From contig NZ_LR792632.1 in assembly GCF_902827225.1 (NCBI RefSeq), positions 949,030-1,013,029 on the forward strand: a stretch of DNA of 64,000 nucleotides, written 5' to 3'. The notes under the pieces are model-generated. The model had not been told where the DNA came from. It saw nothing but the letters and a program-made list of their open reading frames with translations, and did no database searches. Origin of the DNA: Methanocaldococcus lauensis. GTDB lineage: Archaea; AGJL01; Methanococci; Methanococcales; Methanocaldococcaceae. Of the stretch, positions 1 to 64,000 are shown one piece after another; positions within the stretch are counted from its first letter, which is position 1, and each line of letters begins with the position of its first letter. The translations under genes and the position numbers were made by a program.

Positions 1-423
1 ATCTTTGTAAAGTTCTAATGCATAGTTGCTAACTTCATAAACTGTCTTTAAGTCCTCTTTAACTTCAATAAAATCAATCTTTAATTGTCCTTCATATTCT
101 ATAACTAAAAATGATGGCTTTTCACATCTTCCTATAATACCTACATTGTTTAATCCAGTATTTTTAAACTGGTATCCCGCTCCACCCATTGATGAAAAAT
201 AGAACCCATCCCAGAGTGGAGATCTAAAAGAAAATATTAATCTATGCCCACCAATTATTGGCAATCCTCCAATCCCAAAACAAAAGACATTTTTTTCATC
301 ATAGACATCATACTTCCATGTCTCAAATTTATTGTGCCAATATAACCCCCAATCTATTGGTAAAATATTTTTCTCTATAATTTCAAACTTTTTGGTTGTA
401 GCGTTTATTAGAGCATTTTTCAT
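1..423 (-). CDS. Aldehyde:ferredoxin oxidoreductase (tungsten), N-terminal part, runs off window
   Basis: Partial gene: the first 141 codons read leftwards from an ATG at 421-423 and continue past base 1. The translation starts MKNALINATTKKFEI and contains GIGGLPIIGGHRLIFSFRSP and SSMGGAGYQFK, which fit the N-terminal tungstopterin-binding domain of aldehyde ferredoxin oxidoreductases (family knowledge). These enzymes oxidise aldehydes to acids with ferredoxin and bind W-bispterin. The tungstate/molybdate binding protein gene lies next door in divergent orientation, which supports a tungsten enzyme. An in-frame upstream ATG at 430-432 is possible, but I prefer 423 because it begins at the conserved part. 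The exact substrate cannot be told from this fragment. Confidence 0.8.
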   Translation of the reverse strand, partial: MKNALINATTKKFEIIEKNILPIDWGLYWHNKFETWKYDVYDEKNVFCFGIGGLPIIGGHRLIFSFRSPLWDGFYFSSMGGAGYQFKNTGLNNVGIIGRCEKPSFLVIEYEGQLKIDFIEVKEDLKTVYEVSNYALELYKD

Positions 424-528
424 AATTCTCATGCCTCGCATTTTTGTAATTTTAATTTTTTCTTCATAAATTATTTTTGTAAATAGTATTAATTTATAAA
501 TTTTGTTAATTGAAAATAATAAACATAA

Positions 529-538
529 TATTTAAATA
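529..538 (+). promoter_or_regulatory. TATA-like box upstream of wtpA
   Basis: An A/T-only TATA-type box (TATTTAAATA) lies about 50 bases before the wtpA start codon, inside an AT-rich divergent intergenic region shared with the aldehyde oxidoreductase gene. A ribosome site (GGTGA) follows at about 581-585. The spacing allows a transcript start near 560. This is pattern recognition only. Confidence 0.4.
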
Positions 539-585
539 TGAAACCAAAATACATTTACTTTTAGAAACCTAATTAAAAAAGGTGA

Positions 586-1596
<1,011 letters not shown>

Positions 1597-1610
1597 TTTA
1601 TAACTAAAAA

Positions 1611-2420
1611 CTAAATAATACTCTCTAAAAATTCTATATCTTTAATAATTACATCTATTTTTTCTTCTTTTGTTAGTTGATTTTTTTCTAACCTTCTATC
1701 ATCAATTTCTAAGTTAAACATTCCTTTATAGCCATAATCTATAAGTTGCTTTATATATGGAGTAAAGTCAATTTCAGATTTTATTAATGGAAAGTGGTCT
1801 TTTCTATTTACCACTCCAGAAATGTGAGTATGGACAATATAATCAATAACTCTCTCAAAAAAGTCTTCGATGTATTCTTTAGCGTGTGCAAAATCTAAGG
1901 TCATATACAATAAATTGTCATATTTTTTTAAAATCCACTCAACTTCTTCTGGATTCCATCCAATTCTATTAATTCTTTTGGGCATATTTTCTAAACATAA
2001 TATTATGTTTTTATCAATTGCCACTTCTAATGATTTATCTAAATATTTAAAAAATGCTTCAAATTCTTCATCTGTTGGAGGTCTGTTAGTTGGTCTCTTT
2101 CCGGGGTGTAGAGTTATTAACTTACACTTATAAAATTTAGCCAATTCAATACTCCAAAGTGTCTCTTTTATAACTGCTTCTCTAACGTAGGGATTTAAAG
2201 AGGATGGATTTAATTCAATGTGTGGATTATGTAATGCTACATCAAATTTAAGAAACTCTCTTCTAAGTTCAGTTATATAATCTAAATCAAATCTATTGTC
2301 CCAAAAATCAGGATTTTCTGGAAAAAATTCCATACATTTTACTCCAATTTCTTTAAATATATCAAATATCTCAACCATAGGATATTCCCAAAAAAATAAA
2401 GTTGATACACCAATTTTCAT
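1611..2420 (-). CDS. Sugar phosphate isomerase/epimerase-like TIM-barrel protein
   Basis: About 269 residues starting MKIGVSTLFFWEYPMVEIFDI. The pattern KIGVST at the N-terminus, then LITLHPGKR, LCLENMP, TLDFAHA, HTHISG and NLEIDD, matches the xylose-isomerase-like / AP endonuclease family 2 TIM barrel, with His, Glu and Asp residues placed for divalent metal binding. I chose the ATG at 2418-2420 because AGGTGGG lies just upstream; a GTG nine bases earlier overlaps that ribosome site. It converges on wtpA with about 14 bases between the stops. The substrate cannot be inferred; members include sugar isomerases, epimerases and endonuclease IV-like proteins. Confidence 0.75.
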   Translation of the reverse strand: MKIGVSTLFFWEYPMVEIFDIFKEIGVKCMEFFPENPDFWDNRFDLDYITELRREFLKFDVALHNPHIELNPSSLNPYVREAVIKETLWSIELAKFYKCKLITLHPGKRPTNRPPTDEEFEAFFKYLDKSLEVAIDKNIILCLENMPKRINRIGWNPEEVEWILKKYDNLLYMTLDFAHAKEYIEDFFERVIDYIVHTHISGVVNRKDHFPLIKSEIDFTPYIKQLIDYGYKGMFNLEIDDRRLEKNQLTKEEKIDVIIKDIEFLESII

Positions 2421-2496
2421 ATTGCCCACCTAAAATATTTTTAATTATAATAATACAATATGGTGGATAAATGTATAATAATGTATGGTTGAGAAT

Positions 2497-3402
2497 ATGG
2501 ATAAGATGAAAGATAAAGTATTTGGTTGCGTTTTTGGGGCTGTTATTGGAGATGCCTTAGGAATGGCTACTGAAGGATTAAAAAAAGAGGAGATAAAAAA
2601 GATTTATGGAATTGTAGATGATTATGTTGAGCCAAAAAATTATTTAGCAGGAAAATGTGAAAAAGGAGAATGGACTGATGATACAGAGCAGGCTATTTTT
2701 ATTATCAAAAGTTTAAATAAAAATGGTGTTGATATAAAAAAATTTGCAGAATATTTAATAAAGTGGGGTAATAAAAATCCTCCTCACATTGGATTAACAT
2801 CTTTAAAGGCAATTAAAAAATTAAAAAACAATGATTTTTCTGGAATAGATAGCCCAACATGTGGAGCGGCAATGAGGGTTTATCCAATCGCTATTTTATA
2901 TTATGACAATTTAGAGAAATTAAAAGAAGAAATTATAAAGGTTTCAAAGATAACCCACAATAATAAGGAGGCAATTGCTGGCTCTTTGGCAATTGCGTTT
3001 TTTGTAAGTAGTGCTTTAAAAGATAAAAAAGATTTTAATTTGTTGGAGGAATGCTATAATTTTATAAAAGAGGTTGATGAAAATTTTGCTAAAAGATTAT
3101 TAAAGATTAAAGAATTTAATGATATTGATTCACTTTATAACTACTTTGGAACTGGTGTTTTAACGAGAGAAGTAGTTCCCTCAGCTATAGGGACATATCT
3201 ACTGACAGATAATTTTAAAGAGGGAATGATTAAATGCATAAATGCTGGAGGAGATACTGACAGTTTAGCCTCTATGTATGGAGCAATATCTGGAGCATAC
3301 TTTGGTTTTAAAAATATTCCAAAAAAATGGATAGATAATTTAAAAAATAAAGAATTTATTTTTAATTTGGCTAAATATTTATATAATCTTAAATTTGGTT
3401 AA
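2497..3402 (+). CDS. ADP-ribosylglycohydrolase family protein
   Basis: About 301 residues. Hallmarks of the DraG/ADP-ribosylglycohydrolase fold are clear: [10 protein letters not shown] near the N-terminus, EWTDDTEQA, the helical middle, and [21 protein letters not shown] near the C-terminus, giving the Asp/Thr residues that bind two Mg2+ ions. The family removes ADP-ribose from proteins or nucleic acids, DraG from nitrogenase reductase being the classic case; the target here is unknown and no nitrogenase gene is in view. ATG 2485 is also possible, but GGTTGAG at 2487-2493 is better placed for ATG 2497. It stands alone between the isomerase-like gene and a pair of membrane genes. Confidence 0.88.
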
Positions 3403-3447
3403 AAGTTGTTTTTTATTATTTTATATTGATTATTTTTATGATTATTT

Positions 3448-4293
3448 TTATTCTAATTCTTCAATTTTGTCTTTATAATATAAAGCAATTGCTCTCTTTG
3501 AGAATACCTCCATAAAAAATCCAACAAAACTGGAAACAATTGTTGAAATTAATTTAATAATAATCATTGGCGTTGAGGGGATATATTCATAATAGAATGA
3601 AGGTGTCTGTGCCGCATAGAGCATATAAACTATAATGAACGGAGATGACACAATAAGTAATACAATTACTGTTATAATTACTACAAGAATTAATAAAACA
3701 ACATATTTTAAAGACATTAACTTAAATATTTTCTTAAACTCAAAAAATCCAAAGAATCCTTTAACAGAAAAATTAACCTCTGCGAGATATGAATATAATA
3801 TAAAGAGAATAATTAATAGTATCATTAACAGTAACGAAATTAACAGTAATGGTAATCCTATAATTCCACTACTATCTATAGCCATAGCGAATATTCCAAT
3901 AATAAACAAAATAATCAATGGTAACATAAAAATAATTACTAAAATAAGCGTTCCTATTGTATATAAAAATCCTTTTACGAGTAAATCAGATATATTATTC
4001 CATTCTGGCAAAGTATTGGAACCTTCAACTGTTGTTTTCATAACTCTAATATAATAACCATCTACTAAAAATCCAACTATTAAACCAATCAAAAACCCAA
4101 TTGACGATAATATCAAAAGAGTCGTAAATTTTTCTAAATAAACACCTTCCATCATTCCTGGTTCAATAACTATTGATACAAAGACACTCAACGCCCCAGA
4201 TATAGCGTATAATAAACCTCCAACTAATCCTTTTTTTATATCTGAGAAAGCATATCTAAATGCATCTGAAATATAGTCCTCTAATTTTCTCAT
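3448..4293 (-). CDS. Multi-pass membrane protein, DUF4013-like, paralog 1
   Basis: A 281-residue membrane protein with about six hydrophobic segments. The N-terminus MRKLEDYISDAFRYAFSDIKKGLVGGLLYAISG, the central VDGYYIRVMKTTVEGSNTLPEWN and the GFFGFFEFKKIFKLMSLKY segment are repeated nearly unchanged in the neighbouring upstream paralog. This pattern is that of the archaeal DUF4013 family, whose function is unknown. The start ATG at 4291-4293 has a strong GGAGGATG site. The pair looks like a tandem duplication and an operon, with only 44 bases between paralog 2's stop and this start. No catalytic or transport motif is visible. Confidence 0.75.
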   Translation of the reverse strand: MRKLEDYISDAFRYAFSDIKKGLVGGLLYAISGALSVFVSIVIEPGMMEGVYLEKFTTLLILSSIGFLIGLIVGFLVDGYYIRVMKTTVEGSNTLPEWNNISDLLVKGFLYTIGTLILVIIFMLPLIILFIIGIFAMAIDSSGIIGLPLLLISLLLMILLIILFILYSYLAEVNFSVKGFFGFFEFKKIFKLMSLKYVVLLILVVIITVIVLLIVSSPFIIVYMLYAAQTPSFYYEYIPSTPMIIIKLISTIVSSFVGFFMEVFSKRAIALYYKDKIEELE

Positions 4294-4337
4294 AATTCAT
4301 CCTCCAAATTTTTTAATTAAAATTAAAAAGTAAAAAT

Positions 4338-5210
4338 TTATGAAATATTTTCTTCAACTTTGTCTTTGTAGTATAAAGAATAAGCTCTTTTTGAAAAAAG
4401 GGACATAAAGAATCCTACGAATCCTGTAACTGCATAAGAAATTAAATCAACTATAAGCATTGGCATCGATAAAGTGGATGTTAAATTATATGGTGAGTAT
4501 TTTATCGAAGAAAATAAAAACATATACTTTACAAAGGCAAAAAATGAATATATTACTGCATTAATTATGAAAGTTATTACCATAATAAGAATTACTAAGA
4601 TAATATACTTTATTGACATTAATCTAAATATCCTTTTAAACTCAAAAAATCCTAAAAAGCCCTTAACTGAGTAATTAACCTCTGCGAGGGGGGTGTAGAA
4701 TACATAAACAATAAAGAATGGGATACTTATAACTAATGAAGCAAACAATAGAATTAATCCATTTCCTATATTATGCTGTGTAATTATATAATATGCCCCA
4801 ATTATTAGAAGTATAATCAACGGTAGTAAGAATATAACCAATAATATAAAAACTCCAACAGCATATAGAAATCCTCTTATAAGTAAATCAGTAATATTAC
4901 TCCACTCTGGTAATTCATTAGAACCCTCAACGGTTGTTCTCATAACTCTAACATAATAACCATCTACTAAAAATCCAACTATTAAACCAATTAAAAATAT
5001 TATTAAAGTGATTCCAAAGAACATCGTTAATTTTCCTCCAAAATTATGATAACTCATAGACATAGGATTTATTAATCGTGCAAATACTACAGAAATTAAA
5101 ACACCTAAAGTCCCAGAGATTGCATATAAAAATCCCCCAACCAATCCTTTTTTTATATCAGAAAAAGCATACTTAAATGCTTCGGATATATATTCATCTA
5201 TCTTTCTCAT
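4338..5210 (-). CDS. Multi-pass membrane protein, DUF4013-like, paralog 2
   Basis: About 290 residues from the ATG at 5208-5210, which follows GGGGGGTTGAA. A longer reading to 5309 would add 33 residues rich in Lys, Ile and Asn without its own ribosome site, so I leave it out. It shares the DAF/EAFKYAFSDIKKGLVGG start, the VDGYYVRVMRTTVEGSNELPEWSNITDLL loop and the GFLGFFEFKRIF segment with paralog 1, and has a similar set of hydrophobic helices. Function unknown; the duplication suggests a hetero- or homo-oligomeric membrane complex, which is inference only. Confidence 0.75.
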   Translation of the reverse strand: MRKIDEYISEAFKYAFSDIKKGLVGGFLYAISGTLGVLISVVFARLINPMSMSYHNFGGKLTMFFGITLIIFLIGLIVGFLVDGYYVRVMRTTVEGSNELPEWSNITDLLIRGFLYAVGVFILLVIFLLPLIILLIIGAYYIITQHNIGNGLILLFASLVISIPFFIVYVFYTPLAEVNYSVKGFLGFFEFKRIFRLMSIKYIILVILIMVITFIINAVIYSFFAFVKYMFLFSSIKYSPYNLTSTLSMPMLIVDLISYAVTGFVGFFMSLFSKRAYSLYYKDKVEENIS

Positions 5211-5686
5211 TTCAACCCCCCAAAATTTTAAAATGAGTTTATAATTTAAATAATAATTTTTAAATATTTTCAAATATTTATCATTTACTATTTTCACTAT
5301 ATTAATCAATATATTTAAATAAATAAATGAAGATTTGTATAAAAAATTATGTGGGGGAGGGGTGTGTATTCTGTAAATTGTGTTTAATCATTCTAAAAAG
5401 GCGCTGGTTATCAGCGATGGGGTGGGGGAGCCCATCACTATCCCACCAGCGCCGAACATAGTAATTAATATTTCCCATATATAAAGTTTTCTATTAAAAA
5501 CATTTAAACATAGGTAAAAAATATTTTAATATTATTACGAGTTTTGGTTAAGTTAGATTTAAAAAAGCTTAATTAGTAAATTTATTAAACAATTTAATAT
5601 CTTCCATTAGGCATTTTAAGAATATACATTTTTATAGGGTGCCGTATAATTAACTATTTGTGATTTCTATTCTTGGAGGTGAATCT
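5211..5686. other. Intergenic region with RNA candidate and hdrA leader
   Basis: This 476-base region holds no convincing protein gene. An A/T box at about 5308-5320 could be a promoter for a transcript reading right through a G-rich stretch (5351-5363) into the GC-rich hairpin at 5400-5458. The rest is AT-rich leader up to hdrA, with a TATA-like TTTTTATAG at about 5628-5636 that is a plausible hdrA promoter, although it lies only about 50 bases before the start. Confidence 0.45.
5400..5458 (+). ncRNA. GC-rich structured RNA candidate (possibly H/ACA-like)
   Basis: In a genome this AT-rich, a compact GC-rich block outside genes is typical of structured RNA. A perfect 9-bp stem pairs 5400-5408 with 5445-5453. 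Inside it a second 6-bp stem pairs 5416-5421 with 5431-5436. Between the stems is an asymmetric internal loop, and an ACA trinucleotide (5456-5458) follows the outer stem by two bases. That layout resembles an archaeal H/ACA guide with one pseudouridylation pocket, but I do not see a clear kink-turn in the apical loop. An alternative pairing of GGTGGG inside the loop with CCCACC on the 3' arm is possible. It could also be an hdrA leader element. Confidence 0.4.
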
Positions 5687-7660
5687 ATGTCCCCAAGAGT
5701 TGGGGTATTTGTCTGTTATTGTGGATCTAACATTAATGGTGTTGTAGATTGTGAGGCAGTTAGAGATTTTGCAGAAAAATTAGATGGAGTTGTTGTTGCT
5801 AAAACATATCCTTTTATGTGTGCTGATCCAGGTCAAAACTTGATTAAAGAATGTATAAAGGAATATAACTTAGATAGGATCGTTGTAGCTGCATGTACTC
5901 CAAAGATCCACGAGCCTACTTTTAGAAATTGTATAAAAGAAGCAGGGTTATCTCCATATTACTTGGAGTTCGTAAATATTAGAGAACAGTGTGCATTTGT
6001 ACATATGAATGATCCAGAAAAAGCTACTAAAAAGGCAATGGAGTTAGTTGCAGGAGGTGTAGAAAGAGCTAAGAAATTAGAAGATGTTCCTCAAAAAGTT
6101 GTTAATGTAGATAAATCTTGCCTTATAATTGGAGGAGGTATTGCAGGAATCCAGGCAGCTCTTGACTTGGGAGATCAAGGTTATAAAGTATATTTAGTAG
6201 AGAAAGAGCCATCAATTGGAGGAAGGATGGCTCAACTTGCTAAGACATTCCCAACTGATGACTGTGCTATGTGAATTTTGGCTCCAAAGATGGTTAGCGT
6301 TGCAAACCACCCCAATGTTGAGCTCATAACCTATGCCGAAGTTAAAAATATCGAAGGATACATCGGAAACTTTGAAGTTACAATTGAAAAAAAGCCAAGA
6401 TATGTTGATGAAAATATTTGTACTGGATGTGGAGCCTGTGCCGCAGTTTGTCCAATTGAAGTTCCAAATGAGTTTGATTTAGGATTAGGTACAAGAAAAG
6501 CAATTTATGTTCCATTTGCTCAGGCAGTTCCATTGGTATATACAATAGATATGGAACACTGTATAAGATGTGGACTCTGTGAAAAAGCTTGTGGCCCTGG
6601 AGCTATAAGATACGATCAAAAACCAGAAGAGATTAAATTGAAAGTAGGAACAATAATCTGTGCAGTAGGTTATGATGAATTTGATGCAACATTAAAAGAA
6701 GAGTATGGATATGGAGTTTATGATAATGTCATAACAACATTAGAATTAGAGAGGATGATTAACCCCGCAGGTCCTACTGGTGGGCATGAAATAAGACCAA
6801 GTGATGGAAAGCATCCTCATAGAGTAGTATTTATACAGTGTGTAGGTTCAAGAGATGCTAAAGTTGGAAAACCATACTGTTCAAGAATTTGCTGTATGTT
6901 TGCCTTAAAGAACGCTCAGTTACTTAAACAGCATGACCCTAATACTGAAGTTTATATCTGCTATATGGATATCAGGGCTTTCGGTAAAGGATATGAAGAA
7001 TACTATAGAAGAGCTCAGGAACAGTTTGGAGTTAAGTTCATTAGAGGAAGACCAGCATGCATAATGGAAGATCCAGAAACAAAGAACTTAATTGTTAGAG
7101 TAGAAGATACATTGTTAGGAGAAATTGTAGAAATTGAAGCTGATTTAGTTGTATTGTCAGCAGGATTATCACCAAGACCAGACAATCCAAAATTAGCAAA
7201 AATGCTTGGTATAGAATTAAGTCCAGATGGATTCTTCAAAGAATTACATCCAAAGTTAGCTCCAGTAAATACAAAAGTTGATGGTGTAGCAATTGCAGGA
7301 GTTGCTCAAGGACCAAAAGACATTCCAGATACAGTTGCTCAAGCGAAAGGGGCTGCAAGTGCAGTGTCAATACCAATGGCTCAGGGAGAGTTTAAGATTG
7401 AGATGATTAGAGCAGTTGTTGATGAAGATATTTGTGGAGGATGTGAAGTTTGTGCTAAAATGTGTCCATATAATGCTATAACTTATGTAGAAAAAGATGG
7501 ACATAAAGTAGCTCAAGTTAATGATGTTGCCTGTAAAGGTTGTGGAGCATGTGCTGGAGCATGTCCAAGTGGTGCTATGCAGTTGAGATATTACAGAGAT
7601 GAGCAAATAATTTCATTTATTGATGGAGTATTAGAGGCTCACCAAAAATTAGAGAGTTAA
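5687..7660 (+). CDS. hdrA: Heterodisulfide reductase subunit A (selenoprotein HdrA)
   Basis: 657 residues when the in-frame UGA at 6272-6274 is read as selenocysteine 196, within PTDDCAM-Sec-ILAPKM; HdrA family members have Cys or Sec there. Order: N-terminal domain with GVFVCYCG, an FAD-binding [10 protein letters not shown] (about residues 153-162), the Sec region, then four CxxCxxCxxxC [4Fe-4S] motifs beginning CTGCGAC, CIRCGLC, CGGCEVC and CKGCGAC. HdrA holds the bifurcating flavin that couples H2 oxidation by the Vhu hydrogenase to CoM-S-S-CoB and ferredoxin reduction. Start ATG 5687 has the strong site GGAGGTGA; a reading from 5660 lacks one. It heads the vhu/fwdB cluster. A SECIS hairpin and antisense segments lie in its 3' UTR. 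Confidence 0.96.
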
Positions 7661-7663
7661 AAA

Positions 7664-7723
7664 GGCACAGGCTCCACATCTATCCATATAAATATGGCAT
7701 AGGTTATGAGCTCAACATTGGGG
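7664..7723 (+). repeat. Antisense copies of hdrA coding sequence in hdrA 3' UTR
   Basis: Two blocks in the 3' UTR are perfect reverse complements of hdrA coding sequence. Bases 7696-7723 (28 nt) pair with 6310-6337, starting 35 nt after the Sec UGA. Bases 7664-7680 (17 nt) pair with 6426-6442. The blocks keep antisense order, separated by 15 nt containing the palindrome 7684-7697. The SECIS starts 20 nt further on. A 28-nt perfect match at this place is far beyond chance. The function is unknown; long-range mRNA pairing is my inference. Confidence 0.85.
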
Positions 7724-7743
7724 GTAGATAAATACCAAATGAG

Positions 7744-7776
7744 GCACCATCCGAAGGCTTTTTGCCAGGATGGTGC
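7744..7776 (+). promoter_or_regulatory. SECIS element of hdrA
   Basis: Archaeal SECIS architecture is complete: a 9-bp lower stem (7744-7752 with 7768-7776), the asymmetric internal loop GAA (7753-7755) opposite a single A (7767), a GGC/GCC upper stem and a five-T apical loop (7759-7763). It lies 83 nt after the hdrA stop and serves UGA 6272-6274, about 1.47 kb upstream. A further short hairpin (GGGCA/TGCCC, 7784-7795) follows. Confidence 0.93.
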
Positions 7777-7881
7777 TGATGGGAGGGCATGTGCCCGTAA
7801 TTATCTCTTTCTAATTTCTCTTTACTAATTTAATAGATCACTATTTAAAACTAATAAAATTCAAATTATAAGGGGATGTGT

Positions 7882-8289
7882 ATGAGTGATCCAATAATAA
7901 TTGCATTCTGTTGCTATCAATGAGGATATGGGGCTGCAGATTTAGCGGGAACCAGTAAAATGCAATACCCTGCAACCGTAAGAATCGTTAGGCTCCCTTG
8001 CACAGGTAAGTTTGACATTACTTATGCATTAAGGGCCTTCCAAAAGGGAGCCGATGCCGTTATGGTTGTAGGATGAAAGAAAGGAGAGTGTGCCTACGAA
8101 ACAGGGAACTTTAAAGCTGAAGAGAGGGTTAGGTTCGCTAAACAATTGTTAGACGAATTAGGAATTTGTGGAGAGAGAATTGAAATGTTTTTCATGACAG
8201 CAGCTGAAGCAGACAAATTTGTAGCTGCAGCTAATGAAATGACTGAAAGAGTTAAAAAGTTAGGACCTAACCCTCTCAAAGCTCAGTAA
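7882..8289 (+). CDS. vhuD: F420-non-reducing hydrogenase subunit D (VhuD), two selenocysteines
   Basis: 135 residues from ATG 7882, with two in-frame UGA codons at 7921-7923 (Sec14, in FCCYQ-Sec-GYG) and 8074-8076 (Sec65, in VVG-Sec-KKGEC). Standard gene finding misses it because of these. The family (MvhD/VhuD, delta subunit) carries an iron-sulfur centre and docks the hydrogenase to HdrA, passing electrons to its flavin; Cys versions have Cys at the same places. Further Cys residues at 10, 11, 40 and 70 can act as ligands. GGGGATGTG lies just before the start. It sits between hdrA and vhuG, with its own SECIS 22 nt after the stop serving both UGAs. Confidence 0.93.
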
Positions 8290-8290
8290 A

Positions 8291-8373
8291 GCCGGAGATT
8301 AAAGGGATGAGTTCTCTCGGGAACCCGAAAGGGACCGAGAGAACAACCGCCCCTATGTGAGGGGTTCTCCGGC
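8291..8373 (+). promoter_or_regulatory. SECIS element of vhuD within a three-way junction
   Basis: The SECIS proper is 8311-8344: a 10-bp stem (8311-8320 with 8335-8344), GAA (8321-8323) opposite A (8334), CCC/GGG and a GAAA loop. It is enclosed by an 8-bp outer stem pairing 8291-8298 with 8366-8373, which also encloses a small C4/G4 hairpin (8350-8353 with 8361-8364). The vhuD SECIS is thus one arm of a predicted three-way junction. One SECIS must serve the two UGA codons of vhuD. Confidence 0.9.
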
Positions 8374-8413
8374 AATTTAAATAAAATTTTTTAAAGTTTT
8401 TAGGGTGATTACC

Positions 8414-9271
8414 TTGGCAGTTAAAGTTGGAATGATACAGTTATGTGGATGTTCAGGATGCCACATATCATTGTTAGACTTACATGAAAAGTTATTAGAA
8501 GTATTGCCAAATTTAGAGATTGTCTATGCCCCAATAATTGCAGATCCAAAAGAAATTCCTGAAGGAATAGATGTATTTTTAGTTGAGGGTGGAGTTAGGA
8601 ATGAGCATGATGAACATCTACTTCATGAAATAAGAGAAAAATCAAAAATTGTTATTGCTTGGGGGACATGTGCCGCTTATGGAGGTATTCCAGGATTGGC
8701 TAACTTATACACAAAAGAAGAATTATTAAATACGGTATATTCAACTGATTCAACTGAAAATAAAGGAGAAATTCCTTCTGAAGAAATTCCTCCTTTAACA
8801 GAATATGTTAAGCCAATAAGTGATTACATAAAAGTCGATTATGTAATTCCAGGATGCCCACCAACACCAAAAATGATCGCTGATGCCATTATAGCTTTAT
8901 TGAATGGAGAAGAGCCTAAATTACCAACAAAAATTGTATGTGATGAATGTCCAAGAAAGAAAGAAAATGTATTCCCAGAGAAGTTTAAGAGGACATTTGA
9001 AGGAAAGCCAGATCCAGAAAAATGTCTTTTTGAGCAAGGTTACACATGTTTAGGATTCGCTACAAGAGCTGGTTGTGGGGCAAAGTGTCCTAAGGCAGGA
9101 GTTCCTTGTAGAGGATGTTATGGAAAGACAGATAAATCCTTAGATTTAGGTGCAAATGCGGCAAATGTTTTGGCTAACGCTGGAGAAGCCGCTTTAGAAA
9201 TATCTGATAAAGTAGCTCTATTAAATAGATTTACATTAGCATCTGCGTTAATTAATAGAAAGGTAAAATAA
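8414..9271 (+). CDS. vhuG: F420-non-reducing hydrogenase small subunit (VhuG)
   Basis: About 285 residues, the small [NiFe] hydrogenase subunit that relays electrons from the active site through iron-sulfur clusters towards VhuD and HdrA. Seen: IQLCGCSGCHISLLDLHEKL for the proximal cluster, AWGTCAAYGG, IPGCPPTPKMIADAI, then Cys-rich segments CDECPRKKENV, CLFEQGYTCLGFATRAGCGAKCP and CRGCYG for the other clusters. I chose TTG 8414, giving MAVKVGMIQLCGC, because AGGGTGAT (8402-8409) is a ribosome site that overlaps the alternative GTG at 8405. It begins 41 nt after the vhuD junction structure. There is no signal peptide, consistent with a cytoplasmic enzyme. Confidence 0.93.
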   Translation: MAVKVGMIQLCGCSGCHISLLDLHEKLLEVLPNLEIVYAPIIADPKEIPEGIDVFLVEGGVRNEHDEHLLHEIREKSKIVIAWGTCAAYGGIPGLANLYTKEELLNTVYSTDSTENKGEIPSEEIPPLTEYVKPISDYIKVDYVIPGCPPTPKMIADAIIALLNGEEPKLPTKIVCDECPRKKENVFPEKFKRTFEGKPDPEKCLFEQGYTCLGFATRAGCGAKCPKAGVPCRGCYGKTDKSLDLGANAANVLANAGEAALEISDKVALLNRFTLASALINRKVK

Positions 9272-9299
9272 TTTAAATAAACTAAACAAGGGTGAATTT

Positions 9300-10556
9300 A
9301 TGGGGAAAATAGTAATTGAACCCCTATCAAGGTTGGAAGGTCACGGAAAAGTAACTATAACTTTAGATGAAAATGGTAATCCTAAGGATGTTAAATTACA
9401 TATAACTGCATTAAGAGGTTTTGAGCAATTTGTTGTAGGAAGACCAGCTGAGGAAGTGCCAAGAATCGTTCCAAGGATCTGTGGAATTTGTCAAACTCCT
9501 CACCATTTAGCAAGTGTTAAGGCTGTTGATAACGCTTGGGATGTAGAAATTCCTGAGCCAGCAAAAAAATTAAGAGAATTAATGAACATTGGTAATATAA
9601 TTCATAGTCATGCTTTGCACTTCTACTTTTTAGCAGCTCCTGACTTTGTACTTGGAGTAGATGCTGATCCTAAGATAAGAAATGTAATAGGAGTTATAGA
9701 CAAAGCTCCTGAAGTTGCTAAGCAGGCAATTGAATTGAGAAAATTTGGACAGAAAATTGTTGAAATGATTGGAGGAAAAGCAATTCATCCAGTTACTGGA
9801 ATTCCAGGAGGGCAAGCAAAAAGATTAACTGAGGAAGAGAGAGATGAGCTACTAAAAGATATAGATAGAATGATAGAATATGCCAAAAATGGAGTAGAAT
9901 TAATAAAGAAATTAAACGAACAGTATATGGACTTAATAAAAACATTAGGAGTTATAGACACATGGTATTTGGGTTTAGTTAAAGATGGAAAACATAATGT
10001 TTATGATGGAACTTTAAGATTCTTATCTCCTGATGGAAAAGAGAAAGTAGAATTTAAACCTAATGAATATTTAGATTATATTGGGGAACATGTAGTTTCA
10101 TACAACTATGTTAAGCATCCATTTTATAAAAAAGTTGGATATCCTGAAGGAATTTATAGAGTAGGCCCATTATCAATGTTAAATGTCTGTAATTCAATGG
10201 AAACTGATTTAGCTGAAGAATATAGAAAAGAATTCTTTGATATTTTTGGATTTCCAGCAAATCAATCATTAGCATATCATCATGCAAGATTAATAGAACT
10301 TGTTAAGGCGTGTGAAAAAGCAAAGATATTGTTAGAAGATAATGACATAACGTCTGATGATATAAAAGCAGAGGTAGAACCTAAAGCAGGAAACGGTGTA
10401 GGGGTAGTATATGCCCCAAGAGGGGTTTTAATACACAATTATGAAACTGATGAGAATGGAATTGTTGTTAAGGCAAACATGATAGTAGCATCAACGCATA
10501 ATGTTCCTACAATGGAAAAAGCAATTCAACAGGCAGCTAAAGAAATATTTAAATAA
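9300..10556 (+). CDS. vhuA: F420-non-reducing hydrogenase large subunit (VhuA), lacking its C-terminal peptide
   Basis: 418 residues with EPLSRLEGHGKV at the N-terminus and the first active-site pair RICGICQTPHH (about residues 60-70) that ligates the Ni-Fe centre. The usual C-terminal DPCxxCxxH is absent; it is encoded separately as vhuU, as in other Sec-type Vhu hydrogenases. Thus VhuA and VhuU together form the large subunit. GGTGA at 9291-9295 precedes the start. The enzyme oxidises H2 in the cytoplasm and feeds electrons to HdrABC. There is a 28-nt gap from vhuG and an 83-nt gap to vhuU. Confidence 0.95.
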   Translation: MGKIVIEPLSRLEGHGKVTITLDENGNPKDVKLHITALRGFEQFVVGRPAEEVPRIVPRICGICQTPHHLASVKAVDNAWDVEIPEPAKKLRELMNIGNIIHSHALHFYFLAAPDFVLGVDADPKIRNVIGVIDKAPEVAKQAIELRKFGQKIVEMIGGKAIHPVTGIPGGQAKRLTEEERDELLKDIDRMIEYAKNGVELIKKLNEQYMDLIKTLGVIDTWYLGLVKDGKHNVYDGTLRFLSPDGKEKVEFKPNEYLDYIGEHVVSYNYVKHPFYKKVGYPEGIYRVGPLSMLNVCNSMETDLAEEYRKEFFDIFGFPANQSLAYHHARLIELVKACEKAKILLEDNDITSDDIKAEVEPKAGNGVGVVYAPRGVLIHNYETDENGIVVKANMIVASTHNVPTMEKAIQQAAKEIFK

Positions 10557-10639
10557 AACTTTTTGGAAAATTTAGAATTACGCTCATCCTATTTATCTTA
10601 TTACCATTTTAATATAGTATAATAATTGTGGTGATGAGT

Positions 10640-10792
10640 ATGGCTGAAAAAAGCACAGTAAAAGTTGATGAGGCTAAATTAAACTTAATAGAGATCGTTT
10701 TAAGAGCATATGATCCTTGATATTCATGTGCGGCACACATAATAGTAAAAGATAAGAAAGGAGAAAAAATTATTGAAGTTATAAAAGAATAA
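10640..10792 (+). CDS. vhuU: F420-non-reducing hydrogenase selenocysteine peptide (VhuU)
   Basis: A 50-residue peptide, with UGA 10718-10720 read as Sec27 in DP-Sec-YSCAAH. This is the C-terminal large-subunit motif DPUxxCxxH; the Sec is a terminal ligand to nickel in Sec-type hydrogenases. The residues after the His (IIVKDKKGEKIIEVIKE) remain, whereas in ordinary large subunits the segment after this motif is removed by a maturation protease. Start ATG 10640 is chosen because GGTGA at 10630-10634 is five bases before it; ATG 10634 overlaps that site. It lies between vhuA and vhuB and is easily missed because it is short and contains UGA. Confidence 0.94.
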
Positions 10793-10827
10793 GCTCACAA
10801 CCGAACCCTTTTGGGAGGTTGTGAGCT
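10792..10827 (+). promoter_or_regulatory. SECIS element of vhuU, overlapping the stop codon
   Basis: An 11-bp stem (10792-10802 with 10817-10827), GAA (10803-10805) opposite A (10816), CCC/GGG, and a TTTT apical loop. The first stem base is the last base of the vhuU UAA stop codon, so the hairpin begins inside the stop. It lies only 72 nt after the UGA codon, the shortest UGA-SECIS spacing in the window. Confidence 0.93.
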
Positions 10828-10830
10828 ATT

Positions 10831-10879
10831 ATCCCCTTACGCATGGGGATTATGCTAAAATCCTTTTAGGGGTTTTAGC
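10831..10879 (+). promoter_or_regulatory. Two hairpins between the vhuU SECIS and vhuB
   Basis: After the SECIS come two more inverted repeats: ATCCCC/GGGGAT (10831-10836 with 10845-10850) and a 10-bp stem with one G-T pair (10854-10863 with 10870-10879). They fill the space before the vhuB ribosome site. No U-tract follows, so a terminator is not obvious; a processing site or translational spacer is possible. Confidence 0.5.
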
Positions 10880-10909
10880 TCAAAATCTTTTGAGGAGGAT
10901 GTGATAATT

Positions 10910-12082
10910 ATGAGCATAACCATACAAAAAGAAGCATGTTTAGTGTGCTATGCATGCCAAGCAGAATGTCCGACAAAGGCGATAGATATAGACAGTTTTA
11001 AAGTGTGTAATTTATGTATGCAGTGTGTCAATGTATGCCCGACAGGGGCGTTAGTAGAGGAAGAGATAGAGATTGAAGGAAAAACCGCGAAGAGAGTTAA
11101 TTACTTAGCTCATAAGTGTGAGAAGTGTGGGCAATGTGCGGAGGTATGTCCTGTAGGGATTAAGAAGGTTGATGATAAATTTCCATATTCAAAAGGACAT
11201 TGCGTTTTATGTCAAAAATGTATAGAAGTTTGTCCAATTGAAATAATCTCCTTACCAGGGATTATAGACAAACCTAAAAAAGAAGTTAAAGCTCCAAAAG
11301 AACCTATAGCGGTTACAGACGCTTGTGTTGGCTGTGGAATCTGTGTTCCAGAGTGTCCTGTAGATGCAATAACACTAAAAGATAACAAGGCAGTTATTGA
11401 TAAAAGCAAGTGTATTTACTGCAGTATTTGTGCCCAAACATGTCCATGGAATGCGATATTTGTAGCGGGTAAGATACCTAAGAAGAGAAGAAAAGAAGTT
11501 AAGAAATTTGATGTTGATGCAGAAAAATGTATTTACTGTCTAAAGTGTGTTGAAATCTGTCCAGGAGATATGATTAAGGTTGATGAGGAAAATATGGTTG
11601 TTGTTCCACCAAAATCATGTCCCGCTTGTAAGCTGTGTGTAAATATCTGTCCAGTCGATGCTTTAGAGTTGGATGTTAAATTAGCCTCTCCACATCCGAT
11701 AACTGATGAAGGTTTAGTTATTGTAGAAGAGGATTTCGATGTATTGAAGAAATGTGCTTCTGTCTGTCCTACTGAGGCAATAGTCGTAGATGAAGAGAAG
11801 AAAGAAGTTAGAATGTGTATCGTTTGTGGAGCATGTACTGTAGCTTGCCCAACTGGTGCTTTAAAGTTGGGTAAAATAGAACATAATGGTAAGGAATACA
11901 ACAGAATCGAATTCAGCCCTTACCTATGTGATAAATGTGGAAAATGTGTCGAAGTCTGCCCAATGAAGACACTAAGACTCACTAAGAGTAAAAAACTTCC
12001 ATTAAAAGGTTACTGCGTAATGTGCCTCCTCTGCCTCTCCTGCGCTGAGGCTGAAAAAAAGAATGTTTTAACACTTAAGTAA
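10910..12082 (+). CDS. vhuB: Polyferredoxin VhuB
   Basis: About 390 residues made of repeated bacterial-type ferredoxin units. I count about a dozen CxxCxxCxxxC[P] motifs, starting with [24 protein letters not shown] and [12 protein letters not shown] and ending [12 protein letters not shown] and an irregular [10 protein letters not shown]. This is the polyferredoxin of the hydrogenase cluster, thought to carry many [4Fe-4S] clusters for electron transfer between hydrogenase, heterodisulfide reductase and formylmethanofuran dehydrogenase. ATG 10910 is preferred; a GTG at 10901 overlaps GAGGAGGATGTGAT. The gene ends 31 nt before fwdB, consistent with co-transcription. Confidence 0.93.
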
Positions 12083-12113
12083 ATAGAATAATATATAATT
12101 TAGGTGAGTAAAT

Positions 12114-13421
12114 ATGGTAAAAGTCGTTAGAAATGTAGTATGCCCATTTTGTGCGACATTATGTGATGATTTAGAGATATTAGTTGAAGATAACCACATA
12201 GTAGGGACAAGACATGCTTGTAGAATTGGAAATGCAAAGTTTATGCACTTCGAGGGGGCTGTTAGATATACTGAACCTTTAATGAGAGAGAACAAAAAAG
12301 ATGATTTCAAAAAAGTTGATTATGATACAGCAATTGAAGAGACTGCAAGATTATTAGTTGAATCATCCTTACCTTTAATTTATGGATGGAGTGCAACTGA
12401 ATGTCATTCACAAATGTATGGAGTTGAGTTAGCTGAATTAGTCGGGGCAGTTATTGACAATACAGCAAGTGTTTGACACGGACCTTCAGTTATGGCATTG
12501 CAGGATGTAGGATACCCAGTTTGTACATTAGGAGAAGTTAAAAACAGAGCTGATGTAGTTATATTTTGGGGAAGTAATCCAATGCACGCCCACCCAAGAC
12601 ACATGAGTAGATATTCAATATTCGCAAGAGGATTTTTCAGAGAAAGAGGAAGAGAAGACAGAACTATGATTGTTGTAGACCCAAGAGAGACAGATACTGC
12701 GAAATTGGCTGATATACACTTACAGGTTGAACAGCATAAAGATTATGAATTAGTTAGTGCAATGAGAGCAGTGTTAAAAGGATTTGAATTACAAGTTGAT
12801 AGAGTCGCTGGAGTTCCAGCTGATTTAATCTATGAGGCAGTTGAAATTTGTAAAAATGCTCAGTTTGGAGAGTTGTTTTTCGCAATGGGAGTAACAATGA
12901 CAAGAGGTAAGCATAGAAACATTGATAATGCTATTCAATTAGTAATTGATTTAAATGCATATACAAAATTCGGATTAATGCCAATGAGAGGTCACTACAA
13001 CGTAAATGGATTCAACCAGGTCTTAACTTGGGTTACAGGTTATCCATTTGGCATTGATTTCTCAAGAGGTTACCCAAGATACAATCCTGGAGAGACTACA
13101 GCTAACGATTTATTACAAAGAGGAGAAACTGACATGATGTTAAATATTGCTTCAGACCCAGGGGCTCACTTCCCACAAAAAGCTGTAAAACACATGGCAA
13201 AAATACCATTAGTATGTATAGAACCTCATGAAACTCCAACAACTCAATTAGCGAATATTATAATCCCCCCAGCAATTGCTGGAGTTGAAGTTGAAGGAAC
13301 AGCATATAGAATGGATGGTGTTCCAATTAAATTAAGAAAAGTTATTGATCCTCCAGAAGGCGTTTTACCAGATAAAGAAATATTGAAGAGGCTCATTAAG
13401 AAAGTTAAAGAGATGCTCTAA
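12114..13421 (+). CDS. fwdB: Tungsten formylmethanofuran dehydrogenase subunit B (selenoprotein FwdB)
   Basis: 435 residues when UGA 12474-12476 is read as Sec121, in NTASV-Sec-HGPSV, the position of the W/Mo ligand (Cys in other species). N-terminal [12 protein letters not shown] gives Cys ligands for a [4Fe-4S] cluster. The rest ([52 protein letters not shown]) fits the catalytic pterin subunit of formylmethanofuran dehydrogenase, which reduces CO2 to formylmethanofuran with ferredoxin, the first step of methanogenesis. TAGGTGAG lies upstream of ATG 12114. It closes the Sec cluster, linking CO2 reduction to the bifurcating Hdr-Vhu complex. Other fwd genes are not present here. Confidence 0.95.
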
Positions 13422-13472
13422 AAAATTTAATAAGAAAAATATAAATATTGAATTTATACTTAATGGAATATC

Positions 13473-13519
13473 GGGGTGGGCGTGCAACGCTAACCATCTT
13501 TGGGTATCCTACATCCTGC
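13473..13519 (+). repeat. Antisense segments in fwdB 3' UTR complementary to hdrA and fwdB
   Basis: Bases 13483-13503 (21 nt) are a perfect reverse complement of hdrA 6284-6304, starting 9 nt after the hdrA Sec codon; 13473-13479 adds 7 more complementary bases (hdrA 6307-6313). Bases 13501-13519 (19 nt) are a perfect reverse complement of fwdB 12500-12518, starting 23 nt after the fwdB Sec codon. The SECIS follows 13 nt later. Locally 13481-13490 can also pair with 13518-13527 (9 of 10), which would compete. The function is unknown. Confidence 0.85.
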
Positions 13520-13532
13520 GTTACACGTCGTA

Positions 13533-13566
13533 TGTTGGAGGGGAACCCGTAAGGGACCCTCCAACA
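13533..13566 (+). promoter_or_regulatory. SECIS element of fwdB
   Basis: A 10-bp stem (13533-13542 with 13557-13566), GAA (13543-13545) opposite A (13556), CCC/GGG and a GTAA loop. It lies 111 nt after the fwdB stop and about 1.06 kb from the UGA at 12474. A run of T follows the hairpin, so it may also serve near a transcript end. Confidence 0.93.
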
Positions 13567-13647
13567 TTTTATTATTTTAGACACTTAAATTTATTAATTT
13601 AAATTTATAAATTAAATTTTATAAAATAAAAAATTATAATGATAACT

Positions 13648-15207
13648 TTATGATTTTTCTTTTTTTGCCAAAATTTTATTAATTCCATCTATAACTGCCT
13701 CTACTGAAGCTCTAACTATGTCTTCACTTGCTGCTTTTGTAGTAATTTCTTTTCCATATCCTTCCAATGTTACAATAACCTCTGCCAATGCATCAGTTCC
13801 TCCAGTTATGGCGTTTATATGATACTCTTTAAGTTTAATTTTCTCTCCTATAGCTTTTTGTATAGCTTTAACGGCTGCATCCACTGGCCCAACACCAATA
13901 GCTGAACTTTTTTTAAGATTTTCCTCAATCTTTAAAGCAACTGAAGCCGTTGGAATAACTCTATTTCCAGTCATAACTGCTATTTGCTCTAATTCAACAA
14001 CTCTATCTTCTTTAGCTAACTTACCAACAACATCTTCAACTATTGCTTCAACATCTCTATCAGTAACTCTCTTTCCTTTGTCTCCAAGGGCTTTAATTCT
14101 CTTAACTATCTCATCAAATTGCTCTTTATTTATGTCTTTACCAATCTCAATGCCAAGCTCTTTTAATTTAGCTTCAATTGCATGAGTTCCTGTATGCTTA
14201 CCTAATATTATTTTTCTCTTCTGTCCAACTAATTCTGGTGGTATTGGCTCATAGGTTAATGCATGAGCTAAAACTCCATGGGCATGTATTCCACTTTCAT
14301 GAGCAAAGGCATTTTCTCCAACAATTGCCTTATTTGGTTGAACTTTAATTTCAGTGTATTTTGATACAAGTTGAGAAATATTATAGAGTTTTTCAGTTTT
14401 AATTTCAGTTTTTATACCATAAATTGACATTAAGCTCATAACAACCTCTTCTAATGCCGCATTCCCACCTCTTTCCCCTAAACCATTTATTGTACAATGC
14501 ACTTGCTCTGCTCCAGCCTCTACTGCAGCTAATGAATTAGCTACTGCTAATCCAAAATCATTATGGCAATGAACTGATATTGGAACTTTTATTTCTTTTT
14601 TTATCTCATTTATTAAGTAATACATTGCCCTTGGAATCATAACACCAACTGTATCTGGGACATTAATAATATCTGCCCCAGCCTCAACTGCCTTTTTATA
14701 AACCTCTATTAAATAATCAAGCTCAGTTCTTGTAGCATCTTCTGCTGAAAACTCTACTTTAATTCCATGTTCTTTTATATACTCTATTGCTTCAACGGCT
14801 ATCTCAATAATCTCTTCCTTAGATTTCTTTAATTTGTATTTTCTATGCAATGGAGAAGTTGCTATAAATGTGTGTATTCTATCTACACCACAGTCGATAG
14901 CTACATCAATATCTTTTTTAACAGCTCTTGCTAATCCACAAATCTCAGCATTTAAATTTAATGAGCAGATTTTTTTAATTGCCTCTTGCTCACCTAAGGA
15001 AGAAACAGGGAAACCAGCTTCAATAACATCAACACCTAAATCATCTAATTTTATAGCAATTTCTATCTTTTCTTCTGGAGTTAGTGAAACTCCTGGAGTT
15101 TGCTCACCATCTCTAAGTGTTGTATCAAAAATATAGACTCTATCTGGAATGTCTAAGTTTTCAAGAGCCTTTTTGATAATTTCATTCTCTTCTTTATAAA
15201 TTATCAT
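13648..15207 (-). CDS. leuA: 2-isopropylmalate synthase family enzyme (LeuA-like)
   Basis: 519 residues. The N-terminal catalytic TIM barrel begins [23 protein letters not shown] with the metal/substrate Asp and Arg, and has [18 protein letters not shown] and [14 protein letters not shown] (HxH and GxGERxG motifs). The C-terminal third (from about residue 390) looks like the regulatory LeuA dimer domain ([20 protein letters not shown]). It condenses acetyl-CoA with a 2-oxo acid; methanocaldococci have three such paralogs, for leucine, citramalate and the coenzyme B chain. Full length with the allosteric domain favours LeuA, but I cannot exclude another role. A GGTGGG site precedes the ATG at 15205-15207. 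It converges on fwdB. Confidence 0.85.
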
Positions 15208-15243
15208 AATCCCACCAAAAACTTTAATTTATTAATTACCTAT

Positions 15244-15331
15244 TTAATGAGATATTATAAAAATTTTTATAGAAAAATTTTTTCTATGAAGTTATAAACT
15301 CTAAACGATATTAGCATCCCAGATATTAATA
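15244..15331 (-). pseudogene. Orphaned 3' end of the APC permease gene
   Basis: Read on the minus strand, the 38-bp repeat copy at 15294-15331 encodes the same residues as the permease C-terminus (LISGMLISFRVY) and stays open for 16 more codons to a TAA at 15244-15246. I infer that this is the original 3' end of the permease gene, displaced 3.9 kb when the helicase gene entered, while the repeat on the insert restored a C-terminus to the permease. Confidence 0.55.
15294..15331 (+). repeat. 38-bp perfect direct repeat, left copy (att-like)
   Basis: Identical over 38 bp to 19217-19254, with an offset of 3923 bases, and bracketing the single helicase gene. Bases just outside the match differ, apart from a short partial match on the left. 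No inverted terminal repeats are visible at the insert ends, which argues against a DDE transposon and for site-specific recombination at an att-like core. Confidence 0.9.
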
Positions 15332-15424
15332 ACCACAAAATATATAAAACTAAATATTTCTACAATAAAATAGCAAAATAAATAAAATAAATCATAAATA
15401 TCGCAAACAGAGTGGAGGGATTTT

Positions 15425-18400
15425 ATGCATCTCACCACATTAATAGCATGGCATGATAGTGGTTGGAATGGTAAAATCTGTAGAAATCCTAAAGCAAACA
15501 AATACTGTGAGAGTTTTAGATATATTAAAAAAGGTAAATTTGGATTACAATATGGAAACAAACCTATTGAAAAAATTAAATGTGAAAATAATGCTGGAAA
15601 AATAGCAAATGAAGTTGAATATAATGGTAAAAAATGGGACGCATGTGGTAATGAAATAAATTTATTCTATCAATACAAATTTAACAGTATGGTTTATGGA
15701 TGGACTGTGAATAAGAAAATTGATGTATTAAAAGATATTTTTTTAGATTACTGGTTTAATTTTTACTACAACAATGACGCATTATGCTTTTTATATTGTA
15801 GAGAAAATCCTGTTATTGATGATAAATTATTAGTAGCATGTGTTAAACCAAAAGTAAAAAAATTGGTTGTTGAATGTAACCTTAATAAAAATAAAAAAGT
15901 TATATCTAAAGAAATTGAAGAGCAAAATTTTAACAAACTAAATAATGAAGAGTTTTATAAATCACTCTTTAAAGATTTTAAAGATAAGGATTATAGAAAG
16001 ATATATCCATATATTTCTATTGAGTTTGACCCTGAGGATATAATCTTTATAATTCCTTATCAGGAATTAGGAGAATACTTTGGATATGAGAATATTCCTG
16101 AAGAATTAATATTAGATATTCCAAACGAATTGAAAAAATCATTTTTATATACTACAAATTTCCTACCAAATGAATTCTCATGTATTATCTTAGAAAAAGC
16201 GTTAGAAATTATAAAAAATATCAAAAATTTAATGGAAGAACATGAAAAATTAAAAAAGAAGTTAAAAGAGTTTAGGAATATAGAAATTGAAAAATATGAA
16301 GAAAGAATTAAAAAGCAATTAGATGAATTAAAAAAATTAAAAATTAAGTATCCATCATTACCTTCAGTTTTGAGATTTTGTGGAGTAGAAGAAGCCATTT
16401 CTATGTATATCGATGCTGTTAAAAATGGAAAAGAAGATGAAATGTATAACGAAGTTAAAGAATATTTGAAAGAAAATAAACCTAATCCTAACTGGAAAAT
16501 TGATAGAATGGTTTTAAATAATTTTAATAAACTATCAAACTCAAAACATGATTTTTTATTAAACTACATCCCATACTATTCATTAACTAAATCACAAATT
16601 GAAGAAATTTTTAAACAACATGATAAAGGATTTATCAATATAGAAAAAGTTTTAGACAATCCATATTTACTTTATGAAGAGTTAAAACCAAAAGAACAAT
16701 TGTTTTTAGATATAAGTTTTTGGGAACTTGATAGTTGGGAAAGAAGAAGATTAGGTGAGGATAATTTTGATATTATAAATAAGCATAGAATAAGAGCTTT
16801 ACTTATTGCTATATTAAAAAAAGCTTTATTAGATGGTCATACCGTCTTACCTTTAGCTCCAAAAGATTTACCTTCCGTTAAAAAGGACTTAAAATATTAT
16901 TATAATGAAATAAACAAATATATTTCTGAAAAAGTTAGATTAGATTTTGATAGATTTTTAGAGTTGATTGATAAGCATGAAGATTACATTAAAGAGAAAA
17001 TTTGGATAGATAAGACAACCTTTAAAGATGAACTTGATAGAACCTATAACATAAAATTATTTGCATTAAAAGATATTAGAAAAATGGAAGTGTATATTGA
17101 GGAGAAAATTAATAAAATGTTAGGAAAATATTGGAATGTTGAAATCTGTGAAGAAGAGATAAAAGAAAAACTAAAAAAATTAAAGGAAAAAAAATCTATT
17201 AATATACCCAAAGAGTTATATAAAGAAGCGATTAAAGACCAATCAAAGGCTATAAAAACATTGTTAGAAAATGGATGCTCTATATTAACAGGTCCTGCAG
17301 GCACAGGAAAAACAACAGTAATTAAAGTATTGTTAGATATTATCTGTGAGAAAGAAAATCCTAAAGATATTGTTATTCTAACTCCAACAGGAAAAGCAGG
17401 AGTTAGAGTTAAAGATGCTCTTGAAGATATTATAAATAAATATAAATGTATAAAAAGCCCAACAACAATCCATAAATTTATAAAAGATTGTAGTAGATTT
17501 GATTGGGAATATAAAGAGTTTGAAATAACAACTAAAAAAGATGTAGATATCTTAATAATAGATGAGGCTTCAATGGTAGGAACAGAACTTCTCTATAAGC
17601 TATTACAATGTATAGATTTAGGAAAATTAAAAAGAATTATATTTATAGGGGATGTAAATCAACTTCCACCTGTAGAAGCTGGAAAACCATTCTTTGATTT
17701 ATATCAATACTTAAAAAGGAAAGAAAATAAAGATAAACAATACATTGCTGAACTTAAAATATGTTTAAGAGCAGAGTCAAGGAAAATTGTTGAATTCTCT
17801 GAATTATTCTTAAACATTAATAAAGAGAGTAAATACAAAATTATTAAGGAATTGAAATTATCGGAAGAGGTAATGAATGGATTTACAAAATATTCCCTTA
17901 AAGATGAGAAAGGTATAGAAAGAATAACTGTCTTAATTTGGAAAGATAATTCACAAAAAGCTAAAGCTTTAGAATATGCCATTGATGAAATAATAAGAGA
18001 CTATGGAGGAAATCCTGATAATTATAGAGATTTCTTTAAATGTTTTGTATATTATGATAAAGCCCAAATTTTAACCTATACAAAAAATAGAGGTTTCTTG
18101 AGTTCTTATTGGATTAATCAGTGGATTAGAGATGACTCAAAATATATAAATGAATCTATTAGGAATTATTTTATAAGGTATCAATTTACTTGTGGTTGGG
18201 GCTATGCTGATAAGGTAATACAAACAGAAAATATTTGGAATTTAGATGTTTGGGATTATAAGAGACAAATGTCTATTTCTAACCATGGAGTTTTTAATGG
18301 AATGATGGGATATGTAAGTTTTACAAGATATAAGGATAGAGTCGTGAAGTTTTATTTTCCAACAGTCCAAGCCTATATAGGAATAAGCAAAAATACTAAA

Positions 18401-19165
18401 GAGAAATTAATAAACTATTTAAAGAGAAACTATAAATCACTTAGATATAAAAATAAAGAAGAACTAATGAAAAATTTAAAAAATAAATTTTTACTGAATA
18501 CTGAAAAACTTGAATATGCTTATGCAATAACAACCCATAAATCACAGGGAAGTGAGTTTGAGAATGTTATATTTGTCCTACCAAAATATAGCAACATCTC
18601 AAAAGAACTTATATATACTGCTATAACGAGAGCTAAAAAGAAATTATATATAATTACAGATAGTTTAGACTCTTTATTTAATGCTGGAAAATATTCTGAA
18701 GTTATTGGAAGATATTCAATACTATTCAATTCTCCAATAGACCCAAGACATTATCCAGAAGATTTGAGGATTATAACGTTAAAAGGAGATATTGTTAGAA
18801 GTTGGCAAGAATGTTTAATTGCTAATTTATTATATTACGAAGGCATTGACTATAAATATGAGATTCCTTATGAGAACCTTATACCTGATTTTATGATAAA
18901 TAATAAAGAAGATAAAATAATACTCTGGGAACATTTAGGAATGATGGATAATGAAGAATATAAGAAAAATGCTGAAGAAAAACTAAAAGTATATGAAAAT
19001 AATGGTTTTTATATAATAAAAATTAGAGATATTGATACTGAGAATTTTAAGAAGGTATTTGAGGAAAATGACAAATTATTAATCGTATCTACTACCGATG
19101 ATATTAGAAATTCAAGAGAACTATACGATAAAATTAAAATCTTAAAAGATGTATTGAATACATAA
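15425..19165 (+). CDS. Large RecD-like SF1 helicase with probable C-terminal PD-(D/E)XK nuclease
   Basis: 1246 residues. N-terminal module (1-250) with WHDSGWNGKIC and further Cys residues, not recognised. A coiled coil lies at about 265-305. The SF1B helicase core carries Walker A GPAGTGKTT (about 623), Walker B LIIDEASMVG (about 710), GDVNQLPPV (about 742), THKSQGSEFENV (about 1036) and YTAITRAKK (about 1063), an order typical of RecD/Pif1-type helicases. After it, residues 1120-1220 have SWQECLIANLLYYEGIDYKYE, a PDF at about 1154 and LWEHLGMMD at about 1167, then K/Y-rich helices, as in restriction-fold nucleases fused to helicases. DNA repair, element maintenance or defence are all possible. 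The gene is flanked by 38-bp direct repeats and stands alone, indicating insertion. Confidence 0.85.
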   Translation: MHLTTLIAWHDSGWNGKICRNPKANKYCESFRYIKKGKFGLQYGNKPIEKIKCENNAGKIANEVEYNGKKWDACGNEINLFYQYKFNSMVYGWTVNKKIDVLKDIFLDYWFNFYYNNDALCFLYCRENPVIDDKLLVACVKPKVKKLVVECNLNKNKKVISKEIEEQNFNKLNNEEFYKSLFKDFKDKDYRKIYPYISIEFDPEDIIFIIPYQELGEYFGYENIPEELILDIPNELKKSFLYTTNFLPNEFSCIILEKALEIIKNIKNLMEEHEKLKKKLKEFRNIEIEKYEERIKKQLDELKKLKIKYPSLPSVLRFCGVEEAISMYIDAVKNGKEDEMYNEVKEYLKENKPNPNWKIDRMVLNNFNKLSNSKHDFLLNYIPYYSLTKSQIEEIFKQHDKGFINIEKVLDNPYLLYEELKPKEQLFLDISFWELDSWERRRLGEDNFDIINKHRIRALLIAILKKALLDGHTVLPLAPKDLPSVKKDLKYYYNEINKYISEKVRLDFDRFLELIDKHEDYIKEKIWIDKTTFKDELDRTYNIKLFALKDIRKMEVYIEEKINKMLGKYWNVEICEEEIKEKLKKLKEKKSINIPKELYKEAIKDQSKAIKTLLENGCSILTGPAGTGKTTVIKVLLDIICEKENPKDIVILTPTGKAGVRVKDALEDIINKYKCIKSPTTIHKFIKDCSRFDWEYKEFEITTKKDVDILIIDEASMVGTELLYKLLQCIDLGKLKRIIFIGDVNQLPPVEAGKPFFDLYQYLKRKENKDKQYIAELKICLRAESRKIVEFSELFLNINKESKYKIIKELKLSEEVMNGFTKYSLKDEKGIERITVLIWKDNSQKAKALEYAIDEIIRDYGGNPDNYRDFFKCFVYYDKAQILTYTKNRGFLSSYWINQWIRDDSKYINESIRNYFIRYQFTCGWGYADKVIQTENIWNLDVWDYKRQMSISNHGVFNGMMGYVSFTRYKDRVVKFYFPTVQAYIGISKNTKEKLINYLKRNYKSLRYKNKEELMKNLKNKFLLNTEKLEYAYAITTHKSQGSEFENVIFVLPKYSNISKELIYTAITRAKKKLYIITDSLDSLFNAGKYSEVIGRYSILFNSPIDPRHYPEDLRIITLKGDIVRSWQECLIANLLYYEGIDYKYEIPYENLIPDFMINNKEDKIILWEHLGMMDNEEYKKNAEEKLKVYENNGFYIIKIRDIDTENFKKVFEENDKLLIVSTTDDIRNSRELYDKIKILKDVLNT

Positions 19166-19192
19166 ATTCATTTTTAACACAATTAGTTCATT

Positions 19193-20299
19193 TTATAATA
19201 ACACTAATATAATGTCATAAACTCTAAACGATATTAGCATCCCAGATATTAATAGAGAAAGTAATGAGATGATTTTTATTTTTCCTGAAGATTCTTTAAA
19301 TACAGATAAATAAAGCAAAAAATAAGCTATTAATGTAAAAAACATGCTCATATCTACCAATGTTTTTGCATCAAAAATTAATAGAATTATAACCAATAGT
19401 GTATTTAAGATAACTCCATAATATGGAATATCTCTTCTCAATTTTGTAAATATTTGAGGAAATATTTTATCCTTTCCCATTCCGTAAGGCATATAAGATA
19501 ATGTAAATAAAACGCTAAATGCACAGCTTGATATAATTATCAATACCCCAACCAATAAAAATAAGTTATCCCCAATTAATAACTTTAATATCTCATTCAA
19601 GTTGTTTGTTTTTACATTTAAAGATATTACAGTTAAGGAAAACAATAAATAAAGAATTCCAATAATAAAAGTTCCTATTAAAAGCCCATAAGCTATAGCT
19701 TTTTGATTTTTAAATGCAGATAATGGCATTGTTATGCCTTCCCAGCCAGTAGCTGTCCATAATCCAAAATAAATTGTTAGAATGGCATTTTTTAAATTGA
19801 ACTCTCCAAAGTTATCAATTTTTATGCCGTTTGAAAATACTATATATAAAATAATCGTTATCGTTAAAATCCCAAAGATTCTAACAAAGTTTCCTACAAT
19901 TTTTAATCCACCCAATATTAAAGCTGTTAAAACAATAATTAAGAGCAATCCAACATAATGAACATTAAACACAGTATTAAAAATTATCTCAAAGAATGAT
20001 ACAACTCCAGATAAGGCAAAAACTCCAGAGAGCCACAGTATATATGCTGAAAAAACTCCAATCTTCCTCCCTAAAATTTTTATTATAAACTTATAAACTC
20101 CTCCACTCTCACTTATCTTTGTTGAAGCATAAGCAAAAGGAGAAGCCATAATTAAAGATACAAATATTAGGAAAATCCAACCCCATACTATAGATTTCCC
20201 AAACATCATATATGTCAAAGGAGATAAAACAAAAATCCCTCCACCAACAATAGAAGTTATTGTTAAAAATACAGCATCTTTAAGAGTTAAATGCCCCAT
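19193..20299 (-). CDS. APC superfamily amino acid permease
   Basis: About 368 residues with some ten hydrophobic segments. The N-terminus LKDAVFLTITSIVGGGIFVLSPLTY has the glycine-rich VGGGIF of the APC superfamily, and the sequence continues with SGVFALSGVVSFFEI and a TATGWEGITMPLSAFKNQ loop. A cationic or neutral amino acid substrate is likely from family knowledge, but specificity is not readable. Start ATG 20297-20299 follows GGTGTTAG; a TTG at 20311 is less likely. Its last codons lie in the 38-bp repeat (19217-19254) and it ends RVYDIILVLL, whereas the displaced fragment downstream implies a different, longer ancestral tail. It is divergent from thrS. Confidence 0.85.
   Translation of the reverse strand: MGHLTLKDAVFLTITSIVGGGIFVLSPLTYMMFGKSIVWGWIFLIFVSLIMASPFAYASTKISESGGVYKFIIKILGRKIGVFSAYILWLSGVFALSGVVSFFEIIFNTVFNVHYVGLLLIIVLTALILGGLKIVGNFVRIFGILTITIILYIVFSNGIKIDNFGEFNLKNAILTIYFGLWTATGWEGITMPLSAFKNQKAIAYGLLIGTFIIGILYLLFSLTVISLNVKTNNLNEILKLLIGDNLFLLVGVLIIISSCAFSVLFTLSYMPYGMGKDKIFPQIFTKLRRDIPYYGVILNTLLVIILLIFDAKTLVDMSMFFTLIAYFLLYLSVFKESSGKIKIISLLSLLISGMLISFRVYDIILVLL
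19217..19254 (+). repeat. 38-bp perfect direct repeat, right copy, inside permease 3' end
   Basis: Same sequence as 15294-15331 in the same orientation. Here it encodes the permease C-terminal residues LISGMLISFRVY on the minus strand. Duplication of a gene's 3' end that leaves the gene functional is the usual result of integration by a site-specific recombinase. Confidence 0.9.
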
Positions 20300-20405
20300 A
20301 ACTAACACCAATTATTGTTAATAAATATTTAATGTATAACCTAGCAAAAATATTTAATACATTCTTTTATAATTATCTTTATTTAAAAGTTAATTGAGGG
20401 ATAAG

Positions 20406-22268
20406 ATGAAGATGCTATTAATCCACTCTGATTATTTAGAGTTTGAGGCAAAACAAAAAACTAAAATTGCAGAAGAAACTGAGAATTTAAAAGGTAAATT
20501 AGATGAGTGTTTAGCGTGCTTTATTGCAGTGGAGAGAGAGGATGAAAATAACCCAAAAGGAACTGCTATAGGGGCTGTAGAAGAGATTGAGAAAGTTGCT
20601 AATCAGTTAAAAGTTAATAATATTGTTGTCTATCCATATGCCCATTTATCAAGTGAATTATCTTCACCTGAAACAGCTATAAAGGTTTTGAAAGATATTG
20701 AAAATATTTTGAAAGAAAAGGGCTATAATGTGTTAAGGGCACCATTTGGATGGTATAAAGCATTTAAAATTAGTTGTAAAGGACATCCATTAAGTGAGTT
20801 ATCAAGAAAGATTGTAGCTAAGGAAGAGAAGAAAGAGAAAGGAGAAGAATCTAAGTTTTATTTATTAAATCCAGAAACAGAAGAAGCTGTTGAGTTAAAT
20901 GAAGAAAATATTAATATAATCAAAGATGAAGAGCTTTTAGCCTTAGCTAAACATGAATTGGGAATTAAAGAAAATAAAGAAAGAGAAGAACCACCACATG
21001 TAAAGTTTATAAAAGAAAAGGATATCTGCAGTTATGAAGAGGCATCAGACCCTGGACACTTTAGATGGTATCCAAAAGGTAAGTTGATTAGAGATTTATT
21101 AGCAGATTATGTCTATAACATGGTAGTTAGATTAGGAGCTATGCCAGTAGAAACACCAATTATGTATGATTTAGGAAATCCTGCTATTAGAGAACACGCT
21201 GATAAATTTGGTGAGAGGCAGTATAGGTTTAGACAAGGAAATAGGGAGTTAATGTTAAGATTTGCGGCATGTTTTGGGCAGTTTATGATGAAAAAAGACA
21301 TGTATTTGTTGCCAAGATATTTGCCTTTAAAACTTTATGAGCTATCAACATACAGCTTTAGATATGAACAAAGAGGAGAATTAGTAGGTTTAAAGAGGTT
21401 GAGAGCATTTACAATGCCAGATATGCACACTGTTTGCTTAGATTTAAAACAGGCTATGGAAGAGTTTGAAAAACAATTTTGGGAGTGTTTAAAGACAGGA
21501 GATGATTTAAAGCTAAGTTATTCAGTAATCTTTAGATTCACAAAAGATTTCTTTGATGAGCATAGAGATTGGTTCTTTAAGATAGCTAAAGAATACAAAA
21601 ATAAATATGGGAAAGATGTTATCTTAGAAATTCTTCCTAAGAGAAAACACTATTGGGTTGGTAAGGTAGATATTGCTGTAATAGATAGCTTAGGAAGACC
21701 TATTGAAAATCCAACTGTCCAAATAGATGTTGAAAGTGCTAAAAGATTTGACATAAAAGTGCATACAAATGAAGGAGAAATTTATCCAATAATATTGCAC
21801 TGCTCTCCTACTGGCTCAATTGAGAGAGTTTTATGTGGTTTGTTAGAAAAAGCAGCTATAGAAGCTAAAGAAGGAAAAGCTCCAACTCTTCCTATATGGC
21901 TCTCCCCTATACAAGTTAGAGTTATTCCAGTAGCTGATAGACATTATGACTATGCTTTAAAAGTTGCTGAAAAGCTGAGAGAAAATAATATTAGAGCAGA
22001 TTTTGATGATAGAGAAGATAGGGTAAACAAAAAGATTAGAAATGCAGGAAGAGAATGGATTCCTTACGTTGTGGTTATTGGAGATGAAGAAATGGAATCT
22101 GGCAAATTAACAGTAACAATTAGAGAAAAATCTACTTTAAAAAAGCCTTATAAAGAGAAGATGACATTAGATGAGTTGATTGAAAGAATCAAAAAAGAAA
22201 CTACTGGATACCCATATAGACCATTACCATTACCAATAAGATGTTCATTACAGCCAAAGTTCCATTAA
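20406..22268 (+). CDS. thrS: Threonyl-tRNA synthetase, archaeal type
   Basis: About 620 residues. The N-terminal 140 residues, beginning MKMLLIHSDYLEFEAKQKT, form the archaeal D-aminoacyl-tRNA deacylase-like editing domain, in place of the bacterial editing domain. The class II core follows, with PVETPIMYDLGNPAI (motif 1), RYEQRGELVGLKRLRAFTMPD (motif 2) and HCSPTGSIERVLCGLLE (motif 3). The C-terminal part (LSPIQVRVIPVADRHYDYA) is the anticodon-binding domain. It charges tRNA-Thr in the cytoplasm. ATG 20406 is chosen because GAGGG at 20396-20400 precedes it; a TTG at 20394 overlaps this site. Confidence 0.95.
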   Translation: MKMLLIHSDYLEFEAKQKTKIAEETENLKGKLDECLACFIAVEREDENNPKGTAIGAVEEIEKVANQLKVNNIVVYPYAHLSSELSSPETAIKVLKDIENILKEKGYNVLRAPFGWYKAFKISCKGHPLSELSRKIVAKEEKKEKGEESKFYLLNPETEEAVELNEENINIIKDEELLALAKHELGIKENKEREEPPHVKFIKEKDICSYEEASDPGHFRWYPKGKLIRDLLADYVYNMVVRLGAMPVETPIMYDLGNPAIREHADKFGERQYRFRQGNRELMLRFAACFGQFMMKKDMYLLPRYLPLKLYELSTYSFRYEQRGELVGLKRLRAFTMPDMHTVCLDLKQAMEEFEKQFWECLKTGDDLKLSYSVIFRFTKDFFDEHRDWFFKIAKEYKNKYGKDVILEILPKRKHYWVGKVDIAVIDSLGRPIENPTVQIDVESAKRFDIKVHTNEGEIYPIILHCSPTGSIERVLCGLLEKAAIEAKEGKAPTLPIWLSPIQVRVIPVADRHYDYALKVAEKLRENNIRADFDDREDRVNKKIRNAGREWIPYVVVIGDEEMESGKLTVTIREKSTLKKPYKEKMTLDELIERIKKETTGYPYRPLPLPIRCSLQPKFH

Positions 22269-22285
22269 AAAATTTTTTATTTTTA

Positions 22286-23608
22286 TTATTTCAACTTCTT
22301 GAAGTAGTGTAATTCGCTATCTCCTCCATCAAAGCATTCTGGATGAATCATTCTTGCAAAATCTTCCATTAGTAAGTCCATATTTACATATCCATCATAT
22401 GCGTAGTTATATTTAGATACATACACTCTCTTTGCATGATCTAATATAGGAGCTAAGTCAGGTCTTTTTTCCTTTAATTCCTCAAGTGTGTCCATTGGCT
22501 CTTTTAATGAGTTCCAGTTCATATAGATGAATACTTCACAACCCTGTAAATGTTCTAATGTTGTTTCTTTGTCAAGATTAACATAAGATGTTCCTGGAAT
22601 ATCTTTAAACATATAATCTCCTTTAAACTCTGTAACCAATTTTGCATAGCAGTTTTGGGCACAATATACCCAAGGTCCAGAGTATGGTGACCAGTAGAGC
22701 ATTGCTACTTTTGGTCTATAGTCAGCGTTTCTTGTTATTCTTATAAGATCATTTCTCTTTTTCCAAACTTTCTGTAAGAAATCATTTCCTTTATCATCTA
22801 AGTTATAAAATGCCGCATATACTTTTGCCCATTCTGCTTTTCCAAGGAATGTTGGTTCATTTGATTCAACGGTTACGAGGTAATTTAAGCCTAAATCACT
22901 TACTGTATTAATATCCTCAACTAAATAACCATGTGTCCATGGGATAAAAACAATATCTGGACTTATACTTAATAAAACATCTTTATCAATTGAACTCCAT
23001 GTTCCTATTGAAACAATATTTCCATTATCGATATATGGCCTTAAATCAGGAAATACACCGTAATCTTTTATTTTTTTGTATATGGATTTAGATACTCCTC
23101 TTATGGATTTTTTTACATTATCATCGTTTAAAGCCTCGAGCATTGCTACTTGGATCGCACTTAATGTAGCTACTTTTTTTACAGGAGTATGTATAACTTT
23201 TACATCGGAAGGTAAATTACTTGATGGTTTATCTCCTTTCCTTAGAATACAGTATTTATTATAAACAGCATTTCCATATTTTGTTGTTACAATTTTATAC
23301 GCCCAATTGTCATTATAACCTACAGGATTTCCATTAGCATCATAGTATTCTATTTCAAAGTTTTTAGCAAAGACTACAGGTTGACTCCATTGTTGAATAT
23401 TGTTAAATAAATATACGACATCTGCGATATCTACGGAGTCATCACAGTTTAAATCTCCTTTTTCTATTCCTACATCTCTTAAATGCTTAAACAAATATAC
23501 AACATCTGCGATATTTATTGAACCATCACCATTTATATCTCCAACATTTTCTCCAAATACTGCTGGCGTTAATAGTATCATAAAGGTTAATAATATTTTT
23601 TTAACCAT
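22286..23608 (-). CDS. Dockerin-bearing ABC substrate-binding protein 1
   Basis: About 440 residues. A signal peptide (MVKKILLTFMILLTPAVFG) is followed directly by a type I dockerin with two Ca-binding loops, DINGDGSINIAD and DLNCDDSVDIAD, each followed by VVYLF helices. Residues from about 80 onward form a class III periplasmic-binding-like domain (VKKVATLSAIQVAML, LSISPDIVFIPWTHG, EFKGDYMFKDIPGTSYVNLD), the type used for iron-chelate, corrinoid or metal uptake. Start ATG 23606-23608 follows GAGGTTGA; earlier ATGs lack a site. There is no lipobox or C-terminal anchor, so tethering through the dockerin is plausible. It shares architecture with the gene at 30967 and converges on thrS. The ligand is unknown. 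Confidence 0.85.
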   Translation of the reverse strand: MVKKILLTFMILLTPAVFGENVGDINGDGSINIADVVYLFKHLRDVGIEKGDLNCDDSVDIADVVYLFNNIQQWSQPVVFAKNFEIEYYDANGNPVGYNDNWAYKIVTTKYGNAVYNKYCILRKGDKPSSNLPSDVKVIHTPVKKVATLSAIQVAMLEALNDDNVKKSIRGVSKSIYKKIKDYGVFPDLRPYIDNGNIVSIGTWSSIDKDVLLSISPDIVFIPWTHGYLVEDINTVSDLGLNYLVTVESNEPTFLGKAEWAKVYAAFYNLDDKGNDFLQKVWKKRNDLIRITRNADYRPKVAMLYWSPYSGPWVYCAQNCYAKLVTEFKGDYMFKDIPGTSYVNLDKETTLEHLQGCEVFIYMNWNSLKEPMDTLEELKEKRPDLAPILDHAKRVYVSKYNYAYDGYVNMDLLMEDFARMIHPECFDGGDSELHYFKKLK

Positions 23609-23761
23609 TACTTTCAACCTCATTACTAACATAGTTGTGTAATAATATAATAAAAATTATTGTATATAATTTATGATTTATCTTTATAAATGTTACTAAA
23701 AGTAATATAAAAATATAAATTAGTATTACTAAACAGTTATAAAATTCTCAAAAAATTAAAA

Positions 23762-26700
23762 TTAAAGTCTCTCTTCAATCATTCCCTCAATTTCTAAGTA
23801 TTTCTTTCTTAACTTTTCTTTTGTCTCTTCATCTGCTTTCCACAATCTTCTTTCTATCGCTTCCAATAACCTTTCAGTTATATTCAATAAGGCATAAGGA
23901 TTATTTTCTTTAAAGAACTCTTCCATTTCCTTATCAAAAACATACTTCTCAGCAATTTTCTGATACATCCAGTCATCTATTATGTTTGATGTTGCATCCC
24001 ATTGGAACATATGGTCAATATACTTTGAGAAATCACTCGCCCCTTTATATCCATGTTTCTTCATACCTTCAATCCACTTTGGATTCATAATTTTTGTTCT
24101 AAATATTTGTTTTCCTTCCTCTTTCAAATGTTTTGTCTTAATTTTATTTGGATTTGATGTATCTCCAATATAGCTCTTTGGTTGCTTGCCAGAATAATAA
24201 GTTACTGCTGCAATCATTCCTCCGTGATAACTGTTGAAGTCATCTCCCTCAAAAATGTCCCATTCTTGGCTATCTTCATTTTTAACTGTTAATTCAATCT
24301 TTGAAAGCCTATTAATAAATTCTTCCTTTGCTTCAACACCATAAATACCTTTTCCATAAACATAACCTCCCCATTCAACATAAACCTTTGCCAAATCTTC
24401 CAAAGATTTCCAATTTTTCTCTGTCAATAAATCAGCAACTCCAGCTCCATAAGTTCCTGGCTTGCATCCAAATATTCTATATAGGGAAGTTTCCTTTGCT
24501 GTTTTTTCATCCATACCTCTCTTTATCTTTTCTTCAACCTCCTGTTTATAGTGTTTTTTTACATAATTCATCTCATCTGGCTCATCTAAATTAGCAACAG
24601 TCCTTATTGCCTCATCGATTAAGTCAATAACTTGTGGAAAAGTATCTCTAAACAAGCCACTAATCCTTAGAGTTACATCAATTCTTGGTCTTCCTAATTC
24701 TTCTAATGGTATAACTTCTATACCAACAACTCTACCCATCGTATTCCAAACTGGTTTAACTCCTAATAAATATAGAATTTCTCCAATATCATCTCCTTTT
24801 GTCCTCATTGTGGGGGAACCCCAAACGATAATTCCCACATATTCTGGATATTTGCCTTCTTCTTCTAAATATTTTTTAAGTAAATCATCAGCCAATCTCT
24901 TTCCCATCTCATAGGCAGATTTTGTAGGAATCTCCTGAGGATTGCATGAATAAAAGTTCCTTCCTGTAGGAAGACAGTTTATATCCTTTGTTGGAGCCCC
25001 TGCTAATCTTGGAGGGATATATTTTCCTTCTAAGGCATTTACAGCATTTTCAATCTCTTCATTTACTCTCATTAAATTTCTATATATTTTTGAAACGGTT
25101 TTTAAAATCTCCATTAATTCAGAATTAATTTTTATTGTTTTTAACTCATTAATTTTGTTCTCATCAAAGTTGTATTCCATATACTCCTTCAATAACTTTA
25201 ATCCAATTTCGTTTATTTTATCAATAATTTTGTGATTCTTCCCTTTCTCCTCATTTAATTTATTCCAATCATATTCCAAAATCTCTGCTAATTTTTCTAA
25301 ATAATTGAACTGGTATCTAATAATCATAAAGAGCATATTAACTAATTTATCCCCATCTAAAGGAACTCCCATTATATGCAATCCTTCATTTATTTGCCTA
25401 TTCTTTAACTCCTCTAAGTAATCGTGAATTTTATTTAAAAGATTTTCAAAATTCTCCTCATTAATATTCTCATTTGTAACTTTTCCATCCATTAAATCTT
25501 CATCCAACTTCAATTCTTTAATTTTATTTATAATATTTTTCTTTAAAAAGTTCTTCTTTTCTTTATTATCTGCTTCATAATATTCATCTATCTCTCTTTC
25601 TAACTCAGCCAACTCCCCATACAAATCAGATGTCGTCATTGGAGGAATTAAGTGGCTTATTATTGTTGCATAACTCCTCCTCTTTGCCTGCGTTCCCTCT
25701 CCTGGATTATTTACAATAAATGGATATACATTAGGAAGTTCCATACAAATATCTGGATAGCAATCTCTTGATAAACCTGCTCCCTTTCCTGGAAGCCATT
25801 CTAAACTCCCATGTTTCCCTATATGCATTACTGCATCTGCTTTAAAAACATCCTTAATCCATTTATAAAAGGCAATATAGTAGTGTGTTGGTGGCATATC
25901 TGGAGAATGATAAATTGCAGAGGGATTTTCTCCGAAGCCTCTTGGAGGTTGAACAGAGATGAAGATATTTCCATTTATTATTCCTGGAATTATTAATTCT
26001 CCATCAAAGTTCATAACTTCCCCAGGAATTGCCCCCCAATTTTTTATTAATTCTTTCTTTACTTTCTCAGATAATGAGTTGAACCATTTTTCATAATCCT
26101 CCTTTTTAACTTTCCCTACAGCCTTTTTTATAACCTCTTCTGTCAAAAATCTCTTATCATTTGTTGCATAATTTAGCATTTTTTTAATTAATTCAGTTCC
26201 ATTTTCATATAACTCATCAACGACAAAACCCCTCTTCTTTAACTCTTTTAATATATTTAAAACACTTTCTGGGCTATCCAATCCAAAGGCACTTGCAATT
26301 TTATCATTTCTTGGTGGGTAGTTGTGGAAAATTATTGCTATCCTTTTTTCATTGTTTGGTTTTAACTTTAAATTTGCATATCTTATAGCTAAATCAATAA
26401 TCTTCTCAGCTCTATCATTTATTGATTTGTATTTTATAATTGGAACTCCAACATCTCCATCCTTAACCTTTTTCTTTCCACCTATTGGGAAATGTATTAT
26501 TGCCCCATCAAATTCAGGCATAGCCATTCCAATAACTAAGTCAATAGGATTAATTCCAGATATTGATTTTTCCCAATCTTCAATAAATCCTGTACTTACA
26601 ATTCCCTGCAAAATTGGAACATTTAATTTTTTTAAAAATTCTGGTTCATCTTTTAAGATATCTGCTTTTACTCCCATAGATAAGGTAAACATGGTTGTGT

Positions 26701-27451
26701 TTATTAAGACATGAATGAATGGCTTCCCATCTTTATAGAAAAATTTTTTAAAGACTTCCAATGTCCCAATAGCCCCTAATTCATTTTTTAAATGGGATGT
26801 AAATACAGTTAAAGGAATAGCTCCTTTATTTTCAATAATTTGAATTAAATCGTTGAGATAATCGATATTATTTGCAATAAACCAATTTCTATAAAATAAA
26901 ACTCCAATTATTGGTTTGCCATTTATATCTTTTCCAATTTCTTTTAAATAATTCAAATAATCATCTAAAGTTTCAAAGTATTTGTTTTTGTAATAAATTC
27001 CTTGCCATGGCATGGGTTTTGGTTCCTCATAGGGGATGTTTTTATCTCCAAACTTATTAGCTAAGTATAATAAGAGGTTTTTGTAATTTTCAACACCTTC
27101 GTAACCCAAATATTTGATAACCTTTAACTTAACTTCCTCACTTACAGTTGTTGCCTCATCCAAGTCAGGATGAACCTCATTTAGAGTGGGTAGAGGAAGG
27201 AAGGGAATGTTATGTTTATCAACAAATGCCTTTAATTCATCAAAATATTTAAAGGCACTTTTTCCTCCCATGAGTTTTGTAAATACAATGTTGGCATCTT
27301 TAATAAATTCCAAGAAATCTCTAAATTCTTTCTCACTACATTTATAATCTAATATTTTAAATTCAACCCCATACTTTTTTACCTCCTTATATGCCTCTTC
27401 AAAAACCAAATCATCACTATCAACAGTTGAAACAAACCCTATCTTTATCAT
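23762..27451 (-). CDS. CobN/BchH-like metal chelatase large subunit
   Basis: About 1229 residues, the full length of CobN/ChlH family proteins. Landmarks: KIGFVSTVDSDDLVFEEA at the N-terminus, VMHIGKHGSLEWLPGKGAGLS, FIVNNPGEGTQAKRRSYATIISHLIPPMT, PTGRNFYSCNPQEIPT, GRPRIDVTLRISGLFRDTFP and GCKPGTYGAGVADLL. Such proteins insert Co or Mg into tetrapyrroles in an ATP-driven complex with CobST/ChlID subunits, none of which is here. ATG 27449-27451 follows GGTGAAAATT. It is surrounded by dockerin-bearing binding proteins, an ABC ATPase and a radical SAM gene, so a role in corrinoid or other metallo-tetrapyrrole handling is likely; many archaeal CobN homologs lie beside metal or corrinoid ABC transporters. 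Confidence 0.88.
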   Translation of the reverse strand: MIKIGFVSTVDSDDLVFEEAYKEVKKYGVEFKILDYKCSEKEFRDFLEFIKDANIVFTKLMGGKSAFKYFDELKAFVDKHNIPFLPLPTLNEVHPDLDEATTVSEEVKLKVIKYLGYEGVENYKNLLLYLANKFGDKNIPYEEPKPMPWQGIYYKNKYFETLDDYLNYLKEIGKDINGKPIIGVLFYRNWFIANNIDYLNDLIQIIENKGAIPLTVFTSHLKNELGAIGTLEVFKKFFYKDGKPFIHVLINTTMFTLSMGVKADILKDEPEFLKKLNVPILQGIVSTGFIEDWEKSISGINPIDLVIGMAMPEFDGAIIHFPIGGKKKVKDGDVGVPIIKYKSINDRAEKIIDLAIRYANLKLKPNNEKRIAIIFHNYPPRNDKIASAFGLDSPESVLNILKELKKRGFVVDELYENGTELIKKMLNYATNDKRFLTEEVIKKAVGKVKKEDYEKWFNSLSEKVKKELIKNWGAIPGEVMNFDGELIIPGIINGNIFISVQPPRGFGENPSAIYHSPDMPPTHYYIAFYKWIKDVFKADAVMHIGKHGSLEWLPGKGAGLSRDCYPDICMELPNVYPFIVNNPGEGTQAKRRSYATIISHLIPPMTTSDLYGELAELEREIDEYYEADNKEKKNFLKKNIINKIKELKLDEDLMDGKVTNENINEENFENLLNKIHDYLEELKNRQINEGLHIMGVPLDGDKLVNMLFMIIRYQFNYLEKLAEILEYDWNKLNEEKGKNHKIIDKINEIGLKLLKEYMEYNFDENKINELKTIKINSELMEILKTVSKIYRNLMRVNEEIENAVNALEGKYIPPRLAGAPTKDINCLPTGRNFYSCNPQEIPTKSAYEMGKRLADDLLKKYLEEEGKYPEYVGIIVWGSPTMRTKGDDIGEILYLLGVKPVWNTMGRVVGIEVIPLEELGRPRIDVTLRISGLFRDTFPQVIDLIDEAIRTVANLDEPDEMNYVKKHYKQEVEEKIKRGMDEKTAKETSLYRIFGCKPGTYGAGVADLLTEKNWKSLEDLAKVYVEWGGYVYGKGIYGVEAKEEFINRLSKIELTVKNEDSQEWDIFEGDDFNSYHGGMIAAVTYYSGKQPKSYIGDTSNPNKIKTKHLKEEGKQIFRTKIMNPKWIEGMKKHGYKGASDFSKYIDHMFQWDATSNIIDDWMYQKIAEKYVFDKEMEEFFKENNPYALLNITERLLEAIERRLWKADEETKEKLRKKYLEIEGMIEERL

Positions 27452-27567
27452 AATTTTCACCATTCAGATTACTTTAAATAATTATTAAGTAATTTTGATA
27501 AATTATATATTAATGCATGTTAAAAATTTTTTGGAATATAGTAAAATAATTTTAAATAGGTGAAAAC

Positions 27568-27999
27568 ATGGAGAAGAAAAAAGAACTTTTAAAGAAAATC
27601 AGAGAGTTTATGATTTTAAATTTAGAGATTAAAAAATTATCAAAAGAATTAGGAATTAATGAGATACATGATACTTATGAAGAAGTTACGAAACTCGTTA
27701 GAGAACCAAATAAAAGATTATATAAAATGCTTTATGATGCGGCAATGGAAATAGAATATGAGGAATTTGGTGGAAAGAAAAGAAAAGAAATTCCATGGTT
27801 TCCAAAGATTGACTATGAAAAATGCAAAAATTGTAAGAAATGTGTTGAATTTTGCCCTAAAGGTGTCTATGATATAGAAGATGGTAGAGTTGTTGTTAAA
27901 TATCCCTACAACTGTATAATTAACTGCAACGCCTGTTCATATATGTGCTGTGAAAACAATGCAATAATTTTTCCAGAGAATAAAATAGAAAAATTATAA
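27568..27999 (+). CDS. Ferredoxin-like [4Fe-4S] protein
   Basis: 143 residues. The N-terminal 70 are charged and helical and are not recognised. The C-terminal half has two cysteine clusters, CKNCKKCVEFCP and CIINCNACSYMCC, fitting a two-cluster ferredoxin whose second motif has unusual spacing. GGTGA precedes ATG 27568. Its stop is 10 nt before the radical SAM gene, so the two are almost certainly co-transcribed, and the ferredoxin may supply electrons for SAM cleavage (inference). It is divergent from the chelatase gene, with a shared 116-bp promoter region. Confidence 0.8.
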   Translation: MEKKKELLKKIREFMILNLEIKKLSKELGINEIHDTYEEVTKLVREPNKRLYKMLYDAAMEIEYEEFGGKKRKEIPWFPKIDYEKCKNCKKCVEFCPKGVYDIEDGRVVVKYPYNCIINCNACSYMCCENNAIIFPENKIEKL

Positions 28000-28009
28000 G
28001 TGATAGATT

Positions 28010-28696
28010 ATGAAAATTGGTTATTTGAGTATTAGTGACAAAATAACAGTTATGTGTTACGGATGTAATTTTAAATGCAAAAATTGTTTTGTTAAAATGG
28101 ACAGTTATAAAGAAATCCCTCCAAACAAACTATGCAAAATAATTGATAATCTATGTAATAAAAAGAAAGTAAATACTATCTTAATTGCTGGTGGTGAGCC
28201 TACTCTCCAGAAAGATTTGCCTGAATTTACAAGATTGTTAAAGAGTAAAGATAGAAAAGTTATTTTAACAACAAACGGATATTATTTAAAAAATATTGTT
28301 GATGATTTATTTGTTGATGAAATACATGTTGATTTGAAGGCATTTGATGATGAAAAACACAAATATTTAACTGGAAAATCAAATAAAAATGTCCTAAAAT
28401 GTATAGAATATTTAGCAAAGAAAAAACTTAATTTTGAGGTAGATACTGTTTTAATCCCAAATATTGTTGATATCGATGAGATTGAGAATATTGCAAAATT
28501 TTTAAGCAGATGGGATGTTAAATATAGGATTATTGGATATACACCATTTAACAATAATCTAAATGCACGAAAACCAACAAACGAAGAGATTTTAAAGGCA
28601 AAAGAAATTGCAAAAAAATATTTAAGTAATGTAACTACCTCATTAGATTTTAGAAGACATAAAAAAGTTAAAGAGATTATAAAATTTGATAAATAA
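28010..28696 (+). CDS. Radical SAM protein (activase-like)
   Basis: 228 residues. The radical SAM cluster motif CNFKCKNC lies near residues 19-26, followed by ILIAGGEPTLQKDLPEF (GGEP, SAM binding), VILTTNGYYL and EIHVDLKAFDDEKHKYLTGKS. The short length and these motifs match glycyl-radical-enzyme-activase-like (PflA/NrdG-type) radical SAM proteins, but no glycyl radical enzyme is nearby. GTGAT just after the upstream stop acts as ribosome site. Paired with the ferredoxin-like gene. Substrate unknown; neighbourhood hints at tetrapyrrole or cofactor chemistry. Confidence 0.82.
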   Translation: MKIGYLSISDKITVMCYGCNFKCKNCFVKMDSYKEIPPNKLCKIIDNLCNKKKVNTILIAGGEPTLQKDLPEFTRLLKSKDRKVILTTNGYYLKNIVDDLFVDEIHVDLKAFDDEKHKYLTGKSNKNVLKCIEYLAKKKLNFEVDTVLIPNIVDIDEIENIAKFLSRWDVKYRIIGYTPFNNNLNARKPTNEEILKAKEIAKKYLSNVTTSLDFRRHKKVKEIIKFDK

Positions 28697-28701
28697 AGTT
28701 T

Positions 28702-29847
28702 TTAATTTTTAGATAAATTTTGATAATGTTTTAATAGTTGAGCCTCTAAATCTTTAATGCTTCCATTGAATTTAATAACTTTTTTGGCATTCTCTATAAG
28801 TTTTAAGTTTAATTTATTCATCTCTCCTACTGGAAAGTTTGTATCTATCACAACATCACACATTTTTAAGTATTTTAATGCCTTATTGTAATTATCTTCA
28901 GAAATTGGTTGATATGCTTTCTCTTCAATAATCTCAACTTCCATTGCTTTAGCTATTATATAATCAATATCATTCTCATGTAAGACCCCACAATAAACCT
29001 TATACCCATTCTTAACTAAATATCTCAAAACATTTGCCCCACTACCTCCACCACAAACAACAAAAACTTTTTTCTTTGTTATATTTTCATTTTTTAATTC
29101 AAAATAACCAATTTCTTTGGAGAAATTTGCATTCTTTAAGTCATATAAATTATTTACTGTTTTTTTGTCCATAACATCTTCTGGATGTCCATAAGCAATT
29201 ACCTTACCATCTTTGATTAGTGCTATTTTATCGGCAATTCTTAAAGCTAATTCTATATCATGGATAGTCACAACTATAGCTAAATTATTTTCAGTTGCCA
29301 ATTTTCTCAACAACAAAGTAAGTTCTATCTTGTGCCTTGCATCTAAGAAGGATGTAGGTTCATCTAAAATTAAAACCTTTGGCTCTTGTGCTAACGCCCT
29401 TGCTATCATTATCTTCTGTCTTTCCCCATCACTCATTTCAAGGAAGTTTTTTTCTAATAAGTGAAGAGCATTAACTGCCTTCGCAGAATTTATAATGATT
29501 TCTTTATCCTTCTCAGATAATCTTCCAAATAAATCAGTATATGGATGCCTTCCTATTGCAATTATATCAAATCCTGTTAAATTTCCTGGATTAACTCTTT
29601 CTGTTAAAACTACTGCCATTTTTTTAGCTAACTCAGATGGTTTTAGTTTATGTATGATTTTTGAATCTAAATAAACAACCCCCTTTATCGGTTTTAAATA
29701 TGTTGCTATACACTTCAATAGTGTTGATTTTCCTACACCGTTTGGACCAATTATTGCTAAAATTTCACCCTCCTTAACTTCTAAATCTACATTATCTACA
29801 ACAATCCTCTTATGATAACCAACGGCAAGATTTTCTGTTTTTAACAT
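28702..29847 (-). CDS. ABC transporter ATPase, FecE/BtuD-type, with C-terminal extension
   Basis: About 381 residues. The first 250 are a complete ABC ATPase: Walker A GPNGVGKST, Q-loop region VLTERVNPG, signature MSDGERQ, Walker B VLILDEPTS and the HDIELAL switch, of the type that works with iron-siderophore or cobalamin importers. From about residue 258 comes a 120-residue extra domain starting KKVFVVCGGGSGANVLRYLVKNGYKVYCGV, which looks like a Rossmann-type nucleotide-binding fold. ATG 29845-29847 follows GGTGAT. It converges on the radical SAM gene, 5 bp from its stop. The partner permease is not in the window. Confidence 0.88.
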   Translation of the reverse strand: MLKTENLAVGYHKRIVVDNVDLEVKEGEILAIIGPNGVGKSTLLKCIATYLKPIKGVVYLDSKIIHKLKPSELAKKMAVVLTERVNPGNLTGFDIIAIGRHPYTDLFGRLSEKDKEIIINSAKAVNALHLLEKNFLEMSDGERQKIMIARALAQEPKVLILDEPTSFLDARHKIELTLLLRKLATENNLAIVVTIHDIELALRIADKIALIKDGKVIAYGHPEDVMDKKTVNNLYDLKNANFSKEIGYFELKNENITKKKVFVVCGGGSGANVLRYLVKNGYKVYCGVLHENDIDYIIAKAMEVEIIEEKAYQPISEDNYNKALKYLKMCDVVIDTNFPVGEMNKLNLKLIENAKKVIKFNGSIKDLEAQLLKHYQNLSKN

Positions 29848-30251
29848 ATCATAATCACCCATAAATTATAAATAATATAAACAAAATATTTAAATATATA
29901 ATACTTTTAAAATCATACAATTTTAAATATTAAAAATTTTGATCTTATTATTCTCTCCTATTTAAATCTTGATAGAATAAAGTCAAAAAATATCTATAAA
30001 AACACTAATTCTAAAAAATAGGTTGGTTTATTCAAGAGAGTAATGTAAATATTTCACTCCCCTATACTTACATTTTCACATATAATAAAGATTTCCAATT
30101 TTTTTAAGAGATTTTCTGTAGTCTATATTAAAGTTAAATTTAGTAATCTCTTCATTTGGAACAACATTTTTAGGTATTAGATTGTAAGATTAGACAAAAT
30201 AGAAATAAGAGTTACAAAACCTAAAAAATATTGTTAATAATTAATATTATT
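29848..30251. other. 404-bp intergenic region, mostly featureless
   Basis: AT-rich. It holds the ABC ATPase promoter region at its left end and a possible gene remnant at 30076-30189. I see no RNA-like GC-rich block, repeat array or intact gene in it. Confidence 0.4.
30076..30189 (-). pseudogene. Possible short gene remnant
   Basis: On the minus strand 36 codons read SYNLIPKNVVPNEEIT and continue with KFNFNIDYRKSLKKIGNLYYM to a TGA at 30076-30078, with upstream in-frame stops. The composition is protein-like, unlike the flanking DNA, and suggests the C-terminal end of a lost gene. I do not recognise the family. It may be chance. Confidence 0.25.
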
Positions 30252-30809
30252 TTATATTTTTACATTACTATTTTTTATTATAATATAAGCTATCAATCCT
30301 ACTAAAAGTACGGCAAATATAACTATTATTGGATTAAATGAGGATGGTACATTTTTTTCTACATTTTGAGACTCTCCAAAGGTTATTTTTATATTTACAG
30401 TTTTTTGAGGGATTTTAATAGCATTTCCTTCACTATCTGACGCGATAGCCTTTATTGTTATCGTTGCGTTTCCACATTTTAAAGCTTTTATTTTAAATTC
30501 ACCAACTTTAAAATCTTCATTTTTTGGGTTATTCAAAAAAGCATACTGTATTGTAGCACTTCTGTTCTTTTTTAGTGTTAAATTTAAATCAGATCCAACA
30601 TTATAACTGGTTACATTACTAACTAAGAGGTTATCTGAAAGGTAAATATCACACTCTAAACCTCCACAATTAGATACATTTTTAGCATAAACCTCTAAAT
30701 TAAAAATCTCTCCTTCTTTAACGTCAGAAGGTATGTTTGTTGAAATATCTATTGCCACACAAACTGGTAAAATAAAGAAAATGAATAATAAAAATTTTTT
30801 CATTTTCAT
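30252..30809 (-). CDS. Membrane-anchored cohesin-like protein
   Basis: 185 residues: signal peptide (MKMKKFLLFIFFILPVCVA), one extracellular beta-rich domain of about 125 residues, then a C-terminal transmembrane helix (PIIVIFAVLLVGLIAYIII) and a short basic tail. The domain starts IPSDVKEGEIFNLEVYAKNVSNCGGLECDIYL and ends EFKIKALKCGNATITIKAIASDSEGNAI, the strand pattern of cohesin domains, which bind dockerins. The family call is from pattern and from context: it sits beside, and is divergent from, a dockerin-bearing binding protein, and a second one is 7 kb away. I infer that it tethers those proteins to the membrane. GGTGAT precedes ATG 30807-30809. It might instead be a generic surface Ig-like protein. 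Confidence 0.65.
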   Translation of the reverse strand: MKMKKFLLFIFFILPVCVAIDISTNIPSDVKEGEIFNLEVYAKNVSNCGGLECDIYLSDNLLVSNVTSYNVGSDLNLTLKKNRSATIQYAFLNNPKNEDFKVGEFKIKALKCGNATITIKAIASDSEGNAIKIPQKTVNIKITFGESQNVEKNVPSSFNPIIVIFAVLLVGLIAYIIIKNSNVKI

Positions 30810-30966
30810 AATATCACCAATTTAATTTTATTTTATTAATTTTAAAATATTATTGTGAACGTATATATGGGTTATCATTTAAATATGATTATGATAAACT
30901 TAAATATAATTAAAGACATTTTAAATTACTTAATGATTATAAAATTAAATATTAAATGGTGATAAT

Positions 30967-32328
30967 ATGAAAATGAAAATTAGTATATTATATTATATAA
31001 TATTTGCTATAATATTACTATCTATATCTTTAAATATAGTACATGCAATAGATTATAACCATAGATTAGGTGATATTAATAGAGATGGCTCAGTAAATAT
31101 TGCGGATGTTGTGTATTTATCTAAACATATGAATAATATTTCAAAATATGATGGTGATTTAAATGCGGATAATAATGTAAATTTTACTGATGTGGTATAT
31201 TTATTTACACATCTAAAACAATTATGCCTTCCAATACATTACGCCCAAAATCTAAAAATAATATACTATGATAAATATGGAAATGAAGTAAATCCATACA
31301 ATGGAGAATCTTATTCATACAAAATAGTTGAAGACGCCACTGGGCAGAGATTACTATTAAAAAATGAAAGTCAACCAATTCCAAAATGGGCTGAAGGAAA
31401 ATATGACAAAGTGATCAATGTTCCATTAAAAAGAGTTGTTGTAATGAGCTCTACACATATAGCTTTAATGGAGCCACTAAATGATGATGGCTCAGTGATT
31501 GCATCAGTGAAGGGAATAATGTGGGGCGGTAAATATAAATGGTACTTTGATAATATCAAGAAAGGTTTAGAAAATGGTTCAATAATCGATGTAGGTTCAA
31601 CATATAATCCTAATTGGAATTTAATTATTAATATTTCACCACAAGTTGTGTTTGTTTATCCAGGATATGATGGAGATAAAATAATTGAGAAATGTAATAA
31701 ATTAAACTTAACTTATGTTGCTGATGCAGAATACTTAGAAAATTCTTATCTTGCAAGATGTGAATGGGTAAAGATGTTTGCAGCATTTTACAATAAAGAA
31801 GATGTTGCAAGTAAATACTTTACAAGAATAGAAAAGAACGCATTAAATGTTAAGAGAGTTTTAAGTAAAAGTAAAAACAGACCATTAGTAGCATGGGGTA
31901 GAAACTATCCATCATTTGGAGGGACCTATGTACCAAAAGCACAATCATATGTCGCTAAGGGAATAGAGTTCTGTGGAGGAGATTACATCTTTAAGGATCT
32001 TCCAGGAACTGGCAGTGCATGTATAGATTATGAAACCTTTGCAGAGAGAGCAAAAAATGCAGATATTTGGGTAGTACCTTCAAGCACAGCATGGTTATCA
32101 ACCTTCAAAGAAGATCATCCAGGATATAAGAGCTTCAAAGCCGTGAAGAATGGAAGATTGTTCTGTGAAAGTGATGATTACTATCAACTTGGATTGATAA
32201 ATACTGATCAAGTATTAGAAGATTTAGCAACAATTATTCATCCAGAACTATTCAAAGGAAGAACAACCCATTACTTTTTAAGGTACTATCCAGATAACAA
32301 TACGGCAGAGCCATATACTGCACAATAA
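30967..32328 (+). CDS. Dockerin-bearing ABC substrate-binding protein 2
   Basis: 453 residues: signal peptide (MKMKISILYYIIFAIILLSISLNIVHA region), then dockerin loops DINRDGSVNIAD and DLNADNNVNFTD, each followed by VVYL helices, then a class III substrate-binding domain (LKRVVVMSSTHIALMEPLNDDG, IDVGSTYNPNWNLIINISPQVVFVYPG, GGDYIFKDLPGTGSACIDYETF). The same order as the gene at 22286; landmark motifs such as GDYMFKDIPGTS/GDYIFKDLPGTG are shared but the proteins are clearly diverged, so they may bind different ligands. GGTGATAAT precedes the ATG. It is divergently placed against the cohesin-like gene with 157 bp between starts. There is no lipobox or membrane anchor. Confidence 0.87.
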   Translation: MKMKISILYYIIFAIILLSISLNIVHAIDYNHRLGDINRDGSVNIADVVYLSKHMNNISKYDGDLNADNNVNFTDVVYLFTHLKQLCLPIHYAQNLKIIYYDKYGNEVNPYNGESYSYKIVEDATGQRLLLKNESQPIPKWAEGKYDKVINVPLKRVVVMSSTHIALMEPLNDDGSVIASVKGIMWGGKYKWYFDNIKKGLENGSIIDVGSTYNPNWNLIINISPQVVFVYPGYDGDKIIEKCNKLNLTYVADAEYLENSYLARCEWVKMFAAFYNKEDVASKYFTRIEKNALNVKRVLSKSKNRPLVAWGRNYPSFGGTYVPKAQSYVAKGIEFCGGDYIFKDLPGTGSACIDYETFAERAKNADIWVVPSSTAWLSTFKEDHPGYKSFKAVKNGRLFCESDDYYQLGLINTDQVLEDLATIIHPELFKGRTTHYFLRYYPDNNTAEPYTAQ

Positions 32329-32364
32329 ATAAAAGTTACTTTTTCTTATTTAAATTTAAATTTC

Positions 32365-35300
32365 TTATTTTTTAATATCAATAACTAAAAATCCTGCAAT
32401 TGATAAATTCTTAGGATCATATATAATAAAATATTGGCCAGGAATTTCATCTTCAGGTATTTTAAATAGCCCGACATACTTATTTCTTTCAACTTTTATT
32501 AACTCTATTTTATACTTTTTATTTGTTGGAGAGAGTACATATAATCTATTACTAACATCAACCTCAGATAATATTTCCATTCTTGCAGTATCTCCCAGTG
32601 AATAGACTATATTCGACATATAAACTTTTGGTGGATTTAATAACTCTTCACATATTTCTTTTTTGGATTTTTTATGAGTAAATCTTATCTTATAGAGAAC
32701 ATATAAAATTATAGATGATATTTCTAAATGTTTATTCATTAAAAGGACTATTAATAGAATAACAATTCCTATAACTACTAAGTATAACAATCCTTTAAGG
32801 GTAAATAAAGATTTTTTAAGAGTATTAAGTCCTGTTAGATTATAGAATAATTCCAACTTTTCTTTAGAAATATTATGAATTTTAGTAGTATTATTCGAAT
32901 TAAGTTCAATATTTGGAGGTAAAGTACTATTACTTGTTTTTCTGGTAGATTTAGTGATGTTAATTAACGAATTATTAGTAGTATTTTCATTATATTTGGT
33001 ATTAATTGTGGTATTAATTAATGAATTACTAATATTATTGTATCTATTCATTTTTAGTTTGTTAAAATAAAATGTCTTTTTGAATTTTTTTATTGATGAG
33101 ATGTTGTCTAATAGCTCAATAGTTACTGATATATTACTTCTATTTTCTCCAACATAGAATGGAACTATAGTCTCTTTATATGGATAAATAGTTATCTCTT
33201 TAGAATACCTATTTACTGTAGCTACAACTTTTAATGGAACTTGATAATTATGAGATAGAATTAAATCTGCCCAAGAATTTGATGAATTATATTTTAACTC
33301 GAATTTTATTGGATAAGTAACCATAATTGGTTTATAATATATAGGAATAGTGGCTTTTCCAGTTTTGGCATATATTATTAAATAGCCTTCTAATGAATCA
33401 TTAAATAAGATTTCAAGATTAATTTTTTTATGATTTCCATAGATATTAATCTTTTTCTTCTTACTGCAGTTGATTAATCTTCCATTTTCATCCATTGCAG
33501 AGGCCCAGATTTCTATATCTTTTAAATTTGGAACATAACTCTCTAAAGATATAGTAACATTAGTAGGATATCCAACGATAGGTTGATTCATAACGAAACC
33601 TTGTGTTCTATTTCTTATTTTTATAAATACTGTATAATTATTAAAATACACATCTTCACATGAAATTATTGGCTTTGCTTCAATAATTCTCGTTACAACA
33701 CATTCTCTAACGCCCATATTTGTATCAACATGGATGTATATAGGACCATTATATTCTTTTAAAAACATGGCTTTGATATTTACAGGAATTTCTTCCATTG
33801 TCCTAATTTTTAAGTATTTTTCTTCAAAAAACGCTGAATTATTAATTTCATCTGGGACAGTTATATATAATCTTGCATAAACTGTTTTTCCAACGACTTT
33901 TTTAAGAATAAACGATAGATTTTGATAATATCCAACAAAAATTTCGTCATTTAGAGAATCTTGAATATAAACAGGTGGAGTAGGAATTAAAGATAGTTCA
34001 GTAGTCTCATTCCTTTTGATAATGTAATATTTTTCATAAGGAGGTGTAATAGCTGTGATTGTAAATTTTAATTTAATTTTTCCATCGTGGGATAAATCTT
34101 TTGCATTAATTTTTAGTCCATCAAATTTGATTATATTATAGTTTTTATATTTTTTTGGAGTTAGTTTTACTTCTTTTGAGTATGTTCTGTTATAAATATC
34201 TGTAATTGAAATATTTGCATTTATATATTTATTTAAATTATTGGTTATGTTTATATAGACATCATAAAATATGTTCTCATCAACAAAATAGTAATTTTTT
34301 GGATAGTTTTTTACTTCTAAATTATTAATTGTTATAGGTTTTTTGAAAGTTTTTTGATATGAGTTACATATCGTTCCAGTTTTATATATCACAAATATTA
34401 CAAAATCTTTATCGTAAGGATTTAATACTGAGGTGTTAAGCTTAATTGGGATAGAGTATCCCTCACAAAAACCTTTTGCTAAAAAATAACTATTTATAGT
34501 TTTATTGTCTATAATAATATAATTATTGCCCTCTTTTTTACATAAAAACACATATAATGTTCCATAAATGTCGTAATCAGCAGTATTATTTACTTCAATA
34601 TCGAACCAGTTGGAATAAGCAAAATTATTGTATTCTTCCTCACAGGTGACATTATAAATATACAATGGACACTCTATAGATATTTTGTTATATACTTCCT
34701 TATCACTATGTCCTTCGTCATCAATAACATTTATAGATATTTTGTAATCTCCAGCATAATAGAAATTTACTTTTATTGGGATTATTTTTTGAGATTTTGG
34801 AGGAATATAAACAGATGGTGTCCAAGATTTTATTACTAAACTATTCGGTGGATTAGATTTTATTATTTTATCATTGTCTACTGTATAATAGTTTCCATTT
34901 AATGAAGATGTTAATGAGATATTTACGTAATGAGGTATAATATCATTGTTTTTTACAATTACATAAATAAAGTCATAAAATGGCCATGGATAAGCAGGAT
35001 CTTTTTCAAAATATAATCCTTCTATTTCAATATTTTTTGTAATCATTTCTTTATAAATTGGGACTCTACTATCATATGCATAAGTAATATTTATTTTTTT
35101 TAAAAAAGTGTATATAGTGTTATTACTTTTAATTATTATAGATATATTATGTTCTCCTTTTTCTTTGAATACCAATTTTTTTCTAATAAATAATAGAGAA
35201 TTTTTTGGGATAGTATAATTATACATCTCAACTTTTGTATCTATTTTATTATTTATGTATCCAACTATTGATATATTAGCATTAATGTTGTTATTTGGAT

Positions 35301-35424
35301 TGTTTATAGTTATAATAAGATATTGGGAGTTGTCATAATATTCAACATCTTTTATTTCTAAACCATTTACTGTAAATACCACTAACCCTATAAACATTAA
35401 TAATACTATAAATTTAAATCTCAT
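32365..35424 (-). CDS. Very large secreted, membrane-anchored surface protein
   Basis: 1019 residues with an N-terminal signal ([21 protein letters not shown]), a roughly 870-residue extracellular part made of repeated beta-sandwich-like units and rich in N-x-S/T sequons, an Asn/Thr-rich linker (about 820-870), one transmembrane helix ([17 protein letters not shown], about 890-910), and a C-terminal domain of about 100 residues ([18 protein letters not shown] to GFLVIDIKK). I do not recognise the family. It is divergent from the pilus-like operon and probably belongs to the same surface system, perhaps as adhesin or pilus-associated scaffold (inference). Confidence 0.65.
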
Positions 35425-35645
35425 AATATTTACACCTTAACTTTTAATATGATATTCCCTTATAATAAAAGTATAAATATTATTAATAACTATTGCATTA
35501 ATATCATACAAAAGGTCACCATAATTCATAAATTTTGTAAAAATATTTTTATTTATAAGGATAATCTTAAATATAATAAAATTTATTTTACTCCATTATT
35601 GTTATGAATATTCATAATCATCTACATAAACTTAATGGTGATGTG

Positions 35646-36368
35646 ATGAACAATTGTGGAATGTCTTTAATAATTACAATGTTATTGTTAATTGGAGCTG
35701 CAATTGTTATAGGTGTTGCTTATTATTCTTGGAGTAACGATGTATTTAGCGATGCTACAGAAAAAATAACTCCGACAATAAAATCGTCAATAGGTAATAT
35801 TATAAAACCTATTGAAATTTCTTCAATTGAGACATTTTATTTTACAAACCTTGATTTAAATGGTGATTCACAAATAACGAATAATCCTGAAGAAAGATTT
35901 ATACAAACAGTAAAATTAGAATTTATAAATAACATTGATGAGGATTTGAATATAAATACAAGAATTTATTGTTTAACTTCAAACGTTTCGTGGTGTTCCG
36001 TAAATATAGATGAAAGCAATAACAATCTATTGTTAGATAGAGATGGAAATCCTTACAATTATAGTGGATATTTTGTCTATTTTAATGGGACTGATTACTA
36101 TTCCTCAATGAGATTTTATGATGAAGATGGGAAATTATATTATGCTGCTACATCTAATGGAATTGCCATAAATACATCAAATTTAATTGATTTAATTCGT
36201 ATAGATTGTCCTACAAAGAGTTTTTTATTGAAAGGAAAATCTGAGAAAAGTGTTAACTACTACATCTTAATAAACCATACAAAAATCCCAAATACAATAA
36301 TATTTAAGATTGTTGCTTCAACAAAATATGGAAATGTAGAGAAAAAAATAACGTTTGAAATAAGTTAA
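35646..36368 (+). CDS. Type IV pilin-like protein (first gene of pilus operon)
   Basis: About 240 residues. The N-terminus MNNCGMSLIITMLLLIGAAIVIGVAYYSWSNDVF matches, in register, the hydrophobic helix of the archaeal pilins encoded at 44399 and 45756 (KKAMSPILALLIVLGVTIVVGAVFYAWGSGMF), so cleavage after NCG is likely. It lacks the Lys/Arg usually found before the cleavage site. The C-terminal ectodomain is not recognised. ATG 35646 is chosen since GGTGAT at 35637-35642 precedes it, three bases away; the longer reading from 35604 would put 14 odd residues before the signal. It is followed by five more pilin-like or surface genes and the secretion machine. Confidence 0.7.
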   Translation: MNNCGMSLIITMLLLIGAAIVIGVAYYSWSNDVFSDATEKITPTIKSSIGNIIKPIEISSIETFYFTNLDLNGDSQITNNPEERFIQTVKLEFINNIDEDLNINTRIYCLTSNVSWCSVNIDESNNNLLLDRDGNPYNYSGYFVYFNGTDYYSSMRFYDEDGKLYYAATSNGIAINTSNLIDLIRIDCPTKSFLLKGKSEKSVNYYILINHTKIPNTIIFKIVASTKYGNVEKKITFEIS

Positions 36369-36383
36369 GATGGAGGGAGATGC

Positions 36384-37298
36384 ATGAAAAAAATAGCTTA
36401 TTTATTAAGTTTATTAATTTTATGTTCTCTTAACATTACTGTTATTTTTGCAGAAAATAATTCAGAACCTTTAAATATAACTACCAATACTACGAATTCT
36501 AACATCTTTTATGAAAATATAAATTACAATGAAATTTTATATATTACCATAAAAAATGATACTGCTTATGTTAAAGATATAATAAATGGAACAAACAATC
36601 CTTATTATGTAAAATCTTCGGGAATTATTCTCTATGAAAAAATTTATAGTTATAATTACTCAAACTTATTTTATAGAAATTCTTCGAATTCTGTTGTATT
36701 TTACTATAACTTTAGTGTTAATAAGCTCAATAATACAATAAACATAACGATTCCATCGATTGAAGACTATATTGGCTCCTTTGGAGGACCAATTAGAATG
36801 AGAATTCCACCAAATGATGTAAAAATAGTAATATTTGTAGAAAATAAATTGGCTGAAACAAATGGGAGATATATTTTAGAATATAATAAGGCAAACAAAA
36901 AAGTAGTAAGTTTAATTTATTTAGATAATATCTCATCAATCTGTAGCATTTACTATCCAAAGTTCTTCAATAGCTCAAAATTTTATGGGTATGCTGTTAA
37001 GAATATTACATCTATTGATGAAAATAAAACCTCATATATAATCAAAAATCCAAAAGGAACTTTTACATTTGATAAAAAATACAATGTTTTTGTTTCAAAT
37101 AAAACGGCATACTTAAAAGAACCGTATTTATATGTAAAGCTATACGATTCAACACTCGATGATGTGATAGTTTTAGAAAATAAAATAAATTCCGAAAATA
37201 GAAATCTAACAAATTATTTATTATGCATTATTGGGATTATTGTAGGTATTGGAATAATAGGATTGACAATTTATTTAGATAGAAGGGGAAGAAAATGA
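36384..37298 (+). CDS. Secreted membrane-anchored protein of the pilus locus
   Basis: 304 residues: signal peptide ([23 protein letters not shown]), a Tyr- and Asn-rich ectodomain with more than a dozen N-x-S/T sequons, and a C-terminal transmembrane helix ([21 protein letters not shown]) with a basic tail. The arrangement resembles the single-pass accessory proteins found in archaeal pilus operons. GGAGGGAGATGC precedes the start. It overlaps the next start by 4 bp (ATGA), so translation is coupled. No known domain recognised. Confidence 0.65.
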
Positions 37299-37795
37299 AC
37301 ATCTATATATCCACGATTTTTGTCATGATAACAATTTTTATATTTTCTATTCTCGCCTATGAGTGGGGAAATAAGGTAATAGACAATACTTTAACGCAAA
37401 TTTCAAAAGAAAATGAAAAAAATAATATAAAAATTTTAAAAAATCTCATAAGTGATGTAATTTGTAGTGGAATAAACTCAGAGAGAATAATTAATAAGGA
37501 AGTTAAAGTTGTTTTAAAAAAACAAAGTGTTGAAATCTCCAATGGAACAAATAGCCTATTATTCAATATTACAACTATTGATGGAATCAGCTATGATGTT
37601 TATCTTGAAAGAGGAACATTATATATATTTATTTACAACATTTCAGCCCCATATCAAGATGTTGACTATATAAAATACTTAGGTTCATCAGTTTACGAAT
37701 TTGGAGGGAATATAACAATAAACTACTCCAATAATGTAAGATACTATTATGTTAATCACTCAAAAGTATATATTTATGACATATTAATAGGATAA
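37295..37795 (+). CDS. Small pilin-like protein with N-terminal transmembrane helix
   Basis: 166 residues. A hydrophobic helix ([23 protein letters not shown]) at the very N-terminus is followed by a soluble domain with scattered N-x-S/T sites, like the minor pilins or FlaF/FlaG-type stator proteins of archaeal pili. No prepilin cleavage motif. The start overlaps the upstream stop by 4 bp. Function inferred from position only. Confidence 0.6.
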
Positions 37796-37803
37796 GGGAT
37801 AAT

Positions 37804-38172
37804 ATGAATATTATTATAAAATCAATCCTATTAATGTTAGTGTCATCTTTGATTATTTTGTTTACATCAACTGTTTATTATGAACTAATTGAGATTGGAA
37901 AATATAGATACATAAACAAAATTGACAAGGAAATAACCTCTGAAATAATGAATTCTATAATTTTAGCAAATGAAGGAAATATAACGGTCTATAAGAAAAA
38001 GAAACTTGGCTGTGAAATCGAATTTAAAAATAATTCTTTTGTTATAATTTTTCAAAATAACACTTATATTCATAAATTCAACAACATCCAGTTTTTGCCC
38101 AACAAACTTTCTGAGATATCTAAAATTTCATGTAGAAAAATTAATGATAGATATATAATTGAAGTAAAGTGA
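37804..38172 (+). CDS. Small pilin-like membrane protein
   Basis: 122 residues with an N-terminal helix (IIIKSILLMLVSSLIILFTSTVYYEL) and a short soluble part rich in Lys and Asn. Same layout as its upstream neighbour. AAGGGATAAT precedes the start. Its stop overlaps the ribosome site of the secretion ATPase gene. Function unknown; presumably a minor subunit or assembly factor of the pilus. Confidence 0.55.
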   Translation: MNIIIKSILLMLVSSLIILFTSTVYYELIEIGKYRYINKIDKEITSEIMNSIILANEGNITVYKKKKLGCEIEFKNNSFVIIFQNNTYIHKFNNIQFLPNKLSEISKISCRKINDRYIIEVK

Positions 38173-38177
38173 TATCA

Positions 38178-39782
38178 ATGAAAAAATATGGTTTAAAGTT
38201 GACCAGTGAGGATTCAAAAGATAAAAATAAAAGAATTATCGACAATTTAAAAAAAGTTTTAAAATTCTTCAATAAATCATTAAAAAAAGATACAAAAGAT
38301 AATATATTGCATGAAGATACATTAAAGGAAGTTTATGAAGAAATTAAAAATCTCGAAATATATGAAAAAATGACAATTGACATGACAAATGTTATAATTG
38401 GTTATGACAAGATAGAAAAAATGGGAAAATATATAGTTATTGAGCCAATTTTAACAAAAGATGAAGAAGAACTATTTTTAAAACTGAAAAAAGCTGTGCA
38501 AATATTATTAGATATTCCAATAGAAGAAATAGAAAAAGAGAAATTAGAAGAATATTTAAGAGAAAGAATTCTTGAAATTTTTAATGATTTAAAATTGACT
38601 TTGGACAATATAACAAAACATAAGATAATTTACTATTTAATTAAATATCTCACTGGTTATGGAAAAATAGATGTTCTTATGAAAGATGAGAATTTAGAGG
38701 ATATTAGTTGTACTGGAGTTGGAAAACCAGTTTATGTATTCCACAGAAAATATAGACACTTAAAAACAAATATAAAATTTGAAACTGAGGAAGAGTTAGA
38801 TTCATTTTGTATATCTTTAGCCCAAAGATGTGGTAAATCTTTAACATTAGCTAATCCAATAGTTGATGGTTCTTTACCTGATGGTAGCAGATTAAACGTA
38901 ACTCTCGGAAAAGATATTTCCAGATATGGTTCAACATTTACAATAAGGAAATTTACACATTCTCCTATTTTACCAACAGATTTAATAAGATATGGTAGCA
39001 TCTCTCCAGATATGCTTGCATATCTTTGGTTGCTCATTGAATATAAAAATTCTATTATGGTTGCTGGAGAAGTTGCTACAGGAAAAACTACATTACTAAA
39101 TGCTTTCTCTCTCTTCATCCCACCAGAAATGAAAATTGTATCTATCGAAGATACTCCAGAAATTAAATTGTTTCATGAAAATTGGATTGCTGGAACTACA
39201 AGAGGGGGTTTTGGTGGAAAAGAATATGAAATAACTATGATGGATTTACTAAAAGCAGCTTTAAGGCAAAGACCAGATTACTTAATTGTTGGAGAGGTTA
39301 GGGGAGAAGAAGCAAAGATTTTGTTCCAGGCAATAACTACAGGACATTTGGCATTATCAACAATACATGCTAAATCTCCAGAAGCTGTTATAAGAAGATT
39401 GAATGCAGAACCGATGAATATCCCAAAAATTATGCTTGAACAATTAAATGCAATATGTATGCAGGTTAGATTAATTTATAAAGGAAAGTTTGTTAGAAAA
39501 ACTAAAAGTATAACTGAGATTGTAGAATACAACCCAAAAATTGATGATGTTATTTTGCATGATGTTTTTTGGTGGAATCCTAAAGAGGATACTTTTGAAT
39601 TTTCTGGAAAGAGTTATTTATTAAAAAGAATAGCAGAATTTGTTGGTAGTTCAGAAAAAGACATTATTGATGAACTTTATAAAAGAGCTGAATTTTTGAA
39701 AAACTTAAGTAAAACAAAGCTTAGTTTTGAAGAATTTGTCAAGAATATATGTAAGTATAGGGAGGATTATAAAGGTGATTAA
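38178..39782 (+). CDS. Type II/IV secretion system ATPase (pilus assembly)
   Basis: About 534 residues. The C-terminal half has Walker A GEVATGKTTLLNAF (about 297), the Asp box SIEDTPEIKLFHENW, Walker B YLIVGEVRGEEAKIL and the His box TGHLALSTIHAKSPEAVIRRLN, all typical of the GspE/VirB11/FlaI superfamily. The N-terminal 150 residues are charged and helical. It powers pilin assembly with the adjacent membrane platform protein. I start at ATG 38178, since the GTG at 38169 is part of the GTGAT ribosome site. Its stop lies 2 bp before the next start. Confidence 0.92.
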   Translation: MKKYGLKLTSEDSKDKNKRIIDNLKKVLKFFNKSLKKDTKDNILHEDTLKEVYEEIKNLEIYEKMTIDMTNVIIGYDKIEKMGKYIVIEPILTKDEEELFLKLKKAVQILLDIPIEEIEKEKLEEYLRERILEIFNDLKLTLDNITKHKIIYYLIKYLTGYGKIDVLMKDENLEDISCTGVGKPVYVFHRKYRHLKTNIKFETEEELDSFCISLAQRCGKSLTLANPIVDGSLPDGSRLNVTLGKDISRYGSTFTIRKFTHSPILPTDLIRYGSISPDMLAYLWLLIEYKNSIMVAGEVATGKTTLLNAFSLFIPPEMKIVSIEDTPEIKLFHENWIAGTTRGGFGGKEYEITMMDLLKAALRQRPDYLIVGEVRGEEAKILFQAITTGHLALSTIHAKSPEAVIRRLNAEPMNIPKIMLEQLNAICMQVRLIYKGKFVRKTKSITEIVEYNPKIDDVILHDVFWWNPKEDTFEFSGKSYLLKRIAEFVGSSEKDIIDELYKRAEFLKNLSKTKLSFEEFVKNICKYREDYKGD

Positions 39783-39783
39783 A

Positions 39784-41514
39784 TTGGACTTTTTTGAGAA
39801 TTTAAAAAATAAGTATTACAAATTAGCTATAAAAGTTTTTAAAGTAGATGATGAAAAATTTGATGAGATTTTATTAAAAGCAGGAATACATGCTGTTTCT
39901 TCGACATATTTACCAATTATATTTTTAACCTCAATTATTGTGAGTTTTATAATTTTTGTCATTTTTTTAATAGTGTTTAACATATTTTATGCAATTTTAG
40001 GATTCCTTGTAGCAGTTTTTGTTATTATTTCACTGGGAATTTTATATCCTTATATTATAATGGAAGAAAAAGCTAAAAGTATTGATGAAAATCTGCCATA
40101 TGCATTTGCCTTTATATCTGCCCTATCTTCAGCAAACATTCCAGTGGTAGAGATATTTAGTTCTTTATCAAAAGAAAACATTTATGGTGGAATGAGTAAT
40201 GAAGCTAAAGAAATTGTTAAAGATACTAAAATATTTAATTATGACATTATAACAACTTTTTTAAGGAGAGCAAGATTGACACCAAGTAAAAAATTGTCGG
40301 CAGTTTATTACAATATTGTTGCTTCTCTAATTGTAGGAGCTGAGATGAAAAACATTTTCCATGAAATATATGAACGATTAATGGAAGATAGAAAGTTAGA
40401 ATTATTAGGGGCCATAGAAAAAGTGGAAATACTATCTGAATTTTATGTAATTGCCTGTGGAATGATTCCTCTTTTTGTAGTAATGACCGTTCCAGTAGCA
40501 TCGTCAATTAGTGCAATATTACAAACTGCCTCATTCTTTGGAAATCCCAAGTTACTTCCGCTAACCTTTTATTTATGGGTTCCAATAGCATCAATAATAT
40601 TTATGGGATTAGTTTATGCAATATTACCAAAAGATTTCAAATTAAATGTTTCTCTATTAGAAGTTTTAAAAGAGTTTGATGAGCCAGAGATAGAAGGAAT
40701 AAAAATGAAATTCAAATGGAAACCTATTCATTTTATTACTTTATTCTTCTGGATACTTTCTGTAATTTCTTTTGCACTGTTTTTTATTAAAAAATCTGTT
40801 TTTATGTTTCATGGAAGTGATTTTTTACTGTTTGGAATTTTATTATTTATACTTCCTTTTATTCTAACGAGTTATTGGCATTTTATTATTGAAAGTCAGA
40901 AAGAAAGATACTATCCAATCTTTTTAAATGATTTAACCATGGCTGTAAGAAGTGGGTTGGACATAATTAGAGCGATGCAAATTTGTGCAAGAACGAATTA
41001 TGGTCCTTTAACAAAAATTGTTAAAAAAATGGCTATTCAGATGTCATGGGGAAGACCTGTAAATGAAGTATTTGCAGATTTAGAAAGATCTGAAAAATCT
41101 TTAATTGCAAAAAGAATTGCATCAATACTAAAAGAGTGTGCAGTTTCTGGTGGTGATATAAAAGATATTTTAACTTCAGTAACTGTTCATGCATATAGAT
41201 TGAGTGAAATGAAGAGAGAAATAAGTACCAGACAGTTTATATATGTTGTAGTTATTTATCTTTCATTTTTATTATATATTGGAACTTCATATATCATGGT
41301 TCATTCACTTTTACCAACGTTATTAAAAAATATTCAGGGATTAAGTGTTGATTTTTACAAAAATTACCTATTTCAAGGAATTTTAATATACTCAATATTC
41401 TCTGGGGCATCTTTAGGGATATTAACTGAAAGGTCGGTTATTGCTGGAATAAAACATATTTTGTTAATGTTAATTGTTGGATACTTATTGTTTAAGCTAT
41501 ATATTGGGGGATAA
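39784..41514 (+). CDS. Type II/IV secretion membrane platform protein (TadC/FlaJ family)
   Basis: About 576 residues with two T2SSF-like halves, each having a cytoplasmic helical domain (ENLPYAFAFISALSSANIPVVEIF; LNDLTMAVRSGLDIIRAMQI) followed by pairs of transmembrane helices, giving about nine in all. This is the polytopic platform that works with the secretion ATPase. The start is uncertain: I take TTG 39784 because GGTGAT at 39774-39779 precedes it. GTG 39776 and an ATG at 39727, inside the ATPase gene, are alternatives. Confidence 0.88.
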   Translation: MDFFENLKNKYYKLAIKVFKVDDEKFDEILLKAGIHAVSSTYLPIIFLTSIIVSFIIFVIFLIVFNIFYAILGFLVAVFVIISLGILYPYIIMEEKAKSIDENLPYAFAFISALSSANIPVVEIFSSLSKENIYGGMSNEAKEIVKDTKIFNYDIITTFLRRARLTPSKKLSAVYYNIVASLIVGAEMKNIFHEIYERLMEDRKLELLGAIEKVEILSEFYVIACGMIPLFVVMTVPVASSISAILQTASFFGNPKLLPLTFYLWVPIASIIFMGLVYAILPKDFKLNVSLLEVLKEFDEPEIEGIKMKFKWKPIHFITLFFWILSVISFALFFIKKSVFMFHGSDFLLFGILLFILPFILTSYWHFIIESQKERYYPIFLNDLTMAVRSGLDIIRAMQICARTNYGPLTKIVKKMAIQMSWGRPVNEVFADLERSEKSLIAKRIASILKECAVSGGDIKDILTSVTVHAYRLSEMKREISTRQFIYVVVIYLSFLLYIGTSYIMVHSLLPTLLKNIQGLSVDFYKNYLFQGILIYSIFSGASLGILTERSVIAGIKHILLMLIVGYLLFKLYIGG

Positions 41515-41516
41515 GA

Positions 41517-42071
41517 ATGGAATTGGACTATTTGCTTGCAACAGCTATATTTTTAATTTTATGTGCCTATATTATCACCGAAACTGTAAATTTATATAAT
41601 GTTTATGATATTGAAGACGCAAGGAAAGAATTTATAATGTATTATAATGATTTAAAATATAATTACTCAATTTCAAAAGGTAATTTAATTTTTAATTTTA
41701 TAGTAAATAAAACAATATATAGTATTGAAGGATTTGTATTTAAAAACACTTCTGAAAGTAGGGAATTAGTAGAATATCTTGAAAATTTAAACGGCTCATA
41801 CATTATTGCATATTCTCAATCTAAGGATGTATTTATTGTAACAAAAAATGATGAATTTTTAAAAATAATAGGACATTACAATGTTTCTACAATTTATAAA
41901 AAAGATGATTATAAAGATATTGAAATAATATATCCAAAAAACTATTCTATTAAATATAGAAAATTTCCAATGATTAATTTTAACAAATTGTTTGAAATTC
42001 CATTTTGTGTAGTTGATAAAAATGAAAATATAACTCTAAAGTATTATGGAATCTTAGAAGTGGGAAGATGA
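41517..42071 (+). CDS. Pilus-locus membrane protein with N-terminal helix
   Basis: 184 residues. Short hydrophobic N-terminal helix (YLLATAIFLILCAYIITETV) and a soluble domain with several N-x-S/T sites. It lies between the platform gene and the next pilin-like gene, which it overlaps by 4 bp. Position and layout suggest a minor pilin or assembly factor; no domain is recognised. Confidence 0.6.
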   Translation: MELDYLLATAIFLILCAYIITETVNLYNVYDIEDARKEFIMYYNDLKYNYSISKGNLIFNFIVNKTIYSIEGFVFKNTSESRELVEYLENLNGSYIIAYSQSKDVFIVTKNDEFLKIIGHYNVSTIYKKDDYKDIEIIYPKNYSIKYRKFPMINFNKLFEIPFCVVDKNENITLKYYGILEVGR

Positions 42072-42433
42072 TATTTAACAATAAAGGGTTTATTAGGATT
42101 TTAGAGGCAGTATTTGCAAGTGTTATAATAATATTAATTTTTTCTTATTTGGTAGCTTCCCAAAATTTCAATTATAATTTATCCTTAGAGTTTATTGGCT
42201 ATAATTCATTATTCTCTACACATATTGAAGAGAGCGATTTTGAAAACATATCTTCTCTCTATGAGAAGATAAAACTACCAAGTAATGTAGGTTGTGGATT
42301 TGAAATTTATAAGAATGGGAATCTAATTTACTCTGATGCTAAGAGTGGAGTTGTTGTTGAAAGAAATTTTATATTTGAAAATAACTCTTCAGTAAATTTT
42401 TATAAACTAAGGTTGATACTATGGTGGAGATGA
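42068..42433 (+). CDS. Minor pilin-like protein
   Basis: 121 residues. MIFNNKGFIRILEAVFASVIIILIFSYLV has the type IV prepilin pattern: a short basic leader ending in Lys-Gly, then Phe and a hydrophobic helix with a Glu near the start, so it is probably cut after Gly by the prepilin peptidase at 43593. The small C-terminal domain is not recognised. It overlaps both neighbours (ATGA junctions), a strong sign of coupled translation. Confidence 0.65.
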   Translation: MIFNNKGFIRILEAVFASVIIILIFSYLVASQNFNYNLSLEFIGYNSLFSTHIEESDFENISSLYEKIKLPSNVGCGFEIYKNGNLIYSDAKSGVVVERNFIFENNSSVNFYKLRLILWWR

Positions 42434-43578
42434 ATAAAAAAGGGCAGTTTTTTATTATAGGAGGGGTTATTTTGGCTATTGGATTAATATTATTTTTCTT
42501 ACTCGGTTTTAATGTAAATACTTCTGATAACTATTATTTATCAGTATTTAAAATGATAGATGTTAAGAATTCTATTGAAGAATGTTTAATAAATTCTTTA
42601 ATTTCAAATTCAGATTTAAACAACAATTTGAATATATTAAAAAATAGTTATAAAGATGAAGGTATCGAAATTGATTATAAAAAAATTGAATTTTCAAATA
42701 TACAATATGAAGCAAAAAATTTAACATTTAATTTTTCTTTATATAATAATATATTCTCCTACAACATATCAAATCATGGATTTGGAGGAATATTTAACGG
42801 AACTCTAAATATCTCAAACGTTGCATTTAACGAAAATATTTCATTGATTGTTAATGAAAATAGCTCAATTGCTGATAGTATTAATGTTAGTAGTGGTAAT
42901 TATGTTGAAGTATTTGTTTATGATAAATTTGGGAATCTGTTGATTAATAAAACAATATACAATAATTCTTCCTATAAAATAACCTTATATTATTATACAA
43001 CAAACATATCAAAAGAAGGAAATTTTATCACATTCATTTTAGCAAAAGATATTTTTAATAACTCATTAATGGAAAATGTCTCTTTTATTAATACAAGCGG
43101 ATACTACAATGTTTATGAAAATAAAACATATATAAACATATCAATAAATGGAAGCTTCTTTGGATATTTGTATGTTAAAAGTTCCTATAAAAATTATACT
43201 ACTATAGTTAATGAGAGCAATAATTATGTCTTTAATGACACTATTTCACCTATTTATATTGAGCTTCTAAATAACTATTCAGATGTGATTTTTATTTATC
43301 GTTTAAATGAAAGTATAACAAACTTTACTGATAACTCTTATATTATCATCAATGAATCTTGTACAAATAATTATTTTAATGCTTTATATGGTAATTCATC
43401 AATGATTTATGTTTCTTTACATGATGAGGACTTTAATCACAATATATCAATTTTTAGTCCACAAAAAGGTAGTTCTTCAAAAGGATTAGTTTTAGCAGAT
43501 ATCTATATTATAAATCCTACAATGTTCTATTCATCTTTAAACAATTTGTTTGAATATCAAAGTTGGAATATTAATTAA
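42430..43578 (+). CDS. Large pilin-like protein, Asn-rich
   Basis: About 382 residues. MNKKGQFFIIGGVILAIGLILFFLLGF is a class III signal: KKG followed by Q and a hydrophobic helix. The ectodomain is very rich in Asn, Ser, Tyr and N-x-S/T sequons, so probably heavily glycosylated. ATG 42430 follows GGTGGAG and overlaps the upstream TGA; an earlier ATG at 42421 overlaps that site. It could be a tip subunit or adhesin of the pilus (inference). Confidence 0.65.
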   Translation: MNKKGQFFIIGGVILAIGLILFFLLGFNVNTSDNYYLSVFKMIDVKNSIEECLINSLISNSDLNNNLNILKNSYKDEGIEIDYKKIEFSNIQYEAKNLTFNFSLYNNIFSYNISNHGFGGIFNGTLNISNVAFNENISLIVNENSSIADSINVSSGNYVEVFVYDKFGNLLINKTIYNNSSYKITLYYYTTNISKEGNFITFILAKDIFNNSLMENVSFINTSGYYNVYENKTYINISINGSFFGYLYVKSSYKNYTTIVNESNNYVFNDTISPIYIELLNNYSDVIFIYRLNESITNFTDNSYIIINESCTNNYFNALYGNSSMIYVSLHDEDFNHNISIFSPQKGSSSKGLVLADIYIINPTMFYSSLNNLFEYQSWNIN

Positions 43579-43592
43579 AATTTGGTGAGATA

Positions 43593-44360
43593 ATGGATTT
43601 AGGTTATTTATATGGGTTAATTTGTTCAATGTATGGAGCAATAGAGGATTGGAAAAAAAGAGAAGTTAGTGATTTTTTATGGCTATCTTTACTTTGGATA
43701 GGGGTTATTGTCCATGCTATATATAGTAAAAATTTATTACTCTTTTTTATTGAGGTTTTTGCTATTTCATTTATTACCTTATCAGTTAAATATGAAGAAC
43801 TTAATAGATTTTTTTATATGGGGATATTATTATTTTTGTTATCATTTATTTTGTTTAAATCGTATTTTGCATTATCTTTTTTATTATTTTATTTAGTTGG
43901 GGTTTTTTTATATTACACTAATTTTATGGGGGGAGGGGATTGTAAATTTTTAATAGGGTTGAGTTATTTAAAAGGGATGTTTTTTACATTTATTATTTTT
44001 TTAAATGCAATACTGTTTGTTATTCCTTATTGTATAATTATATTATTAATAAACATAAAAAATAAAAACTACAAAGGGATGAAATTAAAAAATTTGCCAT
44101 TGTTGTTGATAGCTTTAAAAAAAGATGTTAAAGATGTTAGAAAATTTGAAAGCATTATGGGAGATGATGAAAATCTTTCATTAATTCCTAAAATAAATGA
44201 AGAAATAGAAAATGGCAAAAATAAATACAAAGGAAAAGTTTGGGTTACCCCACAACTCCCTTTTTTGGTTTTTATTTTCCTTTCTTATGTTCTGTATATA
44301 ATATATCCGTTTCCAGTAATCCTTAAAATAATAGAATTAATCGTTAAATCACATTTTTAA
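43593..44360 (+). CDS. Prepilin peptidase, A24 family (FlaK/EppA type)
   Basis: 255 residues with about seven transmembrane segments. The two catalytic aspartates are visible: Asp in AIEDWKKREVSD near residues 18-27 and the GxGD motif GGGDCKF around residue 112. Such aspartyl proteases remove class III signal peptides from pilins or archaellins. GGTGAGATA precedes the ATG. It ends the + strand operon and faces the two pilin genes, which it presumably processes. Whether it is pilin-specific (EppA) or archaellin-specific (FlaK) cannot be decided from sequence alone. Confidence 0.87.
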   Translation: MDLGYLYGLICSMYGAIEDWKKREVSDFLWLSLLWIGVIVHAIYSKNLLLFFIEVFAISFITLSVKYEELNRFFYMGILLFLLSFILFKSYFALSFLLFYLVGVFLYYTNFMGGGDCKFLIGLSYLKGMFFTFIIFLNAILFVIPYCIIILLINIKNKNYKGMKLKNLPLLLIALKKDVKDVRKFESIMGDDENLSLIPKINEEIENGKNKYKGKVWVTPQLPFLVFIFLSYVLYIIYPFPVILKIIELIVKSHF

Positions 44361-44398
44361 AAGTTTAAGATAAAAGGAAAAAAGAAAAATTAGGGGAT

Positions 44399-45439
44399 TT
44401 ATCTATCGTGGAGTGTTATCTTAACATCTACCTGCTTATAGACACCTTCATCAGAGACAACTTTTACTGGGATATTAACAGTTTCTTCCATATCCTCTCC
44501 AATCTTAAAGCCCATTGATGCTCCAAATAGGAAGAATATTTCTTTAGTTACTTTTTGTCCTGGTTGTAATGTTCCTACATTGTATTCGTTTGTAAAGAAG
44601 TATGCATCTGTTGGGTTATTGTATTTATTAAAAGCCCATCCTGTATTCCAACCTATGAATTTTGTTCCATTTACAGCACATGCATAGTAGAAGTTGTTAA
44701 ATCCTCCTGCGTATAATCTCATAGATTGTCTGTGTGTTGAATCTCCCCATTCCTTTGCATCAGTTACAGATAAATCTTTACTATCAATTATTGCATTGAT
44801 TTTTGTAACTGATGGCAAAGCAAATATATATTTTATACTACTGTAGTTTTTACCATCATCACCAACCCAAGTAGCTCCAGGATATATTCCAGTTCTATTT
44901 ATAATTCCAGTAAATTCATTTCCATCTTTATCGCATAATACATAAGCATCATAACTATTTCCTGCTGCATCTGTTATTGTGGTCTTCTTTAATTGTAATG
45001 CAGCAATTTCCTTAGCGCCTTCGGTTTGTATTTTAACATTTGTTAGTGCTGAATCGTAGTAATTTTCAATTGTTATTGGTACTGGGACTATAATTCTTTC
45101 ATCATATAGTGTCCCCCAATTACTATCTTTCGCTAAAGCGTTTAATACATATTTGGAAGCACCAGGATAATCACCCCATGAACTTTGTAATGTATCACCT
45201 AAATCTAAGTCCCCCTCAACATCTATCTCTTTTGGAACAGATACTCCTATTGCTCCAGCATCGTAGGCAATTGTAGATGTTGTTCCTTCTAATGCCGATT
45301 TAGTTTTTTCTTGAGAACTTTCAAACATTCCGCTACCCCATGCGTAAAATACAGCTCCGACAACTATTGTAACTCCTAACACGATTAATAAAGCTAATAT
45401 TGGAGACATAGCTTTTTTACTCTTCAACCAATCTACCAT
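44399..45439 (-). CDS. Archaeal type IV pilin, major subunit candidate 1
   Basis: 346 residues. MVDWLKSKKAMSPILALLIVLGVTIVVGAVFYAWGSGMF is a class III signal (probably cut after KKA) plus the pilin helix. The ectodomain is unlike that of the neighbouring pilin except for the first 52 residues, which are identical. ATG 45437-45439 has a strong GAGGTGAGAAG site; an upstream in-frame reading to 45490 crosses the structured leader and is rejected. GC content is higher than in neighbouring genes, as expected for a highly expressed surface protein. It converges on the prepilin peptidase gene. Confidence 0.82.
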   Translation of the reverse strand: MVDWLKSKKAMSPILALLIVLGVTIVVGAVFYAWGSGMFESSQEKTKSALEGTTSTIAYDAGAIGVSVPKEIDVEGDLDLGDTLQSSWGDYPGASKYVLNALAKDSNWGTLYDERIIVPVPITIENYYDSALTNVKIQTEGAKEIAALQLKKTTITDAAGNSYDAYVLCDKDGNEFTGIINRTGIYPGATWVGDDGKNYSSIKYIFALPSVTKINAIIDSKDLSVTDAKEWGDSTHRQSMRLYAGGFNNFYYACAVNGTKFIGWNTGWAFNKYNNPTDAYFFTNEYNVGTLQPGQKVTKEIFFLFGASMGFKIGEDMEETVNIPVKVVSDEGVYKQVDVKITLHDR

Positions 45440-45527
45440 CTTCTCACCTCTACCTTTTCCCTCGGGTGTCCCATTACGGGAGACCGTCATCGAATATTAA
45501 AGATTAGTTTATATATTATTAAATTTT
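45284..45527 (-). repeat. Duplicated pilin 5' cassette, copy A
   Basis: Nearly identical to 46653-46896. Bases 45284-45455 match without change, then the leader and promoter match with one single-base indel and a few substitutions. It covers promoter, structured leader, ribosome site, signal peptide, helix and the first 52 codons. Beyond it the coding sequences diverge completely. Confidence 0.9.
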
Positions 45528-45755
45528 CTTTAATTGTGAATTATTATGTATAATTCATATTATACTATATAAAGTTTTCTTTATGAGTTATTTAGAAAAC
45601 TTTAAATATGAAAATAAAATTTAGAATATGAATTTTTATGAATAAATTAAATATTTCTCATAAATTTTATTTTTGAAAAAAATAAAAGAAATTATTATTT
45701 TAGAATTTAAATATGTGGGTATATGTAGTGAATAAAAAATAAAAAAAGAAAGAAT
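45440..45755. promoter_or_regulatory. Promoter and leader of pilin 1
   Basis: This gap holds the leader of pilin 1 with an interrupted hairpin around 45464-45485 (GGT/ACC and TCCC/GGGA arms on the transcribed strand), a TATA-like box at 45508-45517 in the AT-rich part, and then about 230 bp of AT-rich DNA up to the stop of pilin 2. I see no gene in that remainder. Confidence 0.5.
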
Positions 45756-46808
45756 TTATGACCACTCTGGGTCTTCAATGTGGAATTTCAATGGAATTGT
45801 CTTAGTTAATGTCCCTTCGCTGTCCTGGATTCTAATGCTTATTTCATCAATATCTGGTAAATATTCTGAGGTTATGTAACCAAATGCTATGTATGTGTTT
45901 GCTACTTTTACACTGTTTGGAGGAACATCTCCAATGTTGTATGTTGGATTGTTGAACAATAACTTACAATCATTATATCCTTCTGTTCCTCTAAAGAATG
46001 CCTGGCTTGTAGCCATATACCACTTATCCCCAGTTGAATTTATAGCAACTAAGTAGTAATTAGTACCATCAGCACTTATTAATTTTAATGGGCTTGAAGT
46101 ATAATCTGCAAATGAACTCTTTGCTTTTATTGTAGAATACTCTATATCTTCTCCAGTTGTTGGTATTAAATCAGTTCCATTCCACTTATATCCACTTGCA
46201 GAGCTTGATATATTTACAGCATAGGAGCTAGTTGTAAATACGTAAGTAAATCCTGCATTATTCTCATCTGCAGATGCATAACCAATATATCCTGTGAATG
46301 TTGAATCGTCTCCTTTTAATAATACATATTGGTCATTTACTTCATCATATTTCAAATGGAGTGCCCACCATAAATGCCCTGAAAGTCCAAGGACTTTTGC
46401 AGTAACTCCTTTTAATGTTTTATCTTGTGCATTATTCCTAATATAAATTGGAATTTCAAATATAACTCTTTCATCTTTTAGACATTTGGTATATTTGTCT
46501 GGCTTATATGGTTCTCCATATTTTATTGTTTTATCATTATCTGCATCAACACCAGTTGAAACATACTCAAATGTTGCTGGACTTTCATCATGTCCTACGA
46601 CTCCAACTCTAACATAGTATGGAATAACATCATTTGACATTGTTGCTGCCTGTCCTTCTAATGCCGATTTAGTTTTTTCTTGAGAACTTTCAAACATTCC
46701 GCTACCCCATGCGTAAAATACAGCTCCGACAACTATTGTAACTCCTAACACGATTAATAAAGCTAATATTGGAGACATAGCTTTTTTACTCTTCAACCAA
46801 TCTACCAT
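45756..46808 (-). CDS. Archaeal type IV pilin, major subunit candidate 2
   Basis: 350 residues, with the first 52 identical to pilin 1 (class III signal, hydrophobic helix and ESSQEKTKSALEG). The ectodomain differs wholly and contains SSYAVNISSSASGYKW and GEDIEYSTIKAKSSF. The start ATG 46806-46808 has the same GAGGTGAGAAG site and leader. The two genes together look like a pilin pair or an expressed repertoire generated by recombination of different ectodomains behind one secretion cassette (inference). Confidence 0.82.
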   Translation of the reverse strand: MVDWLKSKKAMSPILALLIVLGVTIVVGAVFYAWGSGMFESSQEKTKSALEGQAATMSNDVIPYYVRVGVVGHDESPATFEYVSTGVDADNDKTIKYGEPYKPDKYTKCLKDERVIFEIPIYIRNNAQDKTLKGVTAKVLGLSGHLWWALHLKYDEVNDQYVLLKGDDSTFTGYIGYASADENNAGFTYVFTTSSYAVNISSSASGYKWNGTDLIPTTGEDIEYSTIKAKSSFADYTSSPLKLISADGTNYYLVAINSTGDKWYMATSQAFFRGTEGYNDCKLLFNNPTYNIGDVPPNSVKVANTYIAFGYITSEYLPDIDEISIRIQDSEGTLTKTIPLKFHIEDPEWS

Positions 46809-46896
46809 CTTCTCACCTCTACTTTTCCCTCGAGTGTCCCATTACGGGAGACCATCATCGGGTATTAAAGATTAGTTTATATATTATTAATTTATA
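46653..46896 (-). repeat. Duplicated pilin 5' cassette, copy B
   Basis: Partner of the cassette at 45284-45527, at an offset of 1369 bases. It has the same signal peptide codons, ribosome site, hairpin leader and TATA box (about 46877-46886). Confidence 0.9.
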
Positions 46897-47116
46897 TGAT
46901 TATTATAAATATTATATTACTTATGCCTTATATTACATTTAAAATTATATATAAATTTTACGATTTTTTTAAAATATTATTACTTAGTGTTAATTTTTTA
47001 AAATATATTAACAAATAAAAATATATCTGTATGTGTAAAAAAATAAAAATAGAAAGTTTGTATATACTCTGTAAATTGTAGATAATTAACTTAAACTATA
47101 TTATTTGGATGATAAT
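46809..47116. promoter_or_regulatory. Divergent promoter region between pilin 2 and wecB
   Basis: The left 80 bp are the pilin 2 leader and TATA box. The rest is AT-rich, with no gene visible, and includes a TATA-like stretch (about 47092-47101) before wecB. Confidence 0.4.
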
Positions 47117-48217
47117 ATGAAATTCACGATAGTATTAGGGACAAGGCCAGAGATTATAAAGCTCTCACCAATAATTAGAGTTTTAGAAAAAACTAACATA
47201 GATTGGAATATAATACATACTAATCAGCATTATTCTGAAAATATGGATAAAATATTTTTTGATGAGTTAAATTTACCAAAACCAAAATATAATTTAGGTA
47301 TAGGTTCAGGAACTCACGGAGAGCAGACAGGGAAAATGTTAATTAAAGTTGAAAGAGTTCTTTTAAAAGAAAAACCTAATGTTGTTATAGTTCAAGGAGA
47401 TACTAATACAGTTTTATCTGGAGCATTAGCTGCTTCAAAATTAAAAATAAAAATTGCTCATGTTGAGGCAGGATTAAGAAGTTTTGATAGAAATATGCCT
47501 GAGGAGATAAATAGAGTTTTAACTGATCACATTAGCGATTATCTATTTGCACCAACTGATATAGCTAAAAATAACTTATTGAGGGAAGGTATTAAAGAAA
47601 ACAAAATTTTTGTTGTAGGAAATACTATTGTTGATGCTACCTTGCAAAATTTGAAGATTGCTGAAAAAAATGAAAATGTTAAAAAATTTTTTAACACACT
47701 TAAGAATAATGGTGATTATTTTTTACTAACTTTACATAGATCTGAAAATGTTGATAATAAGAAAAGATTAAAAAATATTATAGAGGGTATATTATATTTA
47801 ACAAAGATTTATGACGAACATATAATTTTTCCTATACATCCAAGAACTAAAAAAAGGTTGGAAGAGTTTAATTTACTAAACAAATTAAAAAATAATGAGA
47901 AAATTAATATTATTGAGCCTGTAGGATACTTAGAATTCTTAATGTTGGAGAAAAATGCTAAATTGATTTTAACAGATAGTGGAGGGATTCAAGAAGAGGC
48001 ATGTATCTTAAAAACCCCATGTATAACTTTAAGAGATAACACTGAAAGACCAGAAACTTTAAGTGTTGGAGCAAATATTTTAGTAGGAGATGATAAAGAA
48101 AAATTAATTAACGCAGTTAATATTATGCTCAATAAAAATAGAAATTGGGAAAATCCATTCGGAGATGGAAAAAGTGGTGAAAAAATTGTAAAGATTTTAA
48201 TTGACAAAAATAAATAA
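47117..48217 (+). CDS. wecB: UDP-N-acetylglucosamine 2-epimerase
   Basis: 366 residues, the usual family length. Seen: LGTRPEIIKLSPIIR at the N-terminus, VIVQGDTNTVLSGALAASK, HVEAGLRSFDRNMPEEINRVLTDHISDYLF, TLHRSENVDNK, FPIHPRTKKRL and LTDSGGIQEEA near the C-terminus, all diagnostic for WecB. It makes UDP-ManNAc, a precursor for surface glycans, including the N-glycans attached to archaeal pilins and S-layer proteins. ATG 47117 follows GGATGATAAT; the earlier TTG at 47105 is rejected. Its position beside the pilin genes fits a role in surface glycosylation, though the neighbours differ in orientation. Confidence 0.95.
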   Translation: MKFTIVLGTRPEIIKLSPIIRVLEKTNIDWNIIHTNQHYSENMDKIFFDELNLPKPKYNLGIGSGTHGEQTGKMLIKVERVLLKEKPNVVIVQGDTNTVLSGALAASKLKIKIAHVEAGLRSFDRNMPEEINRVLTDHISDYLFAPTDIAKNNLLREGIKENKIFVVGNTIVDATLQNLKIAEKNENVKKFFNTLKNNGDYFLLTLHRSENVDNKKRLKNIIEGILYLTKIYDEHIIFPIHPRTKKRLEEFNLLNKLKNNEKINIIEPVGYLEFLMLEKNAKLILTDSGGIQEEACILKTPCITLRDNTERPETLSVGANILVGDDKEKLINAVNIMLNKNRNWENPFGDGKSGEKIVKILIDKNK

Positions 48218-48276
48218 ATAAATAGTAAAATTTATAATATAGTTAATAATTATGTCACAATCATTAAGGTGGTATT

Positions 48277-48666
48277 ATGGGTAAGTTATTATTAAAAACT
48301 CCATGCACAACTTGGACCTTTGATAATTTAATGGCATGTGTATTTGGAATAAAGGTCTCTGATGTTAAGGTATATTTTGATATTTTAAAAAACGGACCCT
48401 CAAAGATAAATGAAATTGCTGAAAGAATTAATAGAAATAGGAGTACTGTTCAGAGAGCTGTTCAAAATCTAATGAATGCAGGTTTAGTTAAAAGAAAGCA
48501 GGTGAATATAAAAGAAGGAGGTTACTATTTTATTTATGAAGCAATTCCTTTTGAAGAAGCTAAAAAAATCATAAAGAAGACCATAAAAGAGTGGTGTAAC
48601 AATATGGAAAAATGGATTGATGAATTAAAATTTGAAGATGTGATTGAGGAGTATTTTGAAGAGTAA
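48277..48666 (+). CDS. HTH transcription regulator, TrmB-like
   Basis: 129 residues. The segment ILKNGPSKINEIAERINRNRSTVQRAVQNLMNAGLVKRKQV (about residues 32-72) is a winged helix-turn-helix of the TrmB/MarR-like archaeal type, with a wing and a C-terminal helical tail (KKIIKKTIKEWCNNMEKWIDEL) that may dimerise. GGTGGTATT precedes the ATG. Four Cys residues, two near the N-terminus, could sense redox or metals, which is speculative. Target genes unknown. Confidence 0.8.
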   Translation: MGKLLLKTPCTTWTFDNLMACVFGIKVSDVKVYFDILKNGPSKINEIAERINRNRSTVQRAVQNLMNAGLVKRKQVNIKEGGYYFIYEAIPFEEAKKIIKKTIKEWCNNMEKWIDELKFEDVIEEYFEE

Positions 48667-48755
48667 TAATAAATTTTTAACTTTTTTATTAATTTTTATT
48701 TGTTTTTTGTTTCCATTGTGATAATGAAATAATTAATAAGTTTTTGGTAGAGATT

Positions 48756-49697
48756 ATGAAGATAATATTTTTAGGAACTGGAGCGGCAGTTCCATCTAAA
48801 AATAGAAATCATATTGGCATAGCATTTAAGTTTAAGAGTGAAGTGTTTTTATTTGATTGTGGGGAAAATATACAGAGGCAGATGCTATTTACCGAAGTTT
48901 CTCCAATGAAGATTAGCCATATATTTATAACTCATTTACATGGAGATCACATATTAGGACTTCCCGGGCTATTACAGAGTTTAGGTTTTTTTGGAAGAGA
49001 TAAGGAAATCAATATTTATGGACCAGTAGGTTTAAGAGAAGTTATTGAGAGTTCTTTAAAGTTGGGTTATCATATTATTGAATATCCAATAAAAGTATAT
49101 GAGATTTCAGCAAAAGAGCCATTAAAAATTCTCCAATGTGAAGATTATGAGATAATTGCCTATCCTACTAAGCATAGTGTCCCTTCTTATGCATATATAT
49201 TTAGAGAGATTAAAAAACCTCGCCTAAATATGGAAAAAGTTAAAAAACTTAAAATAAAAATAGGACCTGACTTAAAAAAACTAAAAAATGGAGAGCCAGT
49301 TAAAAACATTGAGGGAAAAATTGTATATCCTGAAGAAGTTTTACTTCCTCCAAAAAAAGGTTTTTGCTTAGCTTATAGTGGAGATACACTTCCATTAGAA
49401 GATTTTGGGATATATTTAAAAGAGATAGGATGTGATGTATTAATTCATGAAGCTACATTTGATGATTCTGAAAAAGAAACTGCTAAAGAAAATATGCACT
49501 CTACTGTTGGAGATGCTGTTAACATTGCCAAATTGGCAAATGTTAAGGCGTTAATATTGACTCACATTTCAGCAAGGTATGATAAGGAAGAATTCTTTAA
49601 CCAATATAAAAAAAATGTTAAACAGTATAATGAGAACTTTGAAATTATTATTAGCAAAGATTTAGATTGTTATGATGTAAAAGATTTATTGAGGTGA
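48756..49697 (+). CDS. rnz: Ribonuclease Z (tRNA 3' endonuclease)
   Basis: About 313 residues. IIFLGTGAAVPSKNRN, LFDCGENIQRQM, the metal-binding THLHGDHILGLPGLLQSLGF, the Asp of AYSGDTLPLEDF, HEATFDDSEKETAKENMHST and LTHISARY form the full set of metallo-beta-lactamase/RNase Z motifs. It removes the 3' trailer from pre-tRNAs. I prefer ATG 48756 (MKIIFLG) to 48744, since GGTAGAGATT lies just before it. Four bases separate it from the F420 oxidoreductase gene. Confidence 0.93.
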   Translation: MKIIFLGTGAAVPSKNRNHIGIAFKFKSEVFLFDCGENIQRQMLFTEVSPMKISHIFITHLHGDHILGLPGLLQSLGFFGRDKEINIYGPVGLREVIESSLKLGYHIIEYPIKVYEISAKEPLKILQCEDYEIIAYPTKHSVPSYAYIFREIKKPRLNMEKVKKLKIKIGPDLKKLKNGEPVKNIEGKIVYPEEVLLPPKKGFCLAYSGDTLPLEDFGIYLKEIGCDVLIHEATFDDSEKETAKENMHSTVGDAVNIAKLANVKALILTHISARYDKEEFFNQYKKNVKQYNENFEIIISKDLDCYDVKDLLR

Positions 49698-49701
49698 AAA
49701 A

Positions 49702-50373
49702 ATGAAAATATCAATATTGGGAGGAACTGGAGACCAAGGATTTGGTTTAGCTTTGAGGTTGGCTAAAAACAATAAGATAATAATTGGTTCAAGAAAAAAA
49801 GAAAAAGCAGAAGAAGCAGCTAAAAGAGCTAAAGAGATATTAAAGCAGAGAGAAATTGAGGCAGATATCGTTGGATTAGAAAATAAAGATGCTGCAAAAG
49901 AGGGTGATGTTGTTATTTTATCAATACCTTATGAATATACATTATCTACAATAAAACAATTAAAAGAAGAACTTAAAGGGAAAATTGTTGTTTCTATAGG
50001 AGTTCCATTAGCCACAGCTATTGGTGATAAACCAACAAGATTACTGTTTCCACCAGACGGTTCTGTGGCTGAAATGGTTCAGAATGTATTAAAAGAAAGT
50101 AAAGTAGTTAGTGCATTCCAAAATGTTTGCCATGCAGTTTTAGAAGATTTAGACAATCCAGTAGATTGTGATATTTTAGTTTGTGGAAATGATGAAGAAG
50201 CTAAAAAAGTAGTTATTAATTTAGCAAACCAAATTGATGGTGTTAGGGCAATAGATTGTGGAAATTTAGAAAAGTCTAGGATAATTGAGGCTATAACTCC
50301 ATTATTAATCGGATTAAATATAAAATACAAGTCAAAAGGGACTGGAATTAGAATAACCAATTTGGAGATTTAA
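49702..50373 (+). CDS. fno: F420H2:NADP+ oxidoreductase
   Basis: 223 residues. The N-terminal KISILGGTGDQGFGLALRLA is the NADP-binding Rossmann motif with the GTGDQG form typical of Fno; IIGSRKKEKAEEAA, VVILSIPYEYTLST and SAFQNVCHAVLEDLDNPVDCDILVCGND complete the match. It transfers hydride between F420H2 and NADP+, giving NADPH for biosynthesis. GAGGTGAAAAA overlaps the end of the upstream RNase Z gene and serves ATG 49702. Probably co-transcribed with rnz. Confidence 0.94.
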   Translation: MKISILGGTGDQGFGLALRLAKNNKIIIGSRKKEKAEEAAKRAKEILKQREIEADIVGLENKDAAKEGDVVILSIPYEYTLSTIKQLKEELKGKIVVSIGVPLATAIGDKPTRLLFPPDGSVAEMVQNVLKESKVVSAFQNVCHAVLEDLDNPVDCDILVCGNDEEAKKVVINLANQIDGVRAIDCGNLEKSRIIEAITPLLIGLNIKYKSKGTGIRITNLEI

Positions 50374-50412
50374 ATATAAAATTTTATTTATTTTAAATTT
50401 TATGGTGATTAT

Positions 50413-50924
50413 ATGGACGATAAAGATTATTATGAAGAAATAGAGCAAATCTTAAGACAAATATTACAGCCAATTGAAAAGATTTCATTTTCAACCTTTG
50501 TTAGGGTTGTTAGTGGTTATAAAATTATTCCCATAAACTTATCTAAGAAAGAAGATAAAGATTTGATTGAAGATTTAATTAAAGTTTGTGAAGAAGTTAT
50601 TGAAGAAATTAAAAAGACTAATGGTATAAAAGATAAAGAGGGTAAAACACCAAATAGACCCAATGAAGTAGGTAATTATATTGAAAATTATGTTAAGGAT
50701 GTGTTAAACAAATATGGATATGCAGATACTCCAAAAACTCAATCTGGAAGTAAAAAATCAACAGGTTATCCTGATATTGAATTTTGGTATAAAGGAAAGG
50801 AAGAAGGTGAAGGAAGAATTGTATTGAAATTAAAACATTTAATGAGAAAAATATTAACTCTACTCAAAGAACTTTTTATGCTTCTCCGTCAAAAGATGAG
50901 GAAGAGTTCGAAACAGTTTCTTAA
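50413..50924 (+). pseudogene. Frameshifted, truncated type II restriction endonuclease
   Basis: ATG 50413 follows GGTGATT. Residues up to about 136 (GYPDIEFWYKGKEEGEGR) look normal and include the PD of a PD-(D/E)XK nuclease. After that the + frame becomes nonsense (LKLKHLMRKILTLLKELF), while the next frame reads CIEIKTFNEKNINSTQRTF and on to YASPSKDEEEFETVS with a stop at 50922-50924. One lost T in the run near 50820 restores the catalytic EIK. The reading then ends abruptly, so the 3' part is also missing. Its partner methyltransferase is truncated on the far side of an RNA-like insert. This looks like a dead restriction-modification system of the kind sitting next to fno in M. jannaschii (recollection, not checked). 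Confidence 0.75.
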
Positions 50925-50941
50925 TTTCTGTAACACACCGC

Positions 50942-51131
50942 AATATATAAATACTTAATGTAGCTATATTATTAATTATCCGATGAGAGGGCTCTGCCTT
51001 CGAGGTCATCATAACTTTGATAAAAAGGTTTATGGGGCTGTTTCCGTTCAGCCCGAAGTCCAATGAACTCACAGGGGAGAGATTGGTAATCTCGATGAAG
51101 CTGTGGGTTGAGGACAACCCATTTCCATAGC
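50942..51131 (+). ncRNA. GC-rich structured RNA candidate, possibly transposon right-end (omega-RNA-like)
   Basis: A TATA-like ATATATAAAT (50943-50952) precedes a GC-rich block, 50980-51120. It can form hairpins 51035-51040/51049-51054, 51079-51084/51088-51093, enclosed by 51070-51074/51101-51105, and 51105-51110/51115-51120, a strongly structured RNA. Its first part (50975-50998) matches 22 of 24 bases of 56057-56080 on the minus strand, which lies directly behind a TnpB zinc-finger remnant. In both copies one frame reads KLSDE/LSDER-type residues followed by ALP, possibly the TnpB C-terminus. TnpB guide RNAs overlap the tnpB 3' end, so this may be an orphan guide RNA or IS end. A Hgc-type methanocaldococcal ncRNA is an alternative. 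Confidence 0.5.
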
Positions 51132-51184
51132 TATCGGTTTGTATAAATTAAGTTGTTAAATGCTATGATATGCTATGGAAATGG
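51118..51184. repeat. 14-bp inverted repeat at restriction-modification scar
   Basis: Bases 51118-51131 and 51171-51184 are perfect reverse complements separated by 39 bp. The left arm starts at the end of the last RNA hairpin, and the right arm overlaps the final codons of the truncated methyltransferase. It seems to mark the junction. Confidence 0.75.
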
Positions 51185-51814
51185 GAAACGGAATGTTGCT
51201 GGATGTGGTCTATCTTTATCTCTATACTGTATTGTTTCATAGGGGATAAACCATGTATTTCCTCTATCCCTCAAATCCTTATTCTTTCCAAATCGCTTTA
51301 TATTACTTTTATCTTGATAAGGAACACCTATTGACAATTTATCCAACTTAACATCACCATTTTTTGTAAAGTGGAAGATATATTCATGCATTATACTTAA
51401 ATATCTATCACTGTTTATTGGTTTATAGTGTCCAACGACAATGTCTCCAATAATATTTGGATAATTACCAACATCTTCTTTTTGTATTGCTATAGATTTT
51501 ATCCAATGTATTGTATTTTGTAGTTTAAAGTGCTTTCTTATTACATTAGCTACATCAAAGGCAATCCATGGGTCTTTTGCAGTATAACCAATATTTATAA
51601 AGAATGAGCCATCATCCTTTAATACTCTTTTTATCTCTTTAACAACCTCTTCAATCCAATTCAGATAATCTTCTCTACTTAAATTATCAGAATATTTGTT
51701 ATATTTAATTCCAATATTATAGGGTGGAGAGGTAACAACTACATCAACAGACTTATCTTTTAATTCTTTCATTCCCTCTAAACAATCCATACAGTAAATT
51801 TTATTTACATCCAT
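51173..51814 (-). pseudogene. Truncated type II DNA methyltransferase (beta class)
   Basis: 213 residues from ATG 51812-51814 ([18 protein letters not shown]). The catalytic motif [12 protein letters not shown] is intact near residues 27-36. In this class the SAM-binding motif I (an FxGxG type sequence) lies at the C-terminus, but here the reading ends [12 protein letters not shown] where an intact enzyme continues from PHPATF into that motif. So the SAM site is missing and the enzyme should be inactive. The last codons fall in the inverted repeat of the scar. It converges on the broken endonuclease gene. Confidence 0.8.
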
Positions 51815-51826
51815 TTTTGCTCCCCA

Positions 51827-52873
51827 TTATTCTTTAATTAATTCTACAAGTTTTTCTATATTTTTTATTCCTTTATCAAAATCATTTAAATTTAAAAACT
51901 CATTTTTAGAATGAGCATACTCTAATTTACCAACTCCATAAATCACAACATCTGCATTTAAAAATTTATTTATGTAGTATGCTTCACAAGTCGCATTAAA
52001 AAAGGATATTTCATAATATTTGGATAATTTATCTATTAGTTCTTTATTTTTTAGCATGTAAAAATCTGCATAATGTCTCCCTAAATTTAATCTATTTTTT
52101 ATATACTTTGAGTATTCTTTGTTATCTAAAAAATTGGAAATTTTATTTATTATATCTTCTTCTACACTTCTAACATCAAATAAAACATAGGCGTAGTCAG
52201 GAACTATATTACTTTGAATTCCTCCCTTTATCATAGTAGGAGTTATTGTGGAACTATATATTTTATCAACTTTAATTTTTTTTAGAGGAATATTTTTTAA
52301 GTCCAAGATAATCTTACTTAAAATTTCTATGGGATTTATACAATTATTAACTGATGATGCATGCATAGATTTACCAAAACTTTCAACAACATACTCAAAC
52401 CTCCCTTTGTGTCCAATACAAACTTTTAAGTCTGTTGGCTCACTAACAATTCCTATAATTTTTTTATTTTTAATTTTTCTTTTTAAATATTGACAAAAAT
52501 TATAAATTCCATTAGATTCTGTTTCTTCGTCGGGGGAGATAACTAATAATGATTTATCGCTATTTAAAAAAGCGTGAATCATTAAAATAACATTTGCCTT
52601 AGCATCTATAACTCCAGTTCCATAAAAATATTTATCATCTTTTTTAAAATCTAATTGAACTTTTACAGTGTCTATATGTGAATTTAATATTACATCAAAG
52701 TTTTCTACATTATCTTTATAAGCTACAAAGCAACCCTCAACAACTTTATTATTTATCCCTAAGTTATTAAAAAAATTTGATAAATATTTAAATGCTTTTC
52801 TAACTCCAATTTTGTTGTCAGTTTTTATTTTTATTAAATCTTCAAGAATTTGTAGATAGTCCATAAATATCAT
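51827..52873 (-). CDS. M20 family metallopeptidase (DapE/ArgE/LysK-like)
   Basis: About 348 residues. Metal-site landmarks of the M20 family: [10 protein letters not shown] (HxD), [17 protein letters not shown] (GxxDxK), ISPDEETES (the EE pair), [16 protein letters not shown] and [17 protein letters not shown] near the C-terminus. The family deacylates N-acyl amino acids such as succinyl-diaminopimelate, acetylornithine or LysW-bound lysine; the substrate cannot be read here. The ATG at 52873 overlaps the upstream stop (ATGA), and an internal ATG at 52864 is also possible, with GATGAT before it. Its stop is 13 bp from the methyltransferase start. Confidence 0.82.
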
Positions 52874-53211
52874 CTCATAAATTCTACCTTTGTTCCTATA
52901 AGTTCATTTAAATCAATATTTCTACATTTAAATTCAAGCATTGATGTTGAATAATTTTTACAACTGTATGTTTTCCAAGGCTTTAATCTAACTGTTTCCA
53001 CAACTCTATCTTTATCAATGAAAATAACATCAATAGGATATAACATAAAAAATGTATGAATAGATATTTTTCTTCTTCTATATAGAAAAAGCATTGCCCT
53101 ATCTCCAATATCTCTAAACATTAAGCCAAAAGCCCTCTTAATAAAATTATCTGCTAATACAACATCAAACTCTAAGTTACCTATTCTAACTTTTTTAATT
53201 TTATTTTTCAT
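52870..53211 (-). CDS. DUF192 family protein
   Basis: 113 residues from ATG 53209-53211, which overlaps the end of the upstream protease gene. Pattern [47 protein letters not shown], then [13 protein letters not shown], is the DUF192/UPF0127 signature; the function is unknown. A longer reading to 53337 runs inside the protease gene in another frame and is rejected. Operon with the protease and the M20 peptidase genes. Confidence 0.8.
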
Positions 53212-54037
53212 TCTTTTCCCGCTCTTTTTTATTGTATGGAACTGGAATATAATAAACTGATGGCTTTGCACCCATTGGCTGAGGATATAATTCCAATAGT
53301 TCATAAACTTTTTTTGGAACATTTGTATTAACTTCAATCCCTAACTCCTTTAATTTATTAACTGTTAGTGGATAATCGTGAGTCCATTTTCCCGAAGTTA
53401 GTTCTTTAGCAATATTTTTTGCCTTTTCCTCTCCATATTTATCCTTTAATAATTCATAAACGAATTCTTCCATTTGTTTAATAGCTTTTTTTGATATATC
53501 AACCAATATTAATGTTTCATCATCTACCTTCTCTCCTTTTCTGTAGTATGCCTCCAATATAGATGCCGCAGGATACTGTCCAATTTGAGGATCTACTGGA
53601 CCCATAACTGCGTTTTTATCCATAATTATTTCATCAGCGGCTAATGCAATTAAACTACCTCCACTCATCGCATAGTGCGGAATTATTACAGTAGTTTTTG
53701 CTTTATGCTCTTTTAAAGCTAAAGCTATTTGTTCACTCGCCAACGCTAAGCCACCTGGTGTATGAATAATTAAATCTATTGGCATATCTTCTGGAGTCAA
53801 TCTTATAGCCCTTAAAATTTCTTCACTATCCTCTATTGTTATAAATTTATATATTGGGATTCCTAAAAATGTTAAAGCCTCTTGCCTATGTATCATAGCA
53901 ATAACTCTACTCTTCCTCTCTTTTTCTATCTCCCTTATACACCTTAACCTTCTCATTATTCTATACTTCATCATCATCTCTGGATAAATAAAAAGTAGAA
54001 AAATGAAAAAGAAGAAAAATAAGTCCATAGATGTCAT
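53201..54037 (-). CDS. Membrane-bound ClpP-class serine protease (SDH family)
   Basis: 278 residues. An N-terminal transmembrane segment ([16 protein letters not shown]), a basic linker and a ClpP-fold domain: [58 protein letters not shown]. The Ser in SGGS is the likely nucleophile with a Lys or His partner, as in SppA/SDH-type enzymes. It probably degrades membrane or signal peptides on the cytoplasmic or outer face. Start ATG 54035-54037 after GGGGGATGAA; ATG 54028 is a weaker alternative. It is divergent from a AAA ATPase gene that could be functionally linked (inference). Confidence 0.85.
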
Positions 54038-54188
54038 TTCATCCCCCTAATATTTTTAGTTAAGGTAAATTATTAATATACCAATTATGTATAAATATAC
54101 ATTGGCCTAACTTTATATACTACCTTATAACCATAATATTCTCACTGTTATAATTATGTAAAATTATTACTTAAATTGGTGAGAGATT

Positions 54189-55304
54189 ATGAGCAAAATA
54201 GGATTTAATCCAATAAAAATAAAGACCTTTTCAAAGATTAAAACTTACGATGATACTTTACCATCATTAAAGTATGTCATATTAGAACCTGCTGGATTCC
54301 CTATTAGAGTTGGTAGCGAGAATGTTAAAATTACTTCTGATGATCCAAAACTCTTCAATATCTATGCGAGAGACCAGTGGATTGGCGAGATAGTTAAAGA
54401 AGGTGATTATTTATTTGACAATTCAATTCTTCCTGATTATGCCTTTAAGGTTATTTCAACATATCCAAAAGAGGGAGGTATGATTACAAGCGAGACTATA
54501 TTTAAATTACAAATTCCTAAAAAAGTTATTAGGACTCAGTTTAAAAAAGCAAGATTTAGTGAGATTATTGGACAAGAAGAGGCAAAAAAGAAATGTAAAA
54601 TTATTATGAAATATTTAGAAAATCCAAAACTCTTTGGTGAGTGGGCTCCAAAGAATATATTATTCTATGGACCACCAGGAACTGGTAAGACCCTTATGGC
54701 GAGAGCATTGGCAACAGAGACAAATTCATCATTCATATTAGTGAAAGCTCCAGAGCTTATTGGTGAGCATGTAGGGGACTCTTCAAAAATGATTAGAGAA
54801 CTGTATCAAAAAGCATCAGAAAATGCTCCATGTATTGTATTTATCGACGAATTAGATGCCATAGGTTTAAGTAGAGAGTATCAGTCATTGAGGGGTGATG
54901 TTTCTGAAGTAGTTAATGCTCTATTAACCGAATTAGACGGAATTAAAGAAAATGAAGGAGTAGTTACTATAGCTGCAACAAACAATCCAGCAATGTTGGA
55001 TCCAGCGATTAGAAGTAGATTTGAAGAAGAAATTGAATTTAAACTACCTAACGATGAGGAAAGATTAAAAATTATGGAATTATATGCTAAAAAAATGCCA
55101 CTACCAATTAAAGCAAACCTAAAAGAATATGTAGAAAAAACTAAAGGATTTAGCGGAAGAGATATTAAAGAGAAATTCTTAAAACCTGCTTTGCACAAGG
55201 CTATATTAGAGGATAGAGATTATGTTAGTAAGGAAGATTTAGATTGGGCTTTAAAGAAGATTTTAAGTAATAGAAGAGAGGTACCACAGCATCTATATCT
55301 CTAA
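54189..55304 (+). CDS. AAA ATPase related to proteasome-activating nucleotidase
   Basis: 371 residues. A beta-rich N-terminal domain (about 1-110) precedes one AAA module: Walker A FYGPPGTGKTLMARALA (about 160), Walker B IVFIDELDAIG, sensor TIAATNNPAMLDPAIRSRFEEEIEF and a C-terminal four-helix domain with KGFSGRDIKEKFL. It resembles Cdc48/PAN-type ATPases but lacks a coiled coil and the C-terminal HbYX tail (it ends QHLYL), so it may act apart from the 20S proteasome. GGTGAGAGATT precedes ATG 54189. Confidence 0.87.
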   Translation: MSKIGFNPIKIKTFSKIKTYDDTLPSLKYVILEPAGFPIRVGSENVKITSDDPKLFNIYARDQWIGEIVKEGDYLFDNSILPDYAFKVISTYPKEGGMITSETIFKLQIPKKVIRTQFKKARFSEIIGQEEAKKKCKIIMKYLENPKLFGEWAPKNILFYGPPGTGKTLMARALATETNSSFILVKAPELIGEHVGDSSKMIRELYQKASENAPCIVFIDELDAIGLSREYQSLRGDVSEVVNALLTELDGIKENEGVVTIAATNNPAMLDPAIRSRFEEEIEFKLPNDEERLKIMELYAKKMPLPIKANLKEYVEKTKGFSGRDIKEKFLKPALHKAILEDRDYVSKEDLDWALKKILSNRREVPQHLYL

Positions 55305-55312
55305 TCTTCAAT

Positions 55313-55996
55313 CTAATCTTCAAATTCAAAATAGTTGTCATAGTGTGTGATTAAATAATCCTCAACAATCCAAAGATCTTTTTTATGTTTTCTATATAGA
55401 TTTATAATCTTTTTTATGACATCTTTGTTATTTCTTTTAAAGATTTCATCTAATATTATATTTAAAGATTCAACTACATCAGAATTGTTAAAGTCTAAAT
55501 CTGCATTTATCATCTCATAAATTATTTTTAATAGTTCATCATCTTTTGCTTTTTTAACAAACTGATTTCTTAAAAATGATTTAAATGTATAAATGTTTTT
55601 TCTTTCTAAGGGGATTAATTTAAGTAATCCAATACCTTTGTTAAATAAACTGTCTTTATTTAGGAATTCTTCCCAAAGATAATTTTTTACAACTAAATTT
55701 TTTATAATTTCTAAAAGTTCTTCTTTACTTTTATTCTCTAAATTTTTAAATATTTCTTCAGCATCTATGTAGTTATTGTTTTTATATGCTTCAATTAATG
55801 CATAAGCATGTTTGCAGTTGTATTTATATGGACAGGAGCAATATCCAAAATAATCCTTTAAATCAACCTTAACTTTATAAATATCACTACCCACAACTTC
55901 TCCATATATAAAATCTCCAAATTTTATACAATACTTAACTAACCCATTTCTATAATATTCTCTACCTCTTTCAATAATTTTAATATCATAATTCAT
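55313..55996 (-). CDS. SWIM zinc-finger protein
   Basis: 227 residues. IERGREYYRNGLVKYCIKFGDFIYGEVVGSDIYKVKVDL followed by CSCPYKYNCKHAYAL is a SWIM domain (CxCPx5CxH) in the first 70 residues; the rest is helical and charged. SWIM domains bind DNA, RNA or proteins. It converges on the AAA gene, 8 bp from its stop. No clear ribosome site precedes ATG 55994-55996. A reported role cannot be assigned. Confidence 0.75.
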   Translation of the reverse strand: MNYDIKIIERGREYYRNGLVKYCIKFGDFIYGEVVGSDIYKVKVDLKDYFGYCSCPYKYNCKHAYALIEAYKNNNYIDAEEIFKNLENKSKEELLEIIKNLVVKNYLWEEFLNKDSLFNKGIGLLKLIPLERKNIYTFKSFLRNQFVKKAKDDELLKIIYEMINADLDFNNSDVVESLNIILDEIFKRNNKDVIKKIINLYRKHKKDLWIVEDYLITHYDNYFEFED

Positions 55997-56056
55997 ATTA
56001 TCACTTATTACAAGCTACAAGCAATAAAATATTAAAAATCTAACCTATTATGTATA

Positions 56057-56080
56057 GGCAGAGCCTCCTCATCGGATAAT
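56057..56080 (-). repeat. Motif shared with structured RNA at 50975-50998
   Basis: 22 of 24 bases identical to 50975-50998, in the opposite orientation. It follows the tnpB fragment by one base in the transposon reading direction, consistent with being the tnpB 3' end / right-end RNA start. Confidence 0.7.
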
Positions 56081-56203
56081 TTATATAGTTGAGAATAATC
56101 TATTTCCACAGTTTGGGCATAATATAGAGGTGTAGGAAGGATATACATCAACAACTTTAACACCGAATTCTAAGGACGTATTTTTAAGGATTTCTAAAAT
56201 TTT
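56081..56203 (-). pseudogene. TnpB fragment (zinc-finger region)
   Basis: About 40 codons between in-frame stops: KILEILKNTSLEFGVKVVDV then YPSYTSILCPNCGNRL. This matches the part of TnpB/OrfB just before and including the first CxxC of its zinc ribbon, after the RuvC-like catalytic region. The rest of the gene is gone, so it is inactive. Confidence 0.75.
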
Positions 56204-56297
56204 TTAGTTGAAATAAATATTATAATTTATGTTTTAATTTTAGAAATTTTTGTACTATTTTTTAATCCAAAATATAAGGCAATAGACAAATCATCAA

Positions 56298-56492
56298 CTA
56301 ATTCTTTACTAATTTGAATAATTTTCTTAATTCTTTCCTATTCTCGTTTAAACCACTATCAATGTCGGTAATTATTTCTTCAATAACATAATTTTTCTCT
56401 TTACAGTAATTTTTTAAATATTCTACTTGCCTTTCTAAATCATTTTTTTGGTCTCTACCAGAAACTCTTGCATAAATTGTTATTTTATTTTC
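56298..56492 (-). pseudogene. Serine recombinase (IS607 TnpA-like) fragment
   Basis: About 64 codons reading ENKITIYARVSGRDQKNDLE through RQVEYLKNYCKEKNY to ITDIDSGLNENRKELRKLFK and a TAG at 56298-56300. YARVSxxDQ holds the catalytic Ser of serine resolvases, and DIxSGLNxxR is typical of IS607 TnpA. It lacks the N-terminal HTH and the C-terminal part. It begins in frame directly after the sepS stop codon, which shows how close the old element's break point lies to that gene. Confidence 0.75.
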
Positions 56493-58112
56493 TCATTTTA
56501 TTTCCACTTTAGCACTTAAGAATACTGGCCCTCTAACATCTATAACTTTGTTTTTACCCATTATTTGTTTTAAAGCTAAATCGTCTATTTTTAAGTTTAT
56601 GTCACTCAAACTTCTAACTATTGGAACTCTAAATTTAAACTCATCTATATTAGATACTAAAGATTCCTCAATCTTAGCAACTAATTTGTATATAATTCCA
56701 TCTATATATCTTATTCCAGTAGAAACTCCTTCTTCCTTAGCTTTCTTTAAAATAGGAATATATTCCTCTTTAATACTCTCAAATGTTGGTGGAATTCCAT
56801 ATATGTTACTATCATAGACATAAACTTCATTTAATACTGACGGCCCTAACAATCTTTTATTTACCTCATTTTCAAATATCTCTACCTTAACAACTTTCTT
56901 CTCTCCATTGAAATCAAATTCTTTTTTAACTTCAATTGAGCAAGGGCTTTCTTTATCTTTATTCTTTATACATATATCAATAAGTTCATTTGCAAAATTG
57001 TATAATTCATCCAATATTGGAAGTTTATCAACTCTTATCATTTCAGCTATTTCTCTATCACTTAAATTATATTCATAAAATTGAGGATATACCATATATC
57101 TAACATCTTCATATCCGTAAATTATCATTGCCAATCTCTCAACTCCCAATCCAAGATTCATCACTGGAACATCAATGTCATACTTAGCCAATGCTATTGG
57201 GGAATAAACACCAAATGTGGCAACTTCAATCCACTCATTTAGTTTTGGGTGGAAAGCATAAACCTCTGTTTGTGTCTCTGGAGTATAATACTTACTCTTT
57301 TTTTCATCAGGCTTAAATTTAAATTTAGTAAATCCAAACTGCTCCAATAAACCTTCGGCAACAACTTTACCGTCATCAACACTGACATCTTCACCAACTA
57401 CTACACAAGATGCAGAGTGATAACTCATTAAATGACTTCTATCCTCTCTCTGCTCTCTTCTAAAGCATCTATCAATTGAGAAGAGTTTTAAAGGTAATTT
57501 TCTCTTTTTTATCAAATAACTTAGAGTTATAAACCATCCTGAAGTCATATGGCTTCTTAAAGTTAATGTAGATGCCTCTGGTTTTAAATCTTTAAATTCA
57601 GGAAATGCAGTTTCTAAAACCTTTAAACCCATTTCATTACTTACATTTAAAGCCTTTGCTATTTCAAAGACTAAATCATCTCCATCTATACTACCTTTTT
57701 TATATGAATGGAGAACTTCTCTCAATTTTTCTTTTTTCTTTTCATCTAACTTTATTCCCAAATTTTCTATAATCTCAACTTTATCATTTCCTAAACCAAC
57801 ATCAGGTCTTGGCAATCCAGCTAAGTAGAAACATCTATCTAAAACAGCCATAGCCTCTGGTCCAAACTGCTTATATATTTCAATTTCATCAACGATAATT
57901 GGATTAATTACTTCTTCAAATCCCATTCTTAAATATGCCTGTCTTAATCTCTCAATAGTTTCCATTACTGGATGTGGTTTTCCATAAATTGGCTTAATTC
58001 TTGGATATCTATAATCTATATGTTTGTCTTTAATTAATGCCTTTGTCTCTCTCCAAGCCTTTTCAAAATCTTTTTCCGCTAATTCTAAAATCTTTTTTGT
58101 GTCAAATCTCAT
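56493..58112 (-). CDS. sepS: O-phosphoseryl-tRNA(Cys) synthetase
   Basis: 539 residues, a class II synthetase. TSGWFITLSYLIKKRKLPLKLFSIDRCFRREQREDRSHLMSYHSASCVV holds motif 2, and MNLGLGVERLAMIIYGY is motif 3. The length and sequence fit SepRS, the enzyme that loads O-phosphoserine on tRNA-Cys for conversion to Cys-tRNA by SepCysS, the only route to Cys-tRNA in methanocaldococci lacking CysRS. ATG 58110-58112. Its TGA stop abuts a transposon remnant; the C-terminus appears full length. Confidence 0.95.
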   Translation of the reverse strand: MRFDTKKILELAEKDFEKAWRETKALIKDKHIDYRYPRIKPIYGKPHPVMETIERLRQAYLRMGFEEVINPIIVDEIEIYKQFGPEAMAVLDRCFYLAGLPRPDVGLGNDKVEIIENLGIKLDEKKKEKLREVLHSYKKGSIDGDDLVFEIAKALNVSNEMGLKVLETAFPEFKDLKPEASTLTLRSHMTSGWFITLSYLIKKRKLPLKLFSIDRCFRREQREDRSHLMSYHSASCVVVGEDVSVDDGKVVAEGLLEQFGFTKFKFKPDEKKSKYYTPETQTEVYAFHPKLNEWIEVATFGVYSPIALAKYDIDVPVMNLGLGVERLAMIIYGYEDVRYMVYPQFYEYNLSDREIAEMIRVDKLPILDELYNFANELIDICIKNKDKESPCSIEVKKEFDFNGEKKVVKVEIFENEVNKRLLGPSVLNEVYVYDSNIYGIPPTFESIKEEYIPILKKAKEEGVSTGIRYIDGIIYKLVAKIEESLVSNIDEFKFRVPIVRSLSDINLKIDDLALKQIMGKNKVIDVRGPVFLSAKVEIK

Positions 58113-58267
58113 CTTATCATCCTTAATTTTGGTTAATATATTAAAGTTAAAATAAATTATACAAAATAAATTTAAAAATTCGTAATAAAAAATAAATAAT
58201 TTTAAAAATTTAAAAAATTAAAAGTTTGGTATCATTATTTATTGAAAATTTATTAAAATTTATCATT

Positions 58268-58615
58268 TTATTTTTCTAACTCTACAACATCAACTGGCTC
58301 TAATGGTATATTTTTTAGAACTTTTCCAATTGTTGCCTTTGCTATTCTTATAGCATGTTCAGGACTTTCTGCATTAAACACCTTCATGGAGAGTAAAACG
58401 CCTACTAAGGCTGTTCTTGCTACAACTAAAACACAATCTACTAACTCACCACACTTTGGACATATTGTCAATCCAATGTCTATATCAACATAATTTAATC
58501 CTTCTTTATTTAACATTTTACCTATCTGAGATATTGTAACGCTTATAGCGTCTTCGACATCATCTACATTTCTCACGATGTAAGCCGCTTGTAATGTTAC
58601 ATGATAATTCGGCAT
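58268..58615 (-). CDS. UPF0212/DUF555 protein
   Basis: 115 residues. The whole sequence ([71 protein letters not shown]) matches a small conserved euryarchaeal family with one CxxC. The function is unknown. It is divergent from argB, sharing a 158-bp promoter region. Confidence 0.85.
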
Positions 58616-58773
58616 TGTTTCTCACCAACAACTAAAACACTCCCTATATTTTTTTATCAATTTCCTTTAACTTTACATATACAACTTTGCTATTATTTAT
58701 AACTTATCGTTTGATAAAGTTTAAATAGAGATATTTCATCTAACAGAATAAAATAAAAATTTTGGGGATTGTT

Positions 58774-59655
58774 ATGGTAAAAAAGGCAGAGGTTTTATTG
58801 GAGGCGTTACCATATATTCAGAAGTTCCATGGAAAGACATTTGTTATAAAGTATGGAGGGCATGCGATGATTGATGAAAAAGCGAAAAATTGGACTGCTC
58901 AGGATGTTGTTTTACTTAAATATGTTGGAATCCATCCTGTAGTTGTTCATGGAGGAGGACCAGAGATTAATAAAGCAATGGAAAAAATGGGTAAAAAACC
59001 AAAATTTATTCATGGTTTAAGGGTAACTGATGAGGAAACCTTAGATATTGTTGAGATGGTGTTGGCTGGGAAAATAAATGGAGATATAGTATCTAAATTA
59101 TCAAAATTTGGAGGAAAGGCTGTTGGATTATCAGGAAAGTCAGGAAGAATTATAATTGCAAAGAAAAAAATAAAATACATTAAAAATGAGAAAGGAGAAA
59201 AAATAGCAGTTGATTTAGGTAAAGTTGGTGAGACAGTTGAAGTTAATACTGAACTCTTAGAGATATTAATAAGAAATGGATACATTCCTGTAATCTCTCC
59301 AATAGGTTTAGATGAAAAAGGAGAGGCATATAATTTAAATGCAGATACAGTCGCTGGAGACATAGCAGGGGCTTTAAAGGCAGAGAAACTTATTTTAATA
59401 ACTGATGTAGATGGGATAATGGATGATGTAAATGATCCAAATACATTGCATAGAATATTAACTGCCTCAGAGTTAATGGAAATGATTGAAGATGGAAGAA
59501 TAAAGGGTGGAATGATTCCTAAGGCAGAAAGTGCTTTGTATGCCTTAAATCATGGAGTTAAGAGTGTTCATATAATAAATGGAAAAATTCCTCATGCTTT
59601 GTTGTTAGAAATATTTACCGAGGAAGGTATAGGAACTATGATAACTAAAGATTAA
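58774..59655 (+). CDS. argB: Acetylglutamate kinase
   Basis: About 293 residues. FVIKYGGHAM (phosphate-binding Lys), VVVHGGGPEINKAMEKMG, GLRVTDEETLDIVEMVL, VGLSGKSGRII, ITDVDGIMDD and MIPKAESALYAL are the ArgB signature. It phosphorylates N-acetylglutamate in arginine synthesis. ATG 58774 follows GGGGATT; the TTG at 58762 is rejected. TTTAAATA at about 58719-58726 is a plausible TATA box. Confidence 0.95.
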   Translation: MVKKAEVLLEALPYIQKFHGKTFVIKYGGHAMIDEKAKNWTAQDVVLLKYVGIHPVVVHGGGPEINKAMEKMGKKPKFIHGLRVTDEETLDIVEMVLAGKINGDIVSKLSKFGGKAVGLSGKSGRIIIAKKKIKYIKNEKGEKIAVDLGKVGETVEVNTELLEILIRNGYIPVISPIGLDEKGEAYNLNADTVAGDIAGALKAEKLILITDVDGIMDDVNDPNTLHRILTASELMEMIEDGRIKGGMIPKAESALYALNHGVKSVHIINGKIPHALLLEIFTEEGIGTMITKD

Positions 59656-59838
59656 TTTTAAAAATTTTTTTACATTATATTTTATTTAGTTATGTTTTAT
59701 CCTATATCTATATAATCAAATTTATTTTTAAAATATTAGAATTAATCGATATATCGAAAAGTTTAAATATAAGTGTATCAAGTATTAATAACGAGTATTA
59801 AATTACCACATATGAGATAAAAAATAGTGCGTGAGAGA

Positions 59839-60882
59839 ATGTTAGAAGCATGTGAATCAAAATGGGACATTGTTAAAAATTTTATACCTTCATGGTTTGC
59901 GGCAGTAATGGGAACAGGGATTTTAGCAATATCAAGTTGGATGTATTCAGTATATATTCCAGTATTAAAATATGTTGCTGTTGGTTTGTTTTACTTAAAT
60001 ATTATAATGTTCTTTGCATTTTTAATTCCTTGGACTTTGAGATGGATACTATTCCCAAAAGATGCATTGGCAGATTTAGAACATCCAGTTTTAAGTTCCT
60101 TCTATCCAACAGTTGCAGTAGCAATGCTTGTATTGGCTTCGGATTTTATAATCATCGGGCATAATATAGATATTGCAAAATACTTTTGGGCTTTTGGAGC
60201 TGTTGGTATGCTACTGTTTAATTTAATAGTTCCTTACTATATGTTTAAATCAGACAGTATAAAGTTAGATCATGTTAATCCGGGTTGGTATATTCCACCA
60301 GTAGGTTTATTAGTTGTTCCAATTGCTGGAAGTTTAATAATTCCCCACTTAACTGGAATATGGCATGAATTGGCAGTATTTATCAATTACTATGGTTGGG
60401 GGTCAGGATTTTTCTTATATTTGGCTTTACTTGCAATAGTTATATATAGATTCATCCTCCATCATCCTCTACCTTCAGCATTAGCTCCAACAATTTGGAT
60501 TAATTTAGGTCCAATCGGAGCAGGAATTATAGCATTGATTAATTTAGTAAATCATTCTCCATTTATTTCAGTAAAAGAGCCGTTTTATATATTTTCATTG
60601 CTGTTTTGGGGCTTTGGTGTGTGGTGGGCTTTGATGGCAATAATAATGACGATACACTATGTTAAAAAACTAAAATTGCCTTATGGTATGCCCTGGTGGG
60701 CGTTTATCTTCCCCCTTGGGGCATATGTTGCATCATCTCATATGGTTTATGGAATATTCCAATACAGTATAATAGATTACATTGGATTTGCATTATACTG
60801 GCTGTTGTTTGGTTTATGGGCTATAACCTTTATAAAAACCGCAATAGCCACATATCATGGATATCCGTTTAAAGGACACTAA
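59839..60882 (+). CDS. TDT family transporter (TehA/Mae1/SLAC1-like)
   Basis: About 347 residues with ten transmembrane segments. SWFAAVMGTGILAISS at the first helix, NPGWYIPPVGLLVVPIAGSLI, and HHPLPSALAPTIWINLGPIGAG match the tellurite-resistance/dicarboxylate transporter family, which includes malate, sulfite and anion channels. The substrate is unknown. Start choice is uncertain: GTG 59827 or ATG 59839; I take the ATG. TTTAAATATAAG at about 59761-59772 resembles a promoter. Confidence 0.8.
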   Translation: MLEACESKWDIVKNFIPSWFAAVMGTGILAISSWMYSVYIPVLKYVAVGLFYLNIIMFFAFLIPWTLRWILFPKDALADLEHPVLSSFYPTVAVAMLVLASDFIIIGHNIDIAKYFWAFGAVGMLLFNLIVPYYMFKSDSIKLDHVNPGWYIPPVGLLVVPIAGSLIIPHLTGIWHELAVFINYYGWGSGFFLYLALLAIVIYRFILHHPLPSALAPTIWINLGPIGAGIIALINLVNHSPFISVKEPFYIFSLLFWGFGVWWALMAIIMTIHYVKKLKLPYGMPWWAFIFPLGAYVASSHMVYGIFQYSIIDYIGFALYWLLFGLWAITFIKTAIATYHGYPFKGH

Positions 60883-60978
60883 AAAGATTAAGTTAATATA
60901 GTATAAAAAAATAAAATTATTAATGAGAATACTAAATATTTGAAAATTCAAAAAACTACATAAACTTGAGACGATATT

Positions 60979-61581
60979 ATGAATCCAATGATGATGGGTA
61001 ATATGAAAGAAATGATTGAAAAAATGATGAACTCTGAAATGTGCAAAGAGATGGCTCCAAAGATGATGCCAGAAATGATGCCAAAGGCTTTAGACAAATT
61101 CTTATTAGAAATTCCAGAGGATAAAAGAGAGGAATTTATAAAGAATATTGTTGATATAATCGTTTCAAAAAATAATGACTATGAAATATATTCAAAATAT
61201 AAAGGAGATTTTAATGCATCTATAAGCGTTAAAGGGCTAAAATTAAATTCAAAAGGGGGTAGAGGGGCTACAAAAGATGTAATATCTCCTATGGATCTAT
61301 TCTTATCTGGACTTTGTGGATGTATCGCCATTGCTGTTGGAAGAACTTTATCTGAAAATAATATAGATGCTGCTGATGTAACCGTTAAAGTATCATCTAT
61401 TGAAAAGAGTTTTGAAAAAGGATGTATTGAAAAAATATCCTTAGATATTATTGTTAATGTTGATAATAAAGATAATATAAATGAAGAGGAATTAAAAGAG
61501 TTAGTCCTAAATGGCTCAAAAAAATGTCTTATTAATAATTCATTAAAATGTGAAGTTGAAAAAAATATAATTATTAAATAA
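60979..61581 (+). CDS. OsmC-like protein with Met-rich N-terminus
   Basis: 200 residues. Residues 60-200 are an OsmC/Ohr-type domain (GGRGATKDVISPMDLFLSGLCGCIAIAVGRTL, with the usual peroxidatic Cys region). The first 36 residues contain a dozen Met plus one Cys (MNPMMMGNMKEMIEKMMNSEMC...), which could bind Cu or another soft metal. The family reduces peroxides using a Cys pair; only Cys in GLCGC is at the expected site here. A small membrane protein gene follows 12 bp after the stop, so the two are probably co-transcribed. Confidence 0.75.
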   Translation: MNPMMMGNMKEMIEKMMNSEMCKEMAPKMMPEMMPKALDKFLLEIPEDKREEFIKNIVDIIVSKNNDYEIYSKYKGDFNASISVKGLKLNSKGGRGATKDVISPMDLFLSGLCGCIAIAVGRTLSENNIDAADVTVKVSSIEKSFEKGCIEKISLDIIVNVDNKDNINEEELKELVLNGSKKCLINNSLKCEVEKNIIIK

Positions 61582-61593
61582 GGTGACATAAAA

Positions 61594-61869
61594 ATGTGGT
61601 ATCCTCCAATGTGTCCTCCTTGGGGCTATAATTATGGCTTTTATGAATTTCCATTCTTTAATTTTGCATTTTTTGGATTTATATGGTGGATAATAAAAAT
61701 AGTTGTTTTTATAATAGTTGTATTGGACATTATAAAAAGAGATGATTTAAAAACTCTTGAAAAAATTTTATGGCTTTTAGTTGTTTGGTTTTTAGGAATC
61801 ATAGGGGCAATAATTTATTTCCTTCTATCAAAAAGAGAAAATAAACATAATAATCAAAATAATAAATAA
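61594..61869 (+). CDS. Small membrane protein, PLDc_N-like
   Basis: 91 residues: an aromatic/Pro N-terminus ([19 protein letters not shown]), two transmembrane helices, and the segment [48 protein letters not shown], which fits the phospholipase D nuclease N-terminal-like (PLDc_N) two-helix domain found alone in many small proteins. AAGGTGACAT precedes the start. Function unknown. Confidence 0.7.
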
Positions 61870-61885
61870 AGTTAAGTGATAAAAA

Positions 61886-62827
61886 ATGTTCGTCTATGGT
61901 CCAATCCCTTCGAGAAGGTTAGGTTTATCCTTAGGAATAGACCCAGTTTATTACACTTGCACATTTGACTGTATATACTGCCAACTTGGAAGGACGAGAT
62001 ATTTAGTAAGTTCTCCAAAAGAAATTCCAAAGGAAGTTTTAGAAAAGTTTCCAACTGATGAAGACATATATAAAGAAGTCAAAAAGATTGTCTCTGAAAA
62101 TCCAAATATTGATTACTTAACTTTTGCAGGAAGTGGTGAGCCAACATTATCTCCTTATTTAAAAGAATCTATTGAAAGATTGAGAGAATTCAATATACCA
62201 ATTTGTGTTATAACTAACTCATCATTGATGAACTATAAATCTGTTATAGAGGCTTTAAAAAATGCTGATTTAGTTTCTGCAACTTTAACATCAACAAATC
62301 AAGAAATGTTTGAAAAAATTCATAGGACTAAGATAAAACTTAAAGATGTTATTGAAGGATTGATTAAATTTAGAAGAGAGGCAGATGAAACTATCTTAAA
62401 TATAGAGTTAATGGTTTTGAAAGGGATAAATGACGATGATGAAACAATATACAAACTCAAAGAGATATTTGATAAAATAAACCCAAACAATATTGAGATA
62501 AACACTCCAATAAGACCTCCATGCGAAAAGTATGCAAAAAAAGTAAAGTATGAGAGGTTAAAAGAAATTAGAGAAATTCTCGGGGAAAAAGCATTTATAA
62601 TAGGAGAAAAAAGTAAAAAGAAGTATAATGAATCGTTGAATTCTAATATTCTCGAAAGAATTTCATCAATATTAAAAATAAGACCATGCACAGTTGAAGA
62701 TTTATCAAACGCTTTGGGATTGCATATTTCAGAGGTTGGAAAATATCTATATGCATTAAAAAATAGTAAAAATTTAAAATGCATAGAAATTGATGGAAAG
62801 AAATATTACTTTATTGATATGCAGTAA
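61886..62827 (+). CDS. Radical SAM protein with C-terminal winged helix
   Basis: 313 residues. The N-terminus has YGPIPSRRLGLSLGIDP and CTFDCIYCQLGRT (CxxxCxxC for the [4Fe-4S] cluster), then FAGSGEPTLSPYLKESIE and VITNSSLMN, the pattern of a conserved archaeal radical SAM family of unknown function. The last 60 residues (RISSILKIRPCTVEDLSNALGLHISEVGKYLYALKN) look like a winged helix. Tail-to-tail with map. GTGATAAAA precedes the start. Confidence 0.85.
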   Translation: MFVYGPIPSRRLGLSLGIDPVYYTCTFDCIYCQLGRTRYLVSSPKEIPKEVLEKFPTDEDIYKEVKKIVSENPNIDYLTFAGSGEPTLSPYLKESIERLREFNIPICVITNSSLMNYKSVIEALKNADLVSATLTSTNQEMFEKIHRTKIKLKDVIEGLIKFRREADETILNIELMVLKGINDDDETIYKLKEIFDKINPNNIEINTPIRPPCEKYAKKVKYERLKEIREILGEKAFIIGEKSKKKYNESLNSNILERISSILKIRPCTVEDLSNALGLHISEVGKYLYALKNSKNLKCIEIDGKKYYFIDMQ

Positions 62828-62933
62828 TTTTTATTCTTTATTTTGTTAAAGTTCGATAATAACTATCCACTTCGGACTTCAATTTACTCCTGTATTTAGA
62901 ACAGTATATAATTTTTTAATATATAAGATGAAC

Positions 62934-63818
62934 CTATCTTGTTGTTATAATTACATCATTTTCAGTTATTAATATTGTATGCTCCGCTTGACTAACTATG
63001 CCATTTTTTCTTTCTTTTAATATTGGATAACTATATAGGCAAGAAGATCTTACTAATGAATTTAACGCCAATCTTTCACTCTCATTTTTTATAACCCATC
63101 TTTCAGCAAATGGTAAATAAGCATAGTTTTTTGCTATAACTTCTAAGAGTTTCCTTGCTTGAGGTAATCTAATAGGTCTTTTAGCTAAAAATTTATATAT
63201 ATTCCCTGGCTCTCCATCTTTAACCATACCAAAGCCATTAGTAGCAAATGGCTCTATTGCCACTAAATCTCCAACATCAATAACTTTATTTGTTCTTTCA
63301 TAAACATTTGGAATACTAATTCCAGTATGTAATTCATATCTATACATAACATGTCCAGATAGGTTGGATATTGGTTTAAATCCATAACTCTCAATAACTT
63401 CCTGTATTATCTTTCCCATCTCTCCAATGTTCATAGGTGGATTTATCTCCTTAATAACAGTATATAAAGCATCTTCAGAAGCCTTTACTAAATCTCTATA
63501 TGAGTTTGATAAATCTACTGTTATGGCTGTATCTGCAATATATCCATCAACATGAACTCCTAAGTCCAACTTAACAACATCTTCATCTTTAAACTCCAAA
63601 GAATCATTTAATTTTGGAGTATAATGTGCGGCTATATCATTAATTGATATATTACATGGAAATGCTGGCTCTCCTCCCAATTCTTTAGTTCTATTTTCAA
63701 CGAATTCTGCAACCTCTAATAACTTAACGCCAGGTTTTATTAATTTTACTGCTTCATCTCTTACTTTTGAAGCAATCTCTCCAGCTTTTATAATTTTTTC
63801 ATAACCTTCAATTTCCAT
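62934..63818 (-). CDS. map: Methionine aminopeptidase, type II
   Basis: 294 residues. Metal ligands of MetAP are visible: KLDLGVHVDGYIADTAIT (two Asp), NLSGHVMYRYELHTGISIPN (His), VAIEPFATNG (Glu) and QAEHTILI (Glu). Presence of the insert region and length fit archaeal type II. It removes the initiator Met from new proteins. ATG 63816-63818 follows AGAGATGAAATT. Immediately upstream (right) lies the DRG GTPase gene end. Confidence 0.95.
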   Translation of the reverse strand: MEIEGYEKIIKAGEIASKVRDEAVKLIKPGVKLLEVAEFVENRTKELGGEPAFPCNISINDIAAHYTPKLNDSLEFKDEDVVKLDLGVHVDGYIADTAITVDLSNSYRDLVKASEDALYTVIKEINPPMNIGEMGKIIQEVIESYGFKPISNLSGHVMYRYELHTGISIPNVYERTNKVIDVGDLVAIEPFATNGFGMVKDGEPGNIYKFLAKRPIRLPQARKLLEVIAKNYAYLPFAERWVIKNESERLALNSLVRSSCLYSYPILKERKNGIVSQAEHTILITENDVIITTR

Positions 63819-63842
63819 AATTTCATCTCTTTAATTTTTAAA

Positions 63843-64000
63843 TTATCTCTTTATAACAATTGTTAAAATATCTTCATCTTCTAATTTGTGATCTAATCCC
63901 ACTCTCTGCCCAGGATGCTTTGCTGACTTACCCCAAACTTGAGCATATCTGAAATTTCTAACAAAATCCTTATGTAGTTTTTCACAAACATCTCTTACAG
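63843..64000 (-). CDS. DRG-type GTP-binding protein, C-terminal TGS domain, runs off window
   Basis: The last 52 codons of a gene entering from the right, with a TAA at 63843-63845. The translation ends [30 protein letters not shown] then [23 protein letters not shown] is the characteristic end of the TGS domain of DRG/Rbg translation-associated GTPases. The GTPase domain lies outside. It is 24 bp from the start of map, so they may be co-transcribed. Confidence 0.85.

Follow-up and report, generated by a model that had tools for sequence, protein, structure and literature searches.

Antisense segments as probable guides that bring distant SECIS elements to selenocysteine codons in thermophilic Methanococcales

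How can a SECIS element that lies beyond the stop codon act on a selenocysteine (Sec) UGA far upstream in the same gene? The hdrA locus of Methanocaldococcus lauensis raises this question in an acute form, with its SECIS in the 3' UTR and antisense copies of its own coding sequence (CDS) beside that SECIS. Archaeal SECIS elements are not tied to a strict limit of distance (PMC9622424), and a factor that binds them is not known (PMC2933860, PMC11881835). The window is the whole stretch of 64,000 nt that was analyzed, and coordinates below refer to it. We call the antisense segments guides and their complements in the coding sequence targets, and positions marked + are counted from the U of the UGA (6272 in hdrA).

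5687–7660, plus strand: hdrA, selenocysteine-containing heterodisulfide reductase subunit A; the frame continues across the in-frame TGA
6272–6274, plus strand: Sec UGA codon of hdrA, the in-frame TGA being kept in every orthologue read
6310–6337, plus strand: hdrA target 1 (+39 to +66), pairs with 7696–7723; covariation
6426–6442, plus strand: hdrA target 2 (+155 to +171), pairs with 7664–7680; pairing retained with altered letters in L006 and L009
7664–7680, plus strand: hdrA 3'-UTR guide 2, reverse complement of 6426–6442
7696–7723, plus strand: hdrA 3'-UTR guide 1, reverse complement of 6310–6337; covariation and folding
7735–7782 (stem 7743–7777), plus strand: hdrA SECIS with GAA/A bulge, GAA at 7753–7755; Rfam flpD RNA, RF01737

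The 460-aa part of HdrA that follows the TGA has one orthologue at 78–100% identity in nearly every Methanococcales genome, and Cys paralogues carry TGT at the position of the Sec UGA. A cmscan match of 45.2 bits (E=1.3e-7) places the SECIS beside the guides in the flpD RNA (RF01737)/methanogenic SECIS family, a model that covers the 47-nt SECIS and kink-turn only and excludes guides and long-range pairing. The element is enclosed by an AUGA..CUGA kink-turn-like frame. A C/D-box guide RNA (GAUGA/CUGA near antisense) was considered at this place and dropped; the motif is the SECIS kink-turn frame and persists without the antisense. A reading of the sequence alone had described perfect 28-nt and 17-nt blocks in antisense order, and both are confirmed: 7696–7723 is a perfect reverse complement of 6310–6337 over 28 nt (35 nt at 91% when extended), and 7664–7680 of 6426–6442 over 17 nt. 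Target 1 begins 35 nt past the UGA, 19 nt separate the end of guide 1 from the SECIS stem at 7743, and the UTR order of guide 2, guide 1 and SECIS makes the two helices nested.

Several further structures were seen at hdrA loci. A local hairpin is possible at 6288–6310 in the coding sequence just past the UGA (GGTTAGCGTTGCAAACC), where silent sites are nearly invariant across Methanocaldococcus. A second hairpin stands immediately 3' of the SECIS at 7779–7795 (GGGCATGTGCCC); its counterparts in other genera (GAGCTATGTAGCTC, GGACTATGTAGTCC) seem to co-vary, and the hairpin seems to be absent from loci without the SECIS. No fdhA-like guide was found 3' of the hdrA SECIS, and this local hairpin occupies its place. 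The hdrA of G035 (L148) has a third antisense block of 17 nt (2363–2379 with 3527–3543 of that locus, UGA+240), again in nested order.

The same reading held that matches of this length could not be due to chance. With UTRs shuffled under a dinucleotide model, the longest UTR–CDS complement was 9–14 nt. The 64-kb window contains four exact inverted repeats of at least 15 nt with GC of at least 0.35, each at a Sec gene. Matches of at least 16 nt (GC at least 0.4, 100–8000 nt apart) in a 400-kb control from the same genome occurred solely around 16S rRNA, where an inverted match is expected from the rRNA processing stem. That stem, the sole comparable case in the control, resembles the hdrA pairing in its long-range inverted pairs and ~1.5-kb loop but serves rRNA excision, not recoding. 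Shuffles, repeat scan and control together rule out a chance origin. A chimeric assembly, also raised earlier, is ruled out by identical blocks in independent assemblies, e.g., Methanocaldococcus sp. SG1 (LR792634.1) and the MAG JALVUY010000244.

The search for hdrA covered 14 genomes from the family and 36 from the order. UTRs bearing the hdrA SECIS nearly always hold a segment complementary to that hdrA, and the segment varies with the gene: the paired letters are CCCCAATG/CATTGGGG for Methanocaldococcus, CCCTAATG/CATTAGGG for the genus of L033–L034, and CCCTAACG/CGTTAGGG for L035–L038 and L040. The match is split into pieces at both ends of the same region in L042–L044, L048, and L049. Own hdrA–UTR pairs score above between-clade swaps (41.2 vs 27.9) and not above within-clade swaps, so that site-by-site covariation counts are the better test. 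By this measure, eight pairs changed on both sides, with 26 double-change cells against 10.8 when shuffled (0/500). Silent-site suppression, which we treat as supportive only, is clear at hdrA +13 to +42 and selD +4 to +36, weaker in fwuB, and absent at hdrA target 2. The hdrA UTRs without a GAA/A SECIS (L008, L010–L013, L045–L047) hold no complement to hdrA, and in L005 both the SECIS and the guide are degraded. The suggestion that pairing between hdrA and its UTR might be conserved or covary in relatives is thus borne out across thermophilic Methanococcales, with double-sided compensatory changes. That the complementarity represents RNA pairing under selection is well supported by these comparisons.

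Could the blocks nevertheless be a functionless inverted duplication or gene conversion, or an assembly chimera? A recent inverted duplication would leave a perfect 28-nt identity of this kind. However, conservation across genera with compensatory changes, the UTR block of L007, which is kept although the silent sites of its hdrA have drifted, the independent assemblies, and recurrence at the same position with respect to the UGA in five genes leave this explanation next to no probability. At the level of sequence comparison, covariation and gene specificity refute it, and the covariation also rejects the recombination origin that had been proposed as an alternative.

Some of the UTRs with an altered element deserve description. 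Those of L008, L010, L011, L012, and L013 retain an AUGA-stem-CUGA kink-turn hairpin and have lost the GAA/A bulge (e.g., AGATGAGGCACCGAAAAGGTGCTGAT); the result is a very short element, closer in look to the eukaryotic SECIS core. For the Sec-hdrA genes L045, L046, and L047, a strict pattern that may miss divergent elements recognised no SECIS, either in the 3' UTR or up to 1.5 kb downstream.

The layout of hdrA recurs in other Sec genes, beginning with fwuB in the same window.

12105–13421, plus strand: fwuB, formylmethanofuran dehydrogenase subunit B, Sec UGA at 12474–12476; start approximate
12500–12518, plus strand: fwuB target 1 (+27 to +45), pairs with 13501–13519; covariation
12583–12595, plus strand: fwuB target 2 (+110 to +122), pairs with 13474–13486
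13474–13486, plus strand: fwuB 3'-UTR guide 2, 13 nt, pairs with 12583–12595
13501–13519, plus strand: fwuB 3'-UTR guide 1, 19 nt, pairs with 12500–12518; covariation
13532–13567, plus strand: fwuB SECIS, GAA at 13543, from the SECIS pattern

Guides occur with fwuB orthologues in most thermophiles. Six pairs covary (12 double-change cells against 3.2 when shuffled, 0/500), and the guide mirrors even amino-acid changes, the variants GATGTA, GAGGTA, GAGATA, and GAAATA each being matched in the UTR. No guide was found in the fwuB UTRs that have no SECIS (L062, L064, L078). A guide of 17–22 nt directed to UGA+10 to +14 accompanies selD, which lies outside the window, in every Methanocaldococcus copy examined and also in L081 and L084. 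These guides fall into five co-varying sequence types, and in the 18-bp core six pairs show changes to both members and no pair a change to only one, apart from isolated unpaired cells. The selD of G013 (L091) has a 20-nt guide, but the first 110 nt of its UTR contain no SECIS; the element is perhaps further down or lost.

A fourth case is vhuD, which lies between hdrA and fwuB.

7882–8289, plus strand: vhuD (frhD/flpD), with two Sec UGAs at 7921–7923 and 8074–8076
8122–8134, plus strand: vhuD target (+49 to +61 of the second UGA), 13 nt exact with 8265–8277
8265–8277, plus strand: vhuD guide, in the final vhuD codons just upstream of the vhuD SECIS
8311–8344, plus strand: vhuD SECIS from the pattern, GAA at 8321

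Twelve genomes have this pairing at 12–13 nt, and in G003 both sides have changed; the first vhuD UGA has no guide of at least 12 nt. For fdhA we reproduced the published 5'-UTR version, in which guides flank the SECIS and pairing starts at +29. The GAA/A signature of the SECIS, with its GC-rich stem and short upper stem and loop, was found at 7753, 8321, 10803, and 13543. The longest UTR complement of each gene tested begins at UGA+11 to +39 and never elsewhere in the coding sequence; over the tested genes the complement is located at UGA+11 to +49.

Absence of guides follows a pattern of its own, for which the window provides an internal negative control.

10718–10720, plus strand: vhuU Sec UGA, with its SECIS (10792–10827) just 71 nt off and no guide

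No guides were found in fruA (12 genomes) or vhuU, both with the SECIS ~70–90 nt from the UGA, or in four Cys-type paralogues. The guide rule is therefore distance-dependent and Sec-specific, and on the sequences compared it is a multi-gene rule that takes in hdrA, fwuB, selD, vhuD, and, in the 5' UTR, fdhA. The sequence-only reading, framed around a single gene, was right about the hdrA pairing and missed both this rule and a second guide against hdrA in the fwuB UTR. Guides are long in thermophiles and are 10–11 nt or absent in Methanococcus-like genomes. The Sec hdrA and Sec fwuB of G003, G008, and G012 have neither SECIS nor guides of their own, and in the hdrA–fwuB clusters of G003 and G012 (L140, L141) the only SECIS elements of the operon are those of vhuD and vhuU. 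The arrangement of these two clusters suggests that several UGAs of an operon can share a single SECIS. Because the UTRs of several Sec-hdrA and Sec-fwuB genes lack both guide and SECIS, guides are not essential in every case.

We consider it probable that the antisense segments are SECIS guides that dock a distant SECIS just 3' of the Sec UGA. Where the SECIS of a thermophilic Methanococcales gene is far from its UGA, the adjoining UTR would carry at least one antisense segment, and pairing with the coding sequence from about 7–50 nt past the UGA would give the SECIS an entry point just 3' of that codon. In hdrA, nested helices of 28 and 17 bp would close a loop of ~1.4 kb and leave the SECIS at the end of the duplex that is nearer to the UGA. 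The Sec-tRNA, its elongation factor, and a putative archaeal SECIS-binding factor would be kept near the ribosome reaching the UGA; the ribosome would then unwind the duplex, which would re-form for the next one. Full-sequence folds of hdrA (2.2 kb), fwuB (1.5 kb), and vhuD (0.5 kb) form every proposed helix, and the predicted mean pair probabilities exceed 0.93 at 37 °C as well as at 80 °C. We infer that the SECIS itself would be positioned by the pairing and that docking would raise Sec insertion. Docking would carry a cost, in that each ribosome must unwind a 28-bp duplex. Bacterial SECIS elements lie directly downstream of the UGA, within the coding sequence itself. The docked signal would likewise stand immediately past the UGA, but as a UTR element brought there by long-range pairing.

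The distance from UGA to duplex is 35 nt in hdrA, 23 in fwuB, 45 in vhuD, and 7 in selD, a variation from 7 to 45 nt that we count against docking. It also bears on another reading, in which the duplex serves as a roadblock, holding the ribosome at the UGA or immediately past it to give time for Sec insertion, and proximity of the SECIS is secondary. Stimulatory hairpins follow eukaryotic Sec codons, the selD duplex begins close enough to the UGA to fit, and hdrA +13 to +33 is able to pair with the fwuB UTR. However, the own duplexes of hdrA, fwuB, and vhuD lie past the mRNA entry channel, a local hairpin would be simpler, and the guide always adjoins the SECIS, which makes the roadblock quite improbable.

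The pairing of hdrA with the fwuB UTR extends the docking model to a second gene.

6284–6304, plus strand: hdrA +13 to +33, target of the fwuB-UTR guide, 21-nt perfect complement of 13483–13503; silent sites almost invariant
13483–13503, plus strand: anti-hdrA guide inside the fwuB 3' UTR, between the two fwuB guides and overlapping each by 3–4 nt

This anti-hdrA guide, 7.2 kb downstream of its target, is 21–23 nt long in eight Methanocaldococcus genomes. Its target falls within hdrA +13 to +42, one of the most silent-site-conserved stretches of the gene, a stretch that can also form a local hairpin. The hdrA of G013 (L142) is without its own SECIS or guide, while the fwuB SECIS and anti-hdrA guide are present; in G006 the anti-hdrA guide is present and hdrA's own SECIS and guide are degraded. 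The guide would lend the fwuB SECIS to the hdrA UGA, and in G013 the fwuB SECIS would act as the recoding signal of hdrA. The fwuB and hdrA tags share 3 nt and would form crossing pairings; a single SECIS could then alternate between two UGAs separated by 7.2 kb. A general addressing system, in which antisense tags in SECIS-bearing UTRs dock the SECIS at chosen UGAs, including that of another gene, is a tentative extension that we regard as possible.

The distant position of the anti-hdrA segment might instead be taken to indicate action in trans on hdrA, fwuB, or selD, either by antisense RNAs derived from the 3' UTRs or by the fwuB UTR on a separate hdrA transcript. Nearly all guides match their own gene in nested antisense order, however, and hdrA to fwuB form one compact, co-oriented cluster, so that the cross-gene pair can also form in cis. 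Action in trans is accordingly very improbable.

The closest precedent for SECIS guides is fdhA1, in which the flanks of a 5'-UTR SECIS are complementary to the ORF 43 nt 3' of the UGA; this complementarity is conserved in Methanococcales and longer in thermophiles (PMC11881835). That paper describes complementary flanks for fdhA1 alone, hdrA is absent from its text, and in the openly accessible literature we found nothing on ORF-complementary SECIS flanks in other genes. As in fdhA1, segments beside the SECIS are complementary to the own ORF (28 and 17 nt in hdrA, 19 and 13 in fwuB, 13 in vhuD, 20 in selD), the complement lies shortly 3' of the UGA, and in hdrA, fwuB, and selD the pairing is kept by compensatory change. 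Unlike fdhA1, the SECIS is 3' of the stop codon in hdrA, fwuB, and selD and on the 3' side of the gene in vhuD. Both flanks pair in fdhA1, whereas these four genes have a guide only 5' of the SECIS, and hdrA, fwuB, and selD have no complement of at least 11 nt 3' of it. Two nested guides are frequent, and the fwuB UTR adds a cross-gene guide. The precedent is thus extended here to the 3'-UTR SECIS, to several genes, and to cross-gene guides. Together with compensatory covariation across genera, the full-length folds, the shared layout of fwuB, selD, and vhuD, and the absence of guides where the SECIS is near or the gene Cys-type, it supports the earlier proposal that the 3' UTR folds back to place the SECIS at the UGA.

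In a bla reporter with a 5'-UTR SECIS in the mesophile M. maripaludis, the complementary flanks were dispensable and raw activity was unchanged; with them, mRNA fell about 3-fold and activity per mRNA rose about 2-fold (PMC11881835). Considered with the missing distance limit and the guide-less genomes, this indicates that guides seem to assist, most strongly in thermophiles, without being strictly required. The drop in bla mRNA would also suit a duplex that regulates mRNA level or translation without positioning the SECIS. When selenium is scarce, ribosomes would stop at the UGA, and the freed downstream region would pair with the UTR, the double strand blocking translation or inviting RNase cleavage; the paired region does lie just past the UGA, in a stretch whose traffic of ribosomes depends on the supply of Sec. 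Such regulation leaves unexplained why guides are absent in fruA and vhuU, equally Sec-dependent with a nearby SECIS, and why guide and SECIS are lost jointly, and the fdhA guides flank a SECIS in the 5' UTR. We therefore judge it unlikely.

To the question of how an archaeal UTR SECIS reaches a UGA more than 1 kb away, for thermophiles a conserved, covarying helix between SECIS guide and coding sequence gives a concrete answer in terms of RNA acting in cis. A guide beside a distant SECIS would offer a design rule for selenoprotein expression. Through sequence pairing, a single recoding signal may be directed to particular stop codons, possibly in more than one gene.

What the first reader, a model, noticed from the sequence alone, without database searches (positions are those of the whole stretch)
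12474..13566. fwdB 3' UTR is antisense to both fwdB and hdrA, near their Sec codons
Seen: 13501-13519 is a perfect 19-nt reverse complement of fwdB 12500-12518, 23 nt after its UGA. 13483-13503 is a perfect 21-nt reverse complement of hdrA 6284-6304, 9 nt after the hdrA UGA, with 7 further complementary bases. The SECIS begins 13 nt later. The fwdB UTR thus pairs with its own gene and with hdrA, covering the piece directly adjacent to the one covered by the hdrA UTR. Inference: cis pairing for fwdB, and cis (same polycistronic mRNA) or trans pairing with hdrA, could tune the two selenoproteins together.
Basis: partly seen in the sequence, partly recalled or inferred. Interest (0 to 1): 0.9.

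Follow-up and report, generated by a model that had tools for sequence, protein, structure and literature searches.

The report
RNA tethers bring SECIS to UGA
In heat-loving methane-making archaea, short stretches beside the selenocysteine signal at the end of an mRNA are exact mirror copies of the coding sequence just after the UGA codon, and they have co-evolved with it for base-pairing, so the mRNA probably folds back to bring the distant signal next to the codon it must recode.

Summary
In this Methanocaldococcus genome the fwdB 3' UTR is antisense to fwdB and to hdrA just after their Sec UGAs. Comparing 36 Methanococcales genomes shows this is part of a wider design. A UTR segment 7-23 nt before the SECIS pairs with the CDS mostly 16-35 nt after the UGA in hdrA and fwdB. 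In selD the segment is usually 14-40 nt before the SECIS and pairs 6-9 nt after the UGA. Wobble positions change on both sides together. In selD, all six double-changing pairs stay paired in all 14 rows. Cys paralogs of fwdB lack the pairing. The best reading is a long-range tether that brings a SECIS about 1-1.5 kb away next to its UGA. A two-sided tether was published in 2025 for the 5'-UTR SECIS of fdhA (PMC11881835), where a reporter showed no gain in activity, twofold per mRNA. I found no report of tethers in hdrA, fwdB or selD, nor of the hdrA x fwdB-UTR cross pairing. That pairing is unique in the genome and present in all 8 Methanocaldococcus genomes testable, but without covariation. 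One operon-end SECIS serving two UGAs is possible, not shown.

The parts
5687..7660 (+). hdrA selenoprotein CDS (UGA 6272-6274)
   Evidence: ORF open with one UGA; orthologues with one TGA in 32 of 36 Methanococcales genomes
6284..6304 (+). hdrA site +12..+32 after the UGA, complementary to the fwdB UTR (cross tether); extended by 6307-6313
   Evidence: zero synonymous change over codons +12..+39 in 10 Methanocaldococcus genomes
6310..6337 (+). hdrA site +38..+65, complementary to the hdrA UTR (own tether)
6426..6442 (+). hdrA second tether site (+154..+170)
   Evidence: wobble changes matched in G001, G002, G034, G035
7664..7680 (+). hdrA UTR segment pairing with 6426-6442
7696..7723 (+). hdrA UTR tether pairing with 6310-6337
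7743..7777 (+). hdrA SECIS (GAA/A motif); lies inside Rfam flpD RNA 7735-7782
7882..8289 (+). vhuD (UGAs 7921-7923 and 8074-8076)
8265..8277 (+). weak candidate tether in the vhuD 3' coding end, pairing with vhuD 8122-8134 (48 nt after the start of UGA2)
   Evidence: kept in two genomes with Cys in place of UGA2; low confidence
8311..8344 (+). vhuD SECIS
10640..10792 (+). vhuU (UGA 10718-10720), about 72 nt from its SECIS; no tether seen
10792..10827 (+). vhuU SECIS
12114..13421 (+). fwdB selenoprotein CDS (UGA 12474-12476)
12500..12518 (+). fwdB site +26..+44, complementary to its own UTR
12583..12595 (+). fwdB second site (+109..+121), complementary to its own UTR
13474..13486 (+). fwdB UTR segment pairing with fwdB 12583-12595; overlaps the hdrA segments, so mutually exclusive with them
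13473..13503 (+). fwdB UTR segment complementary to hdrA (13483-13503 x 6284-6304; 13473-13479 x 6307-6313)
13501..13519 (+). fwdB UTR tether pairing with fwdB 12500-12518
13532..13567 (+). fwdB SECIS

Best explanation
The complementary pieces are the two halves of a long-range RNA duplex that tethers the 3'-UTR SECIS close to the Sec UGA. When the mRNA folds back, the UTR segment just 5' of the SECIS pairs with the coding sequence just 3' of the UGA. The SECIS, 1.0-1.5 kb away along the chain, then hangs off the UGA-proximal end of the duplex, just ahead of a ribosome at that UGA. Such a ribosome would open the helix as it moves on, and the helix could re-form for the next one. SHOWN: complementarity, conservation, compensatory changes, and near-fixed geometry in hdrA and fwdB. 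INFERRED: that the duplex forms in cells, that it raises Sec insertion, and that this matters most at high temperature. The hdrA-matching piece in the fwdB UTR is read as a second tether, which would let the operon-terminal SECIS also reach the hdrA UGA. That step is the least certain.
For: Same design in three genes with 3'-UTR SECIS (hdrA, fwdB, selD) plus fdhA with a 5'-UTR SECIS, across up to 5 genera. Compensatory changes: selD 96% of cells paired, all 6 double-changing pairs stay paired in 14 rows, one pair as GC/UA/CG, 0/500 shuffles; fwdB column 12-66 as UA/CG/GC/AU/UG; hdrA 31 double-changed cells, 0/500; sliding by 1-3 columns abolishes it. Swap test: own CDS is the best partner, or nearly so, for most hdrA and selD UTRs. 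In most tethered genomes few or none of 300 same-protein recodings reach the observed score. Geometry: duplex starts 16-35 nt after the UGA in hdrA and fwdB for nearly all, and 6-9 nt in selD; duplex-to-SECIS linker 7-23 nt in hdrA and fwdB although the tether lies anywhere from about 17 to 160 nt into the UTR. Cys paralogs of fwdB show none. UGAs near their SECIS (fruA 75-78 nt before its stop, vhuU about 72 nt from its SECIS) show none. All-against-all in this genome: SECIS flank x UGA window scores high on the diagonal and at fwdB UTR x hdrA; vhuD UGA2 is intermediate. Predicted duplexes hold at 85 C, with the SECIS still folded.
Against: A reporter test of fdhA-like flanks in Methanococcus maripaludis gave unchanged activity, about 3-fold less mRNA and about 2-fold more activity per mRNA; a SECIS 520-679 nt away works without a tether (PMC11881835, PMC9622424). 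So the tether is not essential at that organism's growth temperature. Several genomes lack tethers: g2 mostly; selD in g3 and g4; hdrA in G003, G007, G008, G012, G013. fwdB conservation alone is weaker in some g3 genomes and G013. A long duplex could equally act as a ribosome pause or affect mRNA stability. Nothing here shows the duplex in cells.
Confidence: 0.72

Rival explanations
1. Downstream roadblock: the duplex mainly slows the ribosome at the UGA, giving time for Sec-tRNA, like the codon-redefinition stem-loops of some animal selenoprotein genes. Placing the SECIS is secondary.
For: The duplex starts 6-35 nt after the UGA, where a structure would meet the ribosome; very stable.
Against: A roadblock could be a local hairpin in the CDS, yet the partner strand lies next to the SECIS with a linker of 7-23 nt in hdrA and fwdB. 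UGAs already near their SECIS lack it. Both roles may hold together.
Confidence: 0.15
2. mRNA stability or expression control: UTR-CDS pairing sets mRNA half-life or hides or exposes cleavage sites; the fwdB UTR tunes hdrA and fwdB together, perhaps as a released small RNA.
For: In the published reporter the complementary flanks lowered mRNA about 3-fold. The fwdB UTR pairs with both genes. The fwdB UTR alone also folds into a hairpin that hides both tethers, so a switch is possible.
Against: Does not explain the place right after the UGA, the link to the SECIS, the recurrence in selD and fdhA, or the absence in fwdB Cys paralogs.
Confidence: 0.09
3. No function: inverted copies made and kept by template switching or gene conversion.
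For: Such events can create inverted copies; the cross segment shows no covariation.
Against: Single wobble positions co-change in place in three separate genes; the place relative to the UGA and SECIS is fixed; synonymous change is low at the fwdB, selD and cross-tether sites, although not at the hdrA own-tether site.
Confidence: 0.03

Closest known systems
5'-UTR SECIS of fdhA1 in Methanococcales with flanks complementary to the ORF 3' of the UGA (Peiter and Rother 2025, PMC11881835)
   Same: SECIS next to sequence complementary to the CDS downstream of the UGA; conserved in Methanococcales; longer in thermophiles. Reproduced here: 3' flank pairs +28..+44, 5' flank +45..+55.
   Different: There: 5' UTR, SECIS in the middle of a two-sided duplex, one gene; described as the only 5'-UTR case. 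Here: 3' UTR, one-sided tether 5' of the SECIS, three genes (hdrA, fwdB, selD), extra tethers further down, and a tether to a second gene.
Bacterial SECIS (fdhF type) immediately downstream of the UGA
   Same: The outcome: a SECIS close to the UGA.
   Different: Bacteria use a local hairpin in the CDS; here closeness would come from long-range pairing with a UTR.
Eukaryotic 3'-UTR SECIS and codon-redefinition stem-loops
   Same: SECIS in the 3' UTR; structure after the UGA may help recoding.
   Different: I know of no conserved SECIS-flank to CDS duplex in eukaryotes (own knowledge); the redefinition element is a local hairpin.
Rfam flpD RNA (RF01737)
   Same: The window hit 7735-7782 is the hdrA SECIS.
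   Different: The hit covers only the hairpin, not the tether upstream of it or its partner in hdrA.

Membership tests
SECIS tethered by CDS complementarity (fdhA1 type, PMC11881835) | Functional-type SECIS (GAA/A motif in a stem) adjoining the complementary sequence | tested here: met
   Scanner finds exactly 4 SECIS in the window, 0.2 expected; geometry
SECIS tethered by CDS complementarity (fdhA1 type, PMC11881835) | Complementary CDS lies a few tens of nt 3' of the UGA | tested here: met
   +38 hdrA, +26 fwdB, +10 selD, +28 fdhA
SECIS tethered by CDS complementarity (fdhA1 type, PMC11881835) | Complementary sequence on both sides of the SECIS | tested here: not met
   Only the 5' side in hdrA, fwdB and selD; no pairing of the 3' flank with the UGA window was found in the operon scan, which covers 60 nt past the SECIS. 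Filed as a variant, not a member of the two-sided type
SECIS tethered by CDS complementarity (fdhA1 type, PMC11881835) | SECIS in the 5' UTR | tested here: not met
   hdrA, fwdB and selD SECIS lie after the stop codon
SECIS tethered by CDS complementarity (fdhA1 type, PMC11881835) | Conserved in Methanococcales, longer in thermophiles | tested here: met
   fwdB 17-26 nt in g1, g3 and g5 (mostly), 14 in g4, 10-11 or none in g2; growth temperatures from own knowledge
Conserved RNA duplex | Compensatory base changes | tested here: met
   for selD, fwdB and hdrA own tethers
Conserved RNA duplex | Compensatory base changes in the hdrA x fwdB-UTR cross duplex | tested here: inconclusive
   Site nearly invariant in the genus; the only change (GCT/GCC, codon +9) does not track the UTR consistently
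Small RNA antisense regulator | Separate transcript or processed UTR acting in trans | not testable with these tools
   Needs Northern blot or RNA-seq

The most novel reading that the evidence does not exclude
One SECIS with two tethers: in Methanocaldococcus the SECIS at the end of the hdrA-vhuDGAUB-fwdB cluster carries address sequences for two different UGAs (hdrA and fwdB), so it can serve both on one polycistronic mRNA, or hdrA in trans. G013 fits best: its hdrA UTR has lost the GAA/A SECIS core and own tether while the cross tether is intact; G006 keeps the hdrA SECIS but a decayed own tether.
Probability: 0.33. Interest if true: 0.87.

Novelty: new variant of a known kind. Interest (0 to 1): 0.74.

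Why it matters
How a SECIS at the far end of an archaeal mRNA acts on a UGA more than 1 kb away is unknown, and no archaeal SECIS-binding bridge is known. Co-evolved tethers in three more genes turn a single published curiosity (fdhA) into a general design, give exact bases to mutate, and suggest a testable rule: far UGAs are tethered, near ones are not, and more strongly in thermophiles. An operon-end SECIS addressing two genes would be a new way to share a recoding signal.

Tried and rejected
Chance, and UTR base composition: rejected by shuffles, synonymous recoding and uniqueness. vhuD tether (13 nt, coding end): kept as weak only, because amino acids constrain both strands and two genomes with Cys at UGA2 keep it. 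3' flanks of the 3'-UTR SECIS pairing with the UGA window as in fdhA: not found. Other cross pairings among the Sec genes of this genome: none as strong. hdrA Cys paralogs as a second negative control: my motif search found no match, so only fwdB Cys paralogs were used. Search beyond Methanococcales: the 'phylum' search returned the same 36 genomes, and the genome-contig scan found only Methanococcales, so other Sec archaea were not tested. Local hairpin in the fwdB UTR (13479-13529): may explain part of the conservation of 13482-13490 but not the hdrA match beyond it.

Full report
WHAT IS THERE. It holds a tight plus-strand cluster hdrA-vhuD-G-A-U-B-fwdB (5687-13421). A motif scan finds exactly four SECIS elements in 64 kb, after hdrA, vhuD, vhuU and fwdB, against 0.2 expected. 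The fwdB UTR pairs with fwdB at +26..+44 and +109..+121 after the UGA and with hdrA at +12..+32 and +35..+41. The hdrA UTR pairs with hdrA at +38..+65 and +154..+170. Own-gene pairings are collinear and antiparallel, so they nest without knots.

IS IT MORE THAN CHANCE. In the whole genome the hdrA 21-mer, allowing 3 mismatches, occurs only in hdrA and, inverted, in the fwdB UTR. Recoding the hdrA window with synonymous codons never reached the cross score in 1000 trials in each of 8 genomes; shuffled UTRs never did either. For own-gene pairs, 0-4 of 300 recodings reach the observed score in most tethered genomes for hdrA and selD. fwdB is weaker in several genomes (for example G013 13/300, G021 56/300), because its amino acids and UTR are both well conserved.

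CONSERVATION AND CO-EVOLUTION. Thirty-six Methanococcales genomes were searched. The fwdB pairing at +26..+51 is found in genera g1, g3, g4 and g5 and, as 10-11 nt, in three g2 genomes. The hdrA pairing at +28..+67 is in g1, g3 and g5. The selD pairing at +9..+30 is in g1 and g5. Counted on alignments: selD 96% of cells paired, with six pairs that change on both sides and none broken by those changes (one pair is GC in 8, UA in 4, CG in 2 sequences), 0/500 shuffles. fwdB has seven double-changed pairs, one of them in UA, CG, GC, AU and UG forms. hdrA has 31 double-changed cells, 0/500 shuffles. Sliding the partner by 1-3 columns drops pairing to 24-43%. The register of the UTR pieces was located with the help of the pairing or of its core motif, which leans towards the structure, but columns were then aligned without it. 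The swap test needs no alignment: for hdrA and selD most UTRs pair best with their own species' CDS. The second hdrA tether also shows matched wobble changes (GCC/GCT/GCA and GGA/GGG with the UTR).

GEOMETRY. Across genomes the duplex starts 25-35 nt after the UGA in hdrA (50 in G023), mostly 16-26 in fwdB, and 6-9 in selD. The UTR strand ends 16-23 nt (hdrA) or 7-19 nt (fwdB) before the SECIS stem, although the tether itself lies between about 17 and 160 nt into the hdrA UTR. selD is looser (14-40, with two outliers of 79 and 95). UGA and SECIS are 1.0-1.6 kb apart along the chain. UGAs close to their SECIS (fruA, vhuU) have no tether. Cys paralogs of fwdB have none. In this genome every far UGA-SECIS pair (hdrA, fwdB, selD, fdhA) scores 44-73 and the background 15-28; the only strong off-diagonal entry is fwdB UTR x hdrA, 55.5. 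Predicted duplex energies stay at -17, -12 and -11 kcal/mol at 85 C, with the SECIS still folded.

WHAT IS KNOWN. Peiter and Rother (2025, PMC11881835) noticed that the 5'-UTR SECIS of fdhA1 is flanked by 7 and 10 nt complementary to the ORF, placing it 43 nt after the UGA, conserved in Methanococcales and longer in thermophiles. I reproduce this. Their reporter test showed no gain in activity, about 3-fold less mRNA and about 2-fold more activity per mRNA. Searches of the held library found no report of the 3'-UTR cases or of cross-gene pairing; the library lacks most subscription papers.

HOW IT MOST LIKELY WORKS. Shown: a co-evolved long-range duplex whose place is tied both to the UGA and to the SECIS. 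Inferred: it forms in the mRNA and holds the SECIS close to the UGA when a ribosome arrives, giving by long-range pairing what bacteria get from a local hairpin. The published reporter result says it is an aid rather than a necessity, perhaps more important at high temperature. A pausing role may come with it.

THE CROSS PAIRING. It is present in all 8 g1 genomes where both parts are assembled and intact, including G013, whose hdrA UTR has lost its GAA/A SECIS core and tether, and G006, whose hdrA tether is decayed. hdrA codons +12..+39 show no synonymous change in 10 genomes, against 28% on average elsewhere. But there is no covariation; G012, which lacks the fwdB UTR element, has the same hdrA codons there, so another constraint is possible. 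The fwdB UTR segment for hdrA overlaps the one for the second fwdB site and borders the main one, so the two genes would compete for it. Sharing one SECIS between two UGAs is the most novel reading left open; I give it about one in three.

LIMITS. No experiment; one order only; related genomes inflate counts; genomes G000-G035 are unnamed; the operon is inferred from spacing.

Noticed in passing
L014, L015, L011 (hdrA of G003, G008, G012) and L046, L059, L044 (fwdB): hdrA and fwdB keep their UGA, but no GAA/A SECIS was found near fwdB (apart from the upstream vhuU one in G003 and G012) or at hdrA; only a short hairpin (AUGAAGC..GCUGAU-like) remains after hdrA. How these UGAs are read is unexplained; sharing the vhuD or vhuU SECIS is possible, but fwdB of G008 lies on another contig without vhuB just upstream.
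   Followed up: partly
window 7735-7782: The hdrA SECIS has, below its GAA/A motif, an AUGA..CUGA pair resembling a box C/D kink-turn (L7Ae-type site). This basal part persists in genomes where the GAA/A core is lost.
   Followed up: partly
window 13479-13529: The fwdB UTR alone can fold into a hairpin (GGGCGUG-AACGC..GCGUU-CACGUC) whose stem and loop hide both the hdrA and fwdB tethers; possible switch.
   Followed up: partly
L155 (G033) and L154 (G022): A second, about 60% identical fwdB has its own matching tether (AACUGGAUAUCCUCUA, +32..+47; 11 nt in G022). In G033 the tandem upstream copy, which has no UGA, carries the same tether and SECIS just upstream of the UGA copy.
   Followed up: partly
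L045 (G018): fwdB encodes Cys instead of Sec, yet a SECIS-like hairpin remains in its 3' UTR: a likely fossil SECIS.
   Followed up: no
window 8074-8076: vhuD has two UGAs here, but the same-species genome G005 and close G009 have Cys (TGT) at the second: a recent Sec/Cys switch.
   Followed up: partly
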